A stretch of 64,000 bases of DNA, taken from contig CM073331.1 in assembly GCA_037043015.1 (NCBI GenBank), positions 3,555,501-3,619,500 of the forward strand, in the 5' to 3' direction. Each line of letters begins with the position of its first letter. The first letter of the stretch is position 1. This DNA is from Bryum argenteum. Taxonomy: Eukaryota > Streptophyta > Bryopsida > Bryales > Bryaceae. This document shows positions 1-64,000 of this stretch, in pieces. A program made the translations under genes and the position numbers. The notes beneath the pieces are model-generated. The model was given only the letters and a program-made list of their open reading frames with translations, did not search any database and was not told where the DNA came from.

Positions 1-506
1 ACTTCATAAAGGGATGCCTCCTTCTGATTGTCATCTTTTGTTTCGAACATCCCTGGAAAGAGTCTGAGTATCTTGTTGCTCTTTTCTTGTATGCTTTTCT
101 TCGGTCGTCTCACCCCTTTTGCTATCAACATGCTTTTACCGTTTCAAGGCTTTCATAAGCATGAAAATGCAACAGGGATGGAATAGTAGATTTCCTATGA
201 TCGTCATCCCGTTGACAAATTCTTTAAGAAATGTCTTCTCATGATTGTCATCATCCGTGGGAAGAGTCTTGCGTACCTTGTTGCTGTGCTTTTCTTCGCT
301 GGTCTCACTGTCCTATCCTCTCTTATGGATTCAAGGACTTCATAAGCATGATAATGGAACAGGGGCGTGATCAATGCATGCTAACATCTCCTTATAGGAA
401 GCCTACATATGATCATTAGCAGTGTCTCCCTATGATTGTCATCTCTTCCGTTTATGGCTGTTCAAACCATCTCTTTCTGACGTTGTCAATGGTGTGTGCG
501 CTGCAG
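1..506 (+). other. TAF11 intron with a degenerate tandem duplication
   Basis: No exon was found here. The stretch holds two diverged copies of a roughly 210-base segment (about 1-225 and 235-450). Shared landmarks are GATTGTCATC, a GGAAGAGTCT block, CTTTTCTTCG and CATAAGCATGA. The intron ends at the acceptor TGCAG at 502-506. Confidence 0.5.
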
Positions 507-1349
507 AGCTGTGCTAGCAACCTTCACTCCTGAACAGATGAGTCGATACGAGTGCTATCGACGTTCCGGATTTCAGCGTGCCAACATGCGACGTGTATGC
601 TTCCTCCACACATTGAGTAGCATGTCTGCGCACACCAGAGCTCTGCTTGCAACCTTCACCTGCCAAGTGATGACATGAACCATCATATCCTATCTCTATA
701 CTGACGGTCAGCTTGTGCTTGCAGCTCCTGCAAAGCGTATCAGGTGCTCCCGTCTCAGTTCCCATGACCATCGTCATCTCTGGAATTGCAAAAATGTTCG
801 TCGGGGAGCTCGTCGAGATAGGTATGCATGTAGTTGGCAGTCTCGCCCTTTTATTCATGGGTTCTTTCACTTTCTGAGGCTCTTTCTCGATTCTACTTGC
901 CATTTCCCTCTATTAAGCCTTTAGGTCTCTACACAGCTTGTTTCAAAAACTCCTAAACCGAAAGTTGACAATCTAGTAGTGGATCATTGCATGTCTTAAA
1001 AGTCATTGGTACATGTTCTTTTCATGTCAGTCACCGGGGTTATGTTTTGCCAGTAAAGTAGTTGAGAATTAATCTATGTGTATCTATGATACTCGAATCT
1101 AGTAGTCGATTATTGCATCATATGAAAGTCATTTTCCATTTTGTTATCGTCGTCAGTCACTTCTAATTATTTGGGTTATGTTTACCCAGTAAATCTTATT
1201 AATCCTAATTGCTAATCACAGGACGGATAGTAATGACGGAAAGAAACGAGACGGGACCGATTCGACCTACTCACATTCGTGAAGCTTATCGACGACTGAA
1301 GCTGGAAGGCAAAGTTCCTCTACGCACTAGACCTCGTCTCTTCCGATGA
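507..1349 (+). CDS. TAF11: TFIID subunit TAF11, 3' exons (5' end outside window)
   Basis: Three exons, 507-594, 725-821 and 1222-1349 (TGA at 1347-1349), join in frame with GT-AG introns. TAF11 is a histone-fold subunit that pairs with TAF13 in TFIID and acts in RNA polymerase II initiation in the nucleus. Exon 1 reads AVLATFTPEQMSRYECYRRS, the start of the TAF11 histone fold. Exon 2 carries SGIAKMFVGELVE, the central helix. Exon 3 carries VMTERNETGPIRPTHIREAY and ends KLEGKVPLRTRPRLFR, nearly the same as Arabidopsis TAF11 as I remember it. The first base of exon 507 completes a codon begun upstream; no suitable preceding exon was found in 1-506, so the N-terminal part lies outside the window. 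An internal ATG in exon 3 is not a start. Identification is firm; the N-terminus is unseen. Confidence 0.93.
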
Positions 1350-1827
1350 TGAGAGGGCGGCATCATCATTTTTCTAAACAGCGACATTGCAACGGATCCA
1401 ACAACTTCGATCAATCAGAAGGTGATGTCATTTCACATCATTGGGCGGCTCATTCACTGCCATTTAATAGCAGTGAGCTAGAAAGGGACAATTTCAAAGT
1501 CATATCTGAATCAATACTCTTTGTAGAAATGTAGTACATGAATGTATTAGGTGAGATCTAGGCTTCCTCTTGCTCCTTGCTATCAACATTGATTTGCATT
1601 TTAGTTTGCATACTGTGTGTGTTGTACTTCTCCTACAAGATGGTGGATTGCATGAGTATCTTAGCCTTTGTATGCTCATATCAAAATAGAAAGAAAACCT
1701 TATAAAGTGTTTGCTTTATAGCCTTTTTCTAGGTCCATGATGAGTTGTAGAGATGGTTTCATTTTGTTCATAGTACGAAATTTAAATGTTTTATTGGCTG
1801 CCGAGATGGTTTTGTAATGAGTGCCCC
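1350..1827. other. TAF11 3' flank
   Basis: Presumed 3' UTR and downstream sequence of TAF11. No coding region was recognised; a plus ORF at 1346-1534 resembles nothing known. No clear poly(A) signal can be assigned. Confidence 0.4.
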
Positions 1828-1945
1828 CATTCAAATTCCAGTATAATCTCATGTTTGTACTTTGTATGCTCAAATTCCAGTATAATCGCATGTTCTTACT
1901 CATCCTCAAATTCCAGTTTACTTTCATGTTTGTAATTGTACAGAA
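1828..1945 (+). repeat. Minisatellite, 3 imperfect units of about 45 bases
   Basis: Three successive units begin CAAATTCCAGT and contain CATGTT (near 1831, 1873 and 1910). Overlapping ORFs on both strands are products of the repeat. Confidence 0.6.
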
Positions 1946-4900
1946 CTCAATTGCTCAAAGTTTAATTTACTTCCCCAGCAAACAATGCTCAAATTTAAAA
2001 ATACTTCCTTCTGGTTCTTGAAGTATTCATGTTCAAATGATTAATAGATTATTCAGTTCAACAACAAAAACAACTTCCAGCATAGTTTCATTGTTGTACT
2101 TGTAGGTTGTTGTACCTTCTTTGTATAGAATTTCAACCAGTTTTGACATGTTCACTTTTTAATCAGATTTAAACATTGAATGTTCCTTGGGAGGTGTAGA
2201 TAAGTGATTGTAGACCGTGCATACGTTCTGCTCTTCAAAGGAGGATAATCAAAGGCATGTAAGGTAGAAGTACCTAAAACCACCAGCACCCCCAATATCA
2301 ACATATAGATCTCCCCATAACCGCACCTAGCCTGAACTAGCATTGCCAGAACACTCAATTCAAACTGACCAATCAAAGCAATAAAAAAGCTGGTGGTTTT
2401 GGGTCGAATCATGAATGGAAATTTGTACCACCTAAGGTGGTTTTTGCATATCCTATAGATTGATTACGGGTCCTGCAGTACTTTATTGTTTGAAAATTTG
2501 TATTAATTCATGTGTTTTACAAAAAAGTATTAAAAAATCACAAACCTTCCTAAAAACTATCTTGCCACCCAAAAAAAATTACCCACTATAAATAGACCAG
2601 CTACAAATGGGCGAATTTTCTTATGTTGGTGGTTATGGGTACTTCAACCATATAGGGGACCCAACTGTATGGCTGTGACAATTGACTTGCACCATGTTCA
2701 AAGAATTTTTGTGGGGAGTGATCAATCCCAGAGTTGTCGTGAGATTTCACGGAATAACCCATAAGATAGTGAGTATACATTAGCCACAAGCTCTTGACAT
2801 TTTTAGAAAAAATTCCCGTGACACCATGACTAAATCCCAATGGTGCTCAAAAGTGTGTATATGATGTGCATGCCTCAAGAAAAAAATGCGGAGCAAAACT
2901 TTGAGCCAATTGATTGCAATTTGGGTCTACCTTCACAAACGAATTTCCATATGCCGTATATCATTCCACACTAAAATCCTTGTATATCACAAAGTGTGTC
3001 AGAGAATGAGGGGAGCAATGTATCAATAGAAAGCTATATGTCTAAATCAAACTTCCTCTCAAAATAGACTCCAAGATACAGATTGGAAAATGTGAAAATA
3101 TGCGAAAAAAAAAAAAAAAACAAGATATATTGACTGCACCGGCACGCTCGGATCTTTAAGGTCTAATCTGTTGTTTTCTTCAAACACGTCTAGTTTGTAT
3201 GGTAAAAATTGTAAATCCATACAATAAAGTATGACTAAATGGCGTGCATTTTAGTGAAGGCAACTCTTGGTTTTTGAGTTTTCAAACATGGGGCATGTTT
3301 TACCATTGTGAGGCAATTATGGGAAATTATAAAAGTTTTTCATGAATTATTTACACAATCATGATCTTAAGATGAAAAATGAAAAGTTTGTAGCAGGAAG
3401 TTTTTTCATCCAAATACTTTTATTATTGGATTTTCAATGATGTTTCTACAATGAAAAAAGGAAAAAAGTGGATGATTTTTGAGGAGCTATATCTTCTTCA
3501 TCCGCCGTTAGATTTAAACTTTGTTTTTTGGGATAGGTTCCAAATAGAGTATGATTTAAGTGGTAAAGAACTTGACCCAATCAAAGGTATTTTGAAGGTA
3601 AGGCAAGAATTTGAGTGCAAAGGGTGTAGATTTGGACCCTTTTTCTTTTGTAGATATTTTTGTATTTTTCACCCTTGCAAAGCTATTAATTAAGCCAAGA
3701 ATTTTTTTTGATGAATTCTTCTTGTACAAGAGTCTTGTTGACATGCGGCTGGACATCTTTGTAGTTGGTGAATTTTTCATTGCAATATGTTTGTTGATAG
3801 CATTTTCACTTCAAAGTGAGAATTCTGAAATTTTGTGATTTTTTAGAGTACTAATATGTTACGATCTCGCAACTTATAAGGCCTCATGACTCCAAATGTG
3901 ACCCACATGAACTACAACAAGTTTACTTTGAGATTGTACGGTTGAGATCTAGATAGCTTGCCTTCATTTTCATCTATGACACTTTGCAAAAAATTATGTT
4001 CCGAAGCTCTAAACCCCCCTTGAGCGTTTAAGGGTTAAGGTCCCTTCATACTTCTATGCCTATTTACAGTTCTAGGTAGGAAGTTCATAAGGAATAGTTC
4101 TTGCAATTTTGGGAGCTCAAAAAACTCATAGATTTTTTGATCGATTTGTAGCAATCGGGGTAAGGGTCATATTTATGAGACTTTCTAAGATTTTTGAGTT
4201 AAAAAGAAGACTATGAAAGAAAATTGCCCCAGTTGGACTTAAAAACAATGCTTTGAGTTAAATTTTTTTAATCTCTAAATTTCCTTATGGTTTTGGGAGC
4301 AAGAAGTCTCAAAACTGCCTTTTTAAAGTCTTGTGCACTCCCGACCATGTGAATCAATTTTTTTCTCTATTTTTAGACTTCCAACCATGAGTTTTTGTTC
4401 CTTACTTGTTTTTGAGCTATTGCTAAATCTTTCAACCATTATTATGTATTTGTGAGATCGAAACGTTCAAAGTCGATGCAAAAGTTTATTTGGCCATTGC
4501 CGGGGGACACATAGTGTAAATGGTGCCAAGGGCGAGTTGAGGACTTGAGGTTTGTTACCCCAAACATTTTGGGCAAATTCTTTTCCATTCAGGTAATCAA
4601 GTTAGGTACCCTCATGCAAATCATTTTCTAGGAGAAGGTCTAGAAACAACAATATGTGTCTAAATACTACCCACGCCAATTTTGTCTATTTTTCAAAAAT
4701 TCATGAAACAAGATATATTTCGTGTGTAAACAAATTACAAGATTGGGTTTATGCAACACCTCTAAATTTCACCTTTATAGTCTATGCACTAGTAGAATAG
4801 TGTCAAAGAAACCATCTAGAATGATTTGTCTTAAATGACACAAGTGATGATTGCTTTGAAAGACCACTATAAAATTATGAAATTTCTTCATTCCTACATA

Positions 4901-5078
4901 TCTAGTAAAAGTTAGTTACCCATGTGAAAGCCCAACAATATTATGCCCTAAAATTACACCTAGGCTAGTCTTCAAAGCACACTCTTTGCATTAGAATCAA
5001 GGAAACTATTATACTACTTTATAGCTTAGGAGCTCTTCACATTTAATTTTTCAAACTTTGAGGTAGTAACAACAATGA
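1946..5078. other. AT-rich intergenic DNA, no gene recognised
   Basis: No conserved coding motif was found. A minus ORF at 2152-2412 is hydrophobic but matches nothing I know. The segment GAGCGTTTAAGGGTTAA near 4022-4038 looks like the right end of a TTAA-flanked element whose left end was not located. Confidence 0.4.
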
Positions 5079-5082
5079 TTAA

Positions 5083-5660
5083 CCCCTAAAGGTCTAAGAG
5101 GACCAAATGGGGCTTTTGCTATTTTGGGTAGCCTAGATGAATAGGTTAAAAGTAATATTTTTGCCTAAATTTTTTAATGAGTGCTCCCTATACTGCAAAG
5201 TGTATGTCGTAAACTTTGCAAAGCCAAATTCCTATTTTTGAGTCTTCTACGACAATTCTTGGTTTGCGAGCCAAACTGGGGCAGTTTAAATTTAGTATTT
5301 TTTTGAGATTATTTTTTGGAAATATGTTCATGACCAAATCACTACTTAAGTTCCAAAGGGCCCCGAGTCACAAAGAGTACCAATTATACAAGGGCAGCTT
5401 CCAAAAGTGTCAAAAATAATCTCAACAATGCCCAAAAAAAACTTCGTAGACAAACTTTGGATGTTATGATCTCTCACATGTAAACATCCAAGGGTCAATT
5501 TTTAAATCAAATACTGAAAATTGGCTTAGGTACAAGATCTTACATTTGGAAGTTAAAAAAAGAATAAAAAAATTGTTTTGCACGTGTTGAAGTGCATAGA
5601 GGTAGAGAATTGGAGTTTTGAGGTTTCAAGCTCCCAAAAACACGCAAGGATCTTTAGGGG
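5083..5660. mobile_element. TTAA-flanked miniature element, long form (578 bp)
   Basis: Flanked by TTAA at 5079-5082 and 5661-5664. The left end is CCCCTAAAGGTCT and the right end is GATCTTTAGGGG, an imperfect terminal inverted repeat. It contains the unoccupied TTAA at 5346-5349 that serves as the empty-site counterpart of the insertion at 6301-6671. No transposase ORF. The TTAA duplication fits piggyBac-type insertion. Confidence 0.7.
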
Positions 5661-5787
5661 TTAAACATCTAAGGCATCCACTATCTTGGAATGATGACAC
5701 GTATCATTAAATATTACAAATGTCAATATTCACAAGCAATGAAATAGAAAAGACAAAGTTTCCATATTTCTGTGGTATTTTTAACCC

Positions 5788-6780
5788 CCAAAGATCTACG
5801 GCAACCAAAATGGCTTCTTTCTATTTTGGGCAGCATAGATGAAGGGGTTAGAAGTAATTTCTTTGCCCAAGATTTCTACGCGGTGCTTCTTATACTGCAA
5901 AGTGTATGTGGTAAAATTTACAAAGTCAAATTCCAATTTTAAAGCCTTCAATGCAACATATAACTAAATTGGGCTCATTTAGGAATTCCGGACTAGAGAA
6001 AACTTTGGAATTTTTATTTTTGTGGGATGCCCATTACACTGATTAAAAATCTACATCGGAGGATGTGGGTATCTTCATATCTTTGAGAGATCCCCAGTTT
6101 ACATTTTTGTGCTCAAACTGTATCTACTTCACTTGAGCATGGAGGGATTCCCGGATGTCTTCCTTCTGAACTGCTTCTTGTCCAGAAGTAGTTAAATGTG
6201 TCATTTAATCTAGAAATTTTAGTTTAAAGTCCAAAACACATGTTTAAATATAGGCTTTTAAATTTTTCTTTTGGAAATACGTTCATAACCAAGTCACTAC
6301 TTAACCCTTAAACGCCCAAGCAAGCCCGAGGGGCTTGATTCCAACAGAATCTTCTCTGTAGCTCTCACTGTAATCAACATTTCACTTATCTTTTGACTGT
6401 CAAACTGGTCACCGTCTTATGATGCATTCAAAAAGTGAAATTTTACAATTCGAATCACAATTTGTATGCATGATTTTGTGGTTTGAAAGGATTGTAATAG
6501 GTAGGTTGGGGTTGTACATAACCTCGTAGGAGGTTGCAAGCTCATCATTGATTGGTTCGTTTATGGTGCCCAAGTTCAATAAGTGCACTATTCATGATGC
6601 CCTAGTCCAAAAGATGCTGTGATTCAATTTTGGGCTGCCCGTTTTAGACCCCATGGGCGTTTAAGGGTTAAGTTCTAAAGTACCCAAGTCAAAAAGTATA
6701 CCAATTTGCCAAAAGTTTACAAGGGTTGCCTCTAAAAACTTCAGAAACAACCTTCTCAATTCCTAGTAATTTTCATATTT
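5788..6780. mobile_element. Second long TTAA-type element, interrupted by a nested insertion
   Basis: It begins at TTAA 5784-5787 followed by CCCCCAAAGATCT and follows the 5083-5660 element through several shared blocks, such as the segment around TTTTGGAAATA and CACTACTTAA. It is split by the element at 6305-6667. The right end was not found, so the boundary is approximate. A third related fragment lies at about 53750-54015. Confidence 0.5.
6305..6667. mobile_element. TTAA-flanked miniature element with 13-bp perfect inverted repeats (363 bp)
   Basis: The left end CCCTTAAACGCCC (6305-6317) is the exact reverse complement of the right end GGGCGTTTAAGGG (6655-6667). TTAA is present on both sides (6301-6304 and 6668-6671). 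The flanks rejoin as CACTAC-TTAA-GTTC, the same arrangement as the unoccupied paralogue at 5340-5353. No transposase is encoded. Termini beginning CCC next to TTAA are typical of the piggyBac superfamily. Confidence 0.85.
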
Positions 6781-9477
6781 TTTCTTTCAAAAATTTTCAT
6801 AATTCAAGATTTTGGAATTTTCCCAAATTTTTTCTCAGAGTTTACACAACCTCATAAAGGCACCAATTCACCATTCAATTTTTTCTTAAATCAGATATAT
6901 CTATTATGATGGATGTTTTTCTAAATTGTTGTATTGAGACCTTCTTTTAGAAAATAATTTGCATGAAGGCCAAGAAAGTGGAATGAATCACCAATTTTTT
7001 GTATGAGCGTACTTAACTTGATTATCTACATGAAAAGAACATATGGAAACAAATGTTTGGATTAACAATCTTCAAGTTTCCCCTTTGCACCATGGAGACA
7101 ATGTGTCACAAGCAATGCCCAAAAAATGTTTTGCACAACTATGAATGTTATGATCGCTCAAATGATACACATCTAATTAAAGTTTACATGGTACTACTGA
7201 TAGTAGGTAGGTTTGAGATTTTACAGTTGGGGCACAATTAAGCTAAGGGTGTCCAAAAAAGTTGTTCCAAGTACAATTTCAGCTCATGCAAGTGTGTCAA
7301 ACATGTCCATCTTCTAAATAAAGTCAAGTATGAGAACACCAAATGTGGTTTCAATTTACAGTACTTATAGCCTACCAAAAAAAAATAAAAAAAAATCATT
7401 TGCATTGAAGAATATTAAGGATTTTGTTAGGTATTTTAGTTCAAAAAGTAAGTTGTGTCCTAAACTCCTAATAACACAAAATCCTAAGAAACAATCATTC
7501 GATACATCAAATGATCACATTTTGATACCATTTTTGGATATGACTTACATGTACTTGTGCATTATATAAAATAGTTAATTTGACAAATAAACAATTAATA
7601 ATTTATGCACCATGATGCCTGCAAATCCCACCAATATGCAATTTACTGTGGAGGGTTCAATGATCCAAAAATAAAAAATTTGAATAATTTTTTTTCTTAG
7701 GAATGTGCATCTTGATCCCAATTACATATACGTTATTTTAAAATGATTTTGTACTCTTTGTAATTGGTAAAAATGGAAAAAATTGATGAACTTTGGATGT
7801 TTCAACCAAAAATCACCTAATTAGTCTTGACAAAAAGTGATACCCATACCTTGGCTGTGCCCGTTGGACATACAAAAAAACAGTAAAAAATTTGATTATA
7901 CCTCCATTCCAACAAGGTGGTAGAAAATTTGAGTGTCTCGTTTTGGAAGTCCAAAAATCTTTGGATTTAAGCACTAATATTTATAACCGGCAACATTTCA
8001 AGATGACTAGTATAGCTTAATTTATAAAAACCAAACAACCTACTCCGTGTATGCAAGAGGTACATGCAACAACGTGGTAAGGTAAGGAAATCTAGAAAAA
8101 TAAGAAGAATCTATATTATTAAAATTAGGATACTACCAAATGTTACTTGTCCCTTTGCCCTTCAAAACTCCATCATCACTCATTTCCCAAAAGCTTAGCA
8201 CATTCTACTAAAACCATTCCATAAGGAACTTGCTAATTTAAAGAACATGTGACAACGAACTACCTCCTATGGCAAGTGGCTTAGAAACCGCTCAAATTTC
8301 AAGCCGGCATGCTAAATGAGGAGTTCACTTGCAAAGGGAGTCAATTTAGAAAGATGTGCAAACTATGTTGGAGATTGGACCAATCGGGATCATTAATTTT
8401 GAATTTCTAGAAGGGGAACCCGTAGCTGTATCCAAAACCACTCAACCTAAAATGTACACCACAGTTACATTGAAATTCAAAGTTGGAAGCTAGAATGTAC
8501 CTCCAGCCTTGGATAGGTCTAGCGATTGGTTCCTGTGGCTTTTGAGCCACCTACTATATTAGTTGGTATTTCTATGAGCAACCTAGTACCCACACTATAT
8601 TAATAAGCTCCAAGTTTTGTTTTATTGGGACATTGTACGAGCGACCACATATATAAAGTTTCTAATTGTCATTAAAACAATAAAATCTAGTAGTGTAAGG
8701 GTTGTACATACAGACTTCCGACTTCGAGAAAAAAAACGCAACAAACAAGGCGTACTTTGGGGCCATCAGAAGACGTTGGACCTCTCTCATGTCATCTTCA
8801 AATTAAAGACGTAGTAGCAGGGTCGGTTTTTTGGGGTCGGCCCCCCGTATGATTATGAAGTATGACGCTCGCCCATAGTCAGCCGTTTTTCCGTTTTGCA
8901 TGAAAAAAGGACTCCGATTCATGTTTTCATTCGTCAAAAAAATAATTTAAAAACTTGATTTTTTTGTCGAGCAAATCGAAGGGCCATCCGCGTACTCCGC
9001 CTTATTTTCCGATGAGATCATCAAATATCGCGGATGATGATGTATGCATGGAATGTGCCATAATTCATTGCAAACAACAAATTCAACGCTCGGCATCTGA
9101 CCCTGGAACCCTGGCTTCATTTGTAAGTGTTTATTTATTTTAAAAACAAAGAATGAGACATAGGAAAGGGCGGTGTGTGTGCACTCATTTCATTTGGCCC
9201 CGGACTTGCGGTCACAAATTTTAAAAAGAATTTTTTTCTTGAAGGTCAAATAACAACAAAACACATCACCCCATTCACTTGCGCGTGCGAAGGAATGTAA
9301 TAAGGAAGTTGGGCGAAATGGAAGGGTCGTCATAAAACTATGTCATATCGCGGATCAAAAGTGTATCTAGACTGCAGCGACAAAAGAGAGGCTAATGACG
9401 CGGTGCAGAATTGATTCGTGTGAGAGAGACTGGTTTTCTTTAAAAAAATCAAGTGACTTCCACCGCCTTGGAGTAAA
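6781..9477. other. AT-rich intergenic DNA, no gene recognised
   Basis: Only short ORFs without recognisable domains. From about 8815 the base composition becomes richer in GC. Confidence 0.4.
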
Positions 9478-9600
9478 TGTTTCCGCCCCGGGATAAATTC
9501 AGGGTCCCCCGGGATAAATTCAGGGTCCCCCGGGAGTAAATTCCCCCGGGCCCTGGAGTAAATTCCCGGGTCCTGCGGGAAATTCCCGGGCCCTGGGGTA
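9478..9600 (+). repeat. GC-rich tandem repeat, about 5 imperfect units of 20-24 bases
   Basis: Units of the form GGGATAAATTCAGGGTCCCC repeat with AGTAAATTCCC variants. Many CCCGGG (SmaI/XmaI) sites lie in an otherwise AT-rich region. It directly abuts the element at 9602. Confidence 0.7.
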
Positions 9601-9601
9601 A

Positions 9602-10092
9602 GGGCATCCTCAATGGATGCCATGTTAAAAGGGCCGCCATCGGCATTTCCCAGGGCCCTTTCTGATGGCGGGGCAGGAACTGCGCAGGCGCCCTCAATGG
9701 TGTGCCCGGCAGCTGCGCCCGCCATCAGAGCCTGCTGCAACCGAGTCACCCCCTCTCACCCCCTGTCAGAGATTCTGGCATATAAAACGAGCGCTCACTG
9801 CCATTAACGGCAAGCAAGCGAATGACTGGCACTTGTTTTTATTACTATTTTATTTTTCCAGTTTAATAATATCGGCCCCCCTCACTAGTCGAGTTATAGA
9901 TAGCCCTTTGACTCCTTTTGGCGTGAGTAATGCGTCTCCCTGCAAAGCCAGAAAATATGCCAAGAGCGGGAGCTCCAATAGCGGACTCGTCAGGGTGAAG
10001 GGAGCTGTAGCGTGACCGTTGGGTCGACTTTTTGGTGAACTCACGGTAAGAGCCGTTGGCGGGACCCGTTACCGAGTCCATTGAGGATGCTC
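9602..10092. mobile_element. TAA-flanked MITE (PIF/Harbinger-like), 491 bp
   Basis: The left end GGGCATCCTCAATGG pairs with the right end CCATTGAGGATGCTC. TAA precedes (9599-9601) and follows (10093-10095). A three-base TWA duplication with GAGCATC-type ends is usual for Harbinger-derived plant MITEs. The interior is GC-rich and holds an inverted repeat (the GATGGCGG region near 9664 with CCCGCCATC near 9718). ORFs inside on both strands are not considered genes. Confidence 0.7.
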
Positions 10093-10271
10093 TAAAGGGT
10101 ATGCTTGCAGTGGAATATGATTTCGGTTTGTGATTTAAATACTCAAAAAATAATTAAATGACTTCAATTCACAGATGCCCCAATTTCTTTTTAGACTATA
10201 AACAAATTTTTTTTGTAAGTTCCTAAATGTAAATGAAGGTATGATATGTAGATCTCAATTGGACATTTTAA

Positions 10272-10528
10272 GCCCTAAATTTCCTTATTGGAGAACGGTC
10301 ACAAAATTTGACCTCCCTTTAGATTAAGCTCAAAAAATCTCAATCTAAATATTATTTAGAAGATTCAACCGTAAGATCTTGAAGCTCACCTGACATTCTT
10401 CTCATATAACAAATTTAAACCGTTCATTCTTCCTCATTTGTGAGATTATAATGGTCAAAGTTGGCTGAGTTTTTCACCTGCGGGAACCTCCAAAACATTC
10501 GTTTTAGGTTTTAAGGAAAGTTAGGGGG
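10272..10528. mobile_element. TTAA-flanked miniature element, CCCCTAAA family
   Basis: TTAA at 10268-10271 and 10529-10532. The left end reads GCCCTAAATTTCCTT and the right end AAGGAAAGTTAGGGGG. The interior (GATTCAACCGTAAGATC, TTGAACCG-type, TGTGAGATTATAATGG) is shared with the copies at 11796, 24304, 29327 and 41588. Confidence 0.75.
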
Positions 10529-10532
10529 TTAA

Positions 10533-11790
10533 AGATGATGTGGATCAAATTTGGAGTCATGAGGCCAATCATGTGGATTGCAGAATCATGATGAGTTTGT
10601 ATTCAAGATAGATTCTTGAATTTCATTGTTTTCACTTCAAAGTCAAAGTGCTGCCAACTCCACTAAAAAAGCATCCACCAACTAGAAAGTTGTTCACCTT
10701 CATCTCGAAGATACTTTTGTACCAATATCTTGACTCAAATAATACCCGTGTAATGGTGAACGTTGCTCCCAAGTTTTTTACCAAGGAGAAGAAGTTGCAT
10801 TCAACTCGATTGTAAACCTCTTGCACTAGACTACATGCCATGTCTTCATCACTGACATCTTAGATTTGACTAAGTCACTAAGCTTTCAACCACAAAAACT
10901 AGACGTGATTTTCACTTTAGACAAAAAAAAATCAACTTCAAATTCAACAATGAATGAAGCTCCGGAAATACAACTCCTCAAAGACCATGCGTTATTTTGA
11001 TTTTTTCAAAACAAAAACATTCCTCAACACCAAATACCAACTCGATTCCAATCAAAAAAACTTCCCGCTAGAAAGTTGTCGGATATCATTCTAAGAGTAC
11101 TCTTGTATAACAAAGAAAGTCACCAAAAAATAAAAATTGATTCAAATAATTGGCTAACCTTGCTTTGGCATAACATGCCCCATATTCTAAAACCCCAAAA
11201 CAAAAATTGTTTGCACTTAAATTCATGAGCACTCATATTATCAAAATTAGACTTGATTTGGATTCCAACCCAACAAATTTTGTTAAAAACCCACCTTAGA
11301 CATACAAATCATGTAGGAATTCAGACCCATTGGAACCATAATATTGAAATAGTTATGAATTTTGGAAATGAAAACCACAGGTGTGTGCTGACATGGTGTG
11401 TACCCAAAACCACTCACTCTAAAATGCAGACCTCCAAAGACTATTAATCTATTATATAATAAAATGATTACGCTAGTGAGTAGTTTTTTGGTGTTGTGCG
11501 GATTTCGAGCCACGTAGTACACACATTTACGCACTCTCTGAACTAATAATTATTGAAAAACTGATCATCATCAAATCGGCAATTACATTCTTAACAAATT
11601 GTACTGAAAAAATCACGGTCCGATTTTCCGGGCATGTGGTTCTCTTGATGTGGAAGCCACGTACTCGCCACCCAGAACCTCGGCACATGCCATACGGTTG
11701 AGGCACGAAGACAAACACCATACCCTTATAGTGAATTTAGTGTCATCTGCATGGTATGCACACAGGACATAACAATGGTGGTGTAGGACT
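10533..11790. other. Intergenic DNA, no gene recognised
   Basis: AT-rich. ORFs up to 83 residues overlap on both strands without recognisable features. Confidence 0.4.
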
Positions 11791-11795
11791 GCTAA

Positions 11796-12048
11796 CCCCT
11801 CTTTTGTAACCTTGTTGCAAAACAATCTAAGTCACAAAATTTGACCTTCCTTTGGATTCAGCTCAAAAAATCTCAATTTTAAAAGATTCAACTGTAAGAT
11901 CTCAAAGTTCACTTGACATTCTTCTCACATACCAAATTTGAACCGCTCATTCTTCCTCAATTGTGAGATTATAATGGTCAAATTTGGCTGAGTTTTTCTC
12001 CTGCGGGGACCTACAAAACCCGTTTCGGGTTTCAAGGAAAGATAGGGG
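11796..12048. mobile_element. TTAA-type miniature element, CCCCTAAA family, damaged left end
   Basis: The right end AAGGAAAGATAGGGG is followed by TTAA at 12049-12052. The interior matches the 10272 and 24304 copies. The left end (CTAACCCCTCTTTTG) is altered; it also resembles the inverse of the SINE segment GAGGGGTTAGTAG at 22277. Confidence 0.6.
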
Positions 12049-12052
12049 TTAA

Positions 12053-12895
12053 CCTCTAACAGTTGACTGTGGAGGTTATCTCATTAGTATGATGTAGCGC
12101 TCCAAAGATAGTATAAAGACCGTAAACCCTAAATTAGATTTCCTAAAATAGGTGATATTGGTTTTATAAGTTATTAAAATGAGTAAAACTTTAAAATTTT
12201 ACTTTCTCTTAGCAACTAGAAATTGATATGATTGGCTAAAATCATATATTGTATGATAAAACGGAGAGAGGCCACGAGTAACCTATGAGGAACCTTACTG
12301 ATTTCCCAAGATAGTAAGTTTTCTTACACTAAGAAAAACCTTTGCCCTGTTTGTGTTTGAAGTCTTATTGTGAACGATGAATGAAACCAAACGAGGTTCT
12401 GTAAACTACATGTGGTTTCCAACTCACCAAACTTTTAGAATTCTAATTTTTTTTAAAATTTTTTTTTAAAAATTTAAAATTTAAAATTTTTGTTTATCCG
12501 GGTAGAGGTGTAGAGCTCCTCAAAATTCTGTATTGACCATGAAATGGTTGATTGGACTCTTAGGGGTTAAGAATCAAAGTTGAGATTGAAGATATTTTGA
12601 GTTTCTCATATGCGACAAATGTTTGTGCTCCAAAAGGAATATCTATTTTGTACAACACCGTTTAGGTGTGTACCTATAAGGACCTTATATGGACTTGTGG
12701 GTGGTCTAGCTCCATAAGGTAATCTCATTGGTAGGACTTCATTTGAAGGTTGTTTTCGGTGTCTACTTTGGGAAGTTGGTCTTGTCTCTGTTGAAAAGGA
12801 TTTTGTTTTCTAGTTGTTTCAAGAATGTTGATAGCTCCATTTTTGGAGTTCACAACTAAGGTATGTCGTGAAGTTTCTTATTTCTTCTCAATGAT
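12053..12895. other. Intergenic DNA, no gene recognised
   Basis: AT-rich, with an AT-only tract at about 12440-12490. A terminal-like TTAGGGGTTAA occurs near 12560, probably a fragment of another TTAA element. Confidence 0.4.
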
Positions 12896-12899
12896 TTAA

Positions 12900-13135
12900 C
12901 CTCTAAAGATCCTTCAAACTCAAAACAAGTTTCGAGGGTTTCCCGGAAGAAAAACATTCAGCTAATTTATGATTGTTAGAATCTCACAAATGAAGAAGAA
13001 TCAACGGTTCAAATTTTTAGAGTGAGTACGAGGTCAAGTTGATTCTAGATCCTACGATTGATTTTTATTGGTCTTGAAATAGAAGAAGGTCATTTTTGAG
13101 AATATAGGCAATTTTGTATCAAGGAGCATTAGGGG
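12900..13135. mobile_element. TTAA-flanked miniature element, inverted orientation
   Basis: TTAA at 12896-12899 and 13136-13139; ends CCTCTAAAGATCCTT and GAGCATTAGGGG. The interior is the reverse complement of the family core (TTAGAATCTCACAAATGAAG, then GGTTCAAATTT). Its right end is the first unit of the 29-bp array that follows. Confidence 0.7.
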
Positions 13136-13293
13136 TTAAGCAATCATGTAAGAATCGTTAGGGGTTAAGCAATCATGTAAGAATTGTTAGGGGTTAAGCA
13201 ATTATGTAAGGATCATTAGGGGTTAAGCAATCACATAAGGATCACTAGGGGTTAAATAATCATGTAAGGATCATTAGGGGTTGAGCAATCATG
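13129..13293 (+). repeat. 29-base tandem array built from a transposon end
   Basis: About six units of TTAGGGGTTAAGCAATCATG followed by TAAGRATCR. Each unit carries the AGGGG-TTAA terminus of the adjacent element plus its flank, so the array looks amplified from the right junction of the 12900-13135 element. Confidence 0.8.
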
Positions 13294-13496
13294 TTTGATC
13301 AAAAGAGAAAAGAAAAGAAAATTCTTCTTTCTATGTATTTGCTACCTTGGCCAATTAGCACCTTGCTCTAGTTTTTAGAGTATGGGAATTGAGCTCCTAA
13401 GCATGTGATGTGTGCTTAAAAAGATAGTTATAGCATGGCCTCTTATTAGAAATTTAGAATGTGTACCATACAAAAAAATCTGCCCCTCCCCCCAAG

Positions 13497-15551
13497 AAGC
13501 AATCGCTTGATGATTGAATTGTTTGAATGATTAGTACATTGTTTGGTTACGGGATAAGCAATTGCTATGGTTCTTGACGGATTGCTTGAATGATTGGTAC
13601 ATTGTTTGATTTCCGGAGAAGCAATTGCCATGGTTCCTCATAGATTCCTTGAATGATTAGTACATTGTTTGGTTTGCGGAGAAGCAATTGCCATGGTTCA
13701 TGTCTTCCTGATGAATTGCTTGGATGATTAGTACATTGTTCGGTTACCGTATAAGCAATCGCCACGGTTCTCGATGTATTGCTTGAATGATTAGTACATT
13801 GTTTGGTTACGAGATAAGCAATTGCCATGGTTCTTCATGGATTGTTTGAATGATTAGTACATTGTATGGTTACTGGGGTAAGTAATTGCCATGGTTCTTG
13901 ATGTATTTCTTGAATGATTGGTACATTGTTTGGTTACCAGATAATCAATCGTCATGGGTCTTGATGCATGGCTTGAATGATTAATACATTGTTTGGTTAC
14001 CGGATAAGCAATCGTCATGGTTCTCGATGTATTGCTTTAATGATTAGTACATTGTTTCGTTTCCAATTAAGCAATCGTCGTGGGTCTTGATGCATGGCTT
14101 GAATGATTAGTACATTGTTTGGTTTTGGAATAAGAAATCGCCATGGTCCTTCATGAATTGTTGAAATGAATAGTACATTGTTTGGTTTCCGGATAAGCAA
14201 TCGTTATGGGTCTTGACGGATTGTTTGAATGATTGGTACATTGTTTGATTTCCGGAGAAGCAATTGCCATGGTTCCTCATAGATTCCTTGAATGATTAGT
14301 ACATTGTTTGGTTTGCGGAGAAGCAATTGCCATGGTTCATGTCTTCCTGATGAATTGCTTGGATGATTAGTACATTGTTCGGTTACCGTATAAGCAATCG
14401 CCACGGTTCTCGATGTATTGCTTGAATGATTAGTACATTGTTTGGTTACGAGATAAGCAATTGCCATGGTTCTTCATGGATTGTTTGAATGATTAGTACA
14501 TTGTATGGTTACTGGGGTAAGTAATTGCCATGGTTCTTGATGTATTTCTTGAATGATTGGTACATTGTTTGGTTACCAGATAATCAATCGTCATGGGTCT
14601 TGATGCATGGCTTGAATGATTAATACATTGTTTGGTTACCGGATAAGCAATCGTCATGGTTCTCGATGTATTGCTTTAATGATTAGTACATTGTTTCGTT
14701 TCCAATTAAGCAATCGTCGTGGGTCTTGATGCATGGCTTGAATGATTAGTACATTGTTTGGTTTTGGAATAAGAAATCGCCATGGTCCTTCATGAATTGT
14801 TGAAATGAATAGTACATTGTTTGGTTTCCGGATAAGCAATCGTTATGGGTCTTGACGGATTGTTTGAATGATTGGTACATTGTTTGATTTCCGGAGAAGC
14901 AATTGCCATGGTTCCTCATAGATTCCTTGAATGATTAGTACATTGTTTGGTTTATGGAGAAGCAATTGCCATGGTTCATGTCTTCCTGATGAATTGCTTG
15001 GATGATTAGTACATTGTTCGGTTACCGTATAAGCAATCGCCACGGTTCTCGATGTATTGCTTGAATGATTAGTACATTGTTTGGTTACGAGATAAGCAAT
15101 TGCCATGGTTCTTCATGGATTGTTTGAATGATTAGTACATTGTATGGTTACTGGGGTAAGTAATTGCCATGGTTCTTGATGTATTTCTTGAATGATTGGT
15201 ACATTGTTTGGTTACCAGATAATCAATCGTCATGGGTCTTGATGCATGGCTTGAATGATTAATACATTGTTTGGTTACCGGATAAGCAATCGTCATGGTT
15301 CTCGATGTATTGCTTTAATGATTAGTACATTGTTTCGTTTCCAATTAAGCAATCGTCGTGGGTCTTGATGCATGGCTTGAATGATTAGTACATTGTTTGG
15401 TTTTGGAATAAGAAATCGCCATGGTCCTTCATGAATTGTTGAAATGAATAGTACATTGTTTGGTTTCCGGATAAGCAATCGTTATGGGTCTTGACGGATT
15501 GTTTGAATGATTGGTACATTGTTTGGTTACCGGAGAAGCAATCGCCATGGG
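13497..15551. repeat. Satellite of about 64-bp monomers in 639-bp higher-order repeats
   Basis: Monomers contain TGATTAGTACATTGTTTGG followed by a variable AAGCAATYGYCATGG segment. Ten monomers form one higher-order unit of 639 bases, repeated nearly identically: CTTGACGGATT recurs at 13573, 14212, 14851 and 15490. Differences between copies are few (for example TTTGCGG against TTTATGG near 14953), so expansion looks recent. Incomplete units lie at both edges. The minus-strand ORFs of 61-88 residues are artefacts of a period close to a multiple of three. Confidence 0.92.
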
Positions 15552-17058
15552 TCTAGACTTAAGGGGTTAATGTGTGAACATTCTAGGATCTAGACTAAGT
15601 CATCACCAAAATGAACCTACAAGTCCAACTTCAAGAATCCACAACAAAGTTTCAAATACGGGTCAAAAATGACATTTAATTCCAGTAAATCCAATCTGCT
15701 ACTTACTTTGCGTATGCATAAATCAATTACTGGCTCGACCAACTTCAGTACAAAATTTGCCTAGCTGAAATGTGCACAATTATACACTAAAGAGGTTACC
15801 TTAGTACAAAATTAAAGATTCTGACATCCACCCAATTATTATAATTAGTACACACACTAGACAGTTCTCCAAGCAAATAACTCCAATAAATTGATAACAA
15901 TAACCCAATCCCAGCAATATTTTCTTCAACAGATTGTACAATACTGCATGACCCGAACCTCAAAATGCTAGAACTTGGTCCCCTTTAAAATTCTAAAAAT
16001 ATTGAAAAGTATATTAAATTAGTATTCGAAATAAATACATGAAAGAGTCTGTTACCTCTTCTCACCACTCATAAGAATTATAGCACAATCATGGCTTACC
16101 CAATGCTTACCCAATGGTTGGTCGTGCTTAGGCAAGCATGTTTTTTTCCTTGGAAAGGACAATGATTCGGAATGAGTATACATATAATCTTAAAAGCACA
16201 ACTTTTCGACACATAATGTAGTTGAAAAATTCGTCTAAGTACCGTACCACTATAGCAGGTTTGTTCATAAATAATTCTATTTTTTAAAAAACGTAAAAAA
16301 TTAGAAATTACAAGCCAAGAGGAACGAAAAGTAAAGAATTTATGAGTTACTGCAACAATCAACTAGATGAGTTACTGTAACAGTCAAAGCCTCCGGTTCA
16401 TCTCTCTCCTTTACATAGGATTTTCCAGAAAAACAAAAAAACGAATTTCAAAAAAATCTATTTCTGGCATATGAAACTTGTTCTTTAAAAAAAAAACAAA
16501 AAAATATTTGTTCGTTGAGGACCAAACCTGCTATGGTGGTACGGTAGTCAAAGTCAAGCCAAATTCTCCGCAAAAACAAAGCCATGACATGTTAACATGT
16601 GAGAGCTATTGAATGTCATGTGTACATCGACGAAATAAACTCTCCGCACACACAGGCGGTTTTCCGAATGAGCCAAACAACATGCAATAGTTTGTTTCAG
16701 TATATGGTCAACGTATGCACATCATGATGAAGTATCCACATAGCTGTGTACATACACTCCTTGCTCCCAAATTGTGAATGCACGTCATGTGAATACCAAC
16801 ACATCATGCGACAAAAAACGGAACCACACTATTTTTTCCTCAAAGCCAAATTACTCGAGCGAGACATGTGAACAAGCGCACATCGTGGGACCGACGACGG
16901 GAGCCCCATACTCACCCCAAAAGTCATTTTCGCAAATGCCAAATTACTCAAGCCCACACCGCGTGAACGACATGTGATAGTGGTTGGATGAGATGTGAGC
17001 GCATCATGCCTGACGGGAGGATAGCACGTCAACAACAGAAATCATTCGAACCCTGGTT
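15552..17058. other. Intergenic DNA, no gene recognised
   Basis: It starts with CTTAAGGGGTTAA at about 15558, an element-like terminus just beyond the satellite. The rest is AT-rich with no recognisable coding sequence. Confidence 0.4.
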
Positions 17059-17205
17059 TTTTTTTTTTTTTTTTTTTTTTCTCGATGTCTGAATAAGGGG
17101 GGAATCATATTGATGTAGAACCCGGAGCTAGTAAGGATTGAACTCACTGCATGTGGAGCTTTTCATAATGCGCTGGCCATGTGGTACTGTTGTAAGGCTC
17201 TTTTA
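17059..17205 (-). mobile_element. Probable tRNA-derived SINE with poly(A) tail
   Basis: Read on the minus strand it has an A-box-like segment (CATGGCCAGCGCATTATG), then about 35 bases on a B-box-like GAGTTCAATCC, and it ends in a run of about 25 A (a T run at 17059-17083 on the plus strand). That order is typical of plant SINEs. No target-site duplication was identified. It lies about 80 bases upstream of the presumed ABCG TATA box. Confidence 0.5.
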
Positions 17206-17287
17206 TTATGTTTCATTTAATTATTGCCAGTAACTCTCACGGCAGTTACTGCCCTGCCCCGGTTCCCCCATTTCACGGTCGCTCTTA

Positions 17288-17296
17288 CTATAAACT
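17288..17296 (+). promoter_or_regulatory. Probable TATA box of the ABCG gene
   Basis: CTATAAACT lies about 440 bases upstream of the start codon, placing transcription start near 17320 and giving a 5' leader of about 410 bases. Inferred from sequence only. Confidence 0.45.
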
Positions 17297-17502
17297 GTCT
17301 ACTACGTACTCTGATCAGTCCTGCAGCTGCAGTTTGCATGTGGCACAAGATCGAAACTGATCATCGGTGCTTGCTCTGATCAAAGAACTTGACTTGACTG
17401 TTATTGGGATCCGATCGATCGATCGAAAGCACGCAAGCAACTTGGCGCCTTGATAGTTCGCATCGACGAAACTTGTCAATCGACTTGATACAACTGATCG
17501 AC

Positions 17503-17700
17503 GCGAACTTCGTGACTTGCCGTAGAACTGATCGAAGTTCGTGACTTGCCATAGAACTGATCGAAGTTCGTGACTTGATAGAACTGATCGAAGTTCGTGA
17601 CTTGATAGAACTGATCGAAGCTCGTGACTCGATAGAACTGATATCAATCGAAGCTCGTGACTCGATAGAACTGATCGAAGTTTGTGACTTCGTAGAACTT
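17503..17700 (+). repeat. 27-base tandem repeats in the ABCG leader
   Basis: About seven imperfect units of GAACTGATCGAAGTTCGTGA followed by CTTGATA. The last unit ends about 30 bases before the ATG at 17733. Each unit contains the near-palindrome GAACTGATCGAAGTTC. Minus ORFs through it are repeat artefacts. Confidence 0.85.
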
Positions 17701-17732
17701 ACTGATAGCGATCGATCGATTGATCGATCAAG

Positions 17733-20700
17733 ATGTCTGTTGTAGACATGGACCCGAAGATGTCTACGGAAGCGTACATTGTGTGGACCGATCTCTGTGT
17801 TCATGCTGTAAAAGTGAAACGCGACAAATCGACCCGACCTATCCTCATCGGTGCTACAGGTAACTGAAGCTGCAGGTTCGATCATTTCGAACAGTGCTTA
17901 TTGTAATGTAGCTTGTGAGTTTCAAGTGACTGTCTGTCCATGGAAGATGATTGACCTCTAATCTCATGTATTTACCGCCTCAGTCTCTTGATTCTCTGAA
18001 TTTAGCTTGTTTCAAAGAGTGATCAGTACTTTTTAATAAACAAATTTGTTTATTAACAGTGATTGATCCAATAGTTGTAACTGTAGCTTGTTGACAGTGA
18101 TGTGGTTTTTTCGATCGATCGATCGACTTCCGATTCGAAGTGATTGTTCAACATTATTTGATTGGTCCCGTTGTTTGACATCGACTGGGTTCCGTTATGG
18201 AGTGATATGACATCGATTTTATTAATAAAAGTGATGTGACGTCGATGTCTGCATGCAGGGTACGCAGAGCCGGGGTCGATAATGGCCATAATGGGACCCA
18301 GTGGCTCAGGGAAGTCTACATTGCTCAACGCATTGGCAGGCACGTTACTATCAGACACTCACATCGACGTTGGTTCTTGACGATTAACAAGTTCGGTCTC
18401 TGACATGAAACTTACTGTATGCTTGAATCATGATTCTGTGCACAGGACGGTTATCTCCGAACACAGTCCTGACTGGCGACATTCTGCTTAACGGGGAGAA
18501 GAAGTCATCACTCTCCTACGGCACCGCGGTAACTACAGCCCTCGATCGATAAAACCATGAATCGTGTTCTAGGCTATTTCCACTCACAAAATCACCGAGA
18601 ACTCTGAACCGTGTTCTAAAACTGTGGAATCTTTCATTGATGAAAATGCCGCAAACTATCCACCGTTACGCTGCGCTGTTTCTACAATAACTTAGACTCA
18701 GTGTATCTCAAGATCGGTACGGTGACACTTGATAAAAGTTTTCGTGTAGATTTATTAGACAGTAATAAACAAGATTCTACGGTTGGATCTCCATAAAATA
18801 GAATTCGAAAAAACTCTGTTTACTGATTTCAGATATGGTGATCTGGGAGTCACTGTTGATCGACAGAGCATCATTGTCCTTTTATTTATTCGGGGTTAAC
18901 CGTGTAATTAGTTCCAGACTTTGTGGATGATCCTTTTATTGATGAATCATGGATCATCGATTTGTTGCACCTGTCCAGGCGTATGTGACGCAGGAGGACT
19001 TTTTGATCGGCACATTGACAGTTCGCGAGAGCGTGATGTACTCGGCGAACTTGCGATTTCCAGCGTCGATGAGCAAGGAGGAGAGGAATGCGATTGTGGA
19101 CCGGGCGATTCTGGAGATGGGACTGGCGGCCTGTCAGAACACGTACGTGGGGAACTACTTCATGCGGGGGTTGAGTGGCGGTGAGAAACGGCGCCTCAGC
19201 ATTGCGTTGCAGATTCTCACGCGGCCCAGGTTGCTGTTCCTCGATGAACCCACCAGTGGCCTTGACAGGTACTAGCTACCCTCCCTCCCTCCCTCCCTCC
19301 CTCCCTCCCTCCCTCCCTCCCTCCCCCCCCCTCCCCTTTTACAGAGCTCAGTAACTAACGAAGGTAGAACCCACTTGTAAGCAAACAGTCTATACTCTTT
19401 TGTACTTTTCATGCATGGAGCACTACTAGGGTGATTGATGAAAGGTTCAATTTTAAAATTTGTACATAACCTCAATTTTGTTGTTCAAATGGCATTGTTC
19501 CGGTAAAATGGCATATCTCAACTTTCTGAACTGTAGTAGTGTAGTTAAAAAGCCATGTGATGTAACAGAATTTGGAGGTGATAGGAGGGAAAATGAGTGA
19601 CAATGTATATAAAGGAGTGATACAATATTACACGGTACACCATTCTGTATGAGCACAAATGTAAAATCTGGTGTGACAAAATGGCACATGGCATAGTAAA
19701 ATTAGTGGGGCACTAGTCCTTTTTCTTGCTTTGCGCTACTATAATGGTGTGTCGAAAACAAAATTTCACTAGTCTAGCTCAATAAGGTCAAATTGGGTGA
19801 ATCCTATTCTATAAGTGATTGTGACGAGAAAAAGTTGGAATGTTGGATTTTACTCAATTAACCTTTCCTGCAAAGGAGGCTCTAAAAGGGTCAATTTGCC
19901 GACAGATTCCAGCATGAATAGGGTTAATACTAAGATACCTAAAAAGTCCGATGTGGATAGAGAATCAATGCTTCTCATTCATTCATGGTCATGTGCCTAA
20001 TAAAATAAAATAATTAAAATGCAAAAGCCTGGTGTCCGGCCATGGAGTGTTTTGATGATACCAGGGGACTTAACTGACCGCTTAAATAACTTACGCGAGC
20101 ATGACGACGTATTATTCTTGCTCGTGAACGTGAGCCATGCATGATGATGTGGAATGATGGACAGTGCGGCTGCCTACTTTGTGGTGAGGACGTTGAAGAA
20201 CCTGGCCAAGGATGGGCAGACGGTCATCTCCGCCATCCACCAGCCCAGCAGCGAGGTGTTCGCCCTCTTCGACTACCTCACGCTCCTCTCCGGCGGACAG
20301 ACCATTTATTTCGGCGAAGCTGCCCGGGCATCTGAGGTACCATACCATACCATTCTAGCTCTCAAGAATATATAAAATTCTTGTTCAAAAAACACATGCA
20401 TTGGTAGGTGATACTTTGATGAACATTACATGATGGTCACCAAATCATAACGGGTTTACTGCCATTTTGGGCACTATCTTGTTTGGTATTGGTGAAAGCA
20501 CAATGAAAACTCATTTAACAAACTTGGTCATACGTACTCACTAGAGGGAAATGGTGTCTTTTACGACTTGTCCATTGCCATGTCGTATGAGTTGTATTGG
20601 CAACAAGTCGTACTTAGAAGCATCATTTTCTTCTAGTGTATTTTCTTTTACGGGTTTATGGCCATTTTGAGCACTCTCTTATGTGGTAAAGTTATGGGGA

Positions 20701-23700
20701 TTGGTGAAAGTACCAAAAAATCTCATTTAACGAACTCCTCACTCACTAGAAGGAAATGGTGACTTTTACAACTTGTCGTATGAGTCGTACGTAGAGGCAT
20801 CAATTTCTTCTAGTGTGTGTGCACCACGCCCGCCCTTTTCAAGGTATTCAATTGATCCAAATTCTAAATGCTGCTCTGGCCAGACAGTGGGAAAATTAAC
20901 AAAATGTACTTCTGGTTAATGTTGCACCTGAAGACGTAAATCAATCATCAAACTAAATGATGGTCCCCTGCTACGCTTCATGTTGTATTGATTACTCAAC
21001 TGCTTTTTAGATTTATTGTTTAAAAAAAAACTACGTACATGGTCCCGGAGACCCCCAAATACGGATATAATGGTCGGGGTTCAGACATGGTGGTCGTGGT
21101 CATGAATTAATGCACCAGGAGGCACCTGTTTCAGCTTATGTATGTCTTACTTGCCAGCGACAGAATGATATCCCAGTGCGGCTACTTTGCATATTAACTT
21201 CCTGTGTATGTCAGTCTTCTCTGTTAGTACAGAATAATGGTCAAATTATACCGAGAGTTAAATTTATGAAGTTAAAATAATTTATTTCTTGTTCGAAACA
21301 TATTTGAAGCTCCGAAAATAAAAATGAGATTTTTGCTACTGGAGAAGTGTGGTTTTTTTTCATCAAAGTTGATTGACTTAGTCGACCAAGCTTGTTGAAA
21401 TGAGACATTCTTGTTGAAAATATTGGTGGAGAGCGTGGTGGAAACTCTACACTTTCTACCGGTAATTAGTCATTTAATTGGGATGTCTATGAGATTTTTT
21501 CATCAAAGTTGATTGACTTAGTCGACCAAGCTTGTTGAAATGAGACATTCTTGTTGAAAATATTGGTGGAGAGCGTGGTGGAAACTCTACACTTTCTACC
21601 GGTAATTAGTCATTTAATTGGGATGTCTATGAGCACAATGGGTTTGTTCTTTTCTCTAGCAAATGATTCACGACTAAGGTACGAGATTGGCATTGCATAT
21701 GAGGGATATTTTACGAGGTGATTGTTTCTTTGAAACCCTTAAATTAGGTGCACTTTGATTCATAGAAGGTTGCAAAATGGAAATACCTTTGTCCTCTTTG
21801 AAGTCTTTGTTGTTTTGGAATTTTAACCCTTGGAGATCCCTAAAACGTGAAACGAGTTCTAAGGGTTCCGGTAGGACCAAAGATTAGCCAACCTTGACTG
21901 CTATAATCTCACAAATGGAGAAGAATCAACCGTTTGAGTTTAGTATTCAAGTCAAAATGTCAAGTTAGCTTTAAGATCCTAAGGTTGAATCTTCTAACTA
22001 ATACTTAGATTGAGTTTTTTGGTCCTGAAGTAGAAAGAGGTCATTGTTTGTAATTTTGGCAATTTTACACCAAGGATCTTTTAGGGTTAACTAGCCCACC
22101 TCTCGTACAAGCCTCAAAGACAATTTGTTACATAATAATGGAGTACTTGGATTGGCACAATGATCACAGCTGAGACTTGTTTGGTAGTTTTCCTTATTCA
22201 ATGAAATTACTACAACCAATGTACAATTGAAATAAAGTAACTATTTGGTATAAGAACTAGCATAGTGTTCACCCCGAGAGGGGTTAGTAGTCCCGCCATT
22301 GGTGTGATGACCTCTGGGCATACATGCAAGAATAAGTCGAACAAACACTCTATTCACGTCTGCCTCTAAATAGGTTGAAGTTTCTCTTCATCTTAGTTTT
22401 TTGTTGTTATAAATATAGATGTAATTGTTTGGAGCCCTAACGTTCATCAGGAAATATTTCAAGCATCCAATTATGTGCGGACTAAACTTGCCATACATGC
22501 TTCTTTTTTTTCCGAAATTTACTGATTGTTATTATGCGATGGTGGAATGCAGTTTTTTGCAGCATCAAACTTCGCATGCCCTCCAATGCAGAATCCAGCC
22601 GATCACTACTTGCAAATAATCAACGCCGACTTCGACACTGTGAAGTCCAACTTGAAAGCCCTCCACATCGACGTAAGTTTGCATTCTACGTATTAAAAGT
22701 CACACTTTGAAGTACTAGACAAAACATGGCTTTTTAACGGTTCCTTTGAAAGTACAAATAATGATAAAAACAACTTATGATTTACTATTGAACATCAAAC
22801 ACGTAAATTGCATGGTTTTCTAGTAATGTTGTAACTTGAGCACTTGGAAGGTTCTAGAAAAACAAGTTCTAGAAAAACAAGTTCTATGCAAGTTTGTGTG
22901 GTTCAAAATCCTTCTTTTTCATATATTCTTAAGTCCAAGTTTATGAACATTGTGTCCACTGTCTCAAGGTAGTGTGTCAAACGAATTTCATTTATGTTGG
23001 TTTATCCATGCAATAACTAGTTCACAAAAAAACACTAGAGTTGGATTTATTATTATTATTTTAGTATTGAATCAAAAGGAACGTAAATACTCAAAGGTTG
23101 CTTTGGGGGGTAAGGGCATGATATGGGTACGCCCGTTTAAAATAGTGTAAATTTTTTGGTAGAAAAAATAATATTGATAAATTATTACCTGTATTGAATG
23201 TGCAGAGCGATGAGGAGACCGCCGATGATCCCTTGTTGCTTAGATCAAGGAAGAGTACCGAGGAAGTCGTGAAAATCCTCTCTACCTCGTACCAACATAG
23301 TGAGTATGCCGTCGCCGCGCGAGCCAAAATTACAGAAATTTTGTCAAATACGGTATGATACTTACGATACTTTCATGGTCATCATCTTCAAAATAACGTA
23401 AATTACTTTGCTTGGCATACTCAATGGAAGGGGACGGAAATTTTAAGACTCCACAAATTAAAGCTTCCCTATTTTCACGCAATTTTTATTTGACATTTAT
23501 GTACTCTTTTTGTCGTTGAATTAACCCCCTAATGAAGAAGCTCCAAGACGGTCATATCTGAAATCTTTTTGAATTAGATTTTGGGAATTTTTTTACTATA
23601 GGATCTTGTTTATTATTATTAGTCTAATTGTCTAATTAGTCTATACACCAGTTTTTATCAAAGTTCTTCGTGTGGATCTTGAGTAGGATCTTGTTTATTA

Positions 23701-26143
23701 TTAGACCAACTGTCTAATTAGTCTATCCACTAGTTTTTATCAAAGTTCTTTGTATGGATCTTGAGTAGGATCTTGTTTATTATTAGTCTAAATGTCTAAC
23801 TGTCTAATTAGTCTATCCACCAGTTTTTATCAAAGTTCTTCGTATGGATCTTGAGTTATATTCGGGTTTTGCAGAAACAACATAATTATCTCTTGTAGTT
23901 GTTATTGACTTCAGGAGTTAATTAATTGATGCCTTGGATGGGTGCTTGCAGAGTGGCCATGGTGGATTTAAAGGAGGAAGCAATCATCGTGCAGGTGCTA
24001 ATTTTTTTCGACAATGTGCGACCCTCACCAGTCGCTCATTTCTTAACATGTCGCGCGATATCGGCTATTATTGGATTCGCTTGGCCATGTATATCGGAAC
24101 GGCGTGTTGTTTGGGTACCATCTTCTGGAAAGTAGGCGTAGAGTACAGCTCCATCGTGGTAAGTAGCCCGACAAACCTCCTCCCATCAAAATCTTAAATA
24201 AAATGAATTCCAATTTATAACAAATACGGATGATGAACCTAATAGGACTTTGCAATTTTTTTGTGAACGTAACAAAGTTTGGTTTAAATGGTTGTTTTTT
24301 TAACCCCTAAATTTCCTTGTTGCAAAATGGTCTAAGTCATAAAATTTGACCTTCCTATAGATTGAGCTCAGAAAGTCTCAATCTGAGCATTATTCAAAAG
24401 ATTCAACCGTAAGATCTCAAAGTTCACTTGACATTCTCTTTACATACCACATTTGAACCGTTCATTCTTCCTCATTTGTGAGATTATAATAGTTAAAATT
24501 GGCTAAGTTTTCCTCCTATGGGAACCTCCAAAACCCGTTTCGGGTTTTAAGGAAAGTTAGGGGTTGAAGGAAATTGAAATATGCAACATAATTGTTTTTC
24601 CAGGCACGGGCAGCGGTGATGTTCTTCGTTGCGGGGTTCTTGACATTCCTCTCCATTTGCGGGTTCCCGGCTTTCGTCGAGGACATGAGAGTGTTCTATC
24701 ATGAGCGGGTTAGTGGGCACTACGGCGTGGCAGCCTTTGTGGTTAGCAACACGTTGTCGTCTACTCCGTTTGTGTTCCTCATCGCCTTGGCATCGGGCAC
24801 AATTGTGTACTTCATGACAAATTTGCATCCGGGTATCATGCACTACATCTACTTCATCCTCGTTCTCTTCGCCTCCTTAAAGTGTGTCGAGAGTAGTATG
24901 ATGGCTGTTGCGAGCCTCGTCGGACATAACTTTCTCACCGGCCTTGTTATCGGTGCCGGCATCCAAGTACGTGATCACTTCTTCCTCTTCCTACCCCTCC
25001 AATTAGAAAATGGCTTACTCCTCGACAAGGGTGAAGTAACCCCTATGTTCTTGCCTATGTCTGGTGGTCATAGCGTATAGAGTTAGGGGTAAAATTGGTG
25101 CTTGGTTTACATTGGCATTTTAAGATTTCCGTTTTCTCTTCTTTTTTCTGAGTCCTTTTTTAAAAGACAATTTTGTTGAAAATAATGATGAACTTTAGGA
25201 GTATATGTGGTACTTTGTAGTCTATGATGTGCTAATTAAAGCTCTTTCGCAAATTTTACGCAGGGAGTTTCTATGATGTTGGCGGGTTATTTCCGATTGG
25301 CCAAAGACTTGCCCAAGCCCGTGTGGAGGTATCCGGGATCATATCTGTCATTACATGCATATGCCACTCAAGTGAGTTCAACCATATCCTATCTTCTACA
25401 CTAAATTTGGTACCCACACTAATTGACTAATGGATGTTATGACTATATTTGGCAACACTATATTCGCTTCAATAGTAAGATAGAGCTCGGTGCGCTCTCA
25501 CTAAAAAAATCGAGCATTAAACGTTGTATCAGACAACCTATACTCCTATAGTAATCATCTAGTGCGGAATCATTATTTTTTAAATAAAGAAGTAAGAACA
25601 TCAAACCCTTGTGGAGTTGGAGTGAATAAAATGCCCGTTCGACATATCCTTGATGATATGCTCACAGGAAATAACAACAATGATGTAGGACTACTAACCC
25701 CTCTCAGAGTGGACACTATAACCACAAGTATTACTATGTACTATTATACGAGACACTTTTATGTTGTAGGAAGAAAAAAAATAGCTGATAAACGAGCAAC
25801 TTTGGCTTCGGAAAAATGTTGACCAAGCATATGATGTATGTGTGATCAATGGCAGGGGCTATTCAAGAATGATTTTCCCGGTCTCGTATTCGAGAACATC
25901 GTAGGCCAAAACGACGATCCAATTGGGCCGGCAATCTCGGGAACTTTTGTTCTCCAACATTTTCTTGGAGTCGATTCGCACCGAACAAAGTGGGCCGATT
26001 TGGGTATCATCTTCGCCATGGTCGCCGCCAACAAAATCCTTTTCTTCATTTTCATCAAGATTAGCGAGAAACTCGGGCCTCGCTTCCGCTTACTCACAAA
26101 GGAGTACTTCGGTTCTCGTTGCATTTCCGAGCATCAAGGTTAA
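17733..26143 (+). CDS. ABCG half transporter (ABCG11/12/15-like)
   Basis: Eleven exons: 17733-17859, 18259-18339, 18446-18528, 18979-19268, 20165-20336, 22553-22672, 23206-23352, 23952-24158, 24604-24966, 25264-25371 and 25856-26143. They encode 661 residues, usual for a plant half-size ABCG. The nucleotide-binding domain comes first: Walker [10 protein letters not shown] (55-63), Q-loop Q102 in VTQED, signature LSGGEKRR (162-169), Walker B LLFLDE (182-187), H-loop H218 in [10 protein letters not shown]. The membrane domain runs from about residue 370 to the end, with [11 protein letters not shown] and a C-terminal helix. The wording resembles Arabidopsis ABCG11, ABCG12 and ABCG15, which export cuticular or sporopollenin-type lipids as dimers at the plasma membrane; the substrate here is inferred only. 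The ATG is the first in frame after the leader repeats. The second intron uses a GC donor; all others are GT-AG and every phase joins cleanly. Introns 4, 5, 7 and 8 carry repeats. No break was found. Confidence 0.92.
19275..19334 (+). repeat. CCCT microsatellite in ABCG intron 4
   Basis: About 14 CCCT-type units begin only six bases after the intron 4 donor GT at 19269. Confidence 0.9.
19456..19705. repeat. Dispersed repeat copy in ABCG intron 4
   Basis: It matches 36131-36384 through long blocks (CTCAACTTTCTGAACT, TGACAATGTATATAAAGGAG, ACAAAATGGCACATGGCATA). It lacks the intact inverted ends of the other copy. Confidence 0.65.
20447..20818 (+). repeat. Tandem duplication carrying two CACTAG-ended mini elements, ABCG intron 5
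   Basis: Two diverged copies start at ACGGGTTTA (20448 and 20653). Each includes a short inverted-repeat element that begins CACTAGAGGGAAATGG or CACTAGAAGGAAATGG and ends TTTCTTCTAGTG: 20539-20638 (100 bp) and 20744-20815 (72 bp). CACTA-type ends suggest minimal CACTA derivatives, but no three-base duplication is clear. Confidence 0.6.
21355..21634 (+). repeat. 140-bp perfect tandem duplication in ABCG intron 5
   Basis: CATCAAAGTTGATTGACTTA recurs at 21361 and 21501 and the copies look identical through GGGATGTCTATGAG. It is either a very recent duplication or an assembly artefact. Confidence 0.9.
21827..22086. mobile_element. TTAA-flanked miniature element in ABCG intron 5, inverted
   Basis: TTAA at 21823-21826 and 22087-22090; ends CCCTTGGAGATCC and GGATCTTTTAGGG. 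The core is the reverse complement of the 24304 copy. Confidence 0.75.
22258..22400 (+). repeat. SINE 3' fragment in ABCG intron 5
   Basis: It matches the 3' half of the SINE at 42323-42680 (GAGGGGTTAGTAGTCCCGCC, CACTCTATTCACG, GGTTGAAGTTTCTCTTC). Related fragments lie near 27030-27095 and 54965-55020, and an inverted piece near 25690-25725. Confidence 0.65.
23601..23857 (+). repeat. Three tandem units of about 85 bases in ABCG intron 7
   Basis: Units run from AGGATCTTGTTTATTATT through GTCTAATTAGTCTAT to TCAAAGTTCTTCG and GGATCTTGAGT. Confidence 0.8.
24304..24563. mobile_element. TTAA-flanked miniature element in ABCG intron 8
   Basis: TTAA at 24300-24303; the right copy has decayed to TTGA at 24564-24567. 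Ends are CCCCTAAATTTCCTT and AAGGAAAGTTAGGGG. It is a good full-length example of the 240-260 bp family and ends about 40 bases before exon 9. Confidence 0.8.
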
Positions 26144-27199
26144 AATTAATGACACTTGTACGGACCCGCAAATTACACTAAAAACTCATAGTCCGTGGGG
26201 CTTCCTTTGAAAATGGCATATTTTAGCAAGCTCGGATGACACTTACATCAAAAGTGTCCATTGAACATTCAATCTTCTTTTGTCCATTTTGGCCCTCTAG
26301 GGACTAGTTAGTTAACAAAATTAATAGGCCCAGGGCTATGGAAATTAGTGATGTACATAAATTAGATTGACTGATATTTAGCCTCTGAAATTTGCCATTT
26401 TCACAATCAAAAAAGGTTTGGTAAGAGTGGATGTTTTTCATTCAGCCCATCAATGAATGAAAGCTTGAAAAATAATAGCCTGAGAAATGGTGTGTACAGA
26501 AGGATAATTACAAAAATAAAAGCTCTATATTATTGAACATGATGGCAATTTGTTGCACTATATTGTAGAAGACCAACTTGGTGAAACCACCTAAAGGCAC
26601 GCACTACCCTGAGGGCGGGCACCCAAGATTCTTGCCTTTATATGAAGATGTAACCTTCCTTGCATGTACCACATAAGTACATAATTAGAGTTATTGTTTT
26701 TAGGTTTTTACTTCAAAAATTTTGTATCAATTATGTGTTTGTTTTAAAATATCACCAAAAAAGGAAAAACTCGTCTTTTCCTTTTCCTTGAAAAATAGTA
26801 ACCCACTCATTTCATCACTCCAATTATATAGATTCCCTCGAGCAATAATTTTTAAGTGCACAACAATACAATACGTGGTTTCAGCATGTAGTAGAAATAT
26901 CAATGAGATGTGATTGGTTGAAAGTGGGAGGCTTGGAATGTGATTGAAGGTGAAATCCTTGACTCACTGTGGCCAGTTTCATCGTAGTGTAGACCAATCC
27001 TAAATAATATGTTGAATTTGTGCCATATTATTGGATGGGTCGAACATGCACTCTATTCACGCCGGCCTCTAAATAAGTTGGAGTTTTTCTTCTTCTAACA
27101 TATGATGTGCAGCCTCCCGGAGTGAAGTTTCTTATATGTTTTCTTAGATAGCAATTACTCAACCCCACGCCAGAAATTGCAATTTGACACGTTGTAATC
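26144..27199. other. ABCG 3' flank and intergenic DNA
   Basis: Presumed 3' UTR, then AT-rich DNA. A SINE 3' fragment lies near 27030-27095. No gene recognised. Confidence 0.4.
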
Positions 27200-27664
27200 T
27201 TGAGAAACTAAATATCTTCTTCTTCAATCATAGTTTGTTTCTATCAAAGACTTGTTGTTATGAGTTCCAAAACAAGTCAAGTTTTTGTGGTAAAAATCTC
27301 AGCTCAATTCAAATTTACATGGAGATATCATGTATCTTAGTGCGAGAAGCTTCTTTCAGTTTCTCTTTGTTTTGCAAATCATGAAACATGTTTCACTATT
27401 GAAATGCCATTTTATCTATCATAGTCTTACTCGTCCCCATTTTCTTCCACATTCTATTTGTGATTGATTAACTACCAATTCTTAGCCTATTTGGTATGTC
27501 ATGGCAAACTACTTCAACTTCTACGATTCTTCATAACATCTTCCAATTTGCAAAAAAGTGAACAACAAGCCCCAGAAGCATTAAAGTCTCTATTGTTGTC
27601 TTTCAAAATAGCCACATTAAGAAAAATTTCCATAGATTCTATAGATACCAACGCACAAACCATT

Positions 27665-27851
27665 CACTAGTAAAAATTCTGTCAAAAATGTTGTCCGGAA
27701 TAACAGGACCCAAAAAAATAATTATGTCTCAAATGACACAAACTCATGTCATTATAAACATAATTATATCTATAATGACAGATTTTCTAGAAATAAATCT
27801 CTTCTGTCATTTGAGACAAGTTATTCCGGACAACAGTTTTGGACGCTAGTG
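27665..27851. mobile_element. Foldback element with CACTAG ends
   Basis: It begins CACTAGTAAAAATTCTGTC and ends TTTTGGACGCTAGTG. Inside are long inverted arms (GTTGTCCGGAATAAC with GTTATTCCGGACAAC, and TGTCTCAAATGACA with TGTCATTTGAGACA), so the whole unit can fold into a hairpin. The three-base flanks differ (ATT and CTT). Confidence 0.65.
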
Positions 27852-28123
27852 CTTGTTTCAAATTGGGAACTACGACTCTCCAAAAATCAATCGTCACCTT
27901 GAATCGAGTATGTCATGCCCATCTATAAAGTCAAAGATATCAGAACACCGTTGACTCCATCTAAGCTCCTGTCTCAGGCTACTTTTTGGAATCTCATGAA
28001 AGTAGAACACATCTAAAAGATTGGTAGATGACAAAATCATGGCAAGAGTAAGAACATTCTAAGACAAATACTTCAAAGTGAAGACAGCAAATCAGTCCTG
28101 AAATTTTAGTAGTGGTTGTCGTT

Positions 28124-28410
28124 AACAATGATCAGGAAGAACCGACGGCTAGTTTATTATCAGCCGATGGATTATGCAAACTCGCTGGTCCATTCATAAA
28201 ACCACTGACAAAAAACCCATGAAAATTACAATTAAATTTCTATTCTTAGTATTAGTATTAAATAAGGCAATTCTCAATGCCATAAGCAATGATCAGGAAA
28301 AACTGACGGCTAGTCCATTATTAGCAGATGGATTTAGCACACTAGCCGGTCCATTCGAGAAACCACCGGCTAAAAACCAATGAAATGTACAAATAAATTT
28401 CTATTCTCAA
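28124..28410 (+). repeat. Tandem duplication of about 150 bases
   Basis: Two copies share AACAATGATCAGGAAGAAC-type starts, GACGGCTAGT, GGTCCATTC and AAATTTCTATTCT. It lies inside the SAP18 pseudogene. Confidence 0.7.
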
Positions 28411-28482
28411 TATGAATTAAGACAATTGCCAGAAGAGATCTGAGATGAACTGCGATTGGGTATGGGATGTGCTGGGTATTAA

Positions 28483-28707
28483 CCCCTAAAGGTCTGAGCG
28501 TGCCGCGGCGACCAGTAGAATACGGTGTATTTTAGTTGTATTTGGAGTGAATGCACACCTTTAATGGGTTTGAGTTCAAAGAAGAAGTTGACATTTGAAT
28601 TAATGCGGTTCTAGTGAGCTGTTACGATTCCAGTTTAGAGTTTCTTGTTGGTAGCAAATCCTAATTATACGACAGCGTACATACTATCCCCAAGGGACTT
28701 TTAAGGG
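28483..28707. mobile_element. TTAA-flanked miniature element (225 bp)
   Basis: TTAA at 28479-28482 and 28708-28711; ends CCCCTAAAGGTCT and GGGACTTTTAAGGG. The interior differs from the other subfamilies. Inserted within the SAP18 pseudogene. Confidence 0.7.
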
Positions 28708-29326
28708 TTAACCAGTAAAAGTCAAAAAACTTCCCGAACCCTGGTCGGGAAGAGTGGACATTTATTCATCCCACACATCCATGAATACCAATCACTGCTC
28801 AACTAGACAATAATGAAGCATCCAATAATGAAGCAAAATCCCTAGCATAATGTAGGTAAGTTATGCGCACGTACTAAATCAGTAAGTAAGCGCCTGCTCC
28901 TGCATCTCGTCATGTGTAAAGATAAACCTCGTCCTTCAGTTCTTGTCCTCGCATGGCTGAAATCATCAATGGTGTGATGACTACCATTCTGCTGCAACAT
29001 CAAGCAGTGTGAATAACTAAGCACACAACTAAACCACAAGAGCTAAATTGAAAACATTCTGACAATGGGTAAGATTTGTACCTGAATAAAAATGCGGGCA
29101 CGTCTGTAACAGAATGATGCATACGGTCCACAATAAGTACAACCTTTGAAATACTGCTGTATTATCTCCAAATGAAATGTGCAGAAAGCCCACAGAATGT
29201 AGACAGACACAGACTCACAGAGTCGTATTGAAGATCGAGAAACCCTTGTAAAAATAATGAATGGAATGTTAATGGAATAACTTTATTGGAAATGTTAAAA
29301 GCTACACACCTTCATCTCTCCATTAA

Positions 29327-29662
29327 CCCCTAAATTTCCTTGTTGCAAAACAGTCTAAATCACAAAATTTGACCTACCTTTAGATTAAGCTCAAAAAACC
29401 TCAATCTAAGCATTACTTAAAAGATTCAACCGTAAGATCTCAAAGTTCACTTGACATTCTTCTCACATACCAAATTTGAACCGTTCATTCTTCCTCATTT
29501 GTGAGATTATAATAGTCAAAGTTGGCTGACTTTCTCTCTTGCGGGAACCTCCAAAACCCGTTTCGGGTTTTAACCCTTAGACGCCCAGCTCCTCGGAAAA
29601 TACATAAAAAAGCAAGCCCGAGGAGCATGCTTGGGCGTTTAAGGGTTCAGGAAAGGTAGGGG
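29327..29662. mobile_element. TTAA-flanked element containing a nested element
   Basis: TTAA at 29323-29326 and 29663-29666; ends CCCCTAAATTTCCTT and AAAGGTAGGGG. Compared with the 24304 copy, its right part is interrupted at TTAA by the insert at 29574-29645. Confidence 0.82.
29574..29645. mobile_element. 72-bp mini element nested in the 29327 element
   Basis: Ends CCCTTAGACGCCC and GGGCGTTTAAGGG, a one-base mismatch to the perfect ends of the 6305 element. Left flank TTAA (29570-29573), right flank TTCA (29646-29649), one base changed. Removing it restores the host sequence seen at 24304. Confidence 0.82.
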
Positions 29663-29666
29663 TTAA

Positions 29667-31246
29667 GTACAGTTCAATTTTCATAGAGCAACTGAGAAGC
29701 TTCAGAAAGTAGAAGTTACAATAGAATAGAACCTTACAGATGATCACCATTGTTGCACATTGTGAAAGAAACATACGATAAGTCAGTACAATTCTATAGG
29801 AATATCAAGAAAACTTGCACTTGTATGTTGAAATTTTCAAAATATTCTCTGATGTGTTTTTGATGCATACTACAAAATCTCAATGCTCATGAGATTAAAA
29901 TGCAAAAAAACTAAGAGAAAAAATAGTGAAAAAGACAACAATAAGATCATACTAGGAAAATTCTATGAGTGAGGACGTTGTGAACAAGTCAATAGTGAAG
30001 ACCATGTATGTAGCAAACACACGAGACTTACCACTCCCATGCTTGACAACAATTTTTTTTATTCCTCTAGGAATTAAATTCAATCCAATTCAACTCTAAA
30101 TCTCCCTCTAAATCTTCAAGAACCTTTGCTAATGAATCAGATGAAGGCTTCAACCATGTCTGCAAATGAATGTCTCTCTTTTAGGATCTTGATGTCAACA
30201 CTTTGTAATCAAAGTGTTAAACATAAAAAAAGGATTATTTGGTAGTGATGGCCTTTCTCTCCTCAAAATCATGTTCAAGGGACGCGACCGGTGATGATTT
30301 CATAACATGTCATTGCAAACCTATACACGTGAATGGCTCTCTCGAGCAAGTGCCATTCTTCAATGCAAGTAAAATTTCAGACGCTCTCCGCATTGATACT
30401 TCCAGAAAGTAATAGTATCTCCTTACATAATTCAAAGAAAGTCCGACCGTATAAATTGCAACTACGTAGTCGGATACAGGAACAAGATGTACCAACTTAC
30501 CATGACAGCCGATGTTGCGGCAGTAACTCTGCTCTCGATTCAATTATGAAGCCGCTCGATCATTGCAGTCACTAGTCCTCCAATTCAGAGTGAATCACAG
30601 CACGGTAAATACTTTCCACCTCCTTGAGCTCAAATGGCAAGGACTATAGGCCACGCCTTAAAATCAGCAGACCTCTAGACTTCCCAGCTCGCTTGCCGTG
30701 GTGACTGCCAGACTTCCAGGCAGAGGGCGCTTGTGAAAGCTTCAGCCTTCACGTTGGTATGTCTAGGAGATAGACCACAGTACCAGACTCCCTAGCTCGC
30801 CGGCAATGTCTTCGTGGTGACATCGAGACTCCTCAAGCAGATGGCCCTTATGAGCCTTCACGTTGGTTTTTCTAGGCCGGAGTTCTTACCCTCCTTCAGC
30901 AGCACCATCAACTTCGAGGAAGCTGGAGCGTCGAAGTTGGGACTGTCGGTAATTTCATTGCAGTCTCAGCATGGATGAATGAGCACGAGGTACGTATTCT
31001 GAATACAGAAGCACAGTAGTGCGTATGGCTCATACTGTATCTCCTTATCAGATAATTCAACGTGGGTACAGTAGTGGTCAAAACATATAATAACGGTAGC
31101 CACTGGGTCCGCTTTATTTGTTCAAATCCACTTACGATCATCCTCATTATGTTTTCAGGAAATACTCTGATCTTCTATAGTGGAGATTGCAAATGTCGAT
31201 CTGGTAGAGAAGTAACACTAATCAATCAGAGCAAGACCAACGTTAA
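29667..31246. other. Intergenic DNA with a 120-bp duplication
   Basis: No gene recognised. About 30660-30885 holds two diverged copies sharing GACTTCCCAGCTCGC / GACTCCCTAGCTCGC and AGCCTTCACGTTGGT. GC content is higher from 30240 to 31100. A minus ORF at 30310-30543 and plausible splice-like sites (ATG-GTAAGT on the minus strand near 30500) leave room for an unrecognised or non-coding transcript. Confidence 0.4.
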
Positions 31247-31350
31247 GCTTCTCCATGTGCTTTCTCTCAAAATCCTCCATATGCTTCCCCTCAAAATCCT
31301 CCATATGCTTTCTCTCAAAATCCTCCATATGCTTTCTCTCAAAATCTTTC
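31247..31350 (+). repeat. 25-base minisatellite, 4 units
   Basis: Units of CTTTCTCTCAAAATCCTCCA followed by TATG, about 560 bases beyond the SAP18 stop codon. Confidence 0.85.
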
Positions 31351-31909
31351 ACTTCAGTTCGAGAGCATTGACAACAAATAACCGAAAGAGGTTAGATGTG
31401 AACACCTCCACAGAAAATCCAAAACGACAACTTACGTATATTAAGCAACGGCACCCCATATTCAAGATTCTGTTACTCTTCCACATCCTGCAGATCAATA
31501 GAAAACTTAAAAAATTCGACATCTTAGGTGTGTCACGACAAACCACTTCGACTTCTAACAATCTTCAAAAGTTATGCCAACAACCAGAAGCAGAAAATTA
31601 GTAGCAAGCTCCAGAAAGAAAACGGGACAGCAGTGCACCAGTCTTCTCAACATTGTGTTTCAAAACTAAGTAGTTACATCCACTAAACCAAAACAACAAT
31701 GAATCCTACTCATACTTCAATTTCAATATCCTCCTATTGTTCTCCTCGTACTCTCCTCCTTCCACAGGTTCCAACCTTGTCCATGATACGGAAACTAGGT
31801 TGCGAAGTAAATAGTGTTACGAGGCTCCAAAAACGAGCTCTACGTGTGTAAGGGCCACATTTCTTCACAGACTAATCAAGGGTACTAAATTAAAAAGATT
31901 AGCGACCCT

Positions 31910-33829
31910 TCAGCTGTAAATAGCCACATCCAGAAAGTCTCCAGTCTGCACACATCAATGCAAAAACCATCGTTAAAGATTAATGACAAAAAGAACAATA
32001 TGCTACAGAGAGTCATTTCGTGAAGAAACTAACCTGAAATTGAAGCTCTTCAAGACTCCGAAAATCGTCACCTCTTCTTCCAGACGGTGTCGAGTATGTC
32101 ATGCCCACCTGCGTAATCAAAGATGTCAAAACAGCATTTCATTTGATGAGCTTACGGTACCAATTCTGGTGTGGTAAGGTAAGGAAGCTTACGGTGCGGA
32201 TGACGTTCCGACCACTTCGGTCAGGGTAGACGAATGCGAAAGACAACCGTGCTTCTCGTTTCTTTGCTGCAGGGGCAACCTCCTTTACCTGCAAAACACA
32301 AATCAAGTTTAACTCACAGTCCTGAATAGACGATACAGCTCAGGGAAAGGTCTTGAACTGCTGAGATCAGTAGAGCACAAATAGATAAACTTTGCATGCC
32401 AAGTTATTAATCGTGACCGGAGTAATAATTTTCTGAAAGGAATGCTTCAGAATGTTTCATAGTTCAGTAGCATATCGTCAGAATCACTTATCAATAGACA
32501 CCAACAATTACTGAACTTGGCAAAATCGAAGCGTCAGCAGCATGTGCACTTACTAGATCAGTGAGCTCCCGCAAAGTGGCATCTCGCCATGTATAAATTT
32601 GAACTTCGCCTTTAGGTTCTTTCCCGCGAACGCTGAAATCTTCAACGGTGTGATGCCCACCATTCTGCAGCAACAGCAAACAGTGTGAAAACACACAAAC
32701 CACAGAAACGAGATTGAAAACATTTGAATAGGAGAGAAAGAAACGAAATGAAAACATCTGAATAGGAGATAGAAAGTGTACCCGAGTGAAAACGCGAAGC
32801 AGCAGAGGGCAAGTCTGCAACAAACAAAACATGCGGCTCACAATCAGTACACTAGGGCTGTACAGAGCTCTGCGTATCATTTCCACTATAGACAGCAAAA
32901 GTGCAGGTACTCATGCATATAGAAAGCAGCGAAGTCCTATTGAATATCGAGAAACCTTGTTAAAAATTAGACCTCATTAAAATCAAAGCTACATACTTCA
33001 CCGTTTCAATGCGGTGATTTCACTTTTCACAAAGTATCAGAAAGCTTCCAAGAAGAAGATATCTAAACCAAAACTCACATATAGACGAGAAAAGCTTCGC
33101 ATTGCTAAGACCAGGCACTCTCCAAAAACGAAAAACGTTGCGAGATAATTAGGTTGAACGGACGCTTCAAACGCAAACAGCCATTACATAATTGGGACAA
33201 GGGTCCATGAAATCGAACATTGAAGACATACTTCCATTGATTACTTAGAAGCTACAAATTATCACCGCTCCAGTTCGTTAAGACTTTCCACAGAGCACCT
33301 GAAAGCGATCAGGATGAAGAAACCAAAGTTGAACTCCGAAAAACAAGAAACATGAAAGGCTCCGCATTGTCGAAACCGAGCAATGTCGAGTACCTCAATG
33401 GTACTATAAGGCTGAGCGAACAATACAATGTGCCTTCCACAGCTAATACATGATCAGGACTAGCCTGCACCAAGCAAACCTTAACTGCTCCCTAAAAGGT
33501 CATCTAATCAAGCTAGCAGTTCGATACTAAGCTGAGAATGTGAGGGCATTGGCACGATTGCTGCTTAAATGTAATATCTTCTGGAAGTTGCAAGATACAT
33601 AAGATCGCTTCAGTGATAGAAATTACTCTACAGTCTTCAGGTGCAAACTTCGGACTTCTTCGGCTTAAAAAGGGAGGCAAGGGGAAGGGAAGAGTGGGAC
33701 GCGAACCTTCTCGCGGTCGATAACGACGACGTTTGGAGGCGGGCCAGGAGGTCCTCTTGGTCCGGTCATGTTGTTGCGAGGTCCGCGCGGTTGCGTTTCT
33801 GCAGGCGCCGATGCGACATGAGCTGCCAT
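31910..33829 (-). CDS. SAP18: SAP18, histone deacetylase/ASAP complex subunit
   Basis: Six exons in transcript order: 33707-33829, 32782-32814, 32554-32664, 32193-32288, 32034-32108 and 31910-31945 (stop at 31910-31912). They encode 157 residues and every internal exon is a whole number of codons. SAP18 has a ubiquitin-like fold; it belongs to the Sin3 deacetylase complex and to the ASAP/PSAP complexes that act with the exon junction complex. Diagnostic stretches are TCPLLLRVFTR, NGGHHTVEDFSVRGKEPKGE, VQIYTWRDATLRELTDL, KKREARLSFAFVYPDRSGRN and TGDFLDVAIYS. The N-terminus is Pro/Gly/Arg-rich, as in plant SAP18. The start is set at MAAHVAS (33829); the frame stays open upstream to 34015, so a longer N-terminus is not excluded. 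The stretch VGMTYSTPSGRRGDD replaces the angiosperm YPNRKQPDD region. All introns are GT-AG. Confidence 0.94.
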
Positions 33830-34019
33830 TAGCACCGCAGGGATCCAAAAATGTAGTGTGATCGATCGAAGTTGAAAATTGTCGCGGCAACGAAACCCGG
33901 AGCTCTCGAGGTAGGGTTTAGCATTGGGGAGAGACGAGTGTATTGCCGTGCTTATCGAGGGGCTATGACCGTGGATGTTGATGAAAATCATCCTTAGTGC
34001 CCAGGTTTCATCCACAGTA

Positions 34020-36130
34020 GGTTAGAAAGATTACAGACGGACACAGGGCCATATTGCACAAACCGAATGTTAACCTTTAATTCTGGTCACTCAAGAGTTT
34101 CTTAATACTTTGTACAACAATTAAGAGATCGGTGAGAAAATTTAAGATTTCGAACTTATAAATGACTAATTGAGAAATCATAACATTCAAAGTTTTTTTT
34201 TATCTTAATCATTTTTTGAGATAATGTGAGGTTTGTTTCTAAAATTTTGGAGGTTGTCATCAATAAATCACTAAAATTTTCAACTTTTTTTTAAAAATCT
34301 GGGTATTAGTATTGATATAATCACATTATTACTATTATTTTCTAAAAATCTTTTTGTTGCCCCATTTGGGCTTGAAAACATAAATTTGCGTTAAAAAAAT
34401 TCTAGATTTTGAATCTGATTTTGCAAATTTTTGCATACACACCTTGAAACTCTCACACTAATCTATGACACATCTTAGTTTTTCTCCAAAAGCCTTGGGT
34501 TTGCAAGAGTTAAATGTTCAAGTCTTAATGAACTAAGATTTAACAAATCAAAAGTTTATTCAAAGTCGCCAGAAAGAGGTTTCTTACAAAGCTAAGCTAG
34601 TTTCTTACAAAGAAGACAATAAATCAAAAATGTCATTCTCAAAAGAATGAATATCATACATTTCATTAGCTAAGGATGACAAATCTTAACCCCTATACGG
34701 CTATACGTCCCTAGTGTCAAAGAACAACATTTTAGATGAATGGCACAAACCTTCAAGAGCCATAACTTCTTCAGAGACTAAACCTATCTGATAGCTGAAT
34801 ATTAGTTCCCCTTTCCTCCACCTCAAACATATCCTTCTCCACAAAACATGCATAGAGTTCTACCTTCACGTGCGAGGCGAGCTCCTTGTACTTGGTCTAC
34901 CGCTGACCATGTTGCTCAACTATGTGGCTTCCCAACTAGAAAAATAACCAACAAATCTTGAATCCTTTGTCTTAGTTGCACTCTCACACACTCCTTATCC
35001 ATTATTTCTTCCCCGCGCATTTCTTCTTTGACCTTCAACTTAATCGGTAGCGGCGGCGTTAGAGGTATGCACCGCCGCATGTCTAAAATAGACACCCTTC
35101 CACCCCCCTTTCCTACATTTTCCACATCTTCAACCTTCTTTCCGACCTCTACTATTTTTGCACTTGACAAGTTCTTTACAACATTCGGTCCCATACGATA
35201 TTTCTTCCTCACAACGGCAAACTCTACCCAGTTTATAGGGATATCTTGAGATTATAACATAAGCCCTCAAGCAAATGCAAACTAATCTCATGATTTGGCA
35301 TGAGCCGCTCATCATAAACTCTTTATCAAAGATCGTAGATAGCAGACAACCTCGTTGGAGGTTTGCTTACAATTGTATTTCCATGCGGCCAGACTTGCTA
35401 GACTTCGGCCCAAAATAGCAACCCTCTATATCTTCAAAGACTTGGTACTTACCAATATGATCTATACATGCACGTGACCCATGCGCAGGCAACGGCAGGA
35501 CACATGAGTACTTTTCATGAAGCTCCTTGTCACTTACCGCAACAAAATCCTCCATCTTAACTTCAAAACCTCACAAATAACACATTGTCATATCACACAA
35601 ACTGTTGAGAGAAACAAACTCCAATGTACAAGACTGTGGGAGTGCCCAAAACAAGGTTCACAAGGATGGACAAAGGAAGAAGAATAGGCGCAAAATTAAG
35701 GGAGTGATTGCGAGACTATAAGATTGGCGCCAAAGCCAACTAGGCGGTTTCGAAATGCCATGACATGACAAATACATTCAATTTCCCCCCAAAAAAGACA
35801 TTCCAGAGTCCAAGACTCTATTCTATGTGGAGATAAACCCTTACATGATCAAAGTTGTGTTTATACACATGTCTTGTCTTGTTTCCTTTCATTCAGGCCT
35901 GGCGGACCACTACCCTTCTATCAACTATTGAATGTTTGTGCAATTTCTTGCAACAATTGAAGTTATGATCCAAGTTTACTTTTGTAAGGTTAAATATTAG
36001 AAGAAGGTCTTCAAATTTCATCAAAATCTGTTCAAAGGAAAAAACCTCAAAAAAGCTAGTGTCCATTGGACATACTCCTCGGCATTAAATGGTACGGAGT
36101 AAAAAGAATACACTTCAATTTCGTTCTGAT
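34020..36130. other. SAP18 upstream and intergenic DNA
   Basis: No gene recognised. Two minus ORFs, 35367-35555 (62 aa) and 34916-35212 (98 aa), lie in the same broad region with higher GC and could be remnants of one gene or transposon; neither shows a domain I know. Confidence 0.35.
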
Positions 36131-36384
36131 CCTCAATTCCATTAAAATGGCGTTATGCCGCTAAAATGGCACACCTCAACTTTCTGAACTACAGTTCAAA
36201 AACCATGTGATATTACAGAATTTGAAGGTGGTATTATGAAAAATGGGTGACAATGTATATAAAGGAGTGATATTATTGAAAAAATTGTGATATTACAGAA
36301 TACACCGTTCCATGTGAGCACATAGGTAAGATTTGATGTGACAAAATGGCACATGGCATAGTGCCATTTTAACGGAATTGAGGA
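36131..36384. mobile_element. MITE with 20-bp inverted ends
   Basis: Left end CCTCAATTCCATTAAAATGG, right end CCATTTTAACGGAATTGAGG, with one mismatch. The core is shared with 19456-19705. Target duplication is not clear. Confidence 0.7.
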
Positions 36385-36875
36385 ATCTGACTCTTGAAAT
36401 GAGGTGGATCCTGCAGAAATAGGCCTCAAATGAACGCCAAATTCTCTCAGTACAAGCAGAAACGGTGTAAGATCTCGAAGCTGCACCTTTATGCACTCTT
36501 GAAGTGAAAGACTACTCACAGAAAGTACACAGAGCATCTACTCGTAACCGAGAATTGTTCGGAGGAGATTACCAACTCTTCCTCGGTCCTTGATTCTTCA
36601 CGAGGCATAAGAATGAAAAAATACCTCACGTGACCATGAAAGGTACTTTCTATTCTCAGCAATCGCATCAAAACAATGAATATCTTGCAGTACTAGTAGC
36701 ACCGAAGTTCAAAAGTGTGCGTGTTACCGAATCATCATCCTACTCAGTTGGTGAAAACTCCTCGTCCTTATAACGGTAATTCTCAAACAGATCAGCCTTC
36801 AGAAAGTCTTGAAGCCATCTAAGCAGCATTTGTCTGGTGAACTCCAAGTGAGGTACGAGTGAGCTGTGGGTGTAT

Positions 36876-36885
36876 GTCCCATACG
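36876..36885 (+). promoter_or_regulatory. Upstream sequence element-like box of the U2 gene
   Basis: GTCCCATACG resembles the plant snRNA upstream element RTCCCACATCG and sits 62-71 bases before the U2 start, the usual position. A canonical TATA box around -30 is not evident. Confidence 0.5.
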
Positions 36886-36946
36886 TTTATGCAAAGGTGC
36901 AAAGAAAGGTGTGAGTACAAGGAGGCTGGATTGAGACGAGAGAAGC

Positions 36947-37117
36947 ATACCTTTCTCGGCCTTTCGGCTAAGATCAAGTGTAGTATCTGTTCTTATCAGT
37001 TTAGTATCTGATACGAGACTCATCGTGGGCGCGGGTCCATACGGTATCTTGGTACTCGGACTCGCGCGCGTCGTCCTGGTATGGCACCATCTCCTCGGCC
37101 GGTACGCGGTGCAGCCC
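36947..37117 (+). ncRNA. U2 snRNA-like gene, divergent 3' half, no evident Sm site
   Basis: The first 75 bases are almost canonical U2: ATACCTTTCTCGGCC, GGCTAAGATCAAG, the branch-site-pairing GTGTAGTATCTG, then TTCTTATCAGTTTAGTATCT. The 3' end CTGGTATGGCACCATCTCC...GCGGTGCAGCCC resembles the last U2 stem-loop. Between them the expected single-stranded Sm site (A followed by 4-6 T and G) is missing; GGTATCTTGGTAC stands there. The total of about 171 bases is shorter than the roughly 196 of plant U2. U2 pairs with the intron branch site in the spliceosome. It may be a pseudogene or a divergent U2 variant; the box at 36876 favours a real promoter. Confidence 0.75.
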
Positions 37118-37411
37118 TAACTCCCCGTCCCAGGGAAAACAAACCAAACCGGAACTGGAATGAATGTAATGGAATTGACTCAATCCAATGTAGAAACTTA
37201 ATGAGATCCTGCGAATCGGAGTGAAACCTTCCCTTTGAAACTGGAAATCACATGTATTGGTGCAATCGTTCATGACTGGAGGCATTGCCTCCACTAGTGC
37301 TCATCTGAAGATGATTTTTGGGGGCGTCACTTGAGAAGTGTGGGGATCGTTACTTAAATGGGGTTGTGTCGAGATTACAGCGCTGGTGACGAGCCGGTCC
37401 CCGATCACACC

Positions 37412-37454
37412 TCTCCCACAAGCACTTAAGTGAAAGAAACAATGCTTGTGGGAG
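37412..37454 (+). other. Hairpin with a 12-13 bp stem
   Basis: CTCCCACAAGCA pairs with TGCTTGTGGGAG across about 18 bases. It lies 300 bases downstream of the U2-like gene in a moderately GC-rich stretch; role unknown. Confidence 0.5.
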
Positions 37455-37499
37455 GCGAAGCGCAATGAAAGCGTATGAGTAGAATACCTGTCACCTCAA

Positions 37500-40400
37500 G
37501 GTTCAAGTGAAAAACAAAATTCTGTAGCATAGACAAGATGGAGTCGTGAATGCTTCGAACTCGAACAAGCCAGTGAATTAATTCTTCTGTAACTGCTCAC
37601 GTTCACAACTAGAATCGGCTGTCGTTGAGAGAAAAACAGAACACTGTATTGAAATTATCCGGAAGAAGATGAAAGAGGAAGAAGAAGAGTTTCGTAACTG
37701 GAAAGTGCAAGAGGATTTTCAATGCAGTGGTGAATGTCCCATACTAGTGAGTGGAGCTCCACAAAAAGGTGTGGGTAGGGCTTGAAAAGTGTTGAAAAAT
37801 TTAGCACCAGCTTAAAAACAAGTAAGGTACAAGCTCCTACAGTTGGTAGTTTAAAAATAGAGAAAATACTTGATTCACATGGCTAAATCTGTAGGAGACT
37901 TAAAAAAGGCAGTTCATAAACTTTCTACTCCCAAAACAACAAGGAATTTAGAGATTAGTAATTTTTGAGATATATGTTGTGCAATCTACAGACTAATTTA
38001 TATAAATTAATGAACAGTTTTTTTCTATGATTGCAGAATACGGCCATCTATATATATGGTATCAATGTACAAGCTTTGGTATACAATTTATACAATATAC
38101 AAAATATAATGGCTTTTGTATCCAATATTTGGCTGTTGAATAGTGTTGCAACATACAATATATTATTAACATGTAGTGATATTAAATGTAAAATATATAG
38201 TATGCATACAGCAGCACAAAAGACGTGTACTTGCACTTAACTTTGTTGATAGTGTCCTACTTGTTATTACTTTTTGGTGCCAGTTTACCTCAAAAATTTT
38301 CCGATTGAATCTAAGTTTTGCCTTTATAGGCAATTCCATTACAATGACCCTATGTAGTATCTTCTTTGTTTCAAATGGCAATAGTGTTCATATATTGTAA
38401 CCTCACCCACTTTTAACCCAAAATGACCCAAATTCATTGCCAATGGTCACTATTTAGAAAGTTTCAGCCACCTTTATGGTGAAACCACCTAAAGGCGGGC
38501 ACCTTCTTTAGTAGAGGTTTATTTTGTTTTCAAAGAAGGGTGAAAGCACACTAAGGTGGATCACTTTTGGACAAACCATTGTACTAAAAAAGTACTAAAA
38601 GTCAACGGGGTTTGAGAGGCCAAAATTCTCTGGTATGTTGAGTACAAATTTTTTAGGGTTACAAATAACTCAAAGGAAAATGGATGAAATTCAATGCTAG
38701 TTGCGGTAATGTACTAGAATTACTAAGGGCTTTTAATTCTAGAGGTGATCAACGATGCATGTTTCACCTATTTATGAAAAAAAGCAGCTATTTGAAGTCC
38801 GCAGAGGTACAAACAGTACCAATTTGTACTTTCCTGAAAAATAAAAAGTGATAAAATTACAATAATTTTGACCAAACTGGCTCTCTACCCACATGCTAAA
38901 TGCATTCTTGAGAAGGGGTGAGCAAAAAAGAACCAAGTTTGGATACTTTTTGAGTGAATTAAACCCAAAAGCAAATTCAGCACTTTGACCGTAAATATCT
39001 CCATGACCGATAATTAGAATTCCACCAACATTATCAATGTGCATTTGAAGGCTTTATACATGTTAGTATTTACATAATTGATGTGTGAATTTGTACTATC
39101 CTCCCTTATAAAAAACATAAACTTTGTACTTTTGTGTGTTTTTGGAGACTCTGATGTACTTTGAAAAAGGTGTAAAAGTACAAATTTAGAAGTATTGCCT
39201 ATATCTTTTGAAGTGAAGTACAATGGATTTATGATATTCATAAGTAATGTCATTGTTGGCCCTAAAAAAACTAGTACTTTAGGATTGAGATCACTTCTAA
39301 ACCGGGCCTTGAAGTTGGTTACTCCCTGAAAAAACACATTGTGATGTATTAAGTGTTCCACCCTAGCATGCTTTTGCCCATAAGATATATTCATTTTCCA
39401 CTCTTTATCGATGTTTTTTGTATTTGTCATGATGATTACAATTCAACGTAGTCTTTGTACAAAACTATTATCTGGATCTTTAGAAATAGTGGGTCATACT
39501 ATAATTTAGTAGAATTTGATTATGGCCTACGGTCCTTACAGGTGTGGTATGGTATTATAGAAATTGAAGGGGCTAGAGGTTTGACATTATAGAGGTCATA
39601 GGGCGATATCACACACATCATGGAAATGACATTATAAAGACTAGACATGGGGGCATAGGTGCAATCTAGTTTGATATTTCAAGATCAACGCAATTTACTC
39701 ATGAGTTAGAAAGTGTGTATACAAAAAACGCCTCTATCTCGTTATTTGAAATTTGTTATCACGTATTTTATTCCTGAATTCAATCTTCCTTTCAATTCAT
39801 TTATACTTTTGGAGTTAACATAAGTATCATTAAAAAAAAATTTAAAAAAAAAATCATATTAGAGAAAACCTCTAATAACCCCCAAGAGAGCAAAACATAT
39901 CAACAAAATTGCAATTTCAATACATATTTATGAGTTGGTTGAAAGCAAGAGAACCCTTAGAAAATGCAAGAATTTGTAGACAATGATAATAGTACATTGA
40001 TTCAAGTGCAAAGGTGGCACTTTATAAAAATTAGCCTTAAATTTAGGTCACTGTACAGTACATATTCAGAATATAAGAATTACTGTAGATACAAATTAGT
40101 CTAGCTTGTCCCTAAGGAACAAATACTCCTCGAGGGGAGAATCTAATCCAAATTCTAAGGAAAGTGAGCCACAATTTGCAGGTGAATATTCTGAACAAAG
40201 GAATCACTCCATGAGTGTGCTAGGATGGGGGATTTGTAATCTCCTTAACCCTTTATTGACACAGGGGGACCAAAGTGGTCCTCGAATCTGAACAAGAACT
40301 TCCTAATCTCAACGGTGGCAAATATTGAGATTTTACCCGATGTGGTCGTTTTAAAAAAAATAAATAATAAATTACAGAATCTAGTTAGCTCGATACTCAC

Positions 40401-41224
40401 CATTTCGGATTTTCGAATTTATTTAACTATCTACGCTAAAATATAGTCAAACGACAATGAGGTCACATTTTTCTCAAAACAGTGATGTTAATTAAGGGTT
40501 AATTGGCATGACCCACCCAAAAGTGTCAAGTTTCCATTCGCCTTGGAATTAACGACCACTAAAGGGATATAAAAAGACCCATATCATGTTTTTAAAAACA
40601 CCAAGTGATGTTTCCTTTTTGTATGCAATCCGACCTCCCGTTCCATAAAGGAAGAGGCACCTATAACCGTTTGAGCATGAATTTTGGAGAAGGATGATTT
40701 TCTCATTTGAGATTGTGTTTAAATTTTTAATATAATTGTGTTCCATCCCTTATTCTCCACCCACATAGGGGTTTCTTCTCTTGGGGAGGGGGATGGTACA
40801 TTTCTTGAGCAACTCGCTATTTGATCACTACTCGTGAATACTTAGTCTTTTATCCATCATCTTAAGGAATTTGGATCTCATTTCTCTTTTGTTATGTTTG
40901 TCCCATCCCTTATTCTCCACCCACATTGGAGTTTCTTTTCTTGGAGGGATGTAAATGGGTTCGGATGATACATTCGTGGACTTAGTTGGGTTTTGAGGTT
41001 CCATTGCTAACAATTCTCCAAAGAGCAATTGGAATTTATTTCAACGAATAAAGGGCCCCTTACTATGTGGAGGGAATGATAAGAGCACAATAGCCACAAA
41101 TGCCCTCTACAATGGAAAGGAAACAAGGATTAAAGGAAGAGGAATGAGAGGGAATGAGAGAAATAAGAGGTCTGTTTTGGGTTATAACTTACAGGTAGTT
41201 AATATGCGTAAAAGAGTTGGAAAG
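37500..41224. other. AT-rich intergenic DNA, no gene recognised
   Basis: The longest ORFs (minus, 39014-39430, 138 aa; 38772-39044, 90 aa) have no motif I recognise and AT-rich codons. They could be a decayed transposon. Confidence 0.4.
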
Positions 41225-41228
41225 TTAA

Positions 41229-41835
41229 CCCTTAAACGCCCAAGCAAGCCCAAGGGGCATGATTCTAACAGAATCTTCCCTGTAGCTCTCACTGTACTCA
41301 ACTTTTTTCTTATATATTGATGTCAAACTGGTCACCTTCTTAAGATGCATTCAAAAAGTGAAATTTTACAATTCAAATCACAATATGTATGAATGCTTTT
41401 GTGCTTTCAAAGGATTGTGGTAGGTAGGTTGGGGTTGTACATAACCTTGTGGGAGGTTGCAAGTTCAGCATTGATTGGTCCATTCATGATGCCCAAGTTC
41501 AAAAAGTGCATTATTCATGATGCCCAAGTCCAAAAGATGTTGTGATCCAATTTTGGGCTGCCCGTTTTAGACCCCATGGGCGTTTAACCCCTAAAGGTTC
41601 TTGATGCAAAACTGTAAAAATGGACATTCTCTTACTTCAGGCCTAGAAACTCTCAATCTAAGAATAATTTGGAAGATCCAACCGTAGGATCTTGAAGTTA
41701 ACTTGACCTTCCACTCACTTGCCAAAATTGAACCGTTGATTCTTCTTCATTTGCGAGATTATAATGGTCAAAGTTGGCTGAATTTTGGACTCCTAAAAGC
41801 AGTTTTCGCTTTCCTGGACCTTTAAGGGTTAAGGG
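41229..41835. mobile_element. TTAA-flanked element with 13-bp ends, split by a nested element
   Basis: TTAA at 41225-41228, left end CCCTTAAACGCCC, interior like the 6305 element. At its right terminus GGGCGTTTAAGGG the internal TTAA (41584-41587) has been hit by a second element; GGG (41833-41835) and TTAA (41836-41839) resume after it. Confidence 0.85.
41588..41828. mobile_element. TTAA-flanked element nested in the 41229 element
   Basis: 241 bp, left end CCCCTAAAGGTTC, right end GGACCTTTAAGGG, TTAA at 41584-41587 and 41829-41832. The core matches the 10272/24304 family. Confidence 0.85.
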
Positions 41836-42322
41836 TTAAAGTAATGTAAAAGTGGTAGGGTTCGGGTATAGTGGGTAGGAAGTAGAATAATGATAGAGAC
41901 GGTATAACTTCTTATTTTTGACATTTTAATTCTTTTTTTCTTATTTTGAAACAAAGTTTATCAAATACCAAATTCCTACCTAAAATTTCCAAGTCACAAA
42001 AGTTAATACTTTTATAGACTTCAACTATTACTTGGGAACGCATCAAATTTTCATAGTAATTTTATATCATGTTCTTCTATAAAACACATACTGAAAAAAA
42101 AAAGTCATATTTGGAAATGCACATAAGTTTTTTGGATCTTAACCCTACAAAATTTTAGTAGACTTATTGTAAGTCATGCATACAAAAATTTAAATAAAGA
42201 CTCATAGATTGCAAGATTGTTATATAATAGTACTAAAAAATCAGTACAAAATCTCATCAATTTCATTTTGAAATGGAAATCGTGAAACTGATAAGACCTT
42301 GTAGCCTTTTATTAGTACTGGT

Positions 42323-42680
42323 AGATTGACGGCACCGCAAGCCCTGGCTTGGTGGTTAGGGCTCATGGCCTCCAATGAGAAGGTCCTGGATTCTATTCTC
42401 CATGCTCGCGTGGTGCTCATCACCATAGTCCACCCAACTACTGTAAGGGGTTCTTGGACCTTGTTGTATGGGTGCTTCGAAATCCTTTGGGGGAATACCA
42501 TGTTGGGTACCTCCAAGGCACTAGTGGCTAGGTAGGATTTGACATAGTTTTCACCCCAAGAGGGGTAAGTAGTCCCGCCATTGGTTTGATGACCTCCAAG
42601 CATACATCCAGGGATAGGTCAAACCAACACTCTCTTCACTCCAGCTTCTAAATCGGTTGGAGTTTCTCTTCTACTAGTAG
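42323..42680 (+). mobile_element. tRNA-derived SINE, full-length candidate
   Basis: A-box-like GGCTTGGTGGTTAGGGCTC near 42349 and B-box-like GGTCCTGGATTCTATTC near 42383, followed by a tRNA-unrelated body ending GGTTGGAGTTTCTCTTC. Body fragments recur at 22258-22400, 27030-27095 and 54965-55020. The exact ends are approximate. Confidence 0.6.
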
Positions 42681-45600
42681 ATTATGATCTTCGAATCTAT
42701 GTGATCGTGTAACTCCAAAATTTATTTATATAATCCATTGTAAGTCACTACAAAAATATGTAGTTGAAATTTGAATACTTCAATTTCAATTACACTCATG
42801 ACACTTTAAAATTAATATTGTCTTTGGAATTAAAAACCTTAAGGTCAAGGGGATTCAATATTAATAATGATAATAATATCATTGAGGATATAATTCACAT
42901 AGTATCAATATATGTAGTAGGCTGAAAAACTACACCAAAACGATTAAAAAGTTTGAACCATGCCTTAATTTCCACAAGGTGATAGAAAATTGCAATTCAA
43001 AAGAAAGATGCCACTCAAGAGCAAGGTTTACTTTATTAGTAAAAAAAGGTGAATCTTCACTATGCAATTAGCCTAGTGCTACGTTCTTAAACACTCAAAC
43101 TACTCTTTTATGGATAGCATTTCAAATCCTAAGTTTGTTATTTATTTTTATTTTTTAATTTATTTTTTTCATTTTGTGTTTCGAAAGTTTTGGTCTCTTT
43201 AAACAAATCATCAAAACTTCATTTTGATTTATGGTAAATGTAGAGATTCAATTTTTTTAAGTTGGAGATTAGTAGGATTCTCATGTGTAGAATATCGAGG
43301 AAATAACCTTTGTTAGGGTTTTATAGCCTTCCAAGAAATAAAATCCCCCCCCCCCCCCAAAAGGATAAAGAAAGTATTACTAGACCTCTTACAGTGAAGT
43401 GAACTCCTTAAAGTGTACATTATTAATCAACTTTCAGAATTACTTCGTTACTCATAAATTTATGCATTTAAAAAATGTTTTGTAAAGTGTAACTTTTGGT
43501 TTTGACATTAATAGAGTAGAAATGAAAGACTTTATTTCATTTGTAAATATGATATAGCAAAAAAATTGTACATTCAACTCACTCATTGGGTAGGGTCCTA
43601 TTCCAACGTCCTCTCTTATTTGGTAAAGTCCTAGTTGGTGCAATGTCAAAAACCATACAAAACAAATAAAATAAATTCTTTGAGCTAGTATAAAATATTC
43701 TTTGAGCTAGTATAAAATATTCTTTGTACTTCTACATTTATTTTGAGATGTTCATAAATGATATAAGGGAGAGTGCTCAAAACTAAAGCACTATCAAGAA
43801 TGGAGCACTAGGCTTCTTCATCCATAGGTATATAATAGCCTCTTCACTGAACATTAGCATGTACTCACACAAAACATCATAGGGTGCAATATGAGGGCAC
43901 CATCTTAGAAACTCCCTTCAAAATTTTATAGGAAACTAAAGAAAAATCCAAAATTGATGAATTCATTGTGCTATCTTCCATTTACTTTCCCCATGGACAA
44001 AAATTGCTCACACTGTTTACTTCATTATAATTTGGGAAATCTGAAATTCAAACCATTATTGAGCACTCTCCCTTAGTAAAAGTCCAACTACCAAAACTTT
44101 ACAACCTTTTTGATGAATTGATAATTTGAATAAGTGCACCAAACTTTACATGCACATGGAGATTCTTTCACCACATTATTGTATGCTAAACAACCGTGAC
44201 TTTCACTTTCATTCAACTTCCATTCTTTCTAAAAAGCGGATTCTATTTGTCATTTCTCAACAAGAGAAAATATACAATATTAAGTCAAAATTCACAAACC
44301 TCACATTTATGTTGTGTTTGAATCCTCCGCAGGAAAAAGTTAGTACTCATCGCTCTCTCAAGAACACTATTAAAAAAGAGGGGGTTTTGCAATGTTACAA
44401 ACATTGCTTTTTGTGTAAACCTAGTTAACTTGGGCAGTTTCAAGAAAATAAGCAATGTTTTCAACCTCAAATCTATCCGCACTAACAAAAAAAAAGGTGT
44501 CTTAACCATGGAAGTCAATGGAATAAAATTTAGTTTATACCACTAAACCTTGCTTTATCTTTGTTATTCACATCAAAGTAAAACAAATCCAACATTGTAC
44601 AACTTAAAACTACAAGAATATTCTCAACAATGAAACATGAGAATGTTCCTCACTCATGAAAACAAACGTATAATTCATGTGTGTAAAGTATCAATTGAAG
44701 TCCTAGACAGCTCATCCGCACTTTTCAATGCAAAAAAGTAACAGAAATCCTGCAGGTGTCAATATTGACTTCGAAATTTGTACTAGTAACAATGTTTCCT
44801 GATTCTGCAAGTATAGTAGAGTTGGCTTTTTTTCCATTATTACTTCGGTACGATTGTGCATGCGGAGTTCGGTACATGCATGATCGGTGAATGGAATCTT
44901 TTATTAGGATAGTCAACCACCAACCAAATCATTGAGCTAAACAATCTTCGGTAGACTCTAGCCAAGTCATGTGCTAGTACTCTGCAAAAGTGTGGTATTT
45001 CTATTTGTGAATATTCGGATTTCCGCTAAGGTAGGTGAAATAAGAGATTGTTGGTGGAAATATTGGTGAAAAGGTTGATGGAAGAAGACATTGTTGTTGG
45101 AGAGCTCAATAAGAGAAAGTCCTTTTCGAGAAGATTAAAGAATGAAATAGAAAGAGGGAGAGGAAACTCTCTCTGTGCGGAAAGATGAGATCTGTTGTGG
45201 TGTGGTCTCGAGGTCCTCGGGAAGGTCTAGGCCGAGCTATCCTCGGGTTTTGTCGCTATTTGGCTCAGGATTTGGTCGTATGTGAGAAGCTCTATCTCAT
45301 GTGATTGTCGTGTGGCCATGGGTGTCACCCAAGCTCGTGGAGTTGCCGGTGGGGAAATGCTTGAGCCGCTCGTGGTTGTATAGTTGAGGTGAAATCTTCT
45401 AGTCAAGTGTCGTCGTTCCCTGTGAGATATATCCTTTGAAATCCGTTTGAGTTCTACGGAAATACTTATGAAGAGCTTTGTGGAAATATCACACTTAAAT
45501 TAAGCACAAAAGACTTAAAATGCTCTAACTTGTGATGTTTCGTGTAGAAACTAGATTCGTAGGAGCCACAAATGAAAAATCTTTAACCAAATCTATATCC

Positions 45601-45885
45601 ATTATTGAGGCTCAACACTCCATAGCTCAACAATCTGTAATAAAAAACCTAAGTGTATGATAACGGAACCACAATGCATTGTGAAGATGCTGATGAAGCG
45701 ATTCGCAGGTGGTTAGAGGCAACGAGTGATCAACTGCGATGATTCTTATAGAAAAATCAACTCAGTAATTACATTGATCATATATGTACTGTAATGTCAT
45801 GGTTTGCGAAGGAGGTAAAGCTTGCACATTCAAAACACCATCATCACTACGAAACGATATAATAAAACTCTGTTTTGCAAAAACC
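42681..45885. other. Intergenic DNA, no gene recognised
   Basis: AT-rich, with a C run at 43348-43358 and a short tandem duplication (TTCTTTGAGCTAGTATAAAA) at about 43676-43723. A GC-richer block at 45170-45430 has no recognisable coding content. Confidence 0.4.
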
Positions 45886-46706
45886 TCATGGTGTGGCCAC
45901 ATCGCAGTTGGCGCTGCAGTTGGCCGAAGAGTCTTGGTAGCCCTCCTCGGCCAACTCACGACGTTCAAACGATTCGAAGCTTTCGTCGATCTCCGTCGTC
46001 GTTACTGTCTCTGCCTCGAGAATCTGCACACACACACAGACAAAGACCATCATCACCATGAATAGTCAAAACATTCAATGTGTGTGCTTGCCTTGCACAT
46101 ATCACGATTCAGAATGTGTGTACAAATTCCTCTGTCAAGAATCTAGAGGCCGGAGTTTGAACGCTTACGTACCGGGGTGCCTCGGAGATAGAATGCTTTC
46201 GTCGTCGACGCTGCACACACACACACACACACAGCCAAGTCGGAATAACTGGAATTAGTATAAGAAGCTCTGAAAAATAATAGTGCTCCCCTACGGCGTG
46301 AACCCAATCGTCAAAACTTCCATTCTGTTGACATTAAAGTCTACAGAACGCCATAGCTGCAATTGCAACCCTAGAACCGTGAAACGCCAGACCACAAAGA
46401 AACAAACAAAACCATGGAGACTGTGTCAGGAGACTTTCAAGCACTAATGCCAGAGACAGTCAGTATTTTGTTTCGACCAGAGTGCGAAGCTCCGTTATTT
46501 TGAAATATAACATGGCAAAGGTCTTAAGATGAAACCCAAGACGCTCCGACGATACAAACTCGAAAAAAGAAGAAGTGGGGTGAAGGTAACCAATTACCAA
46601 CAACGCCTGTTCGAGCAACGGCGGCAGCAGCAGTGACATGCGCCGAGAGCAAGAGAGAGAGCACTACACACAGCACCACGAACGACTTCCGACTCAGTGC
46701 CGCCAT
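45886..46706 (-). CDS. Secreted small-peptide precursor, PSY-like
   Basis: Three exons in transcript order, 46598-46706, 46173-46210 and 45886-46023, encode 94 residues with GT-AG introns and matching phases. The N-terminus MAALSRKSFVVLCVVLSLLL is a clear signal peptide, followed by an Ala-rich cleavage region. The middle is acidic and Thr/Ser-rich (EAETVTTTEIDESFESFE), then a basic pair (RR) and the C-terminus AEEGYQDSSANCSANCDVATP (two parts: AEEGYQDSSAN and CSANCDVATP). YQDSSAN resembles YGDPSAN of the tyrosine-sulfated PSY1 peptide; signal peptide, small size, acidic spacer and C-terminal peptide also fit PSY precursors. Differences: Gly rather than Asp before Tyr, and two Cys. PSY membership is inference; a secreted precursor is well supported. 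Confidence 0.7.
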
Positions 46707-46837
46707 AGCTAGCTAGCTAGCTAACTATCTAATCAACCTCACCTTCAGAGGGAGCCAGGCCAGAACTTACACTCTCGATCACTACAACTCCTACAAGTAG
46801 ACTCGTTCTTCATCAGGAAGATGAAGAGAGGTTTCGA

Positions 46838-46848
46838 TTATATATATG
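46838..46848 (-). promoter_or_regulatory. TATA box of the PSY-like gene
   Basis: ACATATATATAATC read on the minus strand, about 135 bases upstream of the ATG at 46706, placing transcription start near 46810. Confidence 0.6.
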
Positions 46849-47240
46849 TATCCGGATTTGACTTTCAAGAGGCCGTCCGGCCTGACGTCCGGAGGAACAT
46901 TCTGGTTCAGTGTGAACCAACTTAAGTTAGGTGAGAACGATGATGATGATGATGACTTACGACCCAGGTGCACAGGCTGCAGCATTGATTACATGACTAT
47001 GGCAGAGCAAAAGATGGGATTGGCACGGGCGGGTGTCGGGCAAGGATGCGAAGATTCATGAGATGAGCCGGTGAGCGTGTCTGTTTGCGGTTGCGTCGTA
47101 CTCTATGATAGTACAAAGGACGGCAGCTAGAGAGGCAGTATAGTAGAGCCTGTCCCAGTGGAACTGACTTCCGTCTCGCACGTCGTCAACGCTTTGGTGG
47201 TGATGACTATCATGAGGATGCAAAGGTTGAGGTCCTTTTC
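46849..47240. other. Upstream region of the PSY-like gene
   Basis: Promoter-side sequence with a GATGATGATGATGATG run near 46938-46953. No other gene recognised. Confidence 0.4.
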
Positions 47241-47244
47241 ACAC

Positions 47245-47681
47245 TTTCTACGGTAGACATATCTAAATTGGTGTCGTACCTAGATTGATTTCTCAGCTTT
47301 GTGATAAGGGACGTTTTACATGGGGAGTCAAGCTCAGCATGGGGTTGAAGGAGAGCAAAAATTGTGTCAAAGTGATTGGTTTATTATTTGTAATTAAAAA
47401 AGATGAACCAATCAGGATAAGAGGAATTTTGCTCTCATATGTGGCGTAGTTGTCTATTCTATGGTAGACATATCTAAATTGGTGGCGTACCTAGATTGAT
47501 TTGTGAACTTTGAAATAAGGGACGCTTCATATGGGGAGTCAAGTTGAGCATGGGGCTCATGGAGGCAAAATTTTGTGTCAAAGTGATTGGTTTATTACTT
47601 GTAGTTTAAAAAATGTATCAATCAAGTTGAGAGGGTTTTTGCTCTCCATCGGCCCCATGTACGGACTTTATAAAGTGTCCC
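47245..47681. mobile_element. Tandem pair of TAA-flanked miniature elements
   Basis: Two copies of about 215 bases (from GGTAGACATATCTAAATTGG at 47251 and 47463). The second holds a complete element at 47519-47681: left end GGGACGCTTCATATGGGG, right end CCCCATGTACGG...AAGTGTCCC, flanked by TAA (47516-47518, 47682-47684). The first copy starts at 47308 after TAA. Related sequence lies at 47949 and 48785-48975. TAA duplication fits PIF/Harbinger-type MITEs. Confidence 0.65.
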
Positions 47682-48234
47682 TAAGTACTCCTTTGTCTCT
47701 TTGAAAAAGCACCAAGATTTGGATTCAACACTCGTCTTACAAAGAATCCAAGATTTGATATTAGTCGACAAGCTTAATGATAATTTTAAATTCACTTTGA
47801 ATTCTAAAAACCTCATGCGGATTGGAGAATTAAAATTTAACCATTTTTGATCAATTGTGGTGTTTATTAGAGACACACAAGTGTTTGTTTTGGAGTAACT
47901 ATGTGTGATTCTCATAATGAGAAACTCAATGAACTTTAATCATGTTATGGGACGCTTTATATGGGGAGCTAAGACCATCTGTTTCACTCAAATTTTAGCC
48001 CAAATGGCTCAATGAGTTACTTAAAGAACTTAATCATATTATAATAGTAGGTCCAATTGCCTCATGTGTAAGGCCTTTTGGTATCACTAATTAGTATTCA
48101 ATAGGTGACATATAAATTCTTTGAGTTTTAAATTTAATCAAAGATTGATTTACAAGAATAACAATGAATCTATTATTGACTTGCTTTTGCAGCATTGCCT
48201 TGCTTACATACATCACTAGTAAGTCTCGAGGTCC

Positions 48235-49500
48235 TTGCTATGTCTCCTTAATTACTTTGACCATGTTTCTCTTGTTTTTTTGCTAAATTTATTATTAGGT
48301 CATTTTTGTAGTTTTTGGTGATTTGGGGGCCACAATTACATGTAAATTCAATATTTTGGGATCCGCGGACTTGTTTGCGATCCAATTGTTTTTTGCAGTA
48401 GTACAAAAAAAAACTCGCTTCTAACAACACCTTATGCGCCCCGATTCAACCAGTGGTGCTCGGGATCATAATGCCACGTCAAAAAAAAAAAAAAAAAAAA
48501 ACAAACTACCCACCTTAAATGATAGATTCCACTTCGTTGTATTTTTTGCCATTCATGTTTTCAAGCTTGTTTTTGTCATTATCCTCATTCCTATCTTTAT
48601 CTCCACGTCCATGCCTATCCACAATTCCATATTCATCCATGTTCCTACTCCTAAGGTCATCCATGTCTCCAAATTCATTCCCATCCTCAAACCACTCCCT
48701 AATCTTGTTTCCATCCTCGTATTCGTCCCCCATTCCTTCCCAAGAGCAATGTGGCTCTCCACTTCTTGCATTTTATCTCAAATGAATCTTAGAGATACTT
48801 TACATAGAAAGTCAAGCCTCACACAAGGTGAAGGAGGACAAAATTAAAGCATAGATCTCAACGTGATTGTTTCATTTTTTGTATCTCAAAAATTGAACCA
48901 ATCACCCTAAAAGGATATCTTGCATCCTTCGGCCCCATGTATGGTTTGAATCTCCATGTATTATAAAGTGTATCTTGTTTATAAATTTATAAGCTTGCAT
49001 TTCGCAACTAAATGATAAATTATGCTGATAATTAGGGTGCAATTGGCAACCACCCAAATATCATGACTAGTACGTCCCCGCGGCGTTGCCACGCTCATAC
49101 AAATAATTTCTAGTATTTTTTGGCCCATAAATACTTCAAAATTCAGTATTTCGGTCAACACGTTCTGCAATCCGACTATTTTCCAAAACTTTACAAATTC
49201 ACCCCCTTCCAACAACACCTCATGCACCCTGATTCGACAAGTGGTGCCCGAGACGACAATGTCACGTATAAAACAAAACAAACTACTTGCCTCAAAGAAT
49301 AGACTAGTATGCCCCTGCGGCATTGCCACAATTATAGAATTAATCTGTAGTATTTTTTGGGCCATAAATACTTTGAAATTTAATGTCTTGATATTTGTCG
49401 ACTCAAATTGCAATTCCCGCACTACTACGTAAAAATCCACATCCAACCATATGTGAGGCGCATTGATCCGAATGGCATTACCTTGAATCATAATGCAACA
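48235..49500. repeat. Cluster of a dispersed 240-bp repeat
   Basis: Shared blocks include TTTTTGGTGATTTGGGGGCC, a GCGATCCAATTGTTTT block, CTTCTAACAACACC, CATGCGCCC and GATCATAATG. Copies occur at 48235-48480, 49040-49290 and 49290-49500, and again at 56750-56910 and 60410-62030. A run of 19-20 A lies at 48481-48500. ORFs inside are not genes. Confidence 0.6.
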
Positions 49501-50578
49501 AAAGAAAAGAAAAAAAACATTAGTAACCCGTAAATTTGAGATTGACGAGATTGTGTTCGATTTGCTTTAAAAAGGTGTGTTGTCTTTGTAAAAACTAAAA
49601 CTTTGATTTGATGTAACTCAAGATTGGTACGGTGGAATTTGATAAAAATTGGCGGGCAAACTAATTAGACATTTATAAACAAGATTATACGATTGCATTT
49701 TTAACAGTGGCTAAAGGAACAAGACTGGCTACTTTTAGCGAGGCAAATGTCATTTTCCATTCGTGATGAACTTTACGACTTGTTACTTTTCTCTAGCGGT
49801 CGTCGAGAAAATCTCTCACGACCCGCAAGATATAGCGACCCGGTACACCTCTCCTACCCATTCAACTTCCACTCAAATCAGTTGTTTATCTCAAATTAAT
49901 TTCACTTTTGGGAGATTCATCTGTCTTTTGGGAAACCTCAAAACTTCTCAACTAGAAGTACTCTTGAATGTGTCAAAGTGTGGTGGAAAGCGAGATATAA
50001 TAGGATCATTTAGCAAGTCTATTAGAAAAAAGGTATAAATATAGTCAAGACTCTAAGGTTGAGATTTATGTAGCAAAGATAATTTATATATGTATAATAA
50101 TTTAACAAAAATTATGTTCCTATATCAAACTAGATTATGACATTAAAAGCTTGAACCCCTAGCACGGTGTTGTTTTTTAACATTCTGGATGTAAACCGTC
50201 ATCTTTGCACTGGTGCCGTACTTTCATCCGATCATTTTTTTATCTGGGGTTTTTTTTACCCGCCTCCTTGTCGGCTTTACTCTGTTGGACAGTTGGGTAA
50301 ATAGTAAAAATCGCATTTTTCAAGTTGTAAGAGGGAGCAGTAGACTTTTTGCATGAAAGTTTTTGCATTGGGATGTAATGGAAATCGGGTAGGCAGGGAA
50401 GAGAAACGGGAAGAGAATTGTGGGCCACAATTTTGGCACCTTGCCTTGCAAGGTGGATTGCCGCTAGCTATCTTTTAAAAAAAAATCACATTCCATTTTC
50501 GAATTTTTCTATGCTCTCTTATCTTCCTTTCTTTAGAAGGAATCATTTCTATCTGAGGCTCTCAAAAAAAGCATTACA
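49501..50578. other. Intergenic DNA, no gene recognised
   Basis: AT-rich; no coding motif found. Confidence 0.4.
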
Positions 50579-50828
50579 CCCCTAAAGTGGGGTGATGCTT
50601 GCTGCCCCTTCTTTTTTGGGGGCGTTTTTCACCCTTTTTTTGCATGGAACTTGGAATCGATAGCTCCAAATGGCATGTAAATTGGTAGCATCCTAATTGT
50701 CATGCTCCAAAGAAGATCCTACGGTTGGATTATCCATTTTCATCTTTTATGTTTTTTTACGCAATTTTGAAAAAATCAGCATTTTTACAAGTTTTTTGGA
50801 GCTTTACCCTCCCTTGGGCGTTTAGGGG
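50579..50828. mobile_element. Probable TTAA-type miniature element (about 250 bp)
   Basis: Left end CCCCTAAAGTGGGG, right end TTGGGCGTTTAGGGG, followed by TTAA at 50829-50832. The left flank reads TTACA rather than TTAA, so the duplication is imperfect. Confidence 0.5.
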
Positions 50829-50832
50829 TTAA

Positions 50833-51670
50833 GATGATCAAAAGCCATGACTCAACACAACTAATTAATCGTATTGAATAGAATTTTATTGAATAAAAGC
50901 ACTCTCTTTCACTCTACTAATATATTTGATGCTATTCTTTTTATTTCTTTTTCAATGAGAAAACTCCTATAGACTATAGGTATACAATAGGTGAACTCAA
51001 GTTCCACGGTACAATTGATCCAAGTAGGTGAAAAGTAAAGTTGGCTTTTATTTTCTAACAAACATCTGTCATCAAATATGAATTGCACACAAGGCAATTG
51101 TTCAAACAATCTATACTTAAGTAGTAGCCCTAAATTCAACACAACTTGCTGTAATGTAGTAAAACTAAAGTTGCTACTATGCAATAACCTACCAAAAGTC
51201 AGTACATGCATAGAATGCATGCTTTGTTGCTCCAAGCAAGCTCTATCACACAAGCTTCTGCTACGGAGAAATAGTTTCCTAGAGGGTTTTTAGATTCAGA
51301 GACATTGTGCTCAACTTAGAGATGCAAAAAAGAATAATACTCGACACTTTGGGAGTAAGAATAAACATAAAATTTACCAAACTACCTATTAAGCTCACTC
51401 GGGCAAAGCTACAAGGCTAAAATGAAGTATGAACAAAATGACTTCAACGAATGAATGAAAAACTCTACAACTCAATAAAAAAAATTTCACAAAACTCTTG
51501 AAACCAAGTCCCCGTCTATTATCACCAAAAATATTTTGTAAGCTTCTCCCACAAGTTGCAAAATTTTTAACTCGTATATACACATTTACTCAACCCTTTA
51601 CATATCAGATACTCGCACCATACGAGTCCGCCATCGCCACTTTTGACCGGATCGCAGAGGCTGGTCGTCG
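50833..51670. other. Intergenic DNA
   Basis: No gene recognised. Parts (TAGGTGAAAAGTAAAGTTGGC near 51024) resemble 54890-54910. Confidence 0.35.
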
Positions 51671-51777
51671 ATGGCTGATCAATCACAAAAGAACCCCACA
51701 GACTTCCTCGATCTACCGACTGGCTTGGACATGCCTGCAAGGCTGCAATCGATACTTCACTTCAACTATACGATCAG
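51671..51777 (+). CDS. Candidate first exon, unknown protein
   Basis: An ATG-led open frame of 35 codons plus two bases ends at a good donor (ATCAG-GTGAGG). It reads MADQSQKNPTDFLDLPTGLD and then MPARLQSILHFNYTIR. GC content and codon use look coding, unlike the flanks. I do not recognise the family. The phase fits an acceptor at 55224, which would leave the minus-strand J20-like gene inside the intron, but intermediate exons may exist. Confidence 0.45.
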
Positions 51778-51870
51778 GTGAGGAGAAAACAAGGAAATAA
51801 ACTTGATTCTACATCATATGAACAGTATCGTGCTTGACATAATCTCTTTACAACATTGATGACACCTTTT

Positions 51871-52500
51871 TCACGAAGAACCAGGTTCCATCCGACTCTT
51901 CTTCTCCCGCATCCGTGCTCCCCAGGTCTTGTGAGAGGTGCTTCTCCGGCTGCTCCTATCACTGGAACTGAACATGGAAAGCTGGGCCTCCCACTGGAGC
52001 CTCCAGGGATCGAAGCTATCGCCGCAGCCACGCGACCACGAATACGCTTGGGCCAGCATCGGGTCATACTCCGCCTTCTTTTTTGGGTCGGAAATCACCT
52101 CGTAGGCGTTTTGAACCTCCAGGAATTTCCGAGTGCACGCGTGGTGGTCTTCCGGCGGGTTCGTGTCAGGATGGTACCGGCGTGCCAGCTTCTTGTATGC
52201 TCGCTTGATGTCGTCGGCTGAGCTCTCCTCCGCCACTACTCCCAGCACTTCGTAGAGAGTCAGTCTTTATTGATACAGCTTCTCCTCTTCCAGCTCCAGC
52301 TTCATTACTGCATTTGTGCCTGCCCATTGTCACTTGGTTGCTGAGCCATCCACCACCACCACCATCTAAGTGTCCTCCTGTAGTGAATTTCCATGCTGGT
52401 GTCTTGAACATTGCCATAAATGCCATGCCTCGACGTACCTTGCGATGTGTTGGATCTGAGCCAGAAAAGAATCGAAGTTGTACTCGTCTGTTTGCGACAT
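51871..52500 (-). CDS. J-domain protein, J20-like (DnaJ family)
   Basis: Exon 1 is 52439-52500 and exon 2 is 51871-52264 (stop at 51871-51873); the phase-2 junction matches and the intron has GTACGT and AAAG ends. The product has 151 residues. The J domain covers about residues 22-90 (TLYEVLGV, IKRAYKKLARRYHPD with HPD at 52-54, FLEVQNAYEVISDPKKKAEYD). The C-terminus has WRLQWEAQLS and TWGARMREKK, as in plastid J20, whose Arabidopsis member delivers damaged DXS enzyme to Hsp70. J proteins stimulate Hsp70 ATPase through HPD. Oddity: the N-terminus is only about 20 acidic/hydrophobic residues (MSQTDEYNFDSFLAQIQHIA) with no obvious transit peptide. An in-frame TGA 18 bases upstream of the ATG argues against a longer exon 1, unless another exon lies farther away. 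Confidence 0.82.
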
Positions 52501-55223
52501 TGCAAAAGTATGGGATCAGAGTTGTGTTCTGAGACAGAATTCTTACTCATTTATCAGAGATGTACATCTAAGATGTCTTCAATGTACCAAATGTACATCT
52601 CATCTAAATTGTGTTTGACAAATGAATATGAATCTTGTAAGTTTGATAAGACAACATTGAATAGGATGGAAAGCTGCAGCATTTCGATGTTAATGAGGAA
52701 GCTAGGCACTTCATATATATAGTTCTGAGGAATAATTACAATGTTCTATCAACGAGTTTGAATATATGTCTTTGATCAAGATTGCATATTTGGTGTGACC
52801 AATGTGTATGTGTGGAAAGATACTAAGATAGAAGGATGGGCCCGATACATTAAAAGTTATGTATTGGAAGCTAATTTGGATAACATTTGAGAATTTTGTA
52901 AGATTATATTTGCATTCAAAGGCAGGGGAAGCTTCAAGCTCCCTCCAGATTAGGAACTTAACAAAAATTTCATTATATTGAGACTTTTCAAAGTCTTATT
53001 TTAATTTTACACCCTCAAGTGATTCTCACTCTAAGAACGTCTTGCCACCAATTACGAGCTGTCACGTGGCATGAACAACCATTTCTTTCCAACAAATTCT
53101 CGATCCAGAAATATCCGAGGGAATGAATTAAGCGCAAAAAATGAAAAACTCTTAGAAGGATTCTTGAGTAGAAAATTCTCAATTTTTCCATTTTGTCTCA
53201 ATCTAATGAATTTGTTGATGGAAGTTACTGTATGAATATTTAAGAAGAGCTCAAAAATAACATAAAGATAGGGAAATTAAATAAACCTTAATAGTAGTCC
53301 AAAATTACCTCAAACAAGACGATGGTCGGAGAGAAGGAATTTAGTGCCCCTAAAAATTTGTGAAGAAACAATTTAGACATATTGAGGGAGATACCAAATG
53401 ACTTATAGATTTATATATAAGGTACACTTTTGAGATAAAATTTAAAAGAGGTGATTGGCGTCAAATGGAACGGAGAGAGGAACTAGAGTATGGGGCCGAG
53501 AGCAAGAACATGGACACAAAGTCACAAATGAGGACAATCGTGAGGAGGAGCATGCAAGGGGACGGGAACGAGCATGTAGTTGATCAAGCAAAAGAAGACA
53601 CAAAGGAGTAAATATCAATTGGAGAGGTTAGAGTATTTGAGCATCTAAACTCAACGGAACATGCTAGTTCCTTAATTATACAAGACAAGTAAGGTCCCCA
53701 TTCTCTTGATAGGGCACCTTTTTACTTGGTGCTTTTAAAAAATTATCACTTCTTCCTTGTATGACATATTTAACTCGACTCGGGCTCTTTTAGAAATTCT
53801 AGACTAGTGCGAAAGTTTTGGAGTTTTGAATTTTGTAGAATAACCACTACACTGATTGAAAATTTACATTGGGGAGTTTGAGTATCTTTGTATTCTCCAA
53901 AAATCCCTTGATTTATACTTTTGTGTTCACATTGTCTCTTGTTTGCATGAGCATGGGAAAAGCCCCAATTGTCTTACTTACGGACTGCTTTTAGTTCAAA
54001 ATTAGTTAAATGTATCATTTATTCCCTCGTTACCGCTAGATCGTGTCCTTTCAAAACTTATAGCATGTCCCCCGTCCCTCGATCATGATTCCTTGTGTTA
54101 TTAAAAAATTATAACCTATCCCATGTTCCCTTGTTCTCAAGTCCCCATCTCTCATTTGCTTATTTGTGATTTCCATCCTCGGTACCCTCATTCCCAATTT
54201 TCCATCCCCCAGCTCCCGTCCTTAATTCTCCATCCTTCATTCCCTCATTCTTCGCTCATATTCTCATGTATTGATAAATTTATAACAAGCAATAGTCTAT
54301 GTATTGATTTTAAGTTTATACATGCTAATTCTCCATGCAAACTATAGTGAACTGTAGCACTACAATTTAAACAACTTGCTAGAAGTATTTAGAAATTGCC
54401 AAGTCTTCACATTATTAAAGAATATTAAAAATAGGCCAATTTTGTTATAATGAGAGTTTCTACATTCTCTTTCTAATTATGCATACAACTTGATGCTCTA
54501 ACCAAGAAATGTTTTCAGAGGAGCAACATTTGACACTTTCACCTGGCAGGAATAACATGATATTTCTCATCATTCTTGGTCCGAAAGTGGTTCACAAATC
54601 GTGGCATAAAGGAAAAAAACAATGAACATATTCTCCAGGCAGGAAAGTCTTATTTTCTTAAGATAGTCTTATTTTGATTCATGTATGTGTAAAAAATAAG
54701 TACCCTTTTGTTTTAAGCAAGCAAGCTCGCTTAAGCTAGTAGACCTTAATTCACAACAACTTCATTGCATGCTCAAAGCAATTTCTTCATCTTACCCAAC
54801 AAATAAACACGGTCTATTGTTGCTAGGAAAACATTCTTCTGTTGCAAGCAAGCTAAATAGCCCGTAATTCCAGAAACTTGTTACAAGCTGGTGAAAAGTG
54901 AAGTTGCCTCTACTTCTCAACGAAACATCTAATTTCCCCTTGTCCGGTGGCCATCGGGATATTAGCATTACGAACGGACACTTCATTCACGCCGGCCCCT
55001 TAGAAAGGACTGGAGTATTTATCTATCTATCTCAACCTTTTGACAATACATGCAGGAAAGTGTATGATCAATTGTTATTCATGCTCAATTCATTATCACA
55101 CAGATGGGAATTGGAAATTTCTCAATTTAGCGAATGTCGGGTGTTCTCGATCCGTGAGGATAGCACTGTGGACAGCTAGATTCGTGCACGAATCTTTACT
55201 CGGAGCATGATTGTGCGGTGCAG
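52501..55223. other. Intergenic or intronic DNA, no gene recognised
   Basis: AT-rich. About 53750-54015 matches the long TTAA-type element at 5950-6215. 54965-55020 resembles the SINE 3' end. Confidence 0.4.
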
Positions 55224-55522
55224 GTACATAGTGGCGAAAGTAGCAGGATTCATGGAGCCACAACGAAGGGCAAAACTCCTCCTTGAGTGTGGTACTAGCC
55301 TCTACACATTTCGCATCGCCATTGACAGCAGTTCAATCCCAGCTGCCATCTCGATCGGCAATGCTGATGAACATCATGGGCAGTGGATTGGCTGTGCTGT
55401 GGCGAAACAACACTGGTGGTAGCCGAACAAATGATGATCAAGCCTCGGGCTCTCCCCTTCTTCTAGATCCTCAAGATCATCAGGACATTCATAGCATTCA
55501 AAGCTCCTCCTCTGATAGCTGA
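55224..55522 (+). CDS. Candidate terminal exon, unknown protein
   Basis: A GC-richer open stretch behind the acceptor GTGCAG at 55218-55223. In the frame that fits the 51671 exon it reads RYIVAKVAGFMEPQRRAKLL and stops at 55422. A second frame, open from about 55243 after another AG (55240-55242), ends at 55522 with a Ser/Asp-rich tail (QDHQDIHSIQSSSSDS) and looks at least as protein-like. Which frame is used cannot be settled by eye. Confidence 0.35.
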
Positions 55523-55530
55523 AGATCTTG

Positions 55531-57143
55531 CTTTGCTCCTCGATGTGATGCAACTTTATGTTAGCCATCTGCATCGACTTGCAAGATTGATTTCTGTCAC
55601 TTCCTAAATCAGATACTGTTAGTACCCTTATTTGTACCCAAGGATTATATATGAAGGTGATTCTTTTAGCAGGATATGGATTCGTTTGGCTCAATCTATC
55701 AATCGGTCTATTAGTTGGTTGTTATTGTGCTACACGGTTCTCAAATCCCATGGTGTAAAGATCTTCGTAAAACTGAATGAGAATCAACTTACACCTCAAG
55801 AATCAATTTCAGTATATTCTTTGGGACTACACCTATATGACCATATGCATTCAAAAAGAAAAACCTCTATTAAAAATAAGGTAGTATTTTGTTTGTGAGG
55901 CGATATCAATATGGGAAATGTTGGAAAGTTGACTTTTGATGATACTATTGATGTTTGGTGGAGATCACATTGTAATTACTACTTTTGTGTCCTTGCTCCA
56001 AAACATTGTTGATTGTAACTCATGAAGTGTTAGTTTAGGATCACTCAATGATTTTAGAAAGCTTTTGAGGATCTTTGAAGGATCTATTTATAATAGTGAT
56101 GTATTCTTTGGCAGACACTTGTGAGGTTGGGTTGTGAGGCGTTCTAATGTGAAACATATTCTTGGAAGCTGGACTGAAAAAGGTGTCAAGTGGTTGAGTG
56201 TTTATTTGGTACAATTGTCATGTTCCAACCGGTTATGACTCATAATTACATTGATAGTTGGTGATCATGCAATGATCTTCGAAGCTTCCTGAAAAGGAGA
56301 TTGAATGATCTTGGCAAGGTTATTTTAAGATTACAACCTTTAGTGACAGGTGTTTGGTGGAGATCACATGGTACTATTTTTGTGACCCTACTGGCCTACT
56401 CTAAAACATTGGTGGTTTAGGATTGTACAATGATGTAAGGAAGCTTCTAAGGATCTCTGAAGGATCTATTTATGATCGATAGTAAATAATGTATCCTTTG
56501 GCAAACAGTCGTGAGGTTGAGTTGTAAGGCGTCGTAAAACAAAACAAATTTACAAACTTTTGATTGAAAGAGGTGTCAAGTGGTTGAGTGGTAAATTGGT
56601 ACAATCGGAATGTTCCATATGTAAATCGCTGCCGGTTGCCATCCTTTGTATCCTCACCCTTATTATTATCTTCAACAAAACAAAAATTTGGCCTATATTT
56701 CTACTTTTGGTATTTATTATGTACTTCCAAATGACGTGATTCTTGTGTGGTTGGGTTCTCTTGTTTTTCTCCTATATCTATAATTAAGTCATTTTGGTAA
56801 TTTTTGGTGATTTGGGGGCCAAAAATACTTCAAAATTCAATATCTCACGTTCCGTCAATCCGTTTCGCGATCCAATTGTTTCAAGAACCGTGCATAAAAC
56901 TCACTTTCAACATGAACATGAGTTTCAACATGAGTTTCAACATGAACATGTTCAAGTCCACAATCAATAGTTGATACCGACTTATCCACATTGATAAATT
57001 CTACTTGAAACACTTGTCTTGAATATTCATGGAGAACTCTGTCATCTCCTAGTCAACAACTTGTTTACCTTTACAATCAGTAGAAGAAAGTGGATGAATG
57101 TTTTCAGCAATTGCTCTAGTTATCTGCAGTGTCAATAAAGTGA
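55531..57143. other. Intergenic DNA with repeats
   Basis: About 55900-56600 holds two diverged copies of a segment with GGTGTCAAGTGGTTGAGTG. 56750-56910 is a copy of the 240-bp dispersed repeat. No gene recognised. Confidence 0.4.
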
Positions 57144-57146
57144 TAA

Positions 57147-57950
57147 GAGCATCTACACCCCTACTCGCCAAGTGCCTAACACACGCAATAAGTGGATGAG
57201 AAATGCTTGAGGGCCCTTCAAAAATGTCTCTTGAGAGCATCCCCAATGGTTCCGCACCATTGGGACTCGCCATTGGATAATGGCGAGGGACCTACTATAG
57301 CGTGCCACTAAATGGAGGGTGAGGGCTCCAATGGAGGCTCGCTATAGAGCTCCCCCAAATCGCTATAGAGCCCCCCCAAATAGCCTTGATTGGTTGCCTT
57401 GATTGGTTGGGGAGGGTGTAGTTGGGGAAGGTGGGCCTTGGGAGGGAGGCTTTTGCATTAGTGATTTTTGTACTTTATTCCATGTAAGTAGTGAAAAGTG
57501 GGAGAAGGTGTTAAGAGGTGCTTTTTGACATTATTATTTCTCGTTGACTCCACAATAGAGTGTGGAAAATGTCTCCCTCCAACGAGAGAAAATTTGACGT
57601 GAGCGGGGCTCCAATAGAGTGCCACTCCAAGGTGGAGAGAGGGATGGCGCAGCCATTGGGGTAGTATTTTAGTGCGGGCCCTCCAATTAGAGTTGGCGAG
57701 GGCAAATTTTGGCGTGGCTAATGGGGATGCTCTGACTCTCTACTATGGCGCGTCAAGAAATGGCCCTCCAAATCTAAGTTTAGTTGACTAAATCTGACAT
57801 TCTACTTGCTATTGATGCATTGACTATTTCACATGCACTTTTGGTGCTTGAGGGGCCTTTAAGGGTGGGGGAGTGTGATTTCAAGGGCTCTTCAAATATA
57901 GATGAGCATTTTTAGCGAGTCACCTTTAGCGAGTAGTGGTGCAGATGCTC
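57147..57950. mobile_element. TAA-flanked MITE (Harbinger-like), outer member of a nested pair
   Basis: Left end GAGCATCTACACCCCTACTC, right end GAGTAGTGGTGCAGATGCTC, flanked by TAA at 57144-57146 and 57951-57953. Confidence 0.78.
57235..57732. mobile_element. Nested MITE with GAGCATCCCCAATGG ends
   Basis: Left end GAGCATCCCCAATGG, right end CTAATGGGGATGCTC, flanked by TGA on both sides (57232-57234, 57733-57735). Same end type as the 9602 element. Confidence 0.78.
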
Positions 57951-57953
57951 TAA

Positions 57954-58555
57954 GGTGACATCGCTTTATCGGTCGGTGACATCGCTTTATGAGTCTTGCT
58001 CTGTCGGTGCTCACCGATCTCATCAATTGAGACCAACCTAGATTGCTGTCCATGGTCTCCTAGATTTCGTTTCCACGATTCCATTTGAGCATCATCATCA
58101 CCAAGGCTGCGACTTTCACATCTGTTCGAGGTGCTGCTGTTGGCCTACATTCCACAATTCCCCCGGCGATGACACAGCCTGGTTTGCTCCTTCGAAATTG
58201 AACCTAAACTAAGTTGATCCACGGAAGAATGTGAGGGTTTAAGGTAGGGTTTTGGACTGTGACGATTTTCTCAGGGAGGCGATAATGTTTGGAGTGCGTC
58301 TGTGTGGTTCCGATAGAAAATTCGAACGGTGGAATTGGACGGGAAGAGCATCGAACTGCAGATTGAGAGTTACTTCACCGCATTTCCGCGTATGCAAGGA
58401 ATGACTGTTTTACAAGGAATGACTGTTTTGTTCCTTTGGGTTCGATCTTGAGTGTTGATGAAGCAGTCCAATCGCCAAGTGCTTGAACATCAACCAGAAA
58501 AACCAGCTCAAATGAACAAGTAGAAGTGCATGAACACCCGAGAACCATCTCTGCA
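57954..58555. other. GC-richer stretch, possible gene remnant
   Basis: Sequence around 58000-58250 and the minus ORF at 58375-58623 have more coding-like composition than the surroundings, but no domain is recognisable. Contains an 18-base tandem duplication (GGAATGACTGTTTT) at 58397-58432. Confidence 0.3.
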
Positions 58556-58687
58556 ATGGAACTACTGTTTCTCCTCATCATTTCGTCTGATGGAATCACG
58601 GCGGCTTGCAGCTGCAGCAGCAAATCCTATTGTGCAAATGGTGACATGGCACATAAATCTAGAGTGGCTTTTAGAAATGGGGCATGA
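58556..58687 (+). CDS. Small ORF with signal-peptide-like start, hypothetical
   Basis: 43 codons beginning MELLFLLIISSDGITAACSC, with four Cys in the first 28 residues. A hydrophobic start followed by Cys is suggestive of a secreted peptide, but there is no homology evidence and it may be chance. Confidence 0.2.
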   Translation: MELLFLLIISSDGITAACSCSSKSYCANGDMAHKSRVAFRNGA

Positions 58688-60409
58688 GTGTCCTATGTGT
58701 ATTGATGTCCGAAATGACGGCTGAAATTAGAAGAGTTTGTGTGTCAATAATGTGTCCAAATCAAGGTGCCCTAATTAACAAGGTAGTCAACAATATTTTG
58801 TCAATTTCTTGTCAGAATAGACAACCAAACCCTTGTTGTGTGGATCAGTGTAGATTAGTGCTACGAGCGTTTCTTGGGGCAATGGAGGGGAGGGGTAAAG
58901 AGCCCCCTAAATTTTCAATGTATAGGCTTAAAATGCCAAATAGAAGGCTTCTCAAATAGTTTACGACTGCAGGCTACATTTTCGAATTCTAAACTATCAA
59001 AAACGGCCGTCGAAGGGTCGAACTCAAAAATTCAAGGGATTTTGAAGAAAAAATCCCATTGGCTGATGGGGCTCCTAGAAACGCTGGTAGCACTTGTTTA
59101 TAGGGGCCCTTATAGTGTAAGATACCTAATTTTCAAACAGATTGTCTTCAAGGACGCCCAATTTTCTTTCAAGGTGTTCTTTTCACACCCAAAAAATAAT
59201 TAGGGTGTTCTTTGTACCTAAATATTTTCTTAAGTTTACATGAGAAGAATCAAATAGAATTGCACAACCCGAGTAGATAATGAACACAAAATAGTTTTCT
59301 TAGACCTCTACAAGAATAGTGAATTTACATATATCACATTATGTGATATTGCGTCATATAAATGAATTTGGTAGAATGGGCATGCCAATGTAATGGTTAA
59401 GGTGAGATAGTCAATGAGGGGGAGATTTATAAATTAAATAAAAGCTTCTCAATGTAACAAAATTATATAAACCCATTAGTTTCTCATTGACTTTATACTT
59501 TTATAATTAAATGCTTCTTTATGGCTTCAAAGTCTATGGGCTTTTATCCTTGAGGGGAAGAAAAATATCTCATTCACATGGTTTGAGATTGGAGCTTAAT
59601 TATTTTCTAAATACACTTTGACAAATTTATGTTTTGGTCTCAAAATGTTCCTAGCTTGGTTCAATCTTCCAATTTGTTTATCTTGGAAGGTACTCTTACA
59701 TGACTGATTTATACTAAGTTGTTTCACCTTCTTGTCAGAGAATTGTTCATTCAAAATTATACCAAGTCTAGTTCATGGTCTAGTTTGGTATTTTAGAATT
59801 TGGAGGCACAAATGAGAGTTGCAATGGCAAATCACCATAACAACTTTGATTTTCAACCAGTTTAGATAATGTTGTGTGCCATGAATTCCATAAAGAAAAG
59901 TTGTCCATTACGATTGGATTTCGACTATTTGAGGCACTACAGACAAGTTGAACAATCTTTCTACTAGTAAAAGGTTGTTGCTTCAACACATGTATGAACT
60001 TAATTTCAAACTGAAACATTTAAAAAATATCTATGATCCATGAGTGTGATATTAAGAATTATATCATGTATTACTTGAATTTGTGACTATTTTGAGAATA
60101 CTAAAAGTTCAAGTGCAATTTTATGAGGACACCTGAAAATTGGAGTTGGGTGTCCTTTTGACACCCAAAATTTGGTATAGGGTGTCTCCATTGTTTTTGC
60201 CTAGGATGTCCATTGAATACCTTAATGAGGGGTGAACCACCTAGTAGTCTTGTTATGAATGCACAATATTAAGAGTATTTCTTAATAAGGTGTTGCTTAT
60301 CTTTGATTCTTTTTTTAAAATTGACTTTACTATCTTTACTTCTAGCATTCAAACGACCACTATACATTATAATAGAAAATCCATCAATTTGAATTTTTTT
60401 CAGATAATA
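58688..60409. other. Intergenic DNA, no gene recognised
   Basis: AT-rich; no coding motif found. Confidence 0.4.
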
Positions 60410-62030
60410 CAACCAGTACGCCCCCGCGGTGATTCCACGCCATACAAATAATTTTTAGTACTTATGTGGTCATATATACTTTGGAATTCAATATATTGGA
60501 ATTCAAAAGCCTGATTTGCAATTTGATTGTTGCCCGCACCCCTACAAAATAACCTACTTCTAAGAACACATCATGCGCCCTGATCTGCCAAGCAATGCCC
60601 TAGATCATAATGTCACTCGGGAAACAAAACAAAACAAACTACTTACTTTAGAGCTTGTTTGTTTATGGAGCTTGAAAACCTCAAAATTGCGATTTTTGAC
60701 CTCTGTATACTCTTGTATACTCTCGGCAGTGTAAAGTAAATTTTCTAACTATTTTTAGACTTCCAAACGTAAAATCTTGTGAATGAGCCTATTTAATCAT
60801 TGGTCCAAAAAATGACCGTTGGATGTTTATTATTTGCAAAATCATAACATCCAAAATTTGTGCAAAAGCTTTAATGTACTGAAATTTCTAAAATCTTTGA
60901 ATCTTGCTCTTGTATTTATTAAGTTTGGAGGCTACCCTTGTAGAATTAGTAATATTTTTTACATAGGACCAAATAGTGATTCGGTTATGAACATCTTTCA
61001 AAAAAATTATAAAAAATGTCAAAAGTACAAAGTTTTCCTTGCCCATCTAGGGTGTGAAAATTTACATTTGCGTTAAGAAACACAAAAAATGGAATTTGAC
61101 TTTGCAATTATGCACACACTCCTTGTAGTATAGCAAACACTCAATAAGACTCCTAGTCAAAAATATTAATTTCAACTCAAGAACCAAGGTTGCCCAAAAT
61201 GGCAAATTAAAAACCATATCAATCTCCAAGGATAGTTAAGGGTTAAATTTTAGACAAGTATGCCCTCGTAGCATTGCACGCCCACTTAAATAATTTCATC
61301 ATGCTCCTCTTGTTTACTCTACTAGATCTATAAGAAGGTCATTTTGTAATTTTTGGTGATTTGAGGGTCAAAATTACTTGAAAATTCAATTCTTGGGGTC
61401 CGCCGATTGCTTTGCGATCCAATCGTTTTTCACAATTTTACAAAAAAAATATGCTTCTACCGACACCTCATGCGGCCCAATCTGACCAGGAGAACCCGAG
61501 ATCATAATGTCACTCGCAAAACGAAACAAACTACTTGCCTTAATATAAACTAGTACTAGTACGAGTTCGCGTATGTGCTACACTGAAAAAAATAATTTCC
61601 AATAATTATTAGACCAACAATTTTAAATTCAATATCTTAAATAAGATACGTCGACCCAATTTGGAAATCCAATTGTTGCTTGGACTCCAACAAAAATATC
61701 CAATTCCAACAACACCTCATGCGGCCTAATCCAACCCATAGTCTCCCAAATTACTATGTCATCAAAAAATAAAGTATCTACCGTCATATATAGAGATGCC
61801 CTCACAAGTCGCAAAATTGCTACACACACTCAAATACTTTGACCATGCCCCTTTTGTTTTTCTGCTATATCTAAAATTAGGTCAATTTTGTAATATTTGG
61901 TGGCTTGAGGGCCTTTTACTAAAATCACTTGAAAATTTGATGTCTCAAGATTTGTTCCTCCAATTTGTGATTCAACTATCTCCACCTCTACAAGATTATT
62001 CGCTTTCAACGACACCTGACGACCCAATCA
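60410..62030. repeat. Array of diverged copies of the 240-bp dispersed repeat
   Basis: Four copies in one orientation near 60410-60640, 61250-61520, 61540-61790 and 61790-62030. Each runs from a GTACGCCCCCGCGG / TATGCCCTCGTAGC-type start through TTTTTGGTGATTTG to CACCTCATGCGGCCC and GATCATAATGTCAC. Confidence 0.6.
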
Positions 62031-63788
62031 AGGTTGTTTATTGTAATGACCTTGTTGTGGCGGGACGTCACCATTGAAGGTCGTTCAATGTAGGATCAAA
62101 GTAGACTTAGGGGTAAAACATTTACCAGGTGATGTGCGTCGCATCCTACGTGGTAGCACAATAATCGTCCAATTAAATTCACTTTTTTCATCGTAAACAT
62201 CATCACAAATTCTATATTAAAGTTATTTGGGTCAAAAATCTTCAAAAAATAAACTATGTAGCCCACGAAGACCTTTCAATTTGACAACAATATTGTCGAT
62301 TGGGCATTCTAGGTTAATGAAAATCTCAAGATTTCAACAATCGTTTCTTTGATATGCCCCATGAATCCCAATCACCCAATCAACCACGTCTAGATCTTTA
62401 GGAAGTTGAATGGTTTTCTAAATGAGTGATTCTATGATCATAAATTGTTATAAAAATTCTCAAACTTAATATTGTGTCAATTATTAAATTCAAGAACTTC
62501 TCTCCATCAAAAGATCTCCAAGCTCTAGAAGCCTACGCTATTAACATCAATCCCACAAACTTGGTATTCAAAATACTTTAAAAGATTCAAGAATATAGGG
62601 CTCAATGCAAGGGAAGCCTTGTTTCTTTCTTTCCCACCAACAAAATCGACCCACGTACTCTAATTATATTCGTCTAAGATACTATAATACCTGCCCGTAC
62701 CTAAACTCCACTGCCCGTACCTGGACTCGGCTGCCCGTATCCACCACGTTCGGAGGAAATCCCCGAACGACGTCCGGCTCCTCGCATCTGGTCTTGGTCT
62801 CGAATGCCGCGGCGATTCCTCGTCACGTCGATTACTCCAGCCTCTTCAATTCGCAGTACAATCCTTTCCATAGGATTCCACTCTTTTCAATATTTTTTGA
62901 TAATGATCGATGCTCCCAATCGCTTTTGACGATCTCATTTGCATCTTCAAGGATCGACATGTACCCACTGATCGTACTACAGTATAATTGCTTTCCATCA
63001 CCACGAATCTGGAGCATTAGATCGGGCTTCTCGGAATCGTTTTGCCGTTGACAGTTTTGATTACGAGTAGACCCCATTGCTATTATTGATTCTTCACGGC
63101 TCCGAATGAACGAAACTGTATGGGGAATGGAATCCATCAAAACTCTCGATCACGTCTGCAGCTATTCGTGGGGTGATGAAAAGGACAGGCCGGCCCATGT
63201 CAACGCCAGAGCAATTTCGTAACTTTTCACCGTTGAGCCAGGGATCTAGTAACGGAGTAGATCCAGTTATGCGTATGGAGTCAAGCGAGCCAAGTACCTA
63301 CTCCCCGACCCCCACGGGCTCAGTTGACCCAGGAAGTTGCTGAGAAGTGGGGTAGCGGCTAAAGATAGAGGGGTGCGACGAAGCTTGGCAGCCTCTCCAA
63401 ATATGCCATCTGCTATTCAATCGGAATCTGCATGCTACTCACCGAGCAGTAAATAGGCAATGGTTCGTAGTGCAAGTTGACTTGAAGATTCCGGGACCAC
63501 ATCTACAGTGGCCTCCGCATCTCATGGGGCTCCACACTCTTCCAAACCAAACCAATATCCCCAATTTCGGAGATTTTGCGGCACGTATTCTGGGACCGGG
63601 ATGAAAACAATGGGTGGATGTAGATGGCGGAAGCCTTTCGACACCTGCTTCATTAATTGCTCACCACGGTACTTAACGGAAGTCAATGGACCATCATATC
63701 GAAAATTGCACACTCACTCACAGGTTGTTCAGCTGCCGCGCATCTACCTGAAGGCTTGCACCTCCTTCGTGCTTCGTTACCTAGGACT
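62031..63788. other. Intergenic DNA, GC-richer to the right
   Basis: At 62690-62745 are three copies of CTGCCCGTACCT or CTGCCCGTATCC. ORFs on both strands at 62605-63140 overlap each other and match nothing I know. 63180-63788 probably includes the promoter and leader of the gene that starts at 63789; no definite TATA box. Confidence 0.35.
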
Positions 63789-63888
63789 ATGGCTTCCCGT
63801 ACTTCCGTGGCGCTTCTGTGCGCCTGCATCGCCCTTCTGCTCCTCGTTAATGTGAGCTCCGCCGTGGAGGAAACCCAGTTCGCCACAG
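63789..63888 (+). CDS. First exon of a secreted protein (rest outside window)
   Basis: The ATG opens a frame of 33 codons plus one base ending at a donor (CCACAG-GTACCC). It begins MASRTSVALLCACIALLLL and continues VNVSSAVEETQFAT, a strong signal peptide with likely cleavage after SSA. The layout (short signal-peptide exon, phase 1 intron) matches the PSY-like gene at 45886-46706, but the mature part is not visible, so no family is assigned. Confidence 0.6.
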
Positions 63889-64000
63889 GTACCCATCTCT
63901 CTTCCTCCCTCCCCCCCACCCAGTAGCAGTCGCAACTTGCATCAATGGTGCCGCAGCACATCTAAACGAGAATCTGATTAGTTTAACGCGTATCACACAT

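Follow-up and report, generated by a model that had tools for sequence, protein, structure and literature searches.

A TTAA-flanked element and its unoccupied counterpart

The window (the whole 64-kb stretch of DNA analysed here) carries a 363-bp element that the initial annotation had described as having perfect 13-bp inverted ends with TTAA on either side, and both features were read directly in the sequence (Table 1). Pairing between the arms takes in more than the terminal repeats, with 6299-6318 and 6654-6673 complementary at 20 of 20 positions, a count that adds the TTAA, the two bases beyond it and a further inner base to the terminal repeat. The ends start with CCC, as is typical of the piggyBac superfamily, and the element, judged from its 363-bp size alone, is non-coding. 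TTAA is also present within the terminal repeat itself.

Table 1. Coordinates of the element, its insertion site and the related sequences discussed in the text.
Feature	Position	Strand	Basis
MITE, 363-bp non-autonomous piggyBac element	6305..6667	+	Inverted ends, TTAA flanks, alignments
TTAA target-site duplication, left copy	6301..6304		Read in sequence
TTAA target-site duplication, right copy	6668..6671		Read in sequence
Left terminal inverted repeat, CCCTTAAACGCCC	6305..6317	+	13/13 against right end
Right terminal inverted repeat, CCCTTAAACGCCC	6655..6667	-	13/13 against left end
Single TTAA, unoccupied paralogous site	5346..5349		Self-alignment and joined-flank alignment
Second TTAA-bounded element, holding the empty site	5083..5660	+	TTAA at 5079-5082 and 5661-5664
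Repeat related to 5079-5664, hosting the MITE	5781..6971	+	Extent approximate, split by MITE
Second copy of the MITE family	41225..41587	+	91% identical, right end worn, adjoins a further TTAA element
N-terminal domain of L033	L033:6616-6993	-	Profile, equivalents in 18 of 20 loci

An empty paralogue of the insertion site had also been proposed, and here we found a single TTAA with matching flanks, which shows the insertion: 5301-5349 aligns without gaps to 6256-6304 at 84% identity, and when 5060-5700 was compared with the joined flanks of the MITE, the alignment passed through one TTAA into GTTC..AAAG..ACCAATT. It is no plain chromosomal site, as it sits inside another TTAA-bounded element. 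The ends of this outer element, CCCCTAAAGGTCT and CCCCTAAAGATCC, agree at 11 of 13 positions and are of the CCCCTAA type. Its first 206 bases (with the TTAA) are 68% identical to the 5' end of the element at L041, one of the transposase loci described below, and its last 233 bases (again with the TTAA) are 70% identical to the 3' end, with both matches in the correct order and extending to the TTAA at either end. On these alignments the outer element is itself piggyBac-like.

Using the joined flanks as a genome query, we found 39 places that span the insertion point without an insert, at 75-78% identity, with crossing judged from alignment spans. These were 39 of 45 matches from the best 40 of 3160 candidates scored, and each covered query positions 201-598 (once 201-600) over 391-402 bp of subject. 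Two of the other six are the window locus itself, split into halves, and the remaining four are fragments, of which two likewise run over the insertion point.

Related elements in the window

The element at 41225-41587 is the sole other near full-length copy of the MITE family in the window. A search with TTAACCCTTAAACGCCCAAG allowing up to three mismatches gave eight matches against 0.01 expected, and TTAA-bounded ends that start with CC form 13 pairs (spaced 60-1500 bp, at least 10 of 13 positions agreeing) against none in 50 Markov-shuffled windows, although several of these pairs overlap, so that the elements number fewer than 13. The earlier count of at least nine related elements thus stands for a loose TTAA-bounded class and falls for the MITE family proper. 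We looked for a transposase within the 64 kb and found none. The window lies on contig C11 of the assembly (G000), which at 6.99 Mb (C1 has 44.1 Mb) is much smaller than C1-C10 by known lengths or match positions, and which is possibly a small or sex-linked chromosome.

Copy number and recent mobility

The genome searched comprises 258.8 Mb in 25 contigs, and the matches are spread over C1-C11, which points to 11 chromosomes. Collecting copies by their ends and checking each for a double TTAA, as the initial annotation had proposed, revealed a high copy number: 831 elements have both perfect 13-bp ends with 325-345 bp between them, and 751 of these (90%) have TTAA on both sides, while in the remaining 80 one or both flanks deviate from TTAA, and reversed-pattern controls gave no pairs. 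Likewise, single perfect 13-bp ends number 3694, and TTAA precedes 3298 of them (89%), with control counts of two for the bare end and none with TTAA.

We compared eight copies in full, these being the search's best matches to the window copy, and TTAA stands on both sides of all eight. Three of them (L002, L003 and L004, on contigs C8 and C3) are 100% identical over 362 bp, with the window copy at 96% identity to these three. Their 0.5-kb flanks have no mutual similarity at E 1e-5, whereas other pairs (L002/L005/L008 and L001/L006) do show flank similarity via neighbouring repeats. Because these young, identical copies lie in unrelated flanks, the MITE family was mobile recently, with the window copy somewhat older.

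Elements were also found side by side. At L002:1497-1866 and 1863 onward, and likewise at L008:1132-1500 and 1497-1866, adjoining elements have one TTAA in common, and at G000:C3:28421078-28422510 four MITE matches stand in a row, two of them separated by 4 bp. Furthermore, two facing pairs of the 13-bp ends each span exactly 597 bp (G000:C1:5243290-5243886 and C1:29682089-29682685), which suggests a second MITE size class with the same termini.

It is very improbable that this is a dead repeat family spread chiefly by segmental or tandem duplication. Such a history would agree with the 4-5% divergence of the window copy from its seven best relatives, with the short groups that some copies form and with the partial likeness of the L002, L005 and L008 flanks through neighbouring repeats; against it stand the identical L002, L003 and L004 without flank similarity, the neighbours at L002 and L008 with a common TTAA, as separate insertions predict, and the clean empty site in the window.

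Transposase genes bounded by the same termini

A search of the genome for a piggyBac transposase gene with the same termini, also put forward in the initial annotation, was successful. With the Pfam model PF13843 (DDE_Tnp_1_7) there were at least 116 matches over the cut-off (best E 7e-82); these were scored from 775 first-look candidates, all 116 lie above the Pfam cut-off, and some rows have one internal stop and one row has two. PF13843 gave no match in a control panel of 14 genomes, but the panel is also without LEAFY, so plants are probably missing from it and it cannot serve as a control for them. In the moss genome both the SAM and DNA-binding domains of LEAFY are present, and a 106-aa stretch of the DNA-binding domain differs very little from PDB 4bhk (E 3e-72; next LEAFY chain E 2.5e-50), a protein of the moss Physcomitrium. 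The genome, originally termed 'plant-type', can thus be narrowed to that of a moss.

Twenty transposase loci were taken for close analysis. TTAA-bounded ends starting with CC were recognised at eleven of them, with agreement at 12 or more of 13 positions in nine and at 10-11 in two, while among 400 Markov controls the best agreement was 10 of 13, seen once, and none reached 11. In the other nine loci no pair of boundaries reaches 10 of 13 (seven have no pair and two a weak one, at 7 and 9 of 13), and decay, nesting or too short a sequence stretch could each account for this. At three loci, L033 (5191 bp), L034 (4942 bp) and L052 (5041 bp), the element carries the exact 13-bp ends of the MITE on both sides. 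The likeness to L033 extends further inwards: counting the TTAA, 34 nt at the left end of the MITE are 91% identical to the 5' end of the L033 element, 40 nt at the right end of the MITE are 82.5% identical to the 3' end of that element, and the two matches stand in corresponding order. The ends alone are common, however, as the interior of the MITE has no match in the elements of the 20 loci (interior matches in L034, L051 and L052 fall outside the element bounds, and L048 is without bounds), and thus no exact parent was found among them.

The 886-aa frame of L033 matches both piggyBac (6x67, E 2e-29) and piggyBat (9c0f, E 7e-24), its catalytic Asp positions align with those of both, and with 9c0f the alignment runs to the end of the frame, through the cysteine-rich C-terminus. 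Using the L033 cysteine-rich domain as a query, we found matches in 11 of the 20 loci, L033 included, and none in the other nine. In the transposase cores the D..DQ motif is present in 20 of 20, DN[FWY] in 19 (not L041) and DE in 20, where up to two DE matches per core were considered and the two of L050 are not clearly catalytic; the L042 core has one stop. Downstream of the transposase frame, but inside the element, L033 also holds a tandem repeat encoding ANGSQVP units (L033:2553-2873, minus strand).

In the transposase tree the six CCCTTAA-ended loci group together (100/100), as do the four CCCCTAA-ended loci (100/99), with nine loci that have no terminal-repeat label left uncounted and a program warning of long branches. 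Terminal-repeat types therefore follow transposase clades. This bears on the alternative that another TTAA-duplicating superfamily made the MITE and that the piggyBac genes are coincidental. Kolobok and Sola3 also duplicate TTAA on insertion, so the duplication by itself is not specific to piggyBac; yet at L033, L034 and L052 piggyBac transposase genes are bounded by the same 13-bp termini, and terminal-repeat type tracks the piggyBac transposase tree, so that on the evidence of these PF13843 loci this origin is very improbable. The piggyBac assignment made in the initial annotation is upheld by the TTAA duplication, the CCC ends and the transposase elements with the same termini. The scale of the system, the several clades of terminal repeats and transposases and the extra N-terminal domain described below had not been foreseen.

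A conserved domain upstream of the transposase core

In 18 of the 20 loci (all but L035 and L039) a conserved domain of ~100 aa lies upstream of the core on the transposase strand. The profile used to detect it was built from an alignment of 11 copies, and the seven domain loci outside that alignment (L034, L040, L041, L042, L047, L050 and L051) matched it at E 1.5e-5 to 5e-45. Domain and core occupy one open frame in L045 (1290 aa) and L049 (1331 aa), and in L046 a second domain match, downstream of the first core, shares its frame with another transposase. In L033, L034, L036, L037 and L048 the domain frame stops next to GGTGAG, a sequence resembling a splice donor, which makes it likely, as far as the sequence can indicate, that the domain is a 5' exon of the transposase at these five loci; it could instead be a separate small protein. 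A stop falls within the matched domain stretch in L034 and L051.

Searches with five copies of the domain and with the N-terminal 399 aa of L033 gave no credible match in Pfam, and the single candidate identity, PUB_1 (E 0.22), was set aside. Against PDB the N-terminal 399 aa of L033 had no match at E up to 1 and the best match of the domain profile (E 0.14) was not used, while two domain copies gave no credible match in NCBIfam.

Proposed mode of movement and its significance

The element at 6305-6667 is almost certainly a piggyBac MITE of a moss, with ends that would be recognised by the transposase of ~5-kb relatives and with excision and insertion through a TTAA hairpin. We infer that a piggyBac transposase of these relatives moves it, and the individual steps, including the hairpin chemistry, may be proposed from the homologous T. 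ni piggyBac, for which end nicking, a TTAA hairpin, seamless donor repair and insertion at TTAA are described in the passages drawn from PMC7351741. By this analogy, the transposase would bind the MITE ends (CCCTTAAACGCCC plus about 35-40 bp), nick them and cut the MITE out via a hairpin on TTAA, the donor site would be repaired seamlessly, and the MITE would insert at another TTAA, which would thereby be duplicated.

More broadly, we consider the chances evenly balanced that a separate piggyBac lineage with recent activity resides in mosses, that the ~100-aa N-terminal domain of its transposase, often in an upstream frame resembling a 5' exon, is absent in animal piggyBac, and that this lineage feeds hundreds to thousands of MITEs in a single genome of 259 Mb. 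The domain perhaps serves in end binding or in contact with a host factor. PiggyBac is a standard tool for seamless integration and is mostly treated as an animal element. A land plant that combines several piggyBac clades with MITE families corresponding to them and with copies 100% identical to one another would offer seamless transposition in a natural plant setting. The extra N-terminal domain that these transposases share sets them apart from known piggyBac transposases in a way that can be tested. For annotation, a superfamily may be assignable to many TTAA-flanked moss repeats.

Comparison with known systems

The superfamily itself is known; what sets the moss elements apart is a host group about which little has been described, the large number of MITEs and the domain added to the transposase. 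The ends of T. ni piggyBac start with CCC, like those of the moss elements.

Among plants, piggyBac-like elements or MITEs are mentioned in passing in the excerpts matched from PMC8086355, PMC10004981 and PMC10794571; in angiosperms PiggyBac is named as a MITE superfamily (PMC10004981), and in the fern Ceratopteris a RepeatMasker PiggyBac class comprises 1230 pieces and 122 kb (PMC6890710). In the matched parts of PMC10004981 and PMC6890710 these labels are a name alone, whereas the moss set has ends, a target-site duplication and a transposase. Among the literature matches listed there is no account of piggyBac elements in mosses. A match to the Niphotrichum moss genome was discarded, as the word in the passage concerned (PMC10619864) is 'piggybacking' of gene expression only.

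Coral piggyBac-like MITEs, presented for two genomes in the excerpt of PMC2872659, are small elements moved in trans, as is proposed for the moss MITE, and are described in piggyBac/TTAA terms; the host is different, and our likening of the moss MITE to them is by description. With piggyBac (Trichoplusia ni) and piggyBat (Myotis lucifugus), as characterised in the sections matched from PMC7351741, the moss system has in common the TTAA target and its duplication, the DDD core and the C-terminal cysteine-rich domain. The moss elements are ~5 kb in length, in comparison with 2472 bp for piggyBac (excerpt of PMC10803768), and the L033 frame, at 886 aa, is longer than the 594-aa piggyBac chain 6x67. 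T. ni piggyBac has a disordered N-terminus of ~100 aa (passage from PMC9499001), and unlike both piggyBac and piggyBat, the transposases of this moss host carry a conserved N-terminal domain upstream of the core.
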